Of a DNA stretch of 46,376 bases, positions 1 to 46,376 are shown piece by piece (within the stretch, counting starts at the first letter, position 1; each line of letters starts with the position of its first letter). The stretch spans positions 9,554 through 55,929 of the forward strand of contig NZ_AOIO01000009.1 in NCBI RefSeq assembly GCF_000337555.1, read 5' to 3'. A model generated the notes under the pieces. It did no database searches, was not told the origin of the DNA, and saw nothing but the letters and a program-made list of their open reading frames with translations. The translations under genes were made by a program, and so were the position numbers. This DNA comes from Natrialba asiatica DSM 12278 (lineage in GTDB: Archaea; Halobacteriota; Halobacteria; Halobacteriales; Natrialbaceae).

Positions 1-424
1 CGAGACCGACGAGGACGGTCGGGCCGAACGACGGGTCTCGCGTGGCACCGACGATTACTTCGAGGCCGGCGTCCACGTCGATTCCTTCCTCGATGAGGAC
101 TGCTGCATCGAGACTCCGGTCGGCCGCGGCGTCGAAGATTCGCGTTGCGGCCGTTCGGACGGCATCGGCGTCGCGGAGGTTTACGTTCACGCCGGCGCCG
201 CCGGCCCACTCGCTCTTGTGCTGGATCGACGGTGCGGCGACTTTCGCGACGACGGGGAAGCCGAGCCGCTCGGCCGCTTCGACGGCCGCATCGGGAGCGC
301 GCACGAGTTCACCCGTCGGGGTTGTAAGCCCCCGGTCGGCGACGGCGGTCTTCGCTTCGGATTCGGTCAGCGCGGCCCGGCCGTCCGCCAGCGCCGCGTC
401 GACGGGTGCGAGGGGATCGCTCAT
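1..424 (-). CDS. ADP-forming acyl-CoA synthetase beta subunit (ATP-grasp), 3' end outside window
   Basis: Only the N-terminal 141 residues are inside the window; the gene runs off the left edge. The start ATG (422-424) overlaps the stop of the alpha-subunit gene in an ATGA, which indicates translational coupling. The visible part carries the ATP-grasp entry typical of acetate-CoA ligase (ADP-forming) beta subunits: a short helical lead with a SEAKTAVADRGL-like stretch, then GFPVVAKVAAPSIQHKSE, which holds the nucleotide-binding lysine and the conserved HKSE segment, followed by GGAGVNVNLRDADAV. In the family this subunit binds ADP/ATP and receives the phosphate from the alpha-subunit histidine, so that acyl-CoA + ADP + Pi gives acid + CoA + ATP. 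Function follows from the family and the paired alpha gene; the substrate is unknown. Confidence 0.9.
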   Translation of the reverse strand, partial: MSDPLAPVDAALADGRAALTESEAKTAVADRGLTTPTGELVRAPDAAVEAAERLGFPVVAKVAAPSIQHKSEWAGGAGVNVNLRDADAVRTAATRIFDAAADRSLDAAVLIEEGIDVDAGLEVIVGATRDPSFGPTVLVGL

Positions 425-1809
425 CGACTCACCTCCGTGCCGTCTCTCACCGTATCGGGAGTCCGGGTTCGCTTCGCGGCCCGGACGAGCGCGGCGACGG
501 CGTCCGCGCCGGCCTCCGGCGTCCGGTAGGTCGGCACGCCGAGCGCCTCGAGTTCAGGGAGGGTCTCGTCCAGAGTGTCGTCGGGGCCGCCGGTGGCGAA
601 GACGATCGGTTTGTCGACCGCGCTGACGAGTTCCTCGAGCGTCTCGGTCGGGTAGCCGATGCCGCCCTCGTACAGTTCGTAGACGAGGACGATGTCGATG
701 GTATCGTCGCGTGCGACGGCGGCGACGACGTCGCCGAAGGCGGGCATCGGTCGCCCCGTGTCGACGGGATTCGCGGAGAAGGTGATCCCGGGGAGGATGT
801 CCTCGATGACGGCTTGCGTTTCCGGATCGAGCGAGGGCAGCGTCGCACCGGCGGCCTTCAGTCGGTCCGCGATGGCGATGCCCGGTCCCGCCTGCGCGGT
901 CACGACGCCGACGTTCGGCCCGTCGGGTCGGGGACAGGTCGCGAGCGCGCGTCCGCCGTCGAGTAGTTCGGCCGTCGACCGGACGGTCGGCACGCCGTAC
1001 TGGGCGAACCCGGCTTCGTAGAGTTCGTATCGACCGGTCAGCGCTCCCGTGTGGGACTCGGCGAAGTCGCCGACGTCCTCCTCGCCGACGTTGTATGCGA
1101 GAACCGGCGTTTCTACGGCCCGGCAGGTTTCGAGGAGGCCGCGCGCGTCGTCCGACCCTTCGACGTGCAGCAGTATTGCATCGGTCCGGTCGTCGCCGTC
1201 GAAGTACGCGATTGCCTCGCCGAAGCCGACCGTCGCCCGATTGCCGAGGCCGACCATCGCAGAGACGCCGATTCCGCGGTTTTCCGCCTGAAACGCGAGC
1301 GAGTAGGCCAGCCCGCCGCTCTGTGCGACGATCGCCAGGTTTCCCGCCGGAACCGTCTCGATGCCCGTTGCAAACGTCGCGTATAGACTCTCGTCGGGAA
1401 CCAGAAAGCCGCTCGTGTTCGGCCCGAGGAGGTCGACTTCGTTCTCGCCCTCGGTCGCCGCGGCGACGAGTTCGTCCTGCAACTGCTCGCCGTCCGCTCC
1501 CGCTTCGGCGAACCCGCCGGCGAAGATGACCGCCCCGCCGATTCCCGCTTCGCCGCACTCCGCGATAACGCTCGGCACGACCGGTGCCGGAACGCAGACG
1601 AGCGCGAGGTCGACGGGACCGTCGATGGCTCCCACCGAGTCGACGAACTCCCGGCCGAACACCGACCCCGAGGCGGCGGGGTTGACCGGATAGGCCGGCC
1701 CGTCGAATTCGATCGCATTCTGCACGGCTTCGTACCCCATCTTTCCCGGCGTGTCGGACGCCCCGACGACGGCGATTCCGCTGGGGTCGAATACGTCTTG
1801 TACAGCCAT
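421..1809 (-). CDS. ADP-forming acyl-CoA synthetase alpha subunit (CoA-binding, succinyl-CoA ligase-like)
   Basis: A 462-residue protein with the domain order of NDP-forming acyl-CoA synthetase alpha subunits. There is an N-terminal CoA-binding Rossmann domain (residues about 1-130; GIAVVGASDTPGKMGY near residue 11, PVNP near 41). Two succinyl-CoA-ligase-like flavodoxin domains follow. The phosphorylated histidine lies in ESHTGALTG, at residue 253. Length matches the separate-subunit form of the enzyme. It is followed by the beta subunit with a 4-base overlap, so the two form a complex. These archaeal enzymes usually make ATP from acetyl- or acyl-CoA at the end of acid or amino-acid breakdown. 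An acyl-CoA synthetase gene lies upstream on the same strand. Which acyl group is used cannot be read from the sequence. Confidence 0.92.
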   Translation of the reverse strand: MAVQDVFDPSGIAVVGASDTPGKMGYEAVQNAIEFDGPAYPVNPAASGSVFGREFVDSVGAIDGPVDLALVCVPAPVVPSVIAECGEAGIGGAVIFAGGFAEAGADGEQLQDELVAAATEGENEVDLLGPNTSGFLVPDESLYATFATGIETVPAGNLAIVAQSGGLAYSLAFQAENRGIGVSAMVGLGNRATVGFGEAIAYFDGDDRTDAILLHVEGSDDARGLLETCRAVETPVLAYNVGEEDVGDFAESHTGALTGRYELYEAGFAQYGVPTVRSTAELLDGGRALATCPRPDGPNVGVVTAQAGPGIAIADRLKAAGATLPSLDPETQAVIEDILPGITFSANPVDTGRPMPAFGDVVAAVARDDTIDIVLVYELYEGGIGYPTETLEELVSAVDKPIVFATGGPDDTLDETLPELEALGVPTYRTPEAGADAVAALVRAAKRTRTPDTVRDGTEVSR

Positions 1810-1977
1810 GCCAACCGTGTTGTTTCAACGGCGTGAAAACGTTTTCCCCGCGTGTAGTCTCGGATGATGACGATGCGCCGCTCGTCGCCGCATCGACCGC
1901 CTCGAAGAGCGCGTCGGTCGTCCCCGGTAGCCCGTACCGACGAGCGTCGCCGTTTCCAAATCGAAGAGGAACGCGCG

Positions 1978-2106
1978 CTACCGCGCCGAGCCGTCGTCCT
2001 GCAGGGGCAGATCGTACGCGTCCGGCAGCAGTTCGGTGTACACCGGTTCCGATCTGTTTCGAGCCCGGAAATACCGTCCCGTCGGGATGAATGCAGGCGT
2101 CGTCAT
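1978..2106 (-). pseudogene. Short ORF/decayed gene between two acyl-CoA ligase genes
   Basis: The ATG (2104-2106) overlaps the stop of the upstream synthetase gene in an ATGA, and 42 codons follow (MTTPAFIPTGRYFRARNRSE...) before a TAG at 1978-1980. Downstream, the same and a shifted frame keep haloarchaeal-looking composition (FLFDLETATL in one, TDALFEAVDAATSG in the other) until just before the next gene at 1809. This suggests a once longer coupled gene now broken by a stop and a frameshift. I recognise no family. It could instead be a genuine 42-residue protein or chance. Confidence 0.3.
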
Positions 2107-3656
2107 TCGCCGCCGAAGAACTCGGTCGAGACCGTCTCGCGTTCGACCGTTCCGGTGTCCGTTCGGGGAAGCGGTTCGGTCGCCACTGCGTACTCGCGCG
2201 GGCGCTTGAAGTTCGCGAGCCGGTCGTGGTCCTTGCAGAACTGATCGAGGTCGTCGACGTCGACATCCGCGCTTTCGGTGTAGATGACGCAACCGACGCG
2301 GTGGCCCCAGCGCTCGTCTTCGACGCCGACGACGACGGCTTCGTCGATCGAGTCGTGCGTTTCGACGACGCCCTCGACATCCTCCGGATAGACGTTCTCG
2401 CCGCCGCTGACGATCATGTTGTCGACGCGGCCGACGATGTACAGGTAGCCGTCCTCGTCGACCGTCGCGCAGTCGCCGGTTCGGAGCCAGCCGTCGACCA
2501 ACAGGCGGTCGGTCTCCTCGGGACGGTCTAAGTACCCGTCGCACATTCCCGGATTCCGCATGAGTATCTCGCCCGTCTCGCCCGGGTCGACGGTCGCGGT
2601 CGGATCGGGGTCCTCGCCGGGTTCGGCGGCTTCCACGACCCGGAGTTCACACGTGAACGACTCGGTGCCGATCGTTCCCGGGTGGTCCTCCTGGGCGGAG
2701 GGGTGTGCGAACGTCAGGTTGGGCCCGCCTTCGGTCAGCCCGTAGGTGTTGTACACGCCCTCGGTCAAGTATTCGGCGGCCTTCTCGATGAGTCCGTCCG
2801 TGACGATCGAGCCGCCGGTGCGGATGTACGAGAGCGTCTCGATGTCGTACCCCGCGTCGGCCTGCGTGTCCGCAAGCGCGTGTAACTGCGTCGGAACCGC
2901 GAGCATTCCCGTCACGTCGTGTTCCTCGATGAGTTGGAGCGCCTCGTCCGGATCGAAATCGGACTGGACGACCATCGCCGCTCCGGCCTGGATGTGCGGG
3001 AGGATCCAGGCGTCGGAGGTGACCATGTGATACCACGGCGTCGTCACCAGCGCCGTGTCCGTCTGTTCGATCCCCATCTCCATGACGACTTGCGTGCTAC
3101 CGTACCACAGCTGTTCCTGGTCGAACAGCACGGCCTTCGGCGTGCTCGTCGTCCCGCTCGTGTAGAAGACGCCGTGTTCGCCCTCCGGTTGCGGTTCGAC
3201 CGGTTCGGTCGAGGCGTCGGAGAGGAGTACGTCGTAGTCGAGAACGCCGTCGCGCTCGATCGATTTTTCGCCGGCGTGTATCGCTCTCTCGAACGGTACC
3301 CGGTCGAGTACCGATAGCGCCGTCTCGGCGTTTGCATCGTCGAAGAGGAGAACGCCCGCATCGGTCGGTTCGAGCATCGACGCCAGTGCGCCGGGACTCT
3401 CCCGAAACGGGAGTTGAACGTTTCCGACCCCGCGCTTCTGGCTCGCGAGCATCGCTTCGATCGCCGTCGGTCCGTTGACCGCAAGCGTTGCGAGCCGCCG
3501 ACCCGGAGCGCGCTCGGCCAACGCGTTCGCCAGCCGCGTCGTGCGGTCGTCCAACTCCCCGTACGTCTGCGACTGCCCATCCTCGGTGACGATCGCCGTC
3601 GTCGACGAGTGACACCGGACCGTTCTCTCGAACGCGTCTCTGAGATTCTGGTTCAT
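2103..3656 (-). CDS. AMP-forming acyl-CoA synthetase/ligase-like protein, catalytic lysine replaced
   Basis: 517 residues of the ANL (acyl-CoA synthetase) superfamily. Visible motifs are the A3 P-loop YTSGTTSTPKAV (about residues 165-176), A5 TYGLTEGGP, A7 WLRTGDCATVDEDGYLYIVGR (shown here as two adjoining motifs) and A8 MIVSGGENVYP. The family forms an acyl-adenylate, then an acyl-CoA. The A10 motif, normally PRTxTGKxxR with the adenylation lysine, reads LPRTDTGTVERE: threonine 503 (codon 2148-2150, ACG) sits where lysine is expected. All other signature motifs are intact. The gene is divergent from a small membrane-protein gene and heads a minus-strand cluster with the ADP-forming synthetase subunits. 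It may have weak adenylation, act only in the thioester step, or be decaying. Confidence 0.88.
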   Translation of the reverse strand: MNQNLRDAFERTVRCHSSTTAIVTEDGQSQTYGELDDRTTRLANALAERAPGRRLATLAVNGPTAIEAMLASQKRGVGNVQLPFRESPGALASMLEPTDAGVLLFDDANAETALSVLDRVPFERAIHAGEKSIERDGVLDYDVLLSDASTEPVEPQPEGEHGVFYTSGTTSTPKAVLFDQEQLWYGSTQVVMEMGIEQTDTALVTTPWYHMVTSDAWILPHIQAGAAMVVQSDFDPDEALQLIEEHDVTGMLAVPTQLHALADTQADAGYDIETLSYIRTGGSIVTDGLIEKAAEYLTEGVYNTYGLTEGGPNLTFAHPSAQEDHPGTIGTESFTCELRVVEAAEPGEDPDPTATVDPGETGEILMRNPGMCDGYLDRPEETDRLLVDGWLRTGDCATVDEDGYLYIVGRVDNMIVSGGENVYPEDVEGVVETHDSIDEAVVVGVEDERWGHRVGCVIYTESADVDVDDLDQFCKDHDRLANFKRPREYAVATEPLPRTDTGTVERETVSTEFFGGE

Positions 3657-3691
3657 CCGCCTACGTATGGGAGGGGATACCGAGGATATTA

Positions 3692-4027
3692 ATGATTATG
3701 GTGCCGGGATTCGTTGCCGCTCGGTTCTCGCCTCCGGACGGCGTTTCGAGATCGAAACGGACGATCTCCGTCGCTCTCGGCCCGAGTCGGGCACGATTCG
3801 TTGCAATCGGTTTCATCTTCGCCAGCGTCTCGCTACTGGGTGCCGCGATCGCGCTCGGCGCACTCTCACAGCGGGTTGCAGTCGCCGGAACCGTTCCCGC
3901 GTGTGCCGGAACCTGGTGTCTCACCGGCCGGTACAGCGCGAACCGCGCCGTGTACGTTCTCATCGGGTTGACGTACGCGTTCGCCGGGATCCTGTTTCTC
4001 GCGATTCAGCCTAATCTCTTCAGCTGA
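3692..4027 (+). CDS. Small two-helix membrane protein, unknown function
   Basis: A 111-residue open frame with two clear hydrophobic stretches: ARFVAIGFIFASVSLLGAAI (about residues 34-55) and AVYVLIGLTYAFAGILFLAI (about 86-106). A polar loop between them carries a CAGTWC cysteine pair. ATGs at 3692 and 3698 are both possible starts. It is divergent from the acyl-CoA synthetase and ends just before the convergent IclR gene. The membrane pattern favours this frame over the antisense frame, but no family is recognised. Confidence 0.55.
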   Translation: MIMVPGFVAARFSPPDGVSRSKRTISVALGPSRARFVAIGFIFASVSLLGAAIALGALSQRVAVAGTVPACAGTWCLTGRYSANRAVYVLIGLTYAFAGILFLAIQPNLFS

Positions 4028-4063
4028 CGCCGTTGAGCGCGCGACCGGGCGATACCCGTGACG

Positions 4064-4831
4064 TCATCCGTACACCAGTCGCAGTTCGATGTCGTCGACC
4101 GCTTCGAGCAGGCGCTCGGACAGGTCGTCTTCGATCCGCTCCTCGGTAACCCGGTTTGCGGCACCCGCGATGGTGACGGCCGCGACCGGCCGGCCGTCGG
4201 TGATCACCGGCGAGGCGATCGCGTGCAGTCCCCGGAGATCCTCCTGTGCGTTCATCGCATAGCCGCGGTCTCTAACCTCCGCGAGTTCGTCGAGCAGGGT
4301 CTCGCGATCGGTGATCGTGTTCTCGGTTTGTGCCGGCAGACCGTGGCGGTCGATGATCGACGAGACCTCCTCGTCGGGGAGGTGGGCCAGGATCGCCTTG
4401 CCGGCCGAGTTCGCGTGTAAGTAGACCCACGTGCCGATCGTCGAGTCGAAGGTGAACGCCTCGTTGTGCGCGACGCCGTAGACGAACATCCCCATCCCGT
4501 TTTCGTGAACGATGAGCCAGGCCGCCTCGTTCGTCTCGGCTGCGAGCCTGTCGACTCGATTCTTGGCGGCGTGATAGACCTCGTACTGGTTTCGAACGTG
4601 GATGCCGGCGGTGAAAAACTGGAGTCCGAGCCGATACTGGCCGTCCTCTTTGACGACGTACCGGTGGCGTTCGAGCGCCACGAGGTGTTTGTGAACGGTG
4701 CTCTTTGCGAGATCGAGTCGATCGGCGAGTTCGGTGACACCTGCACCGTTCGTGCGCTTTAAGCATTCGATGATGGCGAACAGCGTCTCGTCCGATTTGA
4801 TAGACCGCCCATCGATATCACGATTTTCCAT
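4064..4831 (-). CDS. IclR-family transcriptional regulator
   Basis: A 255-residue protein: N-terminal winged HTH (about residues 13-75; TLFAIIECL, VTELADRLDLAKSTVHKHL) and a C-terminal IclR effector domain (SAGKAILAHLPDEEV, DRGYAMNAQEDLRGLHAIASPV). The start at 4831 is chosen because it gives the usual IclR length and lies about 25 bases below a TATA-like box (4851-4860), fitting a leaderless mRNA. An in-frame upstream ATG at 4966 would add 45 residues and has its own AT-rich box, so it cannot be excluded. The gene is divergent from the livHM-type permease genes and is their likely regulator. IclR proteins usually bind small organic acids or aromatic metabolites; the ligand is unknown. Confidence 0.9.
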   Translation of the reverse strand: MENRDIDGRSIKSDETLFAIIECLKRTNGAGVTELADRLDLAKSTVHKHLVALERHRYVVKEDGQYRLGLQFFTAGIHVRNQYEVYHAAKNRVDRLAAETNEAAWLIVHENGMGMFVYGVAHNEAFTFDSTIGTWVYLHANSAGKAILAHLPDEEVSSIIDRHGLPAQTENTITDRETLLDELAEVRDRGYAMNAQEDLRGLHAIASPVITDGRPVAAVTIAGAANRVTEERIEDDLSERLLEAVDDIELRLVYG

Positions 4832-4850
4832 AGGAATTCTTTCTGTTGCG

Positions 4851-4860
4851 TCTATATAAG
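4851..4860 (-). promoter_or_regulatory. TATA-like box for the IclR gene
   Basis: Read on the minus strand this is CTTATATAGA, centred about 25 bases upstream of the ATG at 4831. This is the distance expected for an archaeal promoter giving a leaderless transcript. Confidence 0.5.
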
Positions 4861-5210
4861 AGATGTTCAAGGCTTCTAGCAGATCGTGCGGGGAAACAAA
4901 TCCCTCCTGTTCGCTGTGATGAAACGCAGTAGTTAGCCCGTCAACAGTATTTCGCCGCGCCACCATTACACGAGTACTACTGTAAAATATTCTGCGTAAG
5001 TTCCTCCATCAGCTCACGGAATCGATGTAAACTCGTCGCACAGGATTCTCCTCGGACCGGCCGGTCCTAAATTATAGACCGTTCGGGATAAGCATCTCGT
5101 TTCCTGAGAGCGAACAGCACGTGTGTCATGAACGCACGGTACAATCCGGCGTGTCACCACACAACTCGCTCACCGCGACGGCGGTGTGTGACCGCCCGGT
5201 CGACCACAAT

Positions 5211-5219
5211 GTATAAGAT
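5211..5219 (+). promoter_or_regulatory. TATA-like box for the livH-type permease operon
   Basis: GTATAAGAT lies about 28-30 bases before the ATG at 5245, a good archaeal TATA position for a leaderless mRNA. The divergent IclR promoter is about 350 bases away, so the intergenic region is long enough for shared control. Confidence 0.5.
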
Positions 5220-5244
5220 ATGGTGATGTGATAGCACACCTGTA

Positions 5245-6111
5245 ATGGTGTCAGCGTCGGTAACACAGCTAGTGGAATTTGCGATCGACGGGATCACACA
5301 GGGGCTCGTCCTGGCCCTGCTCGGACTCGGAATCACGATCGTGTTCGGGCTCGGTGGCGTGTTGAACCTGTCGATCGGGGTCTTTTCGGCGATAGCGGTC
5401 GTCATCGCGATCGAACTCCTCGGGATCACGTCGAGTCTCCCGCTCTCGATCGTCCTCGCCGTCGTCGCCGTCACCGGACTCGGCCTGGTCGTCGACAAGT
5501 CGCTGCTCTCGTTCGTCTACCGATCCGAGGGCGAAGAGCGGGTGTTGCTCGGGATTTTCGTCACGCTCGGGTTGGCGACGCTCCTCGACGGACTGCTCGT
5601 TATCGCTCGTCCGTCGTCGTACTCGCTGTCCGTCGGCGTTCCGTCGACGACGGTCTTCGGTGCACAGATCCGAGGTTCCTCGATCGCGATTATTGTAATC
5701 AGTCTCGCTCTGTTCGCGGGGCTGTATTACTTCTTTCGCCGAACGTACCTCGGACGGGCGACGCGAACGGTTCTGCAGGACGAGACCGGAGCGGTTCTCT
5801 GCGGAATCAGCCCGCGAAAGATGCGAACGCTCGTGTTCGTACTCAGCGCGTCCATCGCGGCGGTCGCGGGGATACTCTACAGTTTCACCCAGCAGGTCGG
5901 TGCAGCGGAGGGATTCGAGCTGACGATCCTGGCGCTGATCGTGTCCATCGTCGGCGGCGTGACGAGCATCGTCGGTGCGGTCGCGGCGGGACTCGTCCTC
6001 GGTCTCATTGCCACGTTCACGAGCGCGTACGTCGGCGCATACGTCGCCGAAATCGCTCTGTTCGCGGCCGCGATCGTCGCACTGCTGCTCCAACCGGAGC
6101 AGGTCGCATAA
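5245..6111 (+). CDS. Branched-chain amino acid-type ABC transporter permease (LivH family)
   Basis: 288 hydrophobic residues with about eight membrane helices. The N-terminal signature is TQGLVLALLGLGITIVFGLG followed by VLNLSIG, and the cytoplasmic loop is RRTYLGRATRTVLQDETGAVLCGI, the region contacting the ATPases in LivH proteins. It pairs with the LivM-type gene 32 bases downstream. LIV-type importers move branched-chain amino acids, but many take up amides, urea or aromatic and short-chain acids. Here the neighbours are CoA ligases, thioesterases and IclR regulators, which points to an organic acid; that is inference. The ATPase and binding-protein genes lie nearby on the opposite strand. 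Confidence 0.92.
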   Translation: MVSASVTQLVEFAIDGITQGLVLALLGLGITIVFGLGGVLNLSIGVFSAIAVVIAIELLGITSSLPLSIVLAVVAVTGLGLVVDKSLLSFVYRSEGEERVLLGIFVTLGLATLLDGLLVIARPSSYSLSVGVPSTTVFGAQIRGSSIAIIVISLALFAGLYYFFRRTYLGRATRTVLQDETGAVLCGISPRKMRTLVFVLSASIAAVAGILYSFTQQVGAAEGFELTILALIVSIVGGVTSIVGAVAAGLVLGLIATFTSAYVGAYVAEIALFAAAIVALLLQPEQVA

Positions 6112-6143
6112 CGAACTCGGTACACACGGACACTGTAATACCA

Positions 6144-7172
6144 ATGATACACGCACTACTCACGCGCGTTGGTGGCACTGATTGGGAGACAATTCGGTTA
6201 CCGCTCGTCCTGGGGCTACTCGCACTCGTTCCCCCGGTCGTCTTCCGCGAGGGCGCGACGTACGTTTCCCGCCTGATTATCCTGGCGGCGATTTTCGCGA
6301 CGCTCGCGACGGCGCTCAACATCGTCTTCGGACACACGGATCAACTATTCCTGTTCGTCGGCGCACTGACTGGAATCGGCGCGTATACTACCGCGCTCTC
6401 GGCCGAGGCGCTCGGCGTCTCGCCGTGGGCGACGCTCCTCATCGGTGCCCTCCTGACCGGCGTAATCGGTGCGCTCGTCTGTTACGTCGCGGCGAGGCTC
6501 CAGTTTACCGTGATCCTGATCGCAATCTTAACCCTCGCGCTGCAGTTTGCGGTCATCGAGTTCTTCGTCGGGGCCCGCGACATCACCGGCGGGAGCACCG
6601 GGCTCATCTTCTCGGGCCTCGGATTCGAGTCGCTTCAGGAGGGATTCGGCATCCACGAGCACGTGATCCTCTATTACCTCGTGCTCGCGCTCCTCGGCGC
6701 GACGTTCGTCTTCTACGAGTGGCTTCGCGACTCGACGTACGGATTGGCCTTCGACGCGATCCGACAGGACGAGGTCGCTGCCGAATCGATCGGCGTCGAC
6801 GTGGTCCGGTACAAGGTTCTCGCGGGGTTCACCAGCGCCTTCATCATCGGACTCGTCGGTCCGCTGTACGCGCAACTGGAGGGGTTCGTTATCCCTGGCC
6901 TGTTCGAGTTCCAGGTGATCGACGTGCTCGTCCTCATCATCCTCATCGTCGGTGGGATGCGGACGCTCCTCGGGCCACTCGTTGGAGCCGGACTCGTCGT
7001 CTGGATCGATGAGGGGCTGGCGTCCACGGGAGAGTGGCGCACGGTGATCTTCGGTGCGCTCCTGATCTTCCTGTTCCTCTACTTCCGCCAGGGCGTGGTT
7101 CCGTTCGCGGACCGCATCCTGAACGATCGATTCCGAACTCGCGAGCGGATCGCGACGTGGCGCGAAAGCTAG
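6144..7172 (+). CDS. Branched-chain amino acid-type ABC transporter permease (LivM family)
   Basis: 342 residues, strongly hydrophobic. The LivM signatures are LNIVFGHTDQLFLFVGALTG near residue 55 and a coupling loop DSTYGLAFDAIRQDEVAAES followed by IGVDVVRYKVLAG. The C-terminal helix has VDVLVLIILIVGGMRTLLGP-like sequence (here beginning VIDVLVLI). It is the second gene of the livHM unit and the probable heterodimer partner of the preceding permease. The gene ends about 200 bases before the convergent binding-protein gene, with a strong inverted repeat in between. Confidence 0.92.
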   Translation: MIHALLTRVGGTDWETIRLPLVLGLLALVPPVVFREGATYVSRLIILAAIFATLATALNIVFGHTDQLFLFVGALTGIGAYTTALSAEALGVSPWATLLIGALLTGVIGALVCYVAARLQFTVILIAILTLALQFAVIEFFVGARDITGGSTGLIFSGLGFESLQEGFGIHEHVILYYLVLALLGATFVFYEWLRDSTYGLAFDAIRQDEVAAESIGVDVVRYKVLAGFTSAFIIGLVGPLYAQLEGFVIPGLFEFQVIDVLVLIILIVGGMRTLLGPLVGAGLVVWIDEGLASTGEWRTVIFGALLIFLFLYFRQGVVPFADRILNDRFRTRERIATWRES

Positions 7173-7296
7173 CGAGAACGGGCACGACCCTCGTCAGCTC
7201 TCCTGCGCACGTTTCTCGATCACTGTAGGGCACGCACGCGACCGTGACTCCCGTCCCAAAAAAGACCAGTCTGCTAACCAGCCGCCGAAAGTCAAT

Positions 7297-7335
7297 ACAC
7301 ACCCGATCGTACAACCCTCGTACGATCGAGTGTGT
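7297..7335. repeat. Long perfect-loop inverted repeat between convergent LIV genes
   Basis: Two 16-base arms (7297-7312 and 7320-7335; the right arm starts GTACGATCGAGT) pair at 15 of 16 positions around a 7-base loop. It lies midway between the 3' ends of the livM-type gene (7172) and the binding-protein gene (7369). It could be a bidirectional transcript end or mRNA-stabilising hairpin. Archaeal termination mainly uses T-runs, and none is obvious here, so the role is uncertain. Confidence 0.6.
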
Positions 7336-7368
7336 AACTCGTTTCAGTTGGTACTCTACCGTCCCGGG

Positions 7369-8583
7369 CTACCATTCCGTCGGGTCGATCGCCGAGAGGG
7401 AATCCGTCCGGTAGACCTCGTGCAGATCGAAGTCGCCGTCCGGATAGTACGCCGGTGCCTGAGTCTCGAACCCGCTCCAGATCAGCGAGTAGTTGTCAAG
7501 CTCACCCCACTCCGTATACTGGACCGGTTCGGCGTAGATCGTGTCGAACTCGAGTTGGCGCGTGCCCGCTGCAACGTCCTGTGGATCGGCCGACTCCTGT
7601 TGGCGCATCGCCTCCGCGATCAACTGCACCGTGACGTATCCGGCCGCCTGCGTCGGGCCGAAATAGCCCCCCGTCTCCTCGTAGAACCGATCGGCGATCT
7701 CCCGGTACTCGTCGGAGTAGACGTCCGGAAGGTGGCCGAACGTGAATCCGTTCGCGACGGCGTCCCCGATCCCGTTGTAATTCGTCTCGGGCGGATCGAC
7801 GGCACCGGTCATCAGTTCGGGTTCGAGCCCGACCTCCATCATCTGACTGAACATGTCGTTCAGTCCCGGCGGATGCCCCGAGCCGACCAGCACGTCCAGA
7901 TCGCTCGGCATATCGCGGAGGTACGGCGCGAAATCGCTTTCCCCCTGCGGTGCCGTCCGCATCGTGAGGTCGATACCGCTCGGGAAGGTTTGCTCGATGG
8001 CTTGCTCGGCTGCGATGCCCCACGCGTAGTCGGCGTTGATCGCTCCGATCGTCTCGTACCCGTTGTCTTCGATGATGTCCGCGACGGCCTGGATGAACGC
8101 CGGCGCGGGCGGCAGCGCCGTCCGGAACGTGTAGCTCGAGTCCCGCGAGAGAATCTCGATGTCGCCCGACGTGTGCAAGAACAGCGGCACCTCGAGTTCT
8201 TCCGCGTTCTCCGAGGTCAGCACTCCCACGTCGCTCGAGACCGGGCCGACGGCGGCGACGGCGTCCTCAGTTTCGACGAGTCGGTTGAGGATCGTCACCG
8301 CCTCGCTCGGCTCCGATCCGGTATCCTCCGCGACGTGTTCGAGTTCCTGATCGAGGATGCCACCGTCGGCGTTGATCTCCTCGATTGCGAACTCGATCCC
8401 CGCCGTGTGGGCGTCTCCATACAGGGCAAACGGTCCCGAGTGGGGCTGTAGTCCCGCAATAGTGTGCGTATCGCCGCCCCCGCTCCCGCCCATGCACCCG
8501 GCCATAAGTCCGATCCCGACGCCGGCACCGGTCGATTTCAGCACCGTTCGACGCTGTATTCGGTGTAATCCCGTCTCTGGCAT
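7369..8583 (-). CDS. LIV-type ABC transporter substrate-binding lipoprotein
   Basis: 404 residues. The N-terminus carries a twin-arginine lipoprotein signal: RRTVLKSTGAGVGIGLMAGC, with the lipobox cysteine at MAGC. The mature part is a periplasmic-binding type I fold of the Leu/Ile/Val-binding family (HSGPFALYGDAHTAGIEFAI, INADGGILDQELEHVAED, AVGPVSSDVG). It would sit on the outer face of the membrane, tethered by lipid, and deliver ligand to the LivHM-type permeases encoded convergently. The ATG at 8583 is chosen; a GTG three codons upstream (8592) is possible. Ligand is not readable from sequence. Confidence 0.92.
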   Translation of the reverse strand: MPETGLHRIQRRTVLKSTGAGVGIGLMAGCMGGSGGGDTHTIAGLQPHSGPFALYGDAHTAGIEFAIEEINADGGILDQELEHVAEDTGSEPSEAVTILNRLVETEDAVAAVGPVSSDVGVLTSENAEELEVPLFLHTSGDIEILSRDSSYTFRTALPPAPAFIQAVADIIEDNGYETIGAINADYAWGIAAEQAIEQTFPSGIDLTMRTAPQGESDFAPYLRDMPSDLDVLVGSGHPPGLNDMFSQMMEVGLEPELMTGAVDPPETNYNGIGDAVANGFTFGHLPDVYSDEYREIADRFYEETGGYFGPTQAAGYVTVQLIAEAMRQQESADPQDVAAGTRQLEFDTIYAEPVQYTEWGELDNYSLIWSGFETQAPAYYPDGDFDLHEVYRTDSLSAIDPTEW

Positions 8584-8705
8584 TTGTACCACGGTACCAA
8601 CTCACACTTACCATCCTTCAATCTTTTTGTCGCCGGTCCGCTCGTGGTGAGTCTGCTCGCGACGCTCGCGGGACGCCACCGGCCCGGTTCGGTGACCGCT
8701 GCATG

Positions 8706-9410
8706 CTAGCCGCGGAGATACGCCTCCACGACGTGGTCGCTCTGGAGCAACTCCGATCCCGTCCCCTCGGCGGCGATGCGACCGTTCTCCAGCAGGTAGG
8801 CCCGGTCGGCGAGTTCGAGCGCCCGGTCGACGTGTTGCTCGACGAGCAAGACCGTCACGTCCGTACTGATCTCTTCGATCTTCTCGAACACCCGCTCGGC
8901 GAGTTGCGGGGCGAGCGCACCGGACGGTTCGTCCAGCGCGAGGATGTCGGGTTGTGCCATCAACCCGCGGCCGATCGCGAGCATCTGCTGTTCGCCGCCG
9001 CTTAACGTCCCCGCCTTCTGCTCCCGGCGCTCCTCGAGAACGGGGAACATCTCGACGACCTCCGCGTGCGTCTCCTCGAACTCGTCGCGGTGTCTGTACG
9101 ATCCCATTTGCAGGTTTTCGGCGACCGTCATCTCGTCGAAGAGATTCCGCCCCTCGGGCACGTGGACGAAGCCGAGGTCGACGATCTCCTCGGCAGGGCG
9201 GGTGGAGATGTCCGAGCCGAGGATTTCGATCGTCCCGGCGGACGGCTCGAGCAGGCCCGAGAGCGTTCTGAGCAGCGTCGTCTTGCCGGCCCCGTTCGGC
9301 CCGACTAACGTCACGACCGAATCCTCCTCCGCAATCGCCATCGATGCGTCCCAGAGCACCTGCAGATCGCCGTAGGAGACGTCGATCCCGTCGACTTCGA
9401 GCAAGGTCAT
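8706..9410 (-). CDS. ABC transporter ATP-binding protein (LivF family)
   Basis: 234 residues: Walker [17 protein letters not shown] (about residue 38), signature LSGGEQQMLAIGRGL, Walker B DILALDEPSGAL, then the H-loop in VLLVEQHVD. The length and the SYGDLQVLWD start are typical of the shorter LivF-type ATPase. Its start overlaps the stop of the LivG-type gene by 4 bases (ATGA, 9407-9410), so the two are translationally coupled and probably form the ATPase heterodimer of the importer. Confidence 0.92.
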   Translation of the reverse strand: MTLLEVDGIDVSYGDLQVLWDASMAIAEEDSVVTLVGPNGAGKTTLLRTLSGLLEPSAGTIEILGSDISTRPAEEIVDLGFVHVPEGRNLFDEMTVAENLQMGSYRHRDEFEETHAEVVEMFPVLEERREQKAGTLSGGEQQMLAIGRGLMAQPDILALDEPSGALAPQLAERVFEKIEEISTDVTVLLVEQHVDRALELADRAYLLENGRIAAEGTGSELLQSDHVVEAYLRG

Positions 9411-10126
9411 ACCTCCACCCCACCGAGGTACGCCTCGGCAACCTGTTTATCGGACTGCACCTCCGCGGGCGTTCCGTCGGCGATCTTCGCGCCCTGATTG
9501 AGAACGATGATCCGATCCGTCGCACCCATGATCGCATCGACGATGTGCTCGATCCAGAAGACGGAGATTCCGTGCTCGGAACGGATGCGCTCTAACGTCT
9601 CCGTCAGGGTCTCGAGTTCGGTCGGCGTGAGACCGCTGCCGATCTCGTCGACGAGGACGAACGCCGGCTCGGTCGCGAGCGCCCGGGCGAGTTCGAGCAG
9701 TTTCCGGTCCGCGATGTTGAGTTCGCCGACCGGGTCGTGGGCCTGCTCGTCGAGGCCGATGAACTCGAGCAGTTCGTAGGCCCGCGTTTCGGCGCGGGCT
9801 TTCGAATCGCCGGTGCCGAAGACGGCGCCGATGGCGACGTTCTCGATGACAGTCGCCTCGTCGAACGTCCGTGCGGTCTGGAAGGTCCTGGCGACGCCGG
9901 CCCTCGCGATTTCGTGTGGCTTGCTGCCGGTAAGCTCCGTCTCGTCCAGGACGATCGTCCCCTCGGTTGGCGGATGGACGCCCGTAATCGCGTTGAACAG
10001 CGTCGTCTTGCCGGCTCCGTTCGGCCCGATCAATCCGACGATCTCCTCGTCACCGATCTCGAAAGTTACGTCGTCGACGGCGACCAAGCCGCCGAACGAT
10101 TTGCTAACGCTCGTCGCCCGAAGCAT
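9407..10126 (-). CDS. ABC transporter ATP-binding protein (LivG family)
   Basis: 239 residues from the ATG at 10126. Walker A is [16 protein letters not shown], and the LivG-type insertion [20 protein letters not shown] is present. The ABC signature is the divergent [15 protein letters not shown] rather than LSGGQ, a form known in a LivG subfamily, and Walker B is [11 protein letters not shown]. The open frame extends 38 residues upstream, but the 10126 start lies about 27 bases below an AT-rich box (10151-10160) and begins directly with the ATPase domain ([14 protein letters not shown]). It is the first gene of the minus-strand unit livG-livF-binding protein. Confidence 0.92.
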
Positions 10127-10150
10127 GCTATGCGCTTTCGACGCATCCGC

Positions 10151-10160
10151 AATAAATGAT
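10151..10160 (-). promoter_or_regulatory. TATA-like box for the livG-type operon
   Basis: ATCATTTATT on the minus strand, centred about 28 bases upstream of the ATG at 10126. It fits a leaderless promoter and supports that start over the upstream in-frame extension. Confidence 0.45.
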
Positions 10161-10362
10161 GTGGTAACGAAACGCACGGCCGTAGCGACAGACGCTGACG
10201 ACGGCTCACCGAAACGCACAGCCTCCGACGAGTTCATCACGGTTCACCCCGTGTCGGTGGGGGGACACGGTTTCGTCGTGCTACGAACGCACTCGTCACC
10301 GGCCCACGATCTCGTCCTCGTCGTCCGGATCTCCTCGTCCACGGTCGTTTCAGTGGGACGAC

Positions 10363-10764
10363 TCAGTCGGCAACGGCGTCGAGAGCGGTTCTGAGTTCGT
10401 CGGGGACCGGGACGCCCCCGTCGCCGTCGACGGGGACGCAGACGCGGTGTTCCGTCCCGCTGAAGACGACGGTCCCGTCGTGCGTCGCTCGGTATTCCAG
10501 TTGCACGCTCGATTCGCCGACCGTCGGCGTCAGTTCGATCTCGACGTCGTCGCCGGCTTCCACCTGGACCGTAAAGTCGAAATCCATCGAGACGAGCGGG
10601 AGACCGACCCCGTGTTCGTCGGTCAGTTCCCAGAAGGGCCAGCCGATCGATTCCATGAACATATCCGAGGTCTCGTGAATCGCATCGATCATCCGCGGGT
10701 AGTGTGCGATCCCGAACGGATCCGTATCCGAGAAACGAACCGTCCACGTTCGTGTGAAACTCAT
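10363..10764 (-). CDS. Acyl-CoA thioesterase, 4-hydroxybenzoyl-CoA thioesterase-like hotdog fold
   Basis: 133 residues of the single-hotdog YbgC/4-HBT type. The signature is [20 protein letters not shown], with the catalytic Asp in the first loop and the helix carrying HETSDMF. It then has [20 protein letters not shown] and an EHRVCVP ending strand. It hydrolyses acyl-CoA thioesters in the cytoplasm. ATG 10764 is about 30 bases below a TATA-like box, so the upstream frame extension to 10848 is not used. It stands alone between the LIV unit and the DUF3237 gene and may release CoA from a pathway intermediate. Confidence 0.85.
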
Positions 10765-10792
10765 GCGGTGTCTCGTACCGACAGGATCGAGT

Positions 10793-10802
10793 CCTATAAG
10801 AA
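10793..10802 (-). promoter_or_regulatory. TATA-like box for the thioesterase gene
   Basis: TTCTTATAGG on the minus strand, about 30 bases upstream of ATG 10764, consistent with a leaderless transcript. Confidence 0.45.
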
Positions 10803-10935
10803 TTCTCGAACGCCGCCGACGGATCGGTCCGTCCTCGGACACCGTCACCGCTCACCCGTTCGGTTCGCCCCGGCTACGGCGACCGCCTGCCCCAATCGAC
10901 AATAGTTATGTATCGGCGCGTTCACGTTCCTTTTA

Positions 10936-11424
10936 ATGGGTGATGATCCCAATTCACACGGATCGCCCGCACCCAAACCCGAACTCGAGCGCGTTCTCGA
11001 GTTGACCGTGGAGGTCGAAGAACCGATCGAGATCGGCGAGACGGGCGACGGACACCGTCGCATCATCCCGATTAGCGGCGGTACAGTGACGGGGCGGTGT
11101 AGCGGACGAGTGCTGTCGGCCGGCGCGGATTACCAGCTCTTTCGGGCTGAAGGGCCGACGGAGTTGGTGGCGAAGTACGCCTTCGAAACCGACGACGGTT
11201 CGCGGGTGTACGTGGAAAATCGCGGCATCCGGCGGGCTCCGTCGGAGGCGAGCGAACGGCTCCGCGACGGCGATCCGGTCGATCCCGATGCCGTCTACTT
11301 TCGATCGGTGCCGTCGTTCGAAACCGCCGATCCGGAACTAGACTGGCTCACGCGGCACGTCTTCGTCGCCGCCGGAACACGCCAGCCGGCGGGCGTCAGG
11401 CTGGCGGTGTATCGCGTCGGATAA
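10936..11424 (+). CDS. DUF3237 family protein
   Basis: A 162-residue protein matching the DUF3237 pattern: an N-terminal strand LELTVEVEEPIEIGETGDGH, then RRIIPISGGTVTG, ELVAKYAFETDDGSRVYVEN with RGIR, and the C-terminal YFRSVPSFETADPELDWLTR with VFVAAG. The family forms a small beta-barrel and often sits in clusters for aromatic or organic-acid breakdown, but no firm activity is known to me. A TATA-like TAGTTATG (10903-10910) lies about 28 bases before the ATG. The first 15 residues are polar and poorly conserved. Confidence 0.85.
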   Translation: MGDDPNSHGSPAPKPELERVLELTVEVEEPIEIGETGDGHRRIIPISGGTVTGRCSGRVLSAGADYQLFRAEGPTELVAKYAFETDDGSRVYVENRGIRRAPSEASERLRDGDPVDPDAVYFRSVPSFETADPELDWLTRHVFVAAGTRQPAGVRLAVYRVG

Positions 11425-11566
11425 CCGGGCCTCCTCGTGCGCGTGAGGGCCGGAATTCCACGGAATAGCGCCCTCAGCGACGGGATTTTCACCGGCAACA
11501 CGGTGTCCATTGGTGAACCGATCAGGGACCCGGTCCGGAACGAAACGAGTTCAGGGAGCCGACCAG

Positions 11567-12568
11567 TTACGACAGTTCGAGGTCGGCAGTAACCCGCTCG
11601 TGAGCGGCTGCCAATCGCGCGGTCTCCTCCTCGGTCAACTCCCACTCGAGAATGTCGCCGACGCCCGTCGCCGTTAGCGTCACCGGCACGCTCAGACAGC
11701 CGTCGTCGAACCCGTACTCGCCGTCGAGCGGCGTCGAGAGACAGATTGCGGTTCTCGAACCACCGGCCGGTCCCGTACTCGAACGCGCGGTACTACCCGC
11801 ATCGATCATCGATCGGACGACCCGCACCACGCCGGCGCTTGTCACCCAGCGCGAAGTCTCGTTTGCCCCGCGACGACTCGCGATTTCGAACGGCACACGC
11901 CGGACGAACTCGCGGACGGCCGAACGCTGGTCGGCAGTTACCGTCGCCGGGTCGCCGTCGATGCGGAGCTTCGAGAAAATCGGGACGATCCCCTCGCCGT
12001 GTTCGCCCATGACGGGGCAGGTGACGGTGCACGGATGCGCGCCCGTCTGCCGTCCGATCTCGTGTGCCGCCCGCGCCGTCTCCGACAGCGAGTAGCCGAG
12101 AAACCGCTTCCGCGGCCACCCGAGTCGTCGCCAGAGACGGTGCGTGATTCGATCGATCGGGTTCGTCAGCACGAGAACGGGCACCGACTCGATCGCTCGG
12201 AGTCGGTCGGCCACGTCGTCGACGACGGCGCGGTTAGCCTCGAGTTCAGCGTCGCGTGCGTCGCGGTCCGTGGCGTCGTCGGGCCGGGGTCCTGCGGCGG
12301 TGACGATCACGAGATCGGGTGCAGGATCGAGTGCGGGAAGGGCATCGATGTCCGCGGCTTGGATGGTGCCGAACGAGTCGGCTCGTTCACCGCCGAGCGG
12401 TGCGCCCGCGGCGTGAAACGCGGCGTGTGTGATGTCGACGGCGTGGGCCCAGGCGGCCTCGGTTGCCGGGTCGACGAGCGTGATGTCGAGCGTCGGGTCA
12501 GCCGTAGCAAGTGTGTCGGCGACCGTCGAGCCGATCGTGCTCGCGCCGCCGATGAGGACGATGTGCAT
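11567..12568 (-). CDS. Lactate/malate dehydrogenase-family NAD-dependent 2-hydroxyacid dehydrogenase, atypical
   Basis: 333 residues. The N-terminal Rossmann motif is IGGASTIGSTVADTL (residues 6-20), with the NAD-ribose Asp33 in LVDPATE. TNPIDRI is the conserved cofactor-loop segment, and the catalytic histidine is in GEHGEG (H190). The usual LDSAR segment reads LSETAR, so the Asp that pairs with the catalytic His is Glu, while the substrate-carboxylate Arg is kept. The substrate-specificity loop (PRPDDATDRDA) also differs from typical malate or lactate enzymes. The gene starts 6 bases after the second ABC permease and is the last gene of that operon, so its substrate is probably what the importer brings in. 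A 2-hydroxyacid other than malate or lactate is plausible. Confidence 0.8.
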   Translation of the reverse strand: MHIVLIGGASTIGSTVADTLATADPTLDITLVDPATEAAWAHAVDITHAAFHAAGAPLGGERADSFGTIQAADIDALPALDPAPDLVIVTAAGPRPDDATDRDARDAELEANRAVVDDVADRLRAIESVPVLVLTNPIDRITHRLWRRLGWPRKRFLGYSLSETARAAHEIGRQTGAHPCTVTCPVMGEHGEGIVPIFSKLRIDGDPATVTADQRSAVREFVRRVPFEIASRRGANETSRWVTSAGVVRVVRSMIDAGSTARSSTGPAGGSRTAICLSTPLDGEYGFDDGCLSVPVTLTATGVGDILEWELTEEETARLAAAHERVTADLELS

Positions 12569-12574
12569 CGTTGG

Positions 12575-13354
12575 TCAGGTCCACGCGAGGAGCCGGCCGC
12601 GAAGGTACCGCAGCCCGCGGTCGAGGGTGAATCCCACGATCATAATTGCGATGAGCGATGCGTACACCTGCGCCGACTCGAACGACCGGACGCCCTGGAT
12701 TTCGAGGTGGCCCAGCCCGCCGCCGCCGGCGACCATCTCGAAGACGAACGTGACGATCAGCGCGATGGGCAGCGCGATTTGAACGCCCGAGATGATCCCC
12801 GGTGCTGCCGCCGGAACGACGACCCGTCGGAGCAGTCGGCGATCCGAGGTCCCCATCATTCGCGCCGACCAGACGAGGTTCTCGTCGACCTCGCGGGTCG
12901 CATTGCGGGCGTTGATCGCGACCGGCCAGAAGCAGCCGACGACGACTAGCATGATCTTCGGCAGGTCGCCGGTGCCGAACCAGAACATGAAGACCGGAAC
13001 GAGCGCGATTACCGGCACCGGGTAACCGACCTCGATGACCGGGTCCCAGAACCAGCCCATGATTCGGTTTCGGGCGGCGAGCACGCCGACGACGATCCCA
13101 AGGAGACACGCGAGCAGCAGGCCGGCCATTGCTCGGCGGAACGTCAGGTACGCGTGTTCGAGCATCGTTCCGCTGGCAGTCAACTCGTAGAAAGTAGCCA
13201 GCACGTCCGATAACGGCGGCAGGAAGTAGGAGTGGACCATGTCGTACTGCGCGACGAACTCCCACAGGAGCAACAGCAGTACGAGCGAGTAGATCGATTT
13301 GGCGGCGGCGATCACGTCGTTGCGATCGAGGCCGACCGTTCTGGTCACGTCCAT
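12575..13354 (-). CDS. ABC transporter permease (nitrate/sulfonate/taurine type), second copy
   Basis: 259 residues from the ATG at 13354, which overlaps the upstream permease stop (13345) by 10 bases. The longer open frame reaching 14062 is only the antisense-like read-through of the upstream gene. It has about six helices and the SsuC/TauC coupling motif: EVDENLVWSARMMGTSDRRL followed by LRRVVVPAAAPGIISG. Transport function follows from the family: it forms the channel together with the adjacent paralogous permease. Two different permease genes in one operon imply a heterodimer. Confidence 0.9.
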   Translation of the reverse strand: MDVTRTVGLDRNDVIAAAKSIYSLVLLLLLWEFVAQYDMVHSYFLPPLSDVLATFYELTASGTMLEHAYLTFRRAMAGLLLACLLGIVVGVLAARNRIMGWFWDPVIEVGYPVPVIALVPVFMFWFGTGDLPKIMLVVVGCFWPVAINARNATREVDENLVWSARMMGTSDRRLLRRVVVPAAAPGIISGVQIALPIALIVTFVFEMVAGGGGLGHLEIQGVRSFESAQVYASLIAIMIVGFTLDRGLRYLRGRLLAWT

Positions 13355-14145
13355 GTGACCACCCGCCGTTCGAGCCACTCGTAGCCGCGGACGGCGACGA
13401 ACGCCGTCCCGGAGATAACGACGAGGACGGCGAACATCGACGTGTAGTTCCCGATCTGTCCGTGCCGCAGGATTTCGAATCCGACGCCGCGGTTCGAAGC
13501 GATGAGTTCGGCGCTGACCAGCGCGATGAACGCGATCGGAATCGCCTGTCGAATCCCGGTGAGGATACTCGGTATCGTCGCCGGAACGACGATTTTGATC
13601 GGGAGTTTCCACGCGGGCATTCCCATCATCCGCGCCGACCAAATCAGGTTCCGATCGACGTTTCGAGCGGCGTTGTAGCTGTTCAGGACGATCGGAAGCA
13701 AACAGGCGAGGAAGACGATCAGGATCGCCGTCTCCGTACCGATGCCGAGCCAGAGGATCGCAAGCGGCACGAGTGCGGCCTTCGGGACGGGGTAGATCAG
13801 CGCCAGGAACACCTCGAAGAAGTTCTCGATCGGCTTCACGCGGGCCATTCCGACGCCGAGTGCGACGCCGACGACGATACTCAGGCCGAGTCCGACGCCG
13901 ATTCGGTAGAGCGACACCTGCAAGTGCGGGAGGATCCGTCCGGAAACGAGCAACTCCCACGAGACCGCGAAGACGGCGGACGGCGGGGGCAGAATCTCGC
14001 TCGAAACGGCGGTTCCGCTCGCCAGTTCCCACAGTCCCGCGACGATCGCGATCGGAATCCACTCGAAGACGAACCGGACGACCCGTCTGAACGGGTTCGG
14101 GATCGTTTCCGCAACCGTCTCCAGTCGGAAGTCGGCGTACGACAT
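13345..14145 (-). CDS. ABC transporter permease (nitrate/sulfonate/taurine type), first copy
   Basis: 266 residues, about six membrane helices. The coupling segment ARNVDRNLIWSARMMGMPAW, followed by KLPIKIVVPATIPSIL, is the EAA loop of SsuC/TauC-like permeases. It begins 4 bases after the ATPase gene ends and overlaps the next permease by 10 bases. It is paralogous to that downstream permease (both carry SARMMG and VVPA in the same loop), pointing to an old tandem duplication. Confidence 0.9.
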   Translation of the reverse strand: MSYADFRLETVAETIPNPFRRVVRFVFEWIPIAIVAGLWELASGTAVSSEILPPPSAVFAVSWELLVSGRILPHLQVSLYRIGVGLGLSIVVGVALGVGMARVKPIENFFEVFLALIYPVPKAALVPLAILWLGIGTETAILIVFLACLLPIVLNSYNAARNVDRNLIWSARMMGMPAWKLPIKIVVPATIPSILTGIRQAIPIAFIALVSAELIASNRGVGFEILRHGQIGNYTSMFAVLVVISGTAFVAVRGYEWLERRVVTWT

Positions 14146-14149
14146 GCGC

Positions 14150-14995
14150 TCAGTGTTCTCCTCCGGGCGTCGTTTCTTCCCGAAGCGATTGCCACACGTC
14201 GTTCTTCGTGGCGGTGTACTCGTCGGACAGAACGAGTTCTTCGCGGGGTTGCGTGCGATCCAGTTCGATATCGACGGTGGTCTTTTTGGTCCCCGGGTGG
14301 CGGGTCATGATCAGCACGCGTTCGGAGAGATACACCGCCTCCTCGACGTCGTGGGTGATGAAGATGACCGTCTTCTCGAGTTCGCGCCAGATGTCGATGA
14401 GGTGGTCCTGGAGCGATTCGCGCAGCGGTTGGTCGAGCGCGCCGAAGGGTTCGTCCATCAGGAGGATCTTCGGATCGTACGCGAGCGTTCTGGCGAGCGC
14501 GACGCGCTGTTTCATCCCGCCGGACAGCTCTTTGGGGTACTTGTCCTCGAAGCCGTCGAGATCCATCATGTCGATGAACCGCTGGGCGGTCGCCCGACGC
14601 TCTTCCTTGCCGACGCCCTTTTCTTCGAGTCCGTACGTGACGTTTCCCATGACCGTTCGCCACGGAAAGAGCGCGTAGTCCTGGAAGACGACGCCGCGGT
14701 CGGTTCCGGGGCCATCGATCGGGTCGCCGTCGACGGCGATCGTCCCTGTCGTCTGTTCGAGAAAGCCGGCGACGAGATAGAGCAGCGTACTCTTGCCACA
14801 GCCGCTCGGGCCGACGACGCCGAGGAACTCGCCGCTCGGAACCGTCACCGAGAAGTCCTCGATCGCCGTCGTTCGTTCGTCTCCCGACTCGTACTCCTTT
14901 TCGAGTTCGGCGATCGTCACGTGTCCGTCAACCATCGTATCGTGCGTCGATTTTGCGTTCGGGGGGTGCTGTCGGTGGGTCTGCGTTCGGTTCAT
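14150..14995 (-). CDS. ABC transporter ATP-binding protein (SsuB/TauB/NrtD type)
   Basis: 281 residues: Walker A GPSGCGKSTLLYLVAG, Q-loop VVFQDYALFPWRTVMGNV, signature LSGGMKQRVALARTL, Walker B ILLMDEPFGALD, and H-loop FITHDVEEAVYL. The Q-loop sequence and FGALD are characteristic of the nitrate/sulfonate/taurine importer ATPases. A second ATG at 14935 (MVDGHVTIAELEKEY) may be the real start, since the first 20 residues are low-complexity and polar. The ATPase energises the two permeases encoded directly downstream. Confidence 0.92.
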   Translation of the reverse strand: MNRTQTHRQHPPNAKSTHDTMVDGHVTIAELEKEYESGDERTTAIEDFSVTVPSGEFLGVVGPSGCGKSTLLYLVAGFLEQTTGTIAVDGDPIDGPGTDRGVVFQDYALFPWRTVMGNVTYGLEEKGVGKEERRATAQRFIDMMDLDGFEDKYPKELSGGMKQRVALARTLAYDPKILLMDEPFGALDQPLRESLQDHLIDIWRELEKTVIFITHDVEEAVYLSERVLIMTRHPGTKKTTVDIELDRTQPREELVLSDEYTATKNDVWQSLREETTPGGEH

Positions 14996-15013
14996 GGTCG
15001 GATCTCGTGTTCC

Positions 15014-16021
15014 TCACGGGAGGTATTCGTTGGTCGCGTACTCCTCGACGTCGAACGTGTCGTCGGTGAACCCCATGTCGTGCATCTCGTCCATCGCGTA
15101 CTGGAGGCGCTCGGTATCGATCTCGATATCGTCCCGGTAGTAGTCCGCATCGGTCAGGAAGAACGAGTCGACGAGCGACTCCGGAAGCTCGAAGTGGTCG
15201 CTGGCCAGGGAGACGACCTCGTCGCGGTTCTCGAACATGTAATCGACGACCGTAACGTAGTCTTCCATCCACGACCGCACGGCCGACTCTTTCTCTTCGA
15301 GAGCGGTATTCGAGGCGACGATGTACGCGAACGGATACGCCTCGTCCCAGACGTCCTGGCTGGAAAACACCTCGTTGAAGCCGTTGTCTCGGGCCTGAGG
15401 TGCGAACAGTGCGGGATAGATCGCGACGTCGAAGATGCCGTCTTCGAGACCGGCCGTAAACGTCGGAAAATCCTGCTCGACGAACTCGACGTCTTCGTCG
15501 GGATCGAGCCCGAGATCCAGGAGTTGGCGCTGGTACACCGAGTGGATGCCGGTTCCCAGAGCGTTGACGCCAAGCGTCGCTCCCTCCATATCCGCCGGTT
15601 CGGTGATCTCCGAGTCGCTACGTGAGAAGATCGTGAACCCGTAGTGGTCCGCGTGAGCGTCCCAGAAGTCCGTCGCGAGCATCGTGATGTTCCCGGGTAC
15701 GGCTTCTTGCATCACCGCAGAAGCGTAACTCACCGTCGTCACGAGACAGAGATCGGACTCCCCGGCCGCCAGCGCGTTCAACGAATCCGGGGTGCTCGAG
15801 TTCTGCGAGACGTCGAGTTCGTACTCCTCACCGATGTTGTCGAGTTGGTCCTGAATGTCGGGGATATCCAGCAACGAACCCAGGTTCTCGACCGGGACGG
15901 TGAAGTTGAATCCGAGCGTCCCGTCACCGTTTCCCCCGCCGAGACAGCCGGCCAGTCCGGTCAGACCGACGGCGGCCGTGGCCCCACTCTTGAGGAATGT
16001 CCTCCTGTCACGTGGTAGCAT
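15014..16021 (-). CDS. ABC transporter substrate-binding lipoprotein (SsuA/NMT1-like)
   Basis: 335 residues. The start at 16021 gives a clean Tat lipoprotein signal: RRTFLKSGATAAVGLTGLAG then the lipobox Cys, followed by a Gly/Asp linker. The mature part has the type II binding-protein pattern of the NMT1/SsuA group (SLNALAAGESDLCLVTTVSY, MEGATLGVNALGTGIHSVYQ, FPTFTAGLEDGIFDVAIYPA). It heads the minus-strand operon binding protein-ATPase-permease-permease-dehydrogenase and is divergent, across 217 bases, from the E1 alpha gene. Related proteins bind sulfonates, nitrate, aromatic acids or thiamin precursors; the ligand is unknown. Confidence 0.9.
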   Translation of the reverse strand: MLPRDRRTFLKSGATAAVGLTGLAGCLGGGNGDGTLGFNFTVPVENLGSLLDIPDIQDQLDNIGEEYELDVSQNSSTPDSLNALAAGESDLCLVTTVSYASAVMQEAVPGNITMLATDFWDAHADHYGFTIFSRSDSEITEPADMEGATLGVNALGTGIHSVYQRQLLDLGLDPDEDVEFVEQDFPTFTAGLEDGIFDVAIYPALFAPQARDNGFNEVFSSQDVWDEAYPFAYIVASNTALEEKESAVRSWMEDYVTVVDYMFENRDEVVSLASDHFELPESLVDSFFLTDADYYRDDIEIDTERLQYAMDEMHDMGFTDDTFDVEEYATNEYLP

Positions 16022-16201
16022 ACACCTCTCAATTCTCACAAGGTGGTAAAAAGATTGTGATCAACCGGCGGTTACGACGTCGAGTATGGTTCGCCGATTC
16101 GATCGGCGCAAGAAGCGGTAAACACGCAGCGGGACGCCGCTCGACAGCCCATCGGTCCGCGTCTTGTACTCGTGTAACTACCGTTGAGAATCAGTCGCAA
16201 A

Positions 16202-16210
16202 GATTTATAC
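16202..16210 (+). promoter_or_regulatory. TATA-like box for the E1 alpha/beta operon
   Basis: GATTTATAC, about 30 bases before ATG 16239. An earlier in-frame ATG at 16224 is too close to the box to be inside the transcript, so 16239 is preferred. On the other strand the binding-protein gene has an AT-rich stretch around 16045-16055. The whole 217-base gap is thus a divergent promoter region. Confidence 0.5.
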
Positions 16211-16238
16211 GGCTGATGGAGTCATGTTGAGGCGTACT

Positions 16239-17396
16239 ATGGACGACAGCCCACGAACAGTGCCTCCAGCAGCGGCCGACATCGGCGTCGATCCGCTCTC
16301 GCAGGGTGACCTAGAGATCGAAACGTACCGCGTGGTACGTTCCGACGGTTCGTTCGACGCCGAACGAGTTCCGGATCTCGACGACGAGGACTTCCGCGAT
16401 CTCTACCGCTGGATGCTTCTTCAGCGCATCTACGACGAGCGAGCGACGAAACTCCAGCGACGCGGCCGCCTCGGGACGATCGCGTCCGGCCACGGCCAGG
16501 AGGCCAGCATCATCGGCAGCGGCTACGCACTCTCGCGCGACGACTGGATCTTTCCGTACGGCCGCGAGGCCGGCGCGTTGTTGTTACACGGCCTCTCGAT
16601 GCGCGACCTGCTGTTGTACTGGCGTGGCATCGAAGACGCCTCGCGAATGGAGGGGGCGAACGTCTTCGGCATGGCGATCTCGATCGGGTCGCACATCCCG
16701 CTTGCGACCGGCAAGGCCTGGGGACTCGAACTCGACGGCGAGGACGCCATCGCGTTCGCGAATCTCGGCGACGGGGCGACCTCGACCGGCGCGTTCCACG
16801 AGGGGCTGAACTTCGCCGGCGTCCTCGGCGTGCCGGCCGTGTTCTTCTGTCAGAACAACCAGTACGCGATTTCGCTGCCGTTCGACGAACAGACGAACGC
16901 CGAGACGGTCGCCCAGAAGGCCCTGGCGTACGGCGTCGACGGCATCCGCGTCGACGGCAACGACGTGCTCGCGGTCTACAACGCGGTCTCGACGGCTCGC
17001 GAACGCGCCCTCGAGGGAACGCCGGTTCTGGTCGAAGCCGTCACCTACCGGCGCAGCGCGCACACGACGAGCGACGATCCGACGCGGTATCGCTCCGGCG
17101 ACGAGGTCGACGAGTGGGAGGAACGCGATCCGTTAGCACGATACCGGGCGTTCTTGGAGCGGACCGGACGCTGGGGCGCGATCGACGAGGACGCGATCCG
17201 CGAGGAGGTCGAGTCGGAGTTCGACGAGGCGGTCGACGCCGCGGATGCCGTCGAAGAACGCGGCATCGAAGAACTCTTCGCGTACCTCCACGAGGAGATG
17301 CCGCCCGAGTTGGAACGTCAACTCGAGGAATTGCGCGACCTGCTGGAGGAGCGACCGGACATGTACGAGTTCATCGAACAGCGGCCGAAGGGGTGA
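16239..17396 (+). CDS. 2-oxoacid dehydrogenase E1 component, alpha subunit (ThDP-dependent)
   Basis: 385 residues. The thiamin diphosphate motif runs from LGDGATSTG (GDG at 177-179) to FCQNNQYAIS (NN at 206-207), the classical GDG-x27-NN spacing. Other family marks are YRWMLLQRIYDERATKLQRR, the HGQEA of the active-site entry (85-89), YGREAGALLLHG and the phosphorylation-loop-like YRRSAHTTSDDPTRYR. It decarboxylates a 2-oxoacid and passes the acyl group to the lipoyl arm of E2. The beta gene follows 4 bases downstream. There is no E3 here, and the only E2-like sequence is a broken lipoyl fragment. The complex is probably of the branched-chain/acetoin type; substrate unknown. Confidence 0.92.
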   Translation: MDDSPRTVPPAAADIGVDPLSQGDLEIETYRVVRSDGSFDAERVPDLDDEDFRDLYRWMLLQRIYDERATKLQRRGRLGTIASGHGQEASIIGSGYALSRDDWIFPYGREAGALLLHGLSMRDLLLYWRGIEDASRMEGANVFGMAISIGSHIPLATGKAWGLELDGEDAIAFANLGDGATSTGAFHEGLNFAGVLGVPAVFFCQNNQYAISLPFDEQTNAETVAQKALAYGVDGIRVDGNDVLAVYNAVSTARERALEGTPVLVEAVTYRRSAHTTSDDPTRYRSGDEVDEWEERDPLARYRAFLERTGRWGAIDEDAIREEVESEFDEAVDAADAVEERGIEELFAYLHEEMPPELERQLEELRDLLEERPDMYEFIEQRPKG

Positions 17397-17400
17397 TGTC

Positions 17401-18369
17401 ATGAACGCAACAATCATCGATGCGATCAACGACGCACTGCACGCGGAGATGCGAAACGACGATCGGACGTTGGTCTTCGGGCAGGACGTTGCCGAGTCCG
17501 GCGGCGTCTTTCGGGCGACGGACGGGCTCTTGGCGGAGTTCGGGTCGGACCGGGTCCTCGATACGCCGCTCTCGGAGATTGCGATCGTCGGTAGCGCGGT
17601 CGGCCTGGCGACCCACGGGTTCCGTCCGATCGCGGAGATTCAGTTCTCCGGCTTTCTGCCGCCGGCGTTCGACCAGTTGGTCACGAACGCCAGCCGGATT
17701 CGCTGGCGAACGCGCGGCGAACTCACCGCGCCGATGGTCGTTCGAACGCCCTACGGGGCCGGCGTCAGGGCGCTCGAACACCACTCCGAAAGTCTGGAGG
17801 GAGCGTACGGCCACGTTCCGGGGCTTACGGTCGCGATCCCGTCGACGCCGCACGACGCCAAGGGGATGCTCATCAGCGCCATTCGCGATCCCGATCCGGT
17901 CCTGTTCATGGAGCCGAAACACGTCTACCGGTCGCTGCGCGAGGACATCCCCGAGGGAGACTACACCGAACCGCTCGGCGAGGCGGCGGTCCGGCAGGAA
18001 GGGGACGACGTGACCGTCGTCTCGTGGGGTGCGATGATGCACAAGACGCTCGAGGCCGTCGACAACCTCGACGGCGTCGACGCCGAGGTGATCGACCTGC
18101 GGACGATCTCCCCGCTCGACCGGGAGACGATCACCGAGTCGGTTCGAAAGACCGGCCGCTGCGTCGTGGTCCACGAGGCGGCCAAGACGGGCGGGTTCGC
18201 CGGCGAGCTTATCGCGACGATCAACGACGAGGTGCTGCTGTATCTGGAAGCGCCGATCGAGCGCGTGACCGGCTTCGACATCCCCGTTCCGCTGCTCTCG
18301 ATGGAGGACTATTACGTTCCGCACCCGCCGCGGATCGAGGAAGCGATCACGAAAACCGTTTCCTACTGA
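17401..18369 (+). CDS. 2-oxoacid dehydrogenase E1 component, beta subunit
   Basis: 322 residues from the ATG at 17401, just after the alpha stop. It has the beta-subunit pattern: LVFGQDVAESGGVFRATDGL, TPLSEIAIVGSAVGLATHGF, a Glu-bearing AEIQFSGF segment, APMVVRTPYGAGVRALEHHS with ES, and a transketolase C-terminal domain with DLRTISPLDRETI and VVVHEAAKTGG. It forms the alpha2beta2 E1 with the preceding gene and supplies part of the ThDP site. Its 3' end overlaps by a few bases the end of a convergent lipoyl-domain remnant. Confidence 0.92.
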   Translation: MNATIIDAINDALHAEMRNDDRTLVFGQDVAESGGVFRATDGLLAEFGSDRVLDTPLSEIAIVGSAVGLATHGFRPIAEIQFSGFLPPAFDQLVTNASRIRWRTRGELTAPMVVRTPYGAGVRALEHHSESLEGAYGHVPGLTVAIPSTPHDAKGMLISAIRDPDPVLFMEPKHVYRSLREDIPEGDYTEPLGEAAVRQEGDDVTVVSWGAMMHKTLEAVDNLDGVDAEVIDLRTISPLDRETITESVRKTGRCVVVHEAAKTGGFAGELIATINDEVLLYLEAPIERVTGFDIPVPLLSMEDYYVPHPPRIEEAITKTVSY

Positions 18370-18607
18370 CCCGCCTCGAGCAGGAGCAATGCCGCGACAA
18401 CGCCGTCGTACGCCGACGGAATCTCGACGAGCGTTTGACGGTCTCGACGACATTCGAGCAGTTGCCCTTTCTCGACGAAATCGCCCGGCTCGACGAGCCA
18501 GGTGACGAGTTCATCCGCCGCGATCCCCTGCTGTGTCGATGGGTGAGAGGATCGCTGGCAGTCAGTTCCGGCGCAGCCGCGGGTCGGTTTGCGACTTCGT
18601 CGGTCAA
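18363..18607 (-). pseudogene. Decayed E2 lipoyl-domain fragment
   Basis: Translating the minus strand from about 18524 down to the TAG at 18363-18365 gives a near-complete lipoyl domain: GIAADELVTWLVEPGDFVEK, then GQLLEC, then LVEIPSAYDGVVAALLL. This fits the hairpin fold of E2 lipoyl domains (typical form ...WLVEPGD.V..GQ.L.E.ETDK...EIPSPY.G). The lipoyl-lysine turn, usually ETDKA, reads RRDRQ with one extra residue, so no lysine is available. Upstream, the plausible N-terminus (TDEVANRPAAAPELTASD, from a TTG at 18607) is in another frame. I read this as a frameshifted, non-functional remnant of an E2 or stand-alone lipoyl protein for the adjacent E1. Confidence 0.6.
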
Positions 18608-18684
18608 TCGTTACAGCAGGCCGTATGAAACAGTTGCCACGGACGAACAGCTATTAGTACATTGCGAACAGTCTATCGTGTACA

Positions 18685-19455
18685 ATGACAACGAGAGACA
18701 CGAAACCGGAAACGCCCGTGAAAACGGCACAGACGACGTTTCGAATCGTCGAAGCGCTCAAAGAACTCGACGGGGCGACCGTAACGGCGATCGCCGACCG
18801 GCTCGAGTTGCCAAAGAGCAGCGCCTACAACTATCTCAAAACGCTGGAACACGAGGGCTACGTCGTCAGTGACGGCCGGACGTACGAACTCGGCCTTCGA
18901 TTCCTCGATCTCGGTGCGTACGCCCGAACGCAAAAGAAGCTGTACGACGTCGGAAAACCCGAACTCAGAACCGTCGCCGACGAGACCGGTGAACTGGCCA
19001 ATCTCCTCGTCGAAGAGAACGGGTACGGTGTGTTCATCGTCCGAGAGCGAGGCTCGGATGCCGTCAGTATCGATTCCTACACCGGCCAATGCGTGCACTT
19101 GCATACGACGGCGCTCGGCAAGACCATCCTCGCCTATCTCCCGCCGGAGCGACGAGAACAGATCATCGACAGCCACGGTCTCCCGGCGAAAACGGACCGG
19201 ACGATCACCGACCGGGAGTCGCTGCTCGATGAACTCGAAACGATCAGACAACGGGAGGTCGCGTACGACCGGGAAGAGCGTATCAACGGGTTACACTGCG
19301 TCGCAGTGCCCGTCTTTAGAGACGACCGGATCTCCGGTGCGATCAGCGTTTCCGGCCCGAGCAGCCGACTGGACGAGGACCGAATCCAGGAATCGATCCT
19401 GCCGAAACTCCGCCATGCGGCGACGATTATCGAACTCAACCAGACGTACTCGTAA
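18685..19455 (+). CDS. IclR-family transcriptional regulator
   Basis: 256 residues: N-terminal wHTH (TFRIVEALKELDGATVTAIA, LELPKSSAYNYLKTLEHEGY) and IclR effector domain (TTALGKTILAYLPPERREQI, VAYDREERINGLHCVAVPVF). A TATA-like CTATTAGTA (about 18651-18659) precedes the ATG by about 28 bases. It follows the E1 alpha/beta genes in the same direction but after a gap and its own promoter. It is a likely local regulator of the E1 genes, the divergent importer, or the downstream transducer. It is clearly paralogous to the other IclR genes of the window. Confidence 0.92.
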   Translation: MTTRDTKPETPVKTAQTTFRIVEALKELDGATVTAIADRLELPKSSAYNYLKTLEHEGYVVSDGRTYELGLRFLDLGAYARTQKKLYDVGKPELRTVADETGELANLLVEENGYGVFIVRERGSDAVSIDSYTGQCVHLHTTALGKTILAYLPPERREQIIDSHGLPAKTDRTITDRESLLDELETIRQREVAYDREERINGLHCVAVPVFRDDRISGAISVSGPSSRLDEDRIQESILPKLRHAATIIELNQTYS

Positions 19456-19831
19456 CCGATACGGCGATTCGCCGCTGGAACGGTCACGTCCGCTTGTCCC
19501 CCCGTCGCGGGCCGCTGAACCGGCTGCTGTTCGATTCGGAACTCGCTGGGTCTCGTTCGTGAAATCCGAATCTCCGTTCGGCTACGAGATCACGATCGTC
19601 GCTCGAGTTCAACCCGCGGAAACGCGCTCACTTGCTGTATTTCGTCCCTCACAGCCGATACGATGCTGATTCGGGGGTATTACAACCATACATCTGTAAA
19701 ACCATCCGTACCGAGACCGGAATCGTTTCCGAGGATGCTTCGGCGGTCCAGAACGAGTATTCGCTTCTGACGAATGCGTCGCTATCGCGATAGCTGTGGC
19801 GTCCAGTCCGCCTCCGGCCGCAACTGCCAAT
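19456..19831. other. Intergenic region upstream of the transducer gene
   Basis: About 375 bases without a convincing gene on either strand. The open frames crossing it are arginine-rich and lack domain patterns. GC content falls toward the right end, where a promoter for the transducer is found. Confidence 0.5.
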
Positions 19832-19841
19832 AGATATTTAG
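19832..19841 (+). promoter_or_regulatory. TATA-like box for the transducer gene
   Basis: AGATATTTAG, about 28-30 bases before the ATG at 19867, the spacing expected for a leaderless archaeal mRNA. Confidence 0.5.
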
Positions 19842-19866
19842 TACTTGTCCAGCAAACGGACAGTAG

Positions 19867-21201
19867 ATGGCTAGTACACGTCTTCGTCCGCAATCGGAGG
19901 TTACAAACCCTGATAACGGAACTGAGGGTACTGAAGTGGATCGACTTCGAGCGGAACGTGACTTCTGGCGACACCTTTTCGACCAGTTAGTCGAAGAGTT
20001 TCCCGAACCGGTGTTGGTCGTTAACGACGACGGCGTCATCACCCACTGGAACGAGGAACACACGGCGCTCACCGGAATCGGTCACGAGGGGGCGATCGGA
20101 GAGAAGGCGATCGATGTTATCGGGACCGATGGTGTCGACGAAACGCTGGCAGAGGAAATCGCCAGAACGGGCGAATCGGTCAGGGAGGACGACGTCCGAT
20201 CCGGACGGAACGGGGGCGACGAGTGGCACATTCGCGCCGCTGGGACGCCCCTCGAAGCTCCCGACGGCGACGTCGTCGGCGCGTTCGAGTACGTGAGCAT
20301 CGTTACCGATCTGGTCGAACAGCGCGAGGACGTAAAACGGGTTCAGGAATCGATCAGCGACACCGTCAACGGCGCGGTCGAAGAGTTGCTCGCCGCGAGC
20401 GAAACCACCGCCGAGACCAACGCCGAACTCGAAGCGTTCGCCGACGACCAGGTCGAGAACCTCGAATCGGTCCGCGACGAGATGGAATCGCTCTCGGCGA
20501 CCGTCGAAGAGATCGCCGCCAGCGCCACCGAAGTCAGCGACCAGAGCGCGACCGCGGCCGAACTGGCCGATGAATCCAGAACGGCGACCACGGAAATCGT
20601 CTCCTCGATCGACGAGGTCCGCGACGCGACGACGACGCTCGCCGAGAACAGTCGGCTCCTGGAAGACCGCGTCGAAGAAATCGACACGGTTGTCGACGTC
20701 ATCGACAATATTGCGGACGAAACCAACCTGCTGGCGCTGAACGCCAACATTCAGGCGGCACAGGCCGACACCAACGTCGCGGGCTTTCGCGTCGTCGCAA
20801 GCGAAGTCAAAGAACTCGCCGATCAATCGAAAGCGGAAGTCGACACCATCGAAGACATCGTCGGAGAGATCCGAACCAATACCGCTGAAACCATCGAGAG
20901 CGTCGAAACGACGCTCGACCGCGTCGACGACGCCATCGAACACGCACGGGTCGTCGACGACAAACAGTCCGAAATCGAGACCGCAGCTACCGAGGCGGCC
21001 ACCGGCGTCGATCAAATTGCCGACGCAACCGACGACCAAGCCGCAAGCGCCGAAGAGATCGCGAGCATGCTCGACTCGGCCGTCGACCAGATCCGGGACA
21101 TCGCGACCGAGATCGAAACGCTCTCCGAAACCAACGACAGCCAGGCCGAAAGCGTTCGCAACGTCCGCGATACCGTTCGTGAACTCGAAGCGGAACTGTA
21201 G
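19867..21201 (+). CDS. Cytoplasmic PAS-domain MCP-type signal transducer
   Basis: 444 residues, no membrane helix, very acidic. Residues about 38-150 form a PAS domain (EFPEPVLVVNDDGVITHWNE, ALTGIGHEGAIGEKAIDVIG, then a C-terminal FEYVSIVTDLVEQRED). Residues about 160-444 are the long antiparallel coiled coil of a methyl-accepting transducer. The hairpin tip (281-320) reads NIADETNLLALNANIQAAQA and then DTNVAGFRVVASEVKELA. The usual EAARAGExGRGFAVVA stretch is altered: Glu and Arg become Gln, and GExGRG becomes DTNVAG. Methylation-type Glu/Gln pairs flank it. It would sense a cytoplasmic cue (ligand, redox or light-related) through PAS. Whether it couples to CheA/CheW with this tip is uncertain. 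Its place among catabolic genes suggests metabolite sensing. Confidence 0.88.
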   Translation: MASTRLRPQSEVTNPDNGTEGTEVDRLRAERDFWRHLFDQLVEEFPEPVLVVNDDGVITHWNEEHTALTGIGHEGAIGEKAIDVIGTDGVDETLAEEIARTGESVREDDVRSGRNGGDEWHIRAAGTPLEAPDGDVVGAFEYVSIVTDLVEQREDVKRVQESISDTVNGAVEELLAASETTAETNAELEAFADDQVENLESVRDEMESLSATVEEIAASATEVSDQSATAAELADESRTATTEIVSSIDEVRDATTTLAENSRLLEDRVEEIDTVVDVIDNIADETNLLALNANIQAAQADTNVAGFRVVASEVKELADQSKAEVDTIEDIVGEIRTNTAETIESVETTLDRVDDAIEHARVVDDKQSEIETAATEAATGVDQIADATDDQAASAEEIASMLDSAVDQIRDIATEIETLSETNDSQAESVRNVRDTVRELEAEL

Positions 21202-21237
21202 TCACCGATCGCACCGCCGGGGACCCGTTCCACAAAA

Positions 21238-21248
21238 GGTATATATGC
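21238..21248 (+). promoter_or_regulatory. TATA-like box before the 79-codon ORF/acyl-CoA synthetase unit
   Basis: GGTATATATGC, centred about 28 bases upstream of the ATG at 21271 and about 265 bases upstream of the synthetase ATG at 21507. A transcript from here would start at or near the small ORF's ATG. Confidence 0.5.
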
Positions 21249-21270
21249 TATCCCATCACATGATCTCGTA

Positions 21271-21510
21271 ATGATACACGTGGGTAGACGACACGCCACC
21301 GTCCGCGCTACTACCAACACGAGTCAACAACGCACCGCAATCGCCTCGCTCAACGGCGACACCGCGGTGAGACCGATCCTCGCGAACATCGTCCCAGACC
21401 GAAGGAACGGCGTTTCCGGTAGTACCCGCCACCCGATCACGGCGATCGCACGAAATCGGATTGCCCGCGTCAGCTTCGATCCGATCCACCCACGCGGTGA
21501 CCCCCGATGA
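21271..21510 (+). CDS. Candidate 79-residue leader ORF coupled to acyl-CoA synthetase
   Basis: The ATG lies about 28 bases downstream of a strong TATA-like box, as in leaderless genes, and the stop overlaps the next gene's start in an ATGA (21507-21510). Both facts argue for translation. Against it, the product (MIHVGRRHATVRATTNTSQQ...) is basic and arginine-rich, unlike the acidic neighbours, and I recognise no domain. It may be a leader peptide giving coupled translation of the synthetase, a small nucleic-acid-binding protein, or a chance frame in a 5' leader. Confidence 0.35.
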   Translation: MIHVGRRHATVRATTNTSQQRTAIASLNGDTAVRPILANIVPDRRNGVSGSTRHPITAIARNRIARVSFDPIHPRGDPR

Positions 21511-23147
21511 ACGATTACGAACTCACGCTACAGGTCATGCTCGAACGGGCCACTGACCTCTTTTCCCACAAAGAAATCGTCTCCGAAGAACTCGACGGAC
21601 GGACCCACCGCTACACGTACGCCGACGCGTCCGACCGAATGGGACAACTCGCACACGCACTCGACGAACTCGGCGTCTCCCCCGAGACGCGACTGTCGGT
21701 GATGGCGCTCAACCACCACCGCCACTACGAACTCTACTTCGCGCTCCCCTGCAGCGGCCGGAGTATCCACATGACGAACCACATGCTGCCGGACGAGCAC
21801 ATCGTCGAGATCATCACCGAAGCCGAAGACGAAGTCGTCTTCGTCGACCCCCATCTCGTCGATACCGTCGAGGCCGTCGCCGACCAGCTCGAGACGGTCG
21901 AGCAGTACGTCGTCCTCGCCGACGAAGTCCCTGAGACCAGTCTCGAGCCGATCCACGCCTACGAGGACCTCCTCGACGGGCGAGACGCCGACTACGACTG
22001 GCCCGCCATCGACGAGAATCAGGAGGCGGGAATCTGCTACACCTCCGGAACGACCGGGCTTCCGAAGGGCGCAGCCTACTCCCACCGCGACCTGTACCTC
22101 CACGCGGTGACCCACAGCCACGTCGACGTCTTCGCCATTAGCGAGCGCGATGTCGTGATGCCGGTCGTGCCGATGTACCACGTCAACGGCTGGGGGCTCC
22201 CCTACACGGCGACGATGTGCGGTTCGAAGCTCGTGCTCCCCGGTTCGAAGACCGGGACCGAACAGATTGCCGACCTCATCGACCGCGAGAACGTGACCGT
22301 CACCGCGGCGGTCACGACGGTGTGGCTGGAGATGGCAGACTACTACGACACGGACGGCGAACGCGACGAGTTCAGCCTCGAGAGTCTCGATCGCGTGCTC
22401 ATCGGTGGCACGTCTCCTCCCGAGTGGCTCATGGAGACGTTCGATAAAGAGTTCGATGCGCCGATCAAGCAGGGGTACGGGATGACCGAAGCCGCACCCC
22501 ATCTCGTCAATACTATGACGACGACCGAAGTGCAGGAACTCTCCGAACGCGAGCAGTACCAACAGCAACTGAAACCCGGGCTTCCCGCCCCCGGCTGTCG
22601 TATCCGACTCCGCGATCTAAACGGCGACCCGGTTCCTCACGACGGCGAGTCGACGGGCGAGATCCAGGCCCGTGCGCCGTGGCTCATCGACGAGTACTAC
22701 AATCGCCCAGACGAAACCGACGAATCGTTTACCGGCGACGGTTGGTTCAAGACCGGGGATGTCGGCGTCATCGACGAGTTCGGCTATCTCGAGGTCGTCG
22801 ACCGTCTCGACGACGTCATCAAGAGCGGCGGCGAGTGGATCTCCTCGATCGAACTCGAAAACGAACTGACGGCCCACGATGGCGTCGACGAGGCGACGGT
22901 GCTCGGCGTCGAACACGAAACGTGGGACGAACGCCCCATTGCGCACGTCGTACCGGGTGCCTCTCTCAGTGAAGAGACACTCCGGGAGCACCTCCGCGAT
23001 CGATTTCCGAAGTGGTGGCTGCCGGACGAGTTCTTCGTCGTCGAATCGCTCCCGAAGACCTCGACCGGCAAACTCGATAAGAAGGTGCTTCGCGAGGAGT
23101 TCGTCGCGGAATACGGATCGCTACCGATCGACGGAGAGCGCAGCTAA
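21507..23147 (+). CDS. AMP-forming acyl-CoA synthetase (fatty-acid/medium-chain type)
   Basis: 546 residues of the ANL superfamily with all core motifs: A3 YTSGTTGLPKGAAYSH (about 178-193), PMYHVNGWGLPY, A5 GYGMTEAAP, A7 WFKTGDVGVIDEFGYLEVVD, A8 DRLDDVIKSGGEWISS, and A10 LPKTSTGKLDKKVLREEF with the adenylation lysine present. The SGGEWISSIELEN form and the HVNGWG segment are typical of medium/long-chain fatty-acyl-CoA synthetases. It activates a carboxylic acid with ATP and CoA in the cytoplasm. It is coupled to a small ORF upstream and followed by an IclR gene. Unlike the synthetase at 2103-3656, this copy looks fully active. Confidence 0.93.
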   Translation: MNDYELTLQVMLERATDLFSHKEIVSEELDGRTHRYTYADASDRMGQLAHALDELGVSPETRLSVMALNHHRHYELYFALPCSGRSIHMTNHMLPDEHIVEIITEAEDEVVFVDPHLVDTVEAVADQLETVEQYVVLADEVPETSLEPIHAYEDLLDGRDADYDWPAIDENQEAGICYTSGTTGLPKGAAYSHRDLYLHAVTHSHVDVFAISERDVVMPVVPMYHVNGWGLPYTATMCGSKLVLPGSKTGTEQIADLIDRENVTVTAAVTTVWLEMADYYDTDGERDEFSLESLDRVLIGGTSPPEWLMETFDKEFDAPIKQGYGMTEAAPHLVNTMTTTEVQELSEREQYQQQLKPGLPAPGCRIRLRDLNGDPVPHDGESTGEIQARAPWLIDEYYNRPDETDESFTGDGWFKTGDVGVIDEFGYLEVVDRLDDVIKSGGEWISSIELENELTAHDGVDEATVLGVEHETWDERPIAHVVPGASLSEETLREHLRDRFPKWWLPDEFFVVESLPKTSTGKLDKKVLREEFVAEYGSLPIDGERS

Positions 23148-23364
23148 TTGCGGCCGGACTTCGTCCAGTATTGATAGACGGACTGGGCTTTGCGTATCGG
23201 CAGTCGGCAACTCGAACATCTCCGTTCCGCGTCTCGCGAACTGCCCGCTGACCCGGTACAGCTGTCGGGTCGGCGGTTATTCGAGGCGTTCGTTTCGGCG
23301 GTGGATGGTCTCGCCGTCCACTATAATCGAACGACTTAACTCGCCGTTCGTGTTCGGTGGTACC

Positions 23365-24129
23365 ATGACAACAGGCGGAACACCGACGATGACATCGGTG
23401 CTTCGGGCGTTCGATATCATCGCCGTTCTCTGGGAGGTAAAGCGCGCAGGGCCGTCTGAAATCGCAACCCGAATGTCGATTCCGAAGAGCACCGCCCACG
23501 CCTATCTGCGCACCCTAGCGGAAACCGACTACGTCGTGAACGACGGCGGCGAATACTCCCTGAGCTATCGCTTCCTGATGACCGGATCGCGGATTAAACA
23601 CCGAAACAGTCTCTTTCGCGTCTCCGAGCAACTGCTCGCTGAACTCGCCGTGGAAACCGACGAACTGGTGACGCTCGTCGTCGAACAGCACGACGAGACG
23701 GTGATACTCCACACGGAGCGCGGCGATCGGTCGCTCGAATTAGGACTGTATTCGGGGATGACGACCCCGCTTCATACGAACGCGACGGGGAAAGCGATCC
23801 TCGCACAGCTTCCGGATGAGCGGGTCGGCGAGATCATCGAAACGCAGGGACTGGAGCCGGTGACGGAGCAGACGATCACGGACGAGCGCGTTCTTCGGTC
23901 GGAGCTGGCGGACATTCGCGATGCCGGGCACGCCGTCGATTGGAATCAGCAGGTCGTCGGGATGGGACTCGTCGGAATCCCGATCAACATCGACGAGCAG
24001 GTCGCGGGTGCCGTCGGAATCGTGACGCCGACGGAGCGGATCAAAAACGAGGAGTACCGTCGAACGCTCCTCCAGAAGCTCCAGGAGACAGTCGATTCGA
24101 TCACGATCAAGTATCGGTACGGCCACTGA
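23365..24129 (+). CDS. IclR-family transcriptional regulator
   Basis: 254 residues from ATG 23365. The wHTH is MTSVLRAFDIIAVLWEVKRA with IATRMSIPKSTAHAYLRTL, and the effector domain carries TNATGKAILAQLPDERVGEI and VDWNQQVVGMGLVGIPINID. The open frame extends far upstream, but that part is the shadow of the synthetase gene. A TTAA-containing box about 28 bases upstream of 23365 fits a leaderless start. It lies downstream of the acyl-CoA synthetase in the same direction and is the third intact IclR in the window. Confidence 0.9.
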   Translation: MTTGGTPTMTSVLRAFDIIAVLWEVKRAGPSEIATRMSIPKSTAHAYLRTLAETDYVVNDGGEYSLSYRFLMTGSRIKHRNSLFRVSEQLLAELAVETDELVTLVVEQHDETVILHTERGDRSLELGLYSGMTTPLHTNATGKAILAQLPDERVGEIIETQGLEPVTEQTITDERVLRSELADIRDAGHAVDWNQQVVGMGLVGIPINIDEQVAGAVGIVTPTERIKNEEYRRTLLQKLQETVDSITIKYRYGH

Positions 24130-24184
24130 TCGACTCGCTGCGCCGATCGATACGATAGCGGGATCAGCAAGCGCTATCGGAGCG

Positions 24185-24382
24185 CTATCGGGCGCGACGA
24201 AGCGCGAGGACGAGAACTGCCGCAGCCACAAACAGCAGTGCGATCGCCTTGAAGGCCGCGATTTCGCCGTTGTAATCGATGATCCATCCAAGCAACACCG
24301 GCGCGAGTGCACCGCCGATCGGGAGGACAGTATAGACGAATGGGACCGTAACGTCCATACTCGACAGTGAGACTCCTGGCAC
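24185..24382 (-). pseudogene. C-terminal remnant of an MFS transporter
   Basis: The frame gives FVYTVLPIGGALAPVLLGWI, then IDYNGEIAAFKAIALLFVAA and a short basic tail (LALRRAR) before the stop at 24185. This is the last two transmembrane helices of a major facilitator superfamily protein, with the typical GxxxPxxxGxxxD loop between helices 11 and 12. Upstream on the same strand (to the right) no further MFS sequence is found in any frame, so at least 80 percent of the gene is missing. Confidence 0.7.
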
Positions 24383-24892
24383 CTACGTATGTGGGTCACC
24401 GTGACACTCCCCCGCGGCGACGGCGAGGTTGCTTTCTACCCGCCGTCCATCGCTCCCGTTCAGGATGCGTGAACGCTCGCGCGACTACCCGCGGTTCTGC
24501 ACCGCGTCGAATGCCCTCCTCAGCCACCGGCCGTATGCCACTCACCGCCGATCTGGCGATCTCACCATCTCGACTGCACTCGAGTACTCCCCTCCACAGT
24601 ACACGCTCGTCTACTATTGTCGGACGGACTCCGCCCAACTGCCGTCTCTCTCCTCGGCACTGTGTGCGACTATTTCGCCCGTGCGACTGCAAGAGATCGC
24701 GAGTTCACCAGTGGGGCCGCCGCCACGCACGGACTGAACTCGTCTCGCTATACCGCCAATAATTTACATTCGTATGTATGTAATATCAGGTGGAGTTCGA
24801 CCTCGGTTGGGCGGTGATCCACTAATGTTGGATCGCCGATTATCGAACGCGTTGCTGTTCGCTCGCACTCTTGCGGACAATATCACCGATAC
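24383..24892. other. Gene-free region between the MFS remnant and the YjiH gene
   Basis: About 500 bases with no supported gene. Open frames here are Arg/Ser-rich on both strands and show no domain pattern. It probably holds scrambled sequence left by loss of the MFS gene, plus the upstream regulatory region of the following gene. Confidence 0.45.
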
Positions 24893-24900
24893 ATTTATAC
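24893..24900 (+). promoter_or_regulatory. TATA-like box for the YjiH-type gene
   Basis: ATTTATAC about 28 bases before ATG 24925. It supports that start rather than the longer in-frame extension to 24871. Confidence 0.5.
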
Positions 24901-24924
24901 AGCATTGGTATCTCATACCACGAT

Positions 24925-26379
24925 ATGTTTCGCCAAGACGCATGGCGTAGCGATACGGATGTCTGGGAGGAAACCGAAGCGGACGATCAAACGATCGACG
25001 ACGAGTCACTGACCGGAACGGAGACGGTTCCGTTTCTTCGGTTTACGATCATTTTCGTCGTCGGGGTCGCGTTTTTCGTGCTGCCGGTTCCGTGGGAGAA
25101 CACGATCACGGTGCCGTTCGACGTCTTCGTCGGCCTGATCGAAGCCACTCTCGCACGATACGTGCTGGGAATGGCCTGGCTCATGGTCGTCGGCGCAGCC
25201 GTCCTCACGACGGTGGCGGAAACGTATCGTCGCGGTCTCATCGGTATCGATACTGAAACCGCGTCTCGGCTCGACCTCGACCTCTGGGAGACGAATACCG
25301 CGTTCTGGATACTCCGGATCGTTGGTGCAGTGGTTGCGACCGGGTTCTTCTTCGAGAGCGGGCCGGCGTTGATCCTCGATCCCGAAATCTCGGGCGTCGT
25401 CTGGGAGACGTTACTGTTGAGCGTCGTCATTATCATTCCGCTCGGATCGATTTTCGTCAATCTGCTCATCGAGTGTGGCGCACTGGAGTTCGTCGGCACG
25501 CTTGCCCGTCCAATTATGAAACCGCTCTTCCGGCTTCCGGGCCGGTCTGCACTCGATGGTGCCGCTTCCTGGGCGGGTTCCTTCGCGATCGGATTTTACG
25601 TCACCAGGAAGGTCTTCGACCGCGGTGGCTACAACAAACGAGAGGTATTCATCATCTGTTCCTGTTTCGGAACGGGCAGTATCGGAACGATCGGCGTCTT
25701 CGCGGCCGCGTTCGACATGCTCCACATCTTCCCGGTTATCCTGCTCGCCTACCTGATCGCGATCGTCGCAGCAGCGGTTGTGACGATCCGACTGCCGCCG
25801 CTGTCACGCGTTCCGAAGGAGTACGTCTCGGAACCGGCCGTCGAACCGAATCTGACGGGATCGGCCGGCGACTACGTCCGACTCGCTATCAGCGAGGCGA
25901 TCGACGAGTCGAGAGGGACGTCCTCACCGCGGGCCGCCTGGAGGGGACTCGTCGACGGAATCGTGCTGACGGCGACGATGACCGGGACCGTCGTCGCCAT
26001 CGGAACAACCGTTCTCGTCCTCTACCACAACACTTCCCTCTTTCAGGTCGTCTCCGCCCCGCTCGAGTCGATCATCGCCGCGTTCGGAATCCCGAACGCG
26101 GATGTCGTCGCTTCCGCGCTCATCATCGGCTTTGCCGACATGTACGTGGGAGCGCTTACGGCCACCGGCCTCGCGTCTACAGCGCAGTTCTTCGTGATTC
26201 TCGTCGTCAGCGGTCAGATCCTCTTTCTCGCTGCGTCCGGGCCGATGATGATGGATATGTTCACGGACATTCCCGTTCGATTTCGGGACATCGCCGCGAT
26301 TTTCGCCGTCCGAACGCTGGTCCTGATCCCCATCAGCGCGGCGCTGACTCACGGTGTCACGCTTCTGGGATTGCTCTAA
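24925..26379 (+). CDS. YjiH family nucleoside-recognition (GATE) domain membrane protein
   Basis: 484 residues, about ten membrane helices after a 35-residue acidic cytoplasmic lead. It carries two GATE-type halves: residues about 170-300 (IIIPLGSIFVNLLIECGALE, RLPGRSALDGAASWAGSFAI with GFYVTRK, FIICSCFGTGSIGTIG) and about 350-484 (IVLTATMTGTVVAIGTTVLV, SALIIGFADMYVGALTATGL). The pattern fits YjiH, a putative transporter family of unsettled substrate. The gene lies between remnants of an MFS transporter and an IclR regulator on the opposite strand, suggesting it replaced them. It is alone in its unit, with its own promoter. Confidence 0.85.
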   Translation: MFRQDAWRSDTDVWEETEADDQTIDDESLTGTETVPFLRFTIIFVVGVAFFVLPVPWENTITVPFDVFVGLIEATLARYVLGMAWLMVVGAAVLTTVAETYRRGLIGIDTETASRLDLDLWETNTAFWILRIVGAVVATGFFFESGPALILDPEISGVVWETLLLSVVIIIPLGSIFVNLLIECGALEFVGTLARPIMKPLFRLPGRSALDGAASWAGSFAIGFYVTRKVFDRGGYNKREVFIICSCFGTGSIGTIGVFAAAFDMLHIFPVILLAYLIAIVAAAVVTIRLPPLSRVPKEYVSEPAVEPNLTGSAGDYVRLAISEAIDESRGTSSPRAAWRGLVDGIVLTATMTGTVVAIGTTVLVLYHNTSLFQVVSAPLESIIAAFGIPNADVVASALIIGFADMYVGALTATGLASTAQFFVILVVSGQILFLAASGPMMMDMFTDIPVRFRDIAAIFAVRTLVLIPISAALTHGVTLLGLL

Positions 26380-26469
26380 TCGGTGTCTCCCGATCACTGA
26401 GTCGTCTCGTCCCGCAGCTCGTCCGGAACGCTATCTCGCGATGTGGGTGGACCGGGATGACGGAAGTAC

Positions 26470-26599
26470 AGGACCTCCCGAAATCACTCCAAGGATTAAA
26501 TACGTGTACGTCCATCGTCCGCGCGAGTTCAGTCGGGCTCCCACCGTCGAGTTTCCGGAGCGCGTCGATCACGTCGAAGGTCCGCTGCACCGACGTCAT
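26470..26599 (-). pseudogene. N-terminal remnant of an IclR regulator
   Basis: From ATG 26599 on the minus strand the frame reads MTSVQRTFDVIDALRKLDGG and SPTELARTMDV. This is the start of an IclR winged helix, nearly identical in pattern to the intact paralogue at 23365 (MTSVLRAFDIIAVLW). The match breaks off in the recognition-helix region and continues as unrelated sequence up to the YjiH gene. The effector domain is absent. Confidence 0.75.
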
Positions 26600-26741
26600 C
26601 GGCGCCGTCGTGCCAGAACACGCATAGACGACTGCTAGTAAACCGTTCGACTATGTTGGACCAACCGATCGTCACCGTTGTCGCTCTCGTCCATCCGCCG
26701 CGTCCAAAGACCTATGGTGAAGTGTGACAGAGTAGGCCGTG

Positions 26742-28691
26742 ATGACGTGCGAGACAGTCCAACGAGTAGCGGTTCTTGGAGCCGGTAGCATGGGTCACGG
26801 TATCGCCGAAGTCGCCGCCCTCGGCGGCTACGACGTCACGATCCGTGACATCGAAACGGAACTCGTCGAAGAGGGGTACGACAACATCGAGTGGAGCGTC
26901 GAAAAGCTCGCGGAGAAGGGACAACTCGACGAGTCCGCCGAGACCGTTCTCGACCGAATCGAGACGACGACCGATCTCGCGGCGGCCGTCTCGGATGCCG
27001 ATCTCGTTATCGAGGCCGTCCCGGAGCAACTCGATATCAAGGAAGAGACGTTTTCGACGGTCGATGAACACGCACCCGAGCACGCGATCCTGGCGTCGAA
27101 CACCTCCAGCCTCTCGATCTCTGCCATCGCGTCGGCGACGAACCGACCCGAACAGGTCGTCGGACTCCACTTTTTCAATCCGCCGGTGAAGATGGACCTC
27201 ATCGAGGTCACCTACGGCGAAGCGACGACCGACGAGACGGCCGAACTCGCCTCCGAGTGGGCCGAATCGATCGACAAAACGCCGATCTACGTCCGCAAGG
27301 ACGTCCACGGCTTCGTCGTCAACACCGTCCTCGTTCCCTTCATGGAGGAACCGGCCTGGATGTTATCGAACGGCGAAACGACGGTTCGGGCGGCCGACGC
27401 GACGATGGTCTACGAACGGGGCTATCCCATGGGCCCGTTCGAACTCAACGACTTCGGCGGCATCGACATCGCCTACCACTTCCGGGACGCCTCGGACCGG
27501 CCGGTCCCGCCGGTTATCGCGGAGAAAGTCGAGAACGAGGCCCTCGGAAAGAAAAGCGGGATGGGATTTTACGACTACGAAACCGGTGACGGCGTCGACT
27601 ACAACCCCGAGGATATCTCCGACTTCGACACCCTCCGCACCGAAGCCGTGATGATCAACAAGGCCGCCTGGCTCATCGGCACCGACGTCGCCACGCCCGA
27701 AGCGATCGACACCGGCCTCCGACTCGGCGGGAACTTCCCCGAAGGCGTCTGCCGCCGGGGCGACCGACTCGGACTCGAGACGGTCCTCGAAAAACTCGAA
27801 ACGCTGTACGAAACCCACGGTGCCGATCGCTACGAACCGGCCGACTATCTCGTCGCACTCGTCGAAGACGGATTCACCGGCGAAGACGCCGGCAAGGGCT
27901 TCTACGACTACCGCGTCGATCCCCCGTATCACTACCTCGACTGGGACATCGACGACGACGGCGTTCTCGAGGTCGCGATCGACCGTCAGGAGCGGATGAA
28001 CTCGATGTCCGAGGACGTATTCATGGAAATCGACCGCCTCCTCACCGAGGTCGACACCGACGGCGTTTCCTGCGTCGTCTTTACCGGCGCGGGCGACAAG
28101 GCGTTTAGCTCCGGCGCGGATATCACCGGCTTTACCGCGGGCGAACCGACCGACATCATGGACGTCGACGAGGTCTTCCGGACGGTCTCCGAGTTCGACC
28201 GGCCGACGGTCGCGAAGATCGACGGCTTCTGTCTCGGGGCCGGCATCGAACTGGCACTGGCCTGTGACATCCGCGTGGCGACCGAGGGATCGACGATCGG
28301 AACGCCCGAGACGACGCTGGGTCTGATCCCCGGCGGCGGTGCGACCCAGCGCCTCGTGCGGCTCGTCGGCGAGGCGCGAACGAAGGAGCTGATCTTCCGC
28401 GGGCTCCAGATCGATGCCGAACGGGCCGAGGACTGGGGCGTGATCAACCACGCCGTTCCCGAAGCCGAGTTCGAAACCGTCGTCGGCGACATCGTCGACG
28501 ATCTAGTGTCGGGCCCGCCGATCGCGCTCAAGGCCGCAAAACGGGTCATCAACGAGGGGCAGGAAGCCGGCCTCGACGCGGCACTCGCCATGGAGAAGCA
28601 ATCGTTCGCGCTGCTGTCGACGACCGACGACATGTACGAGGGCGTCACGGCGTTTCGAGAGAACCGCGACCCCGAGTTCGAGGGGGAGTGA
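26742..28691 (+). CDS. 3-hydroxyacyl-CoA dehydrogenase/enoyl-CoA hydratase fusion
   Basis: 649 residues. Residues 1 to about 375 are a 3-hydroxyacyl-CoA dehydrogenase: NAD motif VAVLGAGSMGHGIAEVAALG, NTSSLSI, the catalytic His in VVGLHFFNPP and two C-terminal domains with YPMGPFELNDFGGIDI. Residues about 385-649 are a crotonase: AFSSGADITGF oxyanion-hole strand, LGAGIELALACDIRVA and TPETTLGLIPGGGATQRLVR, which carry both catalytic glutamates. The HAD-then-hydratase order is the reverse of bacterial FadB. It performs hydration and oxidation of enoyl-CoA in one chain. A GTG one codon upstream of ATG 26742 is an alternative start. It heads an operon with thiolase and DUF35 genes. Confidence 0.93.
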   Translation: MTCETVQRVAVLGAGSMGHGIAEVAALGGYDVTIRDIETELVEEGYDNIEWSVEKLAEKGQLDESAETVLDRIETTTDLAAAVSDADLVIEAVPEQLDIKEETFSTVDEHAPEHAILASNTSSLSISAIASATNRPEQVVGLHFFNPPVKMDLIEVTYGEATTDETAELASEWAESIDKTPIYVRKDVHGFVVNTVLVPFMEEPAWMLSNGETTVRAADATMVYERGYPMGPFELNDFGGIDIAYHFRDASDRPVPPVIAEKVENEALGKKSGMGFYDYETGDGVDYNPEDISDFDTLRTEAVMINKAAWLIGTDVATPEAIDTGLRLGGNFPEGVCRRGDRLGLETVLEKLETLYETHGADRYEPADYLVALVEDGFTGEDAGKGFYDYRVDPPYHYLDWDIDDDGVLEVAIDRQERMNSMSEDVFMEIDRLLTEVDTDGVSCVVFTGAGDKAFSSGADITGFTAGEPTDIMDVDEVFRTVSEFDRPTVAKIDGFCLGAGIELALACDIRVATEGSTIGTPETTLGLIPGGGATQRLVRLVGEARTKELIFRGLQIDAERAEDWGVINHAVPEAEFETVVGDIVDDLVSGPPIALKAAKRVINEGQEAGLDAALAMEKQSFALLSTTDDMYEGVTAFRENRDPEFEGE

Positions 28692-28698
28692 GCGTGCG

Positions 28699-29889
28699 AT
28701 GACGCGAAACGTTGCCATCGTCGGCGGCGGACAGGCAAACTGGGGCGAACGAGACGCAACCTGGAAGGATCTCGCACAGGAGGGCGGCAAGGCGACGTTC
28801 GACGCGGTTCCCGGTGTCGACCCTGACGACATCGAGGGGCTGTTCGTCGGCGCGGTCCAGCCCGAACGATTTGCCAACCAGACCCACGTCGCGCCCATGG
28901 TCGCCGAACTCCTCGGAATCGAGGTCGACGAAATGATCGCCCGAACTGAACTCGCGTGTGCGAGCGGGCAGGCCGCGCTGCGATATGCGTGGCTGGCGAT
29001 CGCGGCCGGGCAGCTCGACGTCGCGATGGTACTCGGCGTCGAGAAGATGAACCTCGGGCGCGAGCACATGCCGGAGGTGCAGTCGTCGATGGCGAACGTC
29101 TTAGACCGCGAGTTCGACGGCGCCAACGGGCTGGCCGCGCCGCCGTTCTTCGCGTGGTACGCCCAGCGCCACATGCACGAGTTCGGGACGACCCGCGAGC
29201 AGCTCTCGCTGGTCGCCGCGAAGAACAAGACGAACGCCTCCCGGACGGACTTCGCCCAGTTCCAGTCGACGGTCGACCCCGACGAGGTGACCGACTCGCC
29301 GGAGATCGCGCCGCCGTTGCACCTCTACGACTGCAGCGGTATCACGGACGGTGCGGCCGGCGCGATCCTGATGAGCGAGGCGAAAGCCCGCGAGGTGACC
29401 GACACCGCAGCCTGGATCACCGGCAGCGGGCAGTCCACGATGGCGGGGAACTCGATCAACAACCTGCCGTCGTTCAGCGGCTGGCCGCAGGCCCGCAAGG
29501 CATCGCAGAACGCGTACGACCAGGCCGGAATCGACGACCCACTGGCCGAAATCGACGTGGCGGAGGTCCACGACTGCTTCTCGATCAGCGAGATCATCGA
29601 GTACGAAGAACTCGGCTTCGCCGAGCGCGGCGAAGGCGGCCAGTTCATCGAGGACGGCCGCAGTCACCTCGACGGCGACGTTGCAGTCAATCCGCGCGGC
29701 GGGCTCCTCGGCTGCGGCCATCCGCTCGGCGCAACGGGCGTCTCGCAGGCCCTCGAGATCACCCAGCAGTTCCAGGGCGACGTGACGAACGATCGGCAGG
29801 TAGACGACGCGACGACCGGTCTCATCCACAATCTCAGCGGGAGCGGCTCGGTTCACAGCGTCATGGTCCTCGACCGTGATCCACAATGA
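28699..29889 (+). CDS. Thiolase, SCPx-type acetyl-CoA C-acyltransferase
   Basis: 396 residues. The nucleophilic cysteine is in TELACASGQAALR (C87). The other active-site residues are in EVHDCFSISE (H291) and GGLLGCGHPLGATGVSQ (H341). The sequence has the archaeal SCPx-like pattern, not the FadA pattern. It cleaves 3-ketoacyl-CoA with CoA, or condenses acyl-CoAs in reverse. It starts 7 bases after the dehydrogenase/hydratase gene and overlaps the DUF35 gene by 4 bases (ATGA). Archaeal thiolases of this type commonly act with a DUF35 partner that bridges CoA intermediates. Confidence 0.93.
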   Translation: MTRNVAIVGGGQANWGERDATWKDLAQEGGKATFDAVPGVDPDDIEGLFVGAVQPERFANQTHVAPMVAELLGIEVDEMIARTELACASGQAALRYAWLAIAAGQLDVAMVLGVEKMNLGREHMPEVQSSMANVLDREFDGANGLAAPPFFAWYAQRHMHEFGTTREQLSLVAAKNKTNASRTDFAQFQSTVDPDEVTDSPEIAPPLHLYDCSGITDGAAGAILMSEAKAREVTDTAAWITGSGQSTMAGNSINNLPSFSGWPQARKASQNAYDQAGIDDPLAEIDVAEVHDCFSISEIIEYEELGFAERGEGGQFIEDGRSHLDGDVAVNPRGGLLGCGHPLGATGVSQALEITQQFQGDVTNDRQVDDATTGLIHNLSGSGSVHSVMVLDRDPQ

Positions 29890-30374
29890 CTGATACTTCG
29901 ACCGACGACGAGCGAGAACAGGTTTCGGTCCCCTCGGAGATCGAGTTCCCCCGACTGCTCGACTTCTACGACCTGCAGACGGCGGACCAGACCCAGATCC
30001 ACGAGTTCTACGACAATCTTCGAGCGGGACAGTTCACGACGACGCGATGTACCGAGTGCGACGCGATCCACTTCCCGCCGCGCATCGTCTGTCCCGAGTG
30101 TACCGGCGACGCCCTCGAGTACGTCGATCTCCCGCACGACGGTGAACTCTTCGCCTTCTCGGCGGTCCGCGGCGGGCTTCCGCTCGGATTGCGCGAGCAC
30201 GAGGTGCCGTACGTCGTCGGCGTCGTCGACCTGGGTCCCGTCCAGCTCTCGGGTCGAATCGACGACGCGGCCTACTCCGACCTCGAGATCGGCGATCCGG
30301 TCTCGCTGAAGATCGTCGACATCGACGGGCCGACCGACGACGACCGCGTCTTCTACCGGTTCGAGCCGCAGTAA
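29886..30374 (+). CDS. DUF35 Zn-ribbon/OB-fold protein, thiolase partner
   Basis: 162 residues. An N-terminal helical part precedes a rubredoxin-like zinc ribbon with cysteines 55, 58, 69 and 72 (TRCTECDA, IVCPECTG), and an OB-fold follows (ELFAFSAVRGGLPLGLREHE, PYVVGVVDLGPVQLSGRIDD). This is the standard DUF35 (OB-fold, acyl-CoA-associated) layout. Known members bind acyl-CoA and form a complex with thiolases. Its start overlaps the thiolase stop, which supports a tight stoichiometric complex. It is the last gene of the beta-oxidation operon. Confidence 0.92.
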   Translation: MTDTSTDDEREQVSVPSEIEFPRLLDFYDLQTADQTQIHEFYDNLRAGQFTTTRCTECDAIHFPPRIVCPECTGDALEYVDLPHDGELFAFSAVRGGLPLGLREHEVPYVVGVVDLGPVQLSGRIDDAAYSDLEIGDPVSLKIVDIDGPTDDDRVFYRFEPQ

Positions 30375-30476
30375 CCGATTCGCGATCACCGCCGCATCCG
30401 ATCCGTTCTTCGCAATCGGTTCCGATCGCTCATCGACATCGCCGTCACTCTCACTATAATTGGAGTAGCGTATAAT

Positions 30477-31263
30477 ATGATCAAGGAGAATAGCGCCGAG
30501 CTCTGGTCAACGCTTCACAAACGACACAATGTGCTCACCGCCCTCGCAAACGAACTCCGGACGAGATCAGATCTCGTCGACTCCGACGACTGGTCCCGCT
30601 CGGCGATTGGTCGTGCCATTAGCGCCTTGGAGACGCAGACTGTATTGAGCGACATGACAGCACCTACTACCTTACCGAACTCGGCCGTGTATCTTTCTCT
30701 GAACACAACCGGTACACGAAGACCATGGACGGCATCGCTCGCGCTAGTGACGTCCTTGACTCCGCCTCCGTAGAGGTCCACATCGATCCCGTTTTCTTCA
30801 GCGAGTATCCATCCAAACCATTGATCCGCATGCCCCAGGATCTGCCCTCAAAGATAGCATCGAGGCGCTCAAGACAACCGACCGACTAGTCGACCTCGTT
30901 CCTCTCATCCTCTCGGCATATATTGAGGCACTTACCGACCTCGTCCGAGAACACGACATCAAAGCCGAACTCCTGCTCCACGAAAACGCATTAGATTCCC
31001 TCCTTGAATACTATCAGGACATATTCAGTAAGGTTGATATTACAGATCACGTTGACTTCTACGTGACCGACCAGGACCTTCCTTATACGCTTTGGATCAC
31101 AGAACACGACGAGCGGTCGCGAGCCGATATCACCTTCCATGAAAACGGTGGCGTGCGCGGCGTTCTAATGAACGATTTCCCGACTGCTCTGCAGTGGGCT
31201 CGTGACGAGTTCTCCCCGTATCTCGAAACCGCAGATCCAGTTACAGTTAATTTGACCCCATGA
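30477..31263 (+). pseudogene. Frameshifted winged-helix regulator with FilR1-like domain
   Basis: Three frames together spell one haloarchaeal regulator. The first (from ATG 30477) gives a wHTH: HKRHNVLTALANELRTRSDL, SRSAIGRAISALETQ. Around 30645 reading shifts to a second frame: RHDSTYYLTELGR, DGIARASDVLDSASVEVHID. Around 30820-30840 it shifts to a third: KDSIEALKTTDRLVDLVPLI, LLLHENALDSLLEYYQDIFS, DVDFY-like and DERSRADITFHENGG, ending in a TGA at 31261-31263. The layout fits the wHTH plus methanogen-type FilR1 regulators common in haloarchaea. Two indels make it dead. It marks the start of a lower-GC zone. Confidence 0.8.
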
Positions 31264-32325
31264 CTCCGCACGCCGATCTCGGATGAACCTGGGGACCCAT
31301 CGACAGTGTGATCGCTGCCTAATCTACCAGCGCTGCCGGTCATCGGTCACATGTCCCATTCTACATACGCGAATCTGTTCGGTTGACTCACAAGTCAAAA
31401 CGTTGTCACCAAGCCACTCAAAGTCGACGCCGAGTGGAGTGAAACGAAAAATTGAACAGTATAACTGCACCAAGGCCGTATGTGAGGCCTGCAACGCTTC
31501 ATCTAAAAGGATTAACTATCTAAAGCAGTGCAATAATAACACTAAAGTCAAATTCCCTTCAAAAATAGGCGTTCGTGAGTTTGGTACGTACTGAAACTCA
31601 TTCATTAGAGTCTTGATGCGAACCTAAGAACCCTTCCAAAAAGTGGTTTATAATCCAGAGACTCAGAGCAGTCATTGTAACTATCAGTAAAGCAAGTCCC
31701 TGCGAAGTACTTAGGACGCCAAGTGCAGAGAGGATGGTCCCGAGAATTATTAGCGCAGCCACTATGTAACCGAACGGTATGCCAATCATAGCTGGAAATT
31801 TTGCATGGATATCTGGCGAACTCAATTTTTGTGAATTAAAAGTACCACTCCATCCTATTTGAATCTACACCCCGGTTCTCTACCTAGTGACATTAATTTT
31901 CTTATCAAACCATGATCTCTTCCTCACTATCTGAGCAAAATAACTATTATGGGTGAATTTCACTACCGTGCATGACGAATCGATATAGCCGACCTCAGGT
32001 GAATGATGTCGAAGTACTCGAGGTAGCTTCATTTCGGGCTCACCTGTCGTAAGCGACAGTACCTATCCTAACTTGCGAGACGTGCCATGTATCGTCTGGT
32101 TAGTGGTCTGTAGAAATCCAAACGCAGAATCTGTGAACTTCGAAGCCAGAAGGATTCTATATCGCGTAATATGATTTATGTTCAATCTAGTTAGCGTGAG
32201 ATGCCCGGTATCTGGCTCCTCACGGGTTATATCTTCGATATCATGAATTGGGGAATACACTACACATTAGGCCAATAATGTGCGGTGGATTTAGGTAGGT
32301 CGCCGCCCTCGGGGAAGCCAAGTCG
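31264..32325. other. AT-richer, nearly gene-free zone upstream of the integrase
   Basis: About 1 kb with clearly lower GC than the rest. The only coding candidate is a small membrane protein (31598-31789, minus). A short perfect hairpin (CTGTCG-TAAG-CGACAG, about 32045-32060) is present. No tRNA fragment or obvious attachment repeat could be seen at the integrase border. Composition suggests acquired DNA. Confidence 0.5.
31598..31789 (-). CDS. Small two-helix membrane protein, unknown
   Basis: 63 residues from ATG 31789 (a TTG at 31825 would give 75). Two hydrophobic helices: PFGYIVAALIILGTILSALG and GLALLIVTMTALSLWIINHF, then a short acidic tail. The AT-rich stretch CTTTTAATTC lies upstream. 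Codon use is less GC-biased than in region 1. No family recognised; an integral membrane location is inferred from hydrophobicity only. Confidence 0.5.
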   Translation of the reverse strand: MIGIPFGYIVAALIILGTILSALGVLSTSQGLALLIVTMTALSLWIINHFLEGFLGSHQDSNE

Positions 32326-33450
32326 ATGACAAACAGCGACTCCGGGGGTTCACGCCGAGAAACGCCGCTCGAGGGGGCGACAGCCGAGTTCATCGCCGAG
32401 CGCGACGGCAACTATGCACAGAATCTCGAGTACGTCCTCGAGAAGTGGACTGACTGGTGTGCCGACCAGGATGTACGGACACTCGACGACGTGACACCGC
32501 TGACGATGCGCCACTATGCGTCGTCTCTCAAGCGGCGCTCGAAGACCGCCGACGGAGACGGAATTAGCGCGTCGACAGCCCGGACGTACTATAACTACGT
32601 TTCAGCGCTATTAACGTGGGCCGTCGAGGTCGAGTATCTCCCTGAAAACCCGGCCGAAAAACGGAAAGCAAAGAAACCGCTGCCGACTGCACGGACCAAC
32701 AGCGGCGAGCAGCAGTTCTGGCAGCCCGAACAACGGCACGCGATCATCAATTACGTCGACGAACGTGCCCGCGAGGCGATCGATGAGCGAGGGACCGACG
32801 CTTTCGAAGCAATTCGCAACCGAACGCTGATTACCGTTCTCGCCTACACCGGCGTTCGGGGGTCGGAGGTCCTTGCCGACTACCGCGACGAGCGACGGAA
32901 CGGGTTGCGGTGGGGCGACGTCGATCTCGAAAACGGCGTCATTACGGTCCTCGGCAAGAGCCAAAATCCGAACGAGGAAGTCGGGCTTACGGGGCAGACA
33001 ATCGAACCGTTACAGCGACTGCAGACACTTCTTGACTCGCCCGCGAACTCGTGGCCGGTATTCCCCTCCCGACACCCGCCATCGTTGTACGAGAACATCC
33101 GTGCTGCAGGACACGACGTTCCAGATGGCGATCCCTGGGAATTCATGCTCGAAAACGGTATCGAACCGCCCTCGATGAGCACATCCGGAGCGCGGACGGT
33201 GCTGAAACGGCTTTCTAGCGAAGCACCCATCCCCGATCTGGATACGGAAAACGGCGAGTACCTTACCCTCCACGGTGCACGCCGTGGCGTCGGTGAGGCG
33301 CTTTTCAGAGAGCACGGCGCACAACGCGCCCAACGAACGCTCCGACACGCCGATCCGAAGACGACCTCACAGATGTACTCCCACATCGAAGCGAGTGAAC
33401 TCGGGGAGGCCAATACGGCGGTGTTCGACGACGAATCCGATTCACACTGA
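32326..33450 (+). CDS. Tyrosine recombinase/phage-type integrase
   Basis: 374 residues. An N-terminal SAM-like core-binding domain (about 15-110; QNLEYVLEKWTDWCADQDVR, TARTYYNYVSALLTWAVEVE) precedes the catalytic domain. The catalytic set is readable: Arg178 in AYTGVRGSEVL, His316 and Arg319 in LHGARRGVGE, His341 in LRHADPKTT, and Tyr361 in SQMYSHIEASEL. Archaeal family members integrate or excise plasmids and proviruses, or resolve dimers. It is preceded by about 1 kb of AT-rich DNA and a regulator pseudogene and followed by metabolic genes. No partner excisionase or att repeats are evident, so it may be a leftover of a mobile element. Confidence 0.92.
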   Translation: MTNSDSGGSRRETPLEGATAEFIAERDGNYAQNLEYVLEKWTDWCADQDVRTLDDVTPLTMRHYASSLKRRSKTADGDGISASTARTYYNYVSALLTWAVEVEYLPENPAEKRKAKKPLPTARTNSGEQQFWQPEQRHAIINYVDERAREAIDERGTDAFEAIRNRTLITVLAYTGVRGSEVLADYRDERRNGLRWGDVDLENGVITVLGKSQNPNEEVGLTGQTIEPLQRLQTLLDSPANSWPVFPSRHPPSLYENIRAAGHDVPDGDPWEFMLENGIEPPSMSTSGARTVLKRLSSEAPIPDLDTENGEYLTLHGARRGVGEALFREHGAQRAQRTLRHADPKTTSQMYSHIEASELGEANTAVFDDESDSH

Positions 33451-33577
33451 AATCAGCGAAATCGACGGTATACAGTATCGACGGCTACACTCAATGGCCA
33501 TCGAAACCGCAAGCCGGCGGCGATGATTACATATCAACCTTCTGTTTGAACCCGATACCGCCCGTCTTTCTAGCTAC

Positions 33578-34450
33578 ATGAGCGGGGAATCCGACACACA
33601 CAACAGTATCGAACCACCCGAGCTCACCGCCGATTTGATCCATCACATCGACGATCCGCGGTTTACCAGTGAGAACGTGGCGATCGTGACTGGCGCAGCG
33701 TCGGGGATCGGTCGTGCGACGGCGCTCGTCTTGGCGGCAAATGGCTTGACAACGATCGCAACCGATGTCGATGAGAACGGTCTCCACGAGACGGCCGAGA
33801 AAGCGGACGGCCTCGCAGTCAAGGGGGACCTCAAGACGGTCGCATGTAATCTGACTGACGACGCCGAGATCGAGGCACTCGTCGAGACGGCCGCCGATGC
33901 GGGACAGCTTCGGTACGTCGCAAATATCGCTGGCATACAGCACATCTCGCCGATCGCGTCGTTCCCGATGGAGACGTTCGACTCGCTCTACCAGGTGATG
34001 CTCCGCGCGCCGATGTATCTCACGAAACTGGCGCTTCCACACATCCGCGAGGCCGAAGATGGCGTCGGTGCCATCGCCAACATGGCGTCCGTCCACGGTC
34101 ACTACGTGACCCGCGATAAGGTCGCCTACAACACGATGAAATTCGGCCTTCGAGGGCTTACCAGGTCGACTGCGGCCGAAGGTGACGGCGATATCCGTGC
34201 GTTCACGGTCAGCACGGGCTACGTCAAGACACCGCTCGTCCTGGACCAGATTGCGGATACGGCCGAAGAACGCGGTATTACCGAGCGAGAGGTCGTCGAG
34301 GACGTGATGCTCGGGCAGGCTCGGACCTCCGAGATGATGGCGCCGGTCGAGGCGGGCAACCTGTTCGCTTTCGGGCTCTCACGCCACGGCAAACACCTTA
34401 ACGGCGGTGACTTGCTCTGGGACGGCGGCTTCGTGAACACGTACGAGTGA
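33578..34450 (+). CDS. SDR-family dehydrogenase, 3-hydroxybutyrate dehydrogenase-like
   Basis: 290 residues. NAD(P) motif VTGAASGIGRA (TGxxxGIG at 38-45), NIAGIQ in place of NNAG, catalytic Ser171 (NMASVHGHY) and Tyr184/Lys188 (YNTMK). The C-terminal half has STGYVKTPLVLDQIADTAEE and RGITEREVVEDVMLG, the lid region typical of D-3-hydroxybutyrate dehydrogenases, and ends in GGDLLWDGGFV. It would oxidise 3-hydroxybutyrate or a similar 3-hydroxyacid to the ketoacid. It is followed on the same strand by a sodium symporter cassette, which could import the substrate. Assignment of the exact substrate is inference. Confidence 0.82.
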   Translation: MSGESDTHNSIEPPELTADLIHHIDDPRFTSENVAIVTGAASGIGRATALVLAANGLTTIATDVDENGLHETAEKADGLAVKGDLKTVACNLTDDAEIEALVETAADAGQLRYVANIAGIQHISPIASFPMETFDSLYQVMLRAPMYLTKLALPHIREAEDGVGAIANMASVHGHYVTRDKVAYNTMKFGLRGLTRSTAAEGDGDIRAFTVSTGYVKTPLVLDQIADTAEERGITEREVVEDVMLGQARTSEMMAPVEAGNLFAFGLSRHGKHLNGGDLLWDGGFVNTYE

Positions 34451-34540
34451 TGGACACATGGAATATACAATCTGGATACCACGGCACGAATTGGAACGGA
34501 GGAATCGAAGCTGCGGGTCGACCGTTGAGGGGGCAAGCAC

Positions 34541-35044
34541 ATGTTAGACGGCGAGATCGATGTCGGGGGAATAACCTCGGAACTGATGCTCGCAAGCGGC
34601 GTTCTATGGACTGCCGTGCTCGGACTCGGGCTGGCCGGCTATTGGTTCGTCGCCTTGCTCGTCTCGGTGTTTCTCTTTCATCCGTGGTTCATCATCGGCG
34701 CGAGTTCAAACGGGACGATTTCGACGAAGTTGCTCGTCTATCCCCTCGGAATATGGACCGGACTCCAGCTATCGGCGTTCGTCCTGACCGAGTACTACTC
34801 GAACGCGTTCGCAGGCAGCTCACCGGCGTTTCTGGTCACCGGCATGCATCCGTCCTTCGCCGCCGTCTACTGGCTCTACTGGGTCGGTGGGTTCATGACG
34901 ATCACCCTCGGCTACGGGATTTACTTCCGCAAACACTTCCTGCCGGAAGGGGAGTGGGACCGGTTCCTCGATGAAGTCGAGCGGGTGAACGCAGAGAGCG
35001 AGAGACCGGAAGCCGACGAGGCTGTCGAGGTGCGTAATCAATGA
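34541..35044 (+). CDS. Small membrane subunit accompanying sodium:solute symporter
   Basis: 167 residues with about four helices: MLASGVLWTAVLGLGLAGYW, VALLVSVFLFHPWFIIGASS, TKLLVYPLGIWTGLQLSAFV and FAAVYWLYWVGGFMTITLGY, then a charged cytoplasmic tail. The stop overlaps the symporter ATG (ATGA, 35041-35044), so the two are coupled. Some bacterial SSS transporters need a small membrane partner. This protein is longer than the DUF485 or DUF997 partners I know and I cannot place it in either. A role as symporter subunit is inferred from coupling. Confidence 0.75.
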   Translation: MLDGEIDVGGITSELMLASGVLWTAVLGLGLAGYWFVALLVSVFLFHPWFIIGASSNGTISTKLLVYPLGIWTGLQLSAFVLTEYYSNAFAGSSPAFLVTGMHPSFAAVYWLYWVGGFMTITLGYGIYFRKHFLPEGEWDRFLDEVERVNAESERPEADEAVEVRNQ

Positions 35045-36555
35045 TCGACTTGCTCGTTCCCGGCTTCGTCGCGTTGTTTATCCTCTCGGTGTTCGCTGTC
35101 GGTCTCTACAGCAAGCGCCTGATCGACTCCTCCGACGAGTTCTACGGTGCGACGAAGATGTTCGGTGCGGCGGTCATCACCCTGGCGAGTATGTCCGGGG
35201 TCATGAGCGCCTTCGGATTTATCGGCGGTCCGGGGCTCGTCTACCAGATGGGCACGTCCTCGCTGTGGATGACCTTCGCCAGTGGCCTCGGGTTCGCAAT
35301 GGCCTATTGGATCGTCGGGAAGCGCGTCCGCGGAATGGCCGATGTCGCCGACATCGGCACGCTCGGGGACATCGCCGACGAGCGGTTCAACAGCGGCGCG
35401 ATCCGCGGGATACTCGCAGTGATTCTCTTTATCGCGTGTTGGGCGTACCTCGCCTCGCAGGTCGCTGGCGGCGGCTACGTCCTCTCGGTAATCCTCGGTA
35501 TCTCGATGGAGACCGCCGTCTGGCTCGTGTTCGGCCTGATCATCGTCTACGTTGCCGTCGGTGGCATGGCGTCGGCCCAGCTTGCGGGAGCGTACACGGG
35601 CGCGGTGATGCTCGTGGGCGTCGTCGGCGTCGTCGTCGGGTTCTTCCAGATCGCCGGCGGGATGGAAAACACGACGATGACCGTCGTCGAGGCCGGCGAA
35701 CTCACCGGCGCAGATGTGACGAAGGCGTTTGCTCCCCAGATGCTCGACGGCTGGGGGCTCGCCGAAGAGTCTGCACCTGGCCTGCTATTGATCTGGCCGG
35801 TCGTCTTCAGTATCGGCGTCATGGGACAGCCACAGGTCCTCCAACGAATGTTTTCGATCGACGATCCGAAGGGGCTGCGAACCGTCGGCCTCGTCAGCGG
35901 TGTCACCTATGCTGTGGGGAGCATCCTCTGGTTGCTCATCGGTTTCGTTGCGCTCTACCTGGTTGCGTCCGGAAGCGTCGAACCGCTCGCAGACCCCGAC
36001 ATGGCCGCCTTCGAGTTCGTCGATCGGTTGCACATCGTCTTACAGATGGTCATTTACGCGGGGCTGGTCGCTGCGATAATGTCCACCGCGGCGTTTTTCC
36101 TCTCGGTCGCCTCCGGCGCGATCGCCCGCGACTTCGTGCGGGCGATGGGCTGGGAGGTTTCCGAACAGCGGGAAACGTGGCTGGGACGAGCGGCGGTCCT
36201 CGTCGTCGGCGTTGGCTCGGTGATCTTCGGCCTGTACGGCGGCCACCTCGTCGCGATCCTCGGGACCTTCGGCTGGGGCACGTTCGTTAGCGGGACGATC
36301 CCTGCTGTGGTCGTCGGGCTGCTCTGGAAAGGCGCGAGTAGAGAGGGCGTTACTGCTGGACTTGCCGCGTCGCTCCTCCTCAACGTCACGCTGCTGGCTG
36401 CGACACAGCTCGGGTACGCGTTCCCGATCGGGATGGACTTTTACTTCATCGCGATCTCCGTTTCGATCGCCGTGACGATCTTCGTCTCGTATCTGACCGA
36501 AGGGGCCAGCGGCGAGAACGTCCCAGAACATGTTAAACCGATCTTCAAACTCTAA
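35041..36555 (+). CDS. Sodium:solute symporter family transporter
   Basis: 504 residues, about thirteen helices. SSS features: DSSDEFYGATKMFGAAVITL with ASMSGVMSAFGFIGGPG (helix 1 broken region), YLASQVAGGGYVLSVILGIS, the conserved VYVAVGGMASAQLAGAYTGA, VMGQPQVLQRMFSI, and MSTAAFFLSVASGAIARDF near the Na+ site. It moves a solute, probably an organic acid, with sodium into the cell. It lies between a coupled small membrane gene and a 23-residue membrane microprotein, downstream of the hydroxybutyrate dehydrogenase-like gene. Ligand identity is not readable. Confidence 0.92.
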   Translation: MIDLLVPGFVALFILSVFAVGLYSKRLIDSSDEFYGATKMFGAAVITLASMSGVMSAFGFIGGPGLVYQMGTSSLWMTFASGLGFAMAYWIVGKRVRGMADVADIGTLGDIADERFNSGAIRGILAVILFIACWAYLASQVAGGGYVLSVILGISMETAVWLVFGLIIVYVAVGGMASAQLAGAYTGAVMLVGVVGVVVGFFQIAGGMENTTMTVVEAGELTGADVTKAFAPQMLDGWGLAEESAPGLLLIWPVVFSIGVMGQPQVLQRMFSIDDPKGLRTVGLVSGVTYAVGSILWLLIGFVALYLVASGSVEPLADPDMAAFEFVDRLHIVLQMVIYAGLVAAIMSTAAFFLSVASGAIARDFVRAMGWEVSEQRETWLGRAAVLVVGVGSVIFGLYGGHLVAILGTFGWGTFVSGTIPAVVVGLLWKGASREGVTAGLAASLLLNVTLLAATQLGYAFPIGMDFYFIAISVSIAVTIFVSYLTEGASGENVPEHVKPIFKL

Positions 36556-36569
36556 CGGAGGTGAGAGAT

Positions 36570-36641
36570 ATGGAACTCTGGCTCGTCGGCTTCGTCGCGA
36601 TGATGGTGATCAACCTGATCGTTCTCTTCTTGAAAATATAG
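36570..36641 (+). CDS. 23-residue single-helix membrane microprotein
   Basis: An ORF of 24 codons encoding one hydrophobic helix (MELWLVGFVAMMVINLIVLF and three more residues, LKI). It begins 15 bases after the symporter stop and is preceded by GGAGGTGA (36558-36565), a perfect Shine-Dalgarno at a usable distance. That is striking in a genome where many genes are leaderless. The synteny and ribosome site make it a credible third component of the transporter unit, perhaps a stabilising or regulatory helix. It would be missed by gene finders with a length cut-off. Confidence 0.7.
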   Translation: MELWLVGFVAMMVINLIVLFLKI

Positions 36642-36842
36642 GCGGCTCCCCGCTGGTTTTCCCCTGCGCTCACCGCGGTTGTGATCTATTTTCCGAACGA
36701 CTGCGCGACCGCGAATCGTCTCTCGGGAAAGCACCTTCCGAGTTCGGACATCGATCCCTCTACGACGGCAATAACATGATCCGATCACTCCTCGGAGCAA
36801 CTACGGGTTTCTACCGCTTCTGATCGGTCGACACGTCACCCT

Positions 36843-37577
36843 CTAATCCCATCCTTCGTCTTCTAACTCCATCTGAGCTTCGACGTCGTTCATCACGCGA
36901 ACAACTCGGCGGAGAACCTTTCGCTGGCTCCGGCGAAGGTTCTTCGAGGCACCCATCTTCGAGATGTCGAACTCCGCAGCAACGTCGTCTAGGGTCGCTC
37001 CCCGCGGCGTCGAAAAATACCCCTTCTCGACTGCAGCCTCGAGCGTATCGCGCTCCCTGTCCGTCAGATTCTGGAGCGCTCGAAGCATCGAACCGACGGA
37101 TTCGACGTTCTGAAGGATATCGAAGAAGTCGTCGATATGGATCGAATCGTTACCCTTGATCGTGAACTCGTTCGAAGCATCGAGTTCTGAGAGCGCGTCT
37201 TCTGCCGACTTCGATCTATCGAAGCCGACGTTCCAGATTTCACTGCCGTTTCGAATCACGAACGGACCGGTCACATAGCCGGCGTTCTCACGAATCGTCT
37301 GCATGGCGTCAGTTTCGCCGATCCGCGAACGGACGAGCGCCGTATTCTGTTTCCGAGACAGGAGTTCGTACCCCCGAAGCATCTCGTAGCCGTTGAGCGT
37401 CTCGAGTGCGCCGTGTAACTCTTCCGGGCTCTCCCCGATCACGAGCAACCGTGTCTCGAGCGTCCGATCCGCCTGATTGAAATCCCAGTGTTGGGTGTGA
37501 AAGGCGACATCGTGTTCTCGAGTGGTCCGAATGTACGGACAATCGTACTGGACCATGTCAAGCTTTAGCGCATTCAT
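36843..37577 (-). CDS. HTH-10 (bacterio-opsin activator-like) transcriptional regulator
   Basis: 244 residues. The C-terminal HTH_10 domain (about 185-240) reads LTDRERDTLEAAVEKGYFST, PRGATLDDVAAEFDISKMGA, SKNLRRSQRKVLRRVV, typical of Bat-type haloarchaeal activators. The N-terminal about 170 residues form a Bat-like ligand/sensor region without membrane helices. The gene converges on the symporter operon across a 200-base gap and is the nearest candidate regulator for it. The first residues are MNALKLDMVQYDCPYIRTTR; an ATG seven codons in is also possible. Confidence 0.88.
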   Translation of the reverse strand: MNALKLDMVQYDCPYIRTTREHDVAFHTQHWDFNQADRTLETRLLVIGESPEELHGALETLNGYEMLRGYELLSRKQNTALVRSRIGETDAMQTIRENAGYVTGPFVIRNGSEIWNVGFDRSKSAEDALSELDASNEFTIKGNDSIHIDDFFDILQNVESVGSMLRALQNLTDRERDTLEAAVEKGYFSTPRGATLDDVAAEFDISKMGASKNLRRSQRKVLRRVVRVMNDVEAQMELEDEGWD

Positions 37578-38276
37578 CTTGCAGAACTCTTGTATTCCAG
37601 TCGTATAGCGTTTTGTGAACTGTCCGACCTACTCGCTCGATTGCGCTCGCAAGCAGTACTCGGCGCTTTCGAGGCCCTCGCGAGTAGTTCCCTGCTGTCA
37701 CAGCCGACCGCCTCAAGGTCGGCTTCGGGCATCAGCGCGAGTTCTTCAAGAACGGTGCGAAAGTCCGGGTAGTGATAGACCGGGTCGCGTTTCGTTGCGT
37801 CGCGAGGCGGTGAACTCGTCGTCAACGTTGTGCCAGCCGAGTTCACACGGTGGACCCTCGAAAAGCCGTTTAGCGTCGCGTTCTCAAGGGCGAACAACGA
37901 CTGTGCTCGTCGGTGGAGTCGTCGATCGCTGCTCAGTGTCGGACTACGCTTCGTCTCCGCCGTCCGCCCTTGAAAACTGGACTCTCTCCCACCTTCCTTT
38001 CGTGCCGGACGACTAATGAACTGGTGAACTCGTGAACTCGTGAACGGAGGAGTGCTTGCAGTGAACACAGACTGGCCGGTATAGCTAGTACGTGTCGGTA
38101 GCCGATTCGACCAGGTGGATGTACGAGTTAGCTTATCTAATCAGGCTAATTGATTAGGATAACTAATCAACGCACTCTACAGTTTTTCAACGGAACTACC
38201 AGGCAGGGCAACGAACGGGTGGATTCGTCGCAGACAGCGCCGTAACCGTCTTATTTTGGTTCTCGATTTCGATTAG
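37578..38276. other. Eroded intergenic region, no supported gene
   Basis: One long minus-strand frame (from 38068) contains a segment RDPVYHYPDFRTVLEELALM PEADLEAVG-like in look (37690-37780) with plausible protein composition, but the rest is Ser/Arg-rich and I recognise no family. It may be a transposase or hypothetical-gene fragment. A tandem GTGAACT repeat (three partial copies, about 38020-38042) and the TAATCA repeats lie here. Confidence 0.35.
38137..38169. repeat. Three TAATCA/TGATTA elements, operator-like
   Basis: CTAATCA at 38137-38143, its exact reverse complement TGATTAG at 38151-38157, and CTAATCA again at 38163-38169. The first pair forms a 7-base inverted repeat. The last copy, within GATAACTAATC (38158-38168), is mirrored by GATTAGTTAT at 38271-38280, next to the decayed SRPBCC gene. 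It could be a binding-site array for a regulator or the ends of a small decayed element. Confidence 0.5.
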
Positions 38277-38490
38277 TTATTCCGGTTGTTCTCGAACCGG
38301 CATCTGATGTGCGTGACCTCGGTCCGATTCGATCGTGGTCGTGAAGCCGTCCGGCCTACCATTAGTCGACCTGCTCTGGATCCGACCAAATGTCGAACAC
38401 GCTCTCTCACGATGCGTCGAACGTGCGACGGATAGTGAGGGTCGCGTCCGTCGTTTCAGTAACGGTCGCATCTGTCGTGTTAGGTGTCAT
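38277..38490 (-). pseudogene. Decayed SRPBCC (AHSA1-like) gene
   Basis: The ATG (38488-38490) overlaps the ArsR gene stop in an ATGA. The frame reads TTDATLTIRRTFDAS, then an in-frame TGA, then ESVFDIWSDPEQVD, then a TAA and TAG, and resumes one base out of frame as GRPDGFTTTIES. These pieces line up with the start of an AHSA1-type SRPBCC protein (RTFDAPRERVFEAWTDPEQ...WWGPDGFTTTI). The first stop is one base away from an arginine codon (CGA to TGA). The remaining two thirds of the protein is missing. ArsR-SRPBCC pairs are a common operon. Confidence 0.8.
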
Positions 38491-38825
38491 CGTTCGCCCG
38501 TCTCCAGATGGTCGGCCAGCGCGTCGAATCGATCCTCCCAGAAGACGCGGTACCGGGTCAGCCAGCCGAACGCCTCGCCAAGCGGAGCGGCGTCTAGGTG
38601 ACATCGCCGAACTCGTCCGTCCTTCTCCACCGTGACGAGGCCCGCATCCTCGAGCACCTGCAGGTGCTTGGATACCGCGGCCAGCGAGACATCGTAGGGC
38701 TCTGCGAGTTCCGAGACGCTCTTTGGCCCCTCGGCGAGTTCCTCGATGAGCGCGCGTCGCGTCGGGTGCGACAGCGCTTGGAAGATCGCGTCGAGGTCCC
38801 GATCGTCCGACTGTTGCTCAACCAT
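38487..38825 (-). CDS. ArsR-family winged-helix transcriptional regulator
   Basis: 112 residues, the usual size. DAIFQALSHPTRRALIEELA, SVSELAEPYDVSLAAVSKHL (recognition helix), QVLEDAGLVTVEKDGRVRRC (wing), then AFGWLTRYRVFWEDRFDALA. There are no metal-binding cysteines of the SmtB type. It belongs to the ArsR subgroup that partners with SRPBCC proteins, as the coupled but dead downstream gene confirms. It may still regulate itself or other loci. Confidence 0.92.
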   Translation of the reverse strand: MVEQQSDDRDLDAIFQALSHPTRRALIEELAEGPKSVSELAEPYDVSLAAVSKHLQVLEDAGLVTVEKDGRVRRCHLDAAPLGEAFGWLTRYRVFWEDRFDALADHLETGER

Positions 38826-39010
38826 CTGGTTGAACAGTAGGGATGCATATACTTATCCACATCGTCGGATAAAGCGACCACTCCGTTCTGCGGTTCCAGT
38901 GGTTAATTCGGCGATCGTGCTATCTCTCCGTTCTACATCGAAGGGGGGTTAGTCAGTGCAGTCACCGACTCGGACAGTCATTGCTCGGGTACACGTGGCC
39001 AGCAACCGGA

Positions 39011-39448
39011 CTACGGAACTAATTTCTCTTCGGTCGACTGGCGACTTCGGAACCCCTCCCAGTTCCTGTCAGCCCTGACGAGCAGATACGCGACGATGAT
39101 TACGACGGCCAACACACCATCGACGATAGCTGTGCTCGTGGCGTCCGGAGCGTCGCTGGCGAAGGCAAACAGGTACGTTGCCGTCACAGCCTTGTGGAAG
39201 ATTGCGAGTTCCCAGATGCCCGGGTACAGTCGCGGTCGAACTGCAAGCAGCAGAAAGATTCCGGCGAAGACGAGAAGACCAAAGAGTCGCCAGCTCTCGG
39301 CGACTACCGCCTCGGGACCGGCTGTTCGGACGGCCGTGATGGAGGTCCCGAACGCATATACTGCACCGAGGGCGGCGAGAAGCAAGAGACTGCTCGCCGT
39401 CCATCGCCGCCACCCCCTCACATCGTTCGAGTCACTCCCCTGAGACAT
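39011..39448 (-). CDS. Four-helix membrane protein, unknown
   Basis: 145 residues with four hydrophobic stretches: WTASSLLLLAALGAVYAFGT, WRLFGLLVFAGIFLLLAVRP, WELAIFHKAVTATYLFAFAS and AIVDGVLAVVIIVAYLLVRA. A polar N-terminus and a charged C-terminus flank them. A TATA-like box (39478-39486) lies about 30 bases upstream of the ATG. It is a single gene without a partner. A conserved HK in the third helix resembles DoxX/DUF-type small membrane proteins, but I cannot assign a family. Confidence 0.75.
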   Translation of the reverse strand: MSQGSDSNDVRGWRRWTASSLLLLAALGAVYAFGTSITAVRTAGPEAVVAESWRLFGLLVFAGIFLLLAVRPRLYPGIWELAIFHKAVTATYLFAFASDAPDATSTAIVDGVLAVVIIVAYLLVRADRNWEGFRSRQSTEEKLVP

Positions 39449-39477
39449 GGATCGTGAGTGAATTCGACGGCAAGGAA

Positions 39478-39486
39478 GATATACTT
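39478..39486 (-). promoter_or_regulatory. TATA-like box for the four-helix membrane protein
   Basis: AAGTATATC on the minus strand, about 30 bases before the ATG at 39448. Confidence 0.45.
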
Positions 39487-39928
39487 CCGGAACGAATTCG
39501 ACATACCAGTGACTAGTAATAACAGAAACAAGTTGAAGATAACCTAAAACCTTAGATACTTCTTCGTATTGTTCTCCGAGGCGCTTGGGGCACCGCCGAT
39601 GCGCTCATTGGTGGCTTAACACGGATATATACTCCGTGATGCATCTGGCGTCGGCTATCGTCGTCCCCCTCGGCGATGGAGGGAAGCTACCAAATTTGGG
39701 ATCTATTAGTCTCTTTGATGACCGTGAGAGGATCGAGTCGGTCTACCAGAGGTGCTGAACCATCGAATTGGTTCCATCGTGCCTCTTCCGTCACCCGTGT
39801 AGGATTCTCCTTCTGTGTCGTTGTGAGGATCCTACTTTGCCGTTATCGTGTGACGGTGTGAGCCAACTGACGGTGCTACTGGAGCCACACTTCGACTCCT
39901 GCGCAGTAGCGCGGTGCACTCTCGGTCA
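39487..39928. other. Intergenic region with a TATA-centred palindrome
   Basis: No convincing gene in about 440 bases. A 39-codon plus-strand frame (39639-39758, ending GSISLFDDRERIESVYQRC) could be a gene fragment. A perfect 6-base inverted repeat CACGGA/TCCGTG (39620-39638) encloses TATATAC, placing an operator-like palindrome exactly over a possible TATA box. The transcript it would drive is not identified. Confidence 0.4.
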
Positions 39929-40372
39929 TCACGTCGGTGGGAAGTCGATGACACCAAGCTGTTGCAAGAGACTGAGGTTATCCGGCAAGAACCATCGTTC
40001 AGCGATCACCCCGTCCTCTATGCGGGCAAAAAACATCTGTTGAACCTCGATTTCCGTTCCGGTTGGTTCAATCCCTCCAAGCTCACCCGTGTGTGTCCCA
40101 CGACTCGTGATACGCACCGCGACCAGATCTCCTTCCGCAACGATATTCTCGACGGTCTGCGAGACGTCGGGGAACGCGGTGAGAAAACTATTATAGGACT
40201 CTCGAATCGCCGGTCGGCCTTGGTGCGTTCCCATCGCATTGCGCTCGACAGCGTCTTCGGCGTACAGTTCGTCGAGCAGATCGAGATCGCCCTCCGCAAA
40301 GATCTCTTCGGGAATGCGGCGGACAAGTTGCTTATTCGCCTCTAATTGAGCGGTTGGTGATGAGTCTGTCAT
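39929..40372 (-). CDS. SnoaL-like/ester cyclase family protein (NTF2 fold)
   Basis: 147 residues. The pattern is EANKQLVRRIPEEIFAEGDL with LDLLDELYAEDAVERN, GRPAIRESYNSFLTAFPDVS, TVENIVAEGDLVAVRITSRG, FFARIEDGVIAERWFLPDNL: a SnoaL-type cone-shaped NTF2 fold. Such proteins include polyketide cyclases and many uncharacterised stress or detoxification proteins, so no reaction can be named. It is cytoplasmic and divergent from an HTH-10 regulator gene, a likely control partner. Confidence 0.85.
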   Translation of the reverse strand: MTDSSPTAQLEANKQLVRRIPEEIFAEGDLDLLDELYAEDAVERNAMGTHQGRPAIRESYNSFLTAFPDVSQTVENIVAEGDLVAVRITSRGTHTGELGGIEPTGTEIEVQQMFFARIEDGVIAERWFLPDNLSLLQQLGVIDFPPT

Positions 40373-40518
40373 TGATACTGTTCCTCGTCGGTGTCAGTAC
40401 AGGTATCGGTCTGTGAATTCACTGCAACCACGTCTGGTACTATGTGAGCGATAATCGTGTGCCTTCACAGGAACAAGTTTCTGCCTTTATGTGGCTCGGG
40501 AGCCGACTCTCCGCTGAG

Positions 40519-41154
40519 ATGCCCAAAATTCAGGTGAAACTCGACGGGACAGCGGTGGACGGTTGGCTGGCGACGATTTCGAGCGAGTTCCCCGATGCCG
40601 AGTTCAGACTGATGGCGACCCAGTTACGGAACGAAGGTGCGTTCGTTATTCTCGAAGTACTGACACCCAAGGGAGACGAACTCGTTCGCCGATTCGAGAA
40701 CACACCCGAAGTAGACGCAGTTGATGTCTACCATACCGATGAGCGGATGGTGTTGCTCCAGTTTCAGACCTCAGCAACGAAGTCGTATGATCCACTCCGC
40801 AAGTCGAAGAACATCTCAATTTACCCAACGATCCTGCGCAATGGATGGTTTTCCGTCGAGCTAGCGGCCTCACACGAACGGCTATCGAAGTATACCGACG
40901 AGTTAGCAGCGGCCGGCATTCCGTACGAGATTGTGTCGCTCGTCCAATCACACACTGTAAGTGAGATACTCACGGATCGCCAATGGGAATTCATTACCGA
41001 GGCAGTCGAGCGGGGGTTCTACGAGACTCCTCGGAACTGTACGCTCGCCGAGTTGGGGGACGTTCTTGACATCCACAAATCCGCGGTAAGTCGGTTGCGC
41101 CACCGAGCCGAGAGTCGGGTTATCAAGAATTTCGCCGCAGAAGCAGCACAATAG
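40519..41154 (+). CDS. HTH-10 (Bat-like) transcriptional regulator
   Basis: 211 residues from ATG 40519 (MPKIQVKLDGTAVDGWLATI), where the Bat-like N-terminal domain begins. The open frame extends to a GTG at 40444 with another ATG at 40489. The C-terminal HTH_10 reads LTDRQWEFITEAVERGFYET, NCTLAELGDVLDIHKSAVSR, RLRHRAESRVIKNF. A CTTTATG box lies about 30 bases before 40519. It is divergent from the SnoaL-like gene and convergent with the alpha/beta hydrolase, either of which may be its target. Confidence 0.85.
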   Translation: MPKIQVKLDGTAVDGWLATISSEFPDAEFRLMATQLRNEGAFVILEVLTPKGDELVRRFENTPEVDAVDVYHTDERMVLLQFQTSATKSYDPLRKSKNISIYPTILRNGWFSVELAASHERLSKYTDELAAAGIPYEIVSLVQSHTVSEILTDRQWEFITEAVERGFYETPRNCTLAELGDVLDIHKSAVSRLRHRAESRVIKNFAAEAAQ

Positions 41155-41183
41155 GAGACAGATAGCGACTAAGTACCTGCTCT

Positions 41184-41978
41184 TCAGTTAGTGAAGTTTC
41201 GGACTATTTCGTTGAATTGCTCCGAGTTCTCCCAGAACAGCATATGGCCAGCGTCGTCGAAGAACACGGTTTCAGCATTGGGTATTTGTTCGCCGACGTA
41301 CGCGCTCTCTTCCGGAGGCGTTGCTCGGCTATCTCTGCCGACGAATACCAGCGTCGGAATTTCAATCTCGGAAAGGAATGTCCGCCAATCAAGATTGAGA
41401 ATATCCCGCATGAGTTCGATTTTCGCCGTCTTCGAGCAGTTCACCATCTCGTCCACAAACCCTGATTCTCCAAGCGTTAGGGAATCGTACCGACCGGCCA
41501 TCCGGCTGAAGACGTCTTCTTCGGCGTATTCGATGTCCTTCGCAAGTTTAGTGAACGCTTCGACATCGAAGCACTGCTGTTGGTCCCAGTCCTGCGGGAC
41601 GAGATTTTCTTTTGGGGATTGATCGACACAGACCAGTTTCGAAATGCGATCACTGCCGAATAGTTCCAGATGCGACCACAGCACGACTGCTCCCATTGAC
41701 CATCCGACTGCAGTAACATCAGTGAGGTTCAAGTGATCTAATAATTCTTTGAGATCCATCGCAAGTCGAGAAATGCGGTATCCGTGTCCGGGTTTCTCCG
41801 ATTCGCCGTGGCCCCGATGATCGAATGCGACTACTTGGTAGTCCTCAGCGAGGTCGGGAACGTTTTTCTCGAAGAATTGTAACGTGCTGGACCATGCAGT
41901 GACGAATACGAGCGGTGGTCCCTCACCCTGTGTTTCGTAGTACAGTTCGACACCATCGTTGGTGGTAAGAGTCGCCAT
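41184..41978 (-). CDS. Alpha/beta hydrolase
   Basis: 264 residues. Nucleophile elbow AVGWSMGAVVLW (Ser94), HRGHGESEKP after strand 4, the acid in LVFVGRDSRATPPEES, and the catalytic His in FDDAGHMLFWE. The fold matches esterase/haloperoxidase/3-oxoadipate enol-lactonase relatives. No signal peptide, so it is cytoplasmic. ATG 41978 is used rather than the preceding TTG. Codon use is noticeably less GC-rich than region 1, suggesting later acquisition. It is convergent with the HTH-10 regulator. Confidence 0.88.
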   Translation of the reverse strand: MATLTTNDGVELYYETQGEGPPLVFVTAWSSTLQFFEKNVPDLAEDYQVVAFDHRGHGESEKPGHGYRISRLAMDLKELLDHLNLTDVTAVGWSMGAVVLWSHLELFGSDRISKLVCVDQSPKENLVPQDWDQQQCFDVEAFTKLAKDIEYAEEDVFSRMAGRYDSLTLGESGFVDEMVNCSKTAKIELMRDILNLDWRTFLSEIEIPTLVFVGRDSRATPPEESAYVGEQIPNAETVFFDDAGHMLFWENSEQFNEIVRNFTN

Positions 41979-42099
41979 CAATACGGACTTTGATCCGGAT
42001 CAACATGATTTCGCACAGAAACTGGGTGCTGTGTTTAAAACATCGTGTTAACTCTTCACAGTTGTCTCTTACAAACACCTGAGTCCAACTCACTGTCGT

Positions 42100-42302
42100 C
42101 TTCAACTTTGAAAGACCATTTACCGTTAATCTTGACAGCAATTTCACCAATAGTTACCTGCGACGGTGAAACCGCCCTTAGAACGCTCTGAATTCTGACA
42201 CACTGTACAACAGTATCGCTTTCCTGAACGTCGGCAGGCCAGCGTCGCTATCAGCGAGCCGATGGACTCACTTATAAATGACTCTGTGAGAGCGTTCAAC
42301 GT
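42100..42302 (-). pseudogene. Remnant of an IS6-like haloarchaeal transposase
   Basis: On the minus strand, one frame gives VERSHRVIYK, a stop in place of Trp, then VHRLADSDAGLPTF (about 42302-42215). Slightly downstream another frame gives PSQVTIGEIAVKINGKWSF (about 42155-42110). These match, in order, the helix-turn-helix segment (VERSHQAIWKWVHRLADS) and the start of the catalytic DDE domain (VAVDETAVKINGEWSW) of IS6-type haloarchaeal transposases. The first Asp is lost (VTIGEI for VAVDET), with stops and frameshifts, and the remaining catalytic part is absent. Confidence 0.65.
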
Positions 42303-42387
42303 CTGATTCAGCGAGAACCGACGTTGCCTCATGGAGTGGACAACTGCCTCGCTTATCCTCTTACGACTCTTAGAAATAGACGGTCTC

Positions 42388-42570
42388 TCAGGCGAACACA
42401 AATTCATAGGCAAGTGCCAGAAGTAGCATCGAAACAGCAGTTCCAACAACCGCCCCGACAGGACCCGCCTCGATATACTCAACAGCGGTGACTCCAAGTA
42501 CGAGGGAACTACTTCCAAACACCCATGCTACCCGTGATGGAAGGCGCTTCGTTGTAGTAGTAGTGCTCAT
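42388..42570 (-). CDS. Small two-helix membrane protein, unknown
   Basis: 60 residues from ATG 42570: a threonine-rich start (MSTTTTTKRLPSR), then AWVFGSSSLVLGVTAVEYIE and GAVVGTAVSMLLLALAYEFV as two helices, ending FA. GC-rich codons and the membrane pattern argue for a real gene. The transposase remnant follows immediately downstream. No family recognised. Confidence 0.6.
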   Translation of the reverse strand: MSTTTTTKRLPSRVAWVFGSSSLVLGVTAVEYIEAGPVGAVVGTAVSMLLLALAYEFVFA

Positions 42571-42837
42571 ATCGTCGATTTCTCTACCTACGTACAACAG
42601 TTTTGTGCACCAAATCCGCTCTGGCAGACACCCGACGGATGGTTGAACGAGCGCAGTACACTCAGACGTTTCCGAAATCGTAACGGTCGGCGGAGAATTG
42701 GAGGAGGGTCAACAGACCAGAATTTTGAACTGCTGCTGTGCGCACGGTTGTAAAGTCCAGTATGCTGGTGGTCTCGAAGCTCAAGTTCTCAATCGTTCTC
42801 CGTTCAGTTTGCGTGGCGTCTAACGGTTTTCGAGAAG

Positions 42838-43689
42838 TTAGCTCATCACCGCTCGATTGAACCGATAGTAGCCAATCCCGAGTGGGATCGCGACCCATGC
42901 GATAACGATCACCCAGGCGAACCACGTCTCGAGGAAGAACGGGACATCCCCCGCGAGTCGGTCGGCCGTGGAGACGGTTTCTACGCCGGCGATGTCGACG
43001 AGCGTCCCTGAGAGTATCCCGAGCGGTTCCCAGATCCCGAGGCGTTCAACCAAGACGTACCACGCCGGCAGATCCGTCGAGCCGGGTAACTCGCGTTCGA
43101 GGAGCCAGTAAATTGCCATCGGGACCGTCCACCAGAGCAAATCGAAGATGAGGTAGATCCCGAGCACGCCGCCGACGGCTTTCGCTCGCGTGTTGACGCT
43201 AGCGGAGACGGCGACGGCAACCGAGACGTACACCAGTCCGATGACGAGCGCGAACACCAGCAAGCCGATGTAGTCGGTCACGGCAAAGCCGTCGTAGAGG
43301 GCGAGGATCACGACCGCACCCACGAGAAAGCCGATCACTGTTGGCACCGCGACGACAGTGGCACGTCCGAGGACCTTCCCGACGACGACGTCGCGTCGAG
43401 AGTTCGGCAACCCGAGGAGAAATCGAATACTGCCGGATTCGCGCTCCCCAACGATCGCTCGATAACCGACGACCAATCCGATGATCGAGACCATCATGGT
43501 CATCCATGTAAACATGAAGCTCATCCCATCGTCGAATCCCGGAGCAGGCCCCTGGCCGGGAATATACAACAGTTGAGGAATCGCGGAAATGCCTGCGACG
43601 ACTAAAATCATGAGGGCCGACAGAACCCAGAGTAACTTCGACCGAAGCGCGTCCGCAAAGTCCTTCCGGGCGACGTGTACCCAACTCAT
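42838..43689 (-). CDS. ABC-2 type transporter permease
   Basis: 283 residues with about six helices. It begins MSWVHVARKDFADALRSKLL, as ABC-2 permeases with a cytoplasmic amphipathic start do, and has the YRAIVGERESGSIRFLLGLP motif (ABC-2 EREsGSi) followed by RRDVVVGKVLGR. The start overlaps the ATPase stop (ATGA, 43686-43689). It forms an exporter with that ATPase. In haloarchaea such pairs export unknown compounds or assist membrane processes (NosDFY/Nat-like). A CopB-style substrate cannot be deduced. Confidence 0.9.
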   Translation of the reverse strand: MSWVHVARKDFADALRSKLLWVLSALMILVVAGISAIPQLLYIPGQGPAPGFDDGMSFMFTWMTMMVSIIGLVVGYRAIVGERESGSIRFLLGLPNSRRDVVVGKVLGRATVVAVPTVIGFLVGAVVILALYDGFAVTDYIGLLVFALVIGLVYVSVAVAVSASVNTRAKAVGGVLGIYLIFDLLWWTVPMAIYWLLERELPGSTDLPAWYVLVERLGIWEPLGILSGTLVDIAGVETVSTADRLAGDVPFFLETWFAWVIVIAWVAIPLGIGYYRFNRAVMS

Positions 43690-44663
43690 TGGTCCGCCTC
43701 TCTGATCAGTTGAGTGGTATTGGCGGCGTTCTCTTCTGCATGCCGTGAAGTCGGACGCTCGCCGGTAGTGAGCGTCGCGAAGAGATCCTCGAGCGAGGAA
43801 TCGTCAATCCGAATGTCCTTGATGGTCACACCGCTTGCTCCGACCGCCTCGATAACAGGTGCCTTCCGGCTAGCATCGGCCACTACGACCGACACGTCGT
43901 TTCCATCGGCGTTGATGTCGGTGACGCCGTTCATCGTTTCTAAGGCAGGAACAATATCGTCTGCAACGGTATCGAGCGTGAACACGAGTCGAGAATCAGC
44001 GTCGAATCTGTCTTTGAGCGAGTCGATGGCGTCCTCAGCGATTAGGCGCCCGTCACGCATAATGCCGACACGGTCACAGATCGCCTCTACTTGCTCCATG
44101 ACGTGACTCGAGAAAAAGACGGTCGTCCCGCGTTCGTTCTCCTCACGGATGATCGCGCGCATCTCCCTGGCTCCGTTCGGATCGAGACCGGACGAGGGTT
44201 CGTCCAGAATAAGGAGGTCCGGATTTCCGGCCAGCGCCATCGCCAGCGCGAGACGTTGCTTCATCCCGGTTGAAAAGCCGCCGGCGGTCCGGTCAGCTAC
44301 GTCCGCGAGTTCGACACGCCCTAGAAGGTCGTCCGGATCGTCGTCTGCGCCTTTCGTCTCGATAGCGAAGCGAACGTGCTTTCGCGCGGTTAGACGACCG
44401 TATACCCCGAAATCCTCTGGAAGGACGCCAACTGATTGGCGAATGGCCACCGATTCGTGCTCGAGATCGTAGCCGAGCACTGTTCCTGATCCCGACGACG
44501 GTGGGGTAAACCCGAGGAGCATATTGATTGTCGTCGACTTTCCAGCCCCATTCGGTCCGAGAAACCCGTAGATCTCTCCCTTTTGGACCGTGAGATCCAG
44601 TGACTCAACGGCGTTTACATCACCGAACCGCCGGCCAAGCGAATTCGTTTCGATGGCATCCAT
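43686..44663 (-). CDS. ABC-2 type transporter ATP-binding protein
   Basis: 325 residues: Walker A GPNGAGKSTTINMLLG, Q-loop GVLPEDFGVYGRLTARKHVR, signature FSTGMKQRLALAMAL, Walker B LLILDEPSSGLDPNG, H-loop FFSSHVMEQVEAI. A C-terminal domain of about 90 residues (RLVFTLDTVADDIVPALETM) is typical of exporter-type (CcmA/DrrA) ATPases. ATG 44663 lies about 27 bases below a TATA-like palindrome, so the in-frame GTG two codons upstream (44669) is less likely. It is the first gene of the exporter operon. Confidence 0.92.
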   Translation of the reverse strand: MDAIETNSLGRRFGDVNAVESLDLTVQKGEIYGFLGPNGAGKSTTINMLLGFTPPSSGSGTVLGYDLEHESVAIRQSVGVLPEDFGVYGRLTARKHVRFAIETKGADDDPDDLLGRVELADVADRTAGGFSTGMKQRLALAMALAGNPDLLILDEPSSGLDPNGAREMRAIIREENERGTTVFFSSHVMEQVEAICDRVGIMRDGRLIAEDAIDSLKDRFDADSRLVFTLDTVADDIVPALETMNGVTDINADGNDVSVVVADASRKAPVIEAVGASGVTIKDIRIDDSSLEDLFATLTTGERPTSRHAEENAANTTQLIREADQ

Positions 44664-44684
44664 ATACACCCATATTTTCCGATC

Positions 44685-44694
44685 GGTAAATACC
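44685..44694 (-). promoter_or_regulatory. TATA-like box for the ABC-2 exporter operon
   Basis: GGTATTTACC, itself a perfect palindrome, centred about 27 bases before ATG 44663. The symmetry may also serve a repressor. Confidence 0.5.
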
Positions 44695-44924
44695 TTACCG
44701 GTGTCCAGGGCGTCATCGAACCGTTCTCATATCCTCTCCGTGACTACCCGATAAACGGTCAGTACAGGGAACCGACATAATGCAGTGGATTGTGATCTAC
44801 TGGACTTTTCTAAGGATACAGACTATCCGGGTGCGTCGGACACGGTGAAAACGTAATCGGCCAGGCGAGTATTCCGACCTGTTGTTCAGTGCTCTCGTCC
44901 TACTTTGCCCGATCCGGGAACCCC

Positions 44925-46376
44925 TTACTCAGACGGTTCGTTCACGCTGGTCGATTCGTCGACGCCGGCCTTCCGGCGTAGCCACTCGATGCCGAGCGCC
45001 CCACCGAAAAGTCCGGCGCCGGCCGTGAAGCCGGGCACGTTATCGGTGGTAGGGTTGTTCTCGGTGTTCGTCTCGTTTCCACCGTCCGCATTTCCGGCGT
45101 TTCCGTTCCCGACGTCGCCGTCATCGGCAGACGTTCCGTCGTCGCCGTCGTCTCCCCCTGTGCCGCTGTCGTCTCCTCCCGTGTCGCTGTCGTCCTCGCC
45201 ACCCTGCTGATCGGCTTCTTCGTCGGATCCGTCTTGCTCGTTGTTCCCTCCGCCTGTGTCGTCGTTCCCGTCACTGTCGTCGGGCTGGTCGTCCTCGCCG
45301 CTTTCGTCGCGAAGCGCCACGAGTTCGCCGTCGTGGTCGACGTAGATCGTCTCGCCGCTGATCGCACGGATCGATCCGACCGGCGTATCATCCTTCGAGA
45401 GCACCCACTTCTCGGACCCGTCGTACTTGTTCAGGGCGACGAGGACCTCATCGTAATTCCGCTCCCCGGAATTGGGCGTGTCCTGAGTGAGATACGCGTA
45501 CACAGTTTTTCCGCTGATGACGGGTTGCCCGTAGGTGTACGTAACGTCGAGATCCCAACTGTATTCGTCGCCGCGGATCGAACCGCCGGAGTACCCCTGG
45601 TTGGTGGCGCTGCCGACGTGGATCTCCTCGCCGAACGCTATTTCGTTCATCCCGTCGCCTATGGCTATAGATTCGCCAGTTTGGGCATCGTACAACGGCC
45701 ACCCCACCTCGGCACCGGCGTCGTGAGCGACCGCTGCCGACGTTGCGTAGATGGTATTGACATGGGGGCCAATGTAGGTTCCCTCCTGCCAGACTTCGGT
45801 ACCCGTCTCGGGCTCGAGAGCGATCGGACCGGCACCCGTGACGCTGTAGATCACGCCGTTTGCTGCGGCGGGCGGCGTCACGAACTCGTACTCGTCCTCC
45901 TCGTTACCGAACGGCGCAGCGGTGATCGACTCCTTCTCCCACCGAACCGAGCCGTCGTCGGCCTCGAGTGCGTACAGCGTGCCGTCGGCGACGGCGTATA
46001 CGCCGCCGTCGGCGACCGTCTGCCAGACGATCTCCTCCTCGGGATCGAACTCGGTTTCCCAGCGAACGCTCCCGTCAGACCGGTCGAGCGCGACGACCTC
46101 GTTCCCGCTGAGATAGACGCTCTCGCCGGCGACCGACGGCGTTTCCGCATCCACCTCCGTGTTCTCCCAGACGACGGTGCCGTCCGCCGCATCGAGGGCG
46201 ACGACGCCGTCGTCGGTCGGCGTGTAGACGGTCTCGTCAGCGACAGCAACAGTACCCGCGCCCGCACCCTCGACGGACCACGCGGCCTCGAGTTCACCGC
46301 CGCTGAACTCGTGGCCGTCCGCGATGTATCTGGCGTGACCGGGGTCGCCTCGGTGTGACGGCCAGTCCTCGTTCGG
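44925..46376 (-). CDS. PQQ-like beta-propeller surface protein with PGF-type C-terminal anchor, N-terminus outside window
   Basis: The last 483 residues of a larger protein; the frame stays open to the right edge. It has repeated propeller blades of the PQQ/BamB type (VVALDAADGTVVWENT, VVALDRSDGSVRWETE, LYALEADDGSVRWEKE, PIALEPETGTEVWQEG). A low-complexity Asp/Gly/Asn linker of about 90 residues follows. It ends in NVPGFTAGAGLFGGALGIEW and a basic WLRRKAG tail, the PGF-CTERM layout (processed and lipid-anchored by an archaeosortase). The N-terminal part visible, DWPSHRGDPGHARY, is the usual first-blade start (WP.fR.D..nt). It is probably a cell-surface protein; no enzyme activity is evident. 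Confidence 0.88.
   Translation of the reverse strand, partial: PNEDWPSHRGDPGHARYIADGHEFSGGELEAAWSVEGAGAGTVAVADETVYTPTDDGVVALDAADGTVVWENTEVDAETPSVAGESVYLSGNEVVALDRSDGSVRWETEFDPEEEIVWQTVADGGVYAVADGTLYALEADDGSVRWEKESITAAPFGNEEDEYEFVTPPAAANGVIYSVTGAGPIALEPETGTEVWQEGTYIGPHVNTIYATSAAVAHDAGAEVGWPLYDAQTGESIAIGDGMNEIAFGEEIHVGSATNQGYSGGSIRGDEYSWDLDVTYTYGQPVISGKTVYAYLTQDTPNSGERNYDEVLVALNKYDGSEKWVLSKDDTPVGSIRAISGETIYVDHDGELVALRDESGEDDQPDDSDGNDDTGGGNNEQDGSDEEADQQGGEDDSDTGGDDSGTGGDDGDDGTSADDGDVGNGNAGNADGGNETNTENNPTTDNVPGFTAGAGLFGGALGIEWLRRKAGVDESTSVNEPSE

Follow-up and report, generated by a model that had tools for sequence, protein, structure and literature searches.

The window analysed here, a stretch of 46,376 nucleotides from Natrialba asiatica DSM 12278, holds a reading frame of only 23 codons directly behind the gene of a sodium:solute symporter, and it raises the question of whether so short a frame encodes a protein and, if so, whether that protein belongs to the transporter. 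The features concerned are the following.

33578 to 34450, + strand: SDR dehydrogenase, a conserved neighbour of the unit; 3-hydroxybutyrate dehydrogenase is the best model for its ortholog in locus L006
34541 to 35044, + strand: four-helix membrane protein, 167 aa, the upstream partner of the symporter (open reading frame read; no Pfam or NCBIfam family)
35041 to 36555, + strand: sodium:solute symporter, 504 aa, SSF, PF00474 (open reading frame read; Pfam match)
36557 to 36564, + strand: Shine-Dalgarno sequence GGAGGTGA, 5 nt before the ATG; its GGAGGT core is present in all relatives
36570 to 36641, + strand: single-helix microprotein MELWLVGFVAMMVINLIVLFLKI, 23 aa, stop included in the coordinates (conservation, synonymous bias, conservation ending at the stop)
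36843 to 37577, - strand: convergent HTH_10 regulator of the bacterio-opsin activator type, which ends the wider cluster in most loci

A sequence-only reading of this DNA had described the four-helix gene as ATGA-coupled to the symporter and the small frame as preceded by a ribosome site, and both descriptions are exact: the stop of the four-helix gene overlaps the start of the symporter in the ATGA at 35041-35044, and a 5-nt spacer separates GGAGGTGA at 36557-36564 from the ATG at 36570, whose frame, read directly in the sequence, closes with TAG at 36639-36641. As the first pair is coupled through the ATGA and the microprotein has a strong Shine-Dalgarno sequence of its own, the three genes are probably carried on one message and translated together. 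We propose, as the likely reading of the sequence though well short of a certain one, that 34541-36641 is a three-gene transport unit in which the peptide serves a three-part Na+:solute symporter as its single-helix accessory subunit.

The 23-residue frame as a gene

Taken by itself, GGAGGTGA is not rare, occurring three times in the window where 1.8 occurrences are expected. The combination of a Shine-Dalgarno sequence with a hydrophobic micro-ORF within 120 nt is found at 0.4-0.6% of random positions, and MELWLVGFVAMMVINLIVLFLKI has a mean Kyte-Doolittle value of 2.7 over residues 3-21. Nucleotide identity among the relatives is 0.90 within the frame, 0.34 over the next 72 nt and about 0.25 further on, the background being reached within about 35 nt past the stop. 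Independent sequence pairs differ in the microprotein frame by 20 synonymous and 16 nonsynonymous changes, where 25% would be synonymous under neutrality (p=1e-4).

It is conceivable that the frame arose by chance on DNA conserved for another reason, for example because the symporter message has a 3' UTR or RNA element there, and the shortness of this DNA and the near identity of its closest copies do leave few substitutions to count. The synonymous bias is nevertheless specific to one frame, frames +1 and +2 of the same region showing none (p=0.33 and 1.0), and both the frame and its stop survive a two-codon length change close to the peptide N-terminus in L059/L060 as well as changes of 1 nt in the spacer between Shine-Dalgarno sequence and ATG, all of which makes a chance frame the least probable of the explanations considered here. 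By the sequence evidence of open frame, conservation, frame-specific selection and linkage, 36570-36641 is a genuine gene, the product of which is predicted to be translated and inserted into the membrane. The conserved residues are not significantly concentrated on any one face of the helix (p=0.34-0.40), so that no binding surface is demonstrated by the sequence itself.

Existing resources contain little trace of this gene. The 23-aa microprotein has zero matches among the Pfam and NCBIfam family models, and the gene is absent from the annotation of the public records checked (two annotated plasmid records); the Natronomonas pharaonis PL131 plasmid record lists nothing at its position, in a PLSDB gene table that is itself incomplete. 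In Halocatena marina (L063, 8014-8208, - strand) an antisense 'hypothetical protein' is annotated over the conserved microprotein gene and is probably a spurious call. As this is a very short conserved membrane-protein gene, unannotated in the records checked and provided with a clear partner, the function of the peptide is directly testable.

Linkage to the symporter and the changing neighbourhood

Relatives were collected with the four-helix protein as query, ignoring the microprotein, and yet at all recovered loci the microprotein lies directly behind the symporter with a strong Shine-Dalgarno sequence. These loci (L002-L004, L005, L006-L011 and L056-L060, each with the four-helix gene and the microprotein) represent seven named genera, Natrialba, Natrinema, Haloterrigena, Haloarcula, Natronolimnohabitans, Halocatena and Natronomonas, as well as a Natrialbaceae archaeon and further genomes, and the Natronomonas pharaonis copy resides on plasmid PL131. 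The most divergent pair, L059/L060, with a symporter about 75% identical, carries a 25-aa form of the microprotein, MELPLWLIGFVGMVLINLIVAFMKI; the Halocatena form is MIWLIGFVAMIVVTLIVLFSKI. In class-wide samples of 382 and 391, the four-helix gene, the symporter orthologs (E<=1e-100) and the strong peptide matches (E<1e-10) fall in the same 8 genomes, and no strong peptide match was found outside them. The four-helix gene also occurs in a ninth genome, G387, whose contig is that of L003 and includes the microprotein. Two extra peptide matches (E=0.05-0.08) and one extra four-helix match (E=1e-3) are at chance level, and a weak four-helix match in G260 (L020/L061) is likewise due to chance, being a short broken frame with no adjoining symporter ORF. 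Conservation of the small frame behind orthologous symporters, on which the sequence-only reading had made its proposal depend, was thus found in every orthologous locus examined, and the three-gene unit with its microprotein is real, being conserved and strictly linked. Separately, Haloterrigena sp. H1 has a second copy of the unit (L005, 6501-8015) in which the symporter is frameshifted and the SDR match is split, and the microprotein ORF is intact.

The usual gene order in the relatives is SDR, four-helix protein, symporter, peptide, thiolase, OB-fold DUF35 protein, CoA-transferase A and B, and the convergent HTH_10 regulator. The window and N. aegyptia (L002) lack the enzyme block and have the regulator alone behind the microprotein, so that the thiolase, DUF35 and two CoA-transferase genes of L006 (8332-11664) have no counterpart in the interval 36641-36843 of the window lineage. 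Elsewhere the microprotein is followed directly by the CoA-transferases (N. pharaonis), by the SDR (L059/L060) or by an unrelated gene that reads as ProC-like (L057). A distant thiolase/OB pair, 33-37% identical, is present in the window at 28699-30374.

In L005-L011 the thiolase gene lies about 140-300 nt beyond the frame, which could mean that the frame works as a leader regulating the downstream thiolase and CoA-transferase genes, or couples their translation, rather than encoding a functional protein. We consider this improbable, as the frame is kept, identical or nearly so, where there are no thiolase genes (the window, L002) or where other genes follow (L057-L060), and as its substitutions are biased to synonymous ones and its C-terminus is conserved. 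A microprotein that keeps its place while the next gene changes from HTH_10 to thiolase, CoA-transferase, SDR or an unrelated gene would serve the transporter and not the gene behind it.

The same observations bear on the proposal that the microprotein, though translated and placed in the membrane, acts elsewhere, for example on a membrane protease or another transporter, and merely shares a transcript with the symporter. A single hydrophobic helix may pair with many different proteins, and the other membrane protein of the operon, with its four transmembrane helices, could be the true one; yet linkage to the symporter is strict across changing downstream genes, and strong peptide matches are confined to genomes with this symporter. 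An action elsewhere is therefore unlikely, though it deserves more weight than a leader or a chance frame. As every relative examined has the peptide together with the symporter and the four-helix protein, we favour a subunit of the importer as its probable identity. Such a peptide would most likely insert as one membrane helix and bind the outside of the symporter, or of the complex of symporter and four-helix protein, as a permanent small subunit; its task would be to stabilise or localise the carrier, in the manner of MAP17 with human SGLT2.

The neighbouring genes offer some indication of the substrate. In L006 the best model for the SDR is 3-hydroxybutyrate dehydrogenase TIGR01963 (207 bits, under its cut-off). 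The CoA-transferases of this locus are of the 3-oxoacid/glutaconate type by their matches, and a ChsH2-type OB protein accompanies the thiolase, itself a thiolase-domain protein. As the catabolic cluster combines a 3-hydroxybutyrate-dehydrogenase-like SDR, a thiolase with its DUF35/OB-fold protein, two CoA-transferase subunits and an HTH_10 regulator, the substrate has about an even chance of being a short-chain 3-hydroxy or 3-oxo acid, which would be taken up, oxidised, activated with CoA and cleaved by thiolysis. The assignment is weaker for the window lineage, since the cluster lacks its enzyme genes there. A tyrosine recombinase/integrase gene lies immediately upstream of the SDR in the window (32326-33450); together with the copies on plasmids of N. 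pharaonis and Halocatena and the presence of the cluster in about 2% of genomes, it suggests that the cluster is mobile.

The symporter, its four-helix partner and small partners in the family

The 504-aa symporter matches SSF (PF00474, E=2.1e-36) above the gathering score, residues 34-441 aligning with positions 1-403 of the 406 in the profile, and is by family a Na+:solute symporter for which Na+-coupled transport is predicted. As the symporter alignment found no solved-structure profile at 1e-6, the assignment rests on Pfam. The protein lies under the curated NCBIfam cut-offs for the PutP, PanF, ActP and MctP equivalogs, the best being TIGR02121 PutP with 118 bits against 515.5. Its 167-aa partner (34541-35044) has zero Pfam families at E<=1 and no relevant NCBIfam match. 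AlphaFold gives it long helices at 12-31, 35-54, 62-89 and 104-133 and a C-terminal helix, with low confidence (pLDDT 63), and comparison of this model, which is too weak for the purpose, with the PDB yielded nothing at E<=0.001 (best E=1.3).

Small partners are common among the symporters of this class. In a survey of 131 SSF genes from 39 haloarchaeal genomes, 91 had a coupled small transmembrane ORF upstream in a loose scan that includes some spurious frames; the types comprise DUF4212, DUF3311 and several unnamed one-helix and four-helix proteins. Downstream partners were few, with about eight of the 131 having a small coupled transmembrane ORF there, and a Shine-Dalgarno sequence with a hydrophobic micro-ORF was found at six of the 131, against the 0.4-0.6% of random positions given above. 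In the window genome four of the five SSF genes have a small coupled partner, among them one DUF4212/TIGR03647 and one DUF3311 protein at other symporters. Together with the window peptide, these counts suggest that accessory helices are the rule in the SSS family and not the exception.

A FastTree tree places the window symporters in one clade (support 100), which groups (99) with two others, one having a different four-helix partner and the other a one-helix partner of 55-61 aa. The four-helix partners of the former (157-208 aa, no Pfam match, upstream of the SSF gene in L114, L119, L121, L122, L131, L133 and L143) are not detectably homologous to the window protein (hhalign probability 1.4%). 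No equivalent downstream peptide was found in these sister clades, and symporters of this type can therefore exist without one.

Comparison with known systems

The sequence-only reading knew of no helix of this kind for archaeal SSS transporters, which is only partly right, as NCBIfam NF045580 (symport_access, symporter small accessory protein) already describes one from methanogens; the haloarchaeal peptide family itself is new. Of 393 genomes sampled from the phylum, 142 contain a match to the NF045580 model, of 33 positions, above its membership cut-off of 35 bits, and each of the 30 methanogen loci fetched has an SSF ORF just after the peptide. Like the window peptide, it is an archaeal single-helix microprotein adjoining an SSF gene, and the two share an I/L-W-L/I motif near the helix start, an acidic N-end and a basic C-end. 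In contrast, the NF045580 peptide lies directly upstream of its symporter and the window peptide behind, and the motifs DPQIWxAY and C-terminal W-N of the former are absent from the latter. The model does not match any of three haloarchaeal peptide variants even at E<=10, nor the genome of the window at E<=0.001, and it has no strong match in the sampled Halobacteria; homology between the two peptides is not detectable (hhalign probability 0.2%). As the haloarchaeal peptide falls short of the model and the profiles do not align, it is by analogy, and not as an established member of NF045580, that this peptide probably works like a symporter accessory protein. The kind of arrangement is thus already known, and the peptide family is new. 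Our literature search returned nothing on the exact NCBI family name, on DUF4212 with a symporter or on archaeal single-helix symporter proteins.

A bolder reading, which we hold a little below an even chance, is that of an obligate three-subunit archaeal Na+ symporter, an SSF carrier needing both the four-helix partner and a 23-residue subunit from a peptide family unrelated to NF045580; if true, SSS transporters acquired their one-helix subunits independently on several occasions.

Other arrangements resemble parts of the three-gene unit. The TIGR03647/DUF4212 and DUF3311 partners are, like the 167-aa protein, small membrane proteins ATGA-coupled upstream of SSF genes, but that protein is predicted to have four helices and neither model matches it. 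ATGA-coupled microproteins of 33-42 aa (L184, L190, L191, L192 and L195) form a second group, which is, like the window peptide, hydrophobic and placed directly behind a haloarchaeal SSF gene; it differs in the LxWGS motif that most members carry and in belonging to a distant, divergent symporter clade, and it weakly resembles NCBIfam NF038354 (putative transporter small subunit). In M. mazei, the trimethylamine permease operon encodes a membrane microprotein that Ribo-seq and tagging showed to be translated and membrane-associated, and a role as permease subunit was proposed for it (PMC11456600). The best-known case of an accessory helix in the transporter family of the window symporter is human SGLT2, for which a subunit of one helix is proven and which requires this one-helix protein, MAP17; the MAP17 helix packs on TM13, and MAP17 is thought to support the folding and localisation of SGLT2 (PMC10803289). 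MAP17 (PDZK1IP1) is longer than the window peptide, has extra-membrane parts and is encoded by an unlinked, eukaryotic gene, and we claim no homology; what the two would have in common is the role of a one-helix accessory to an SSS-family (SLC5) transporter.
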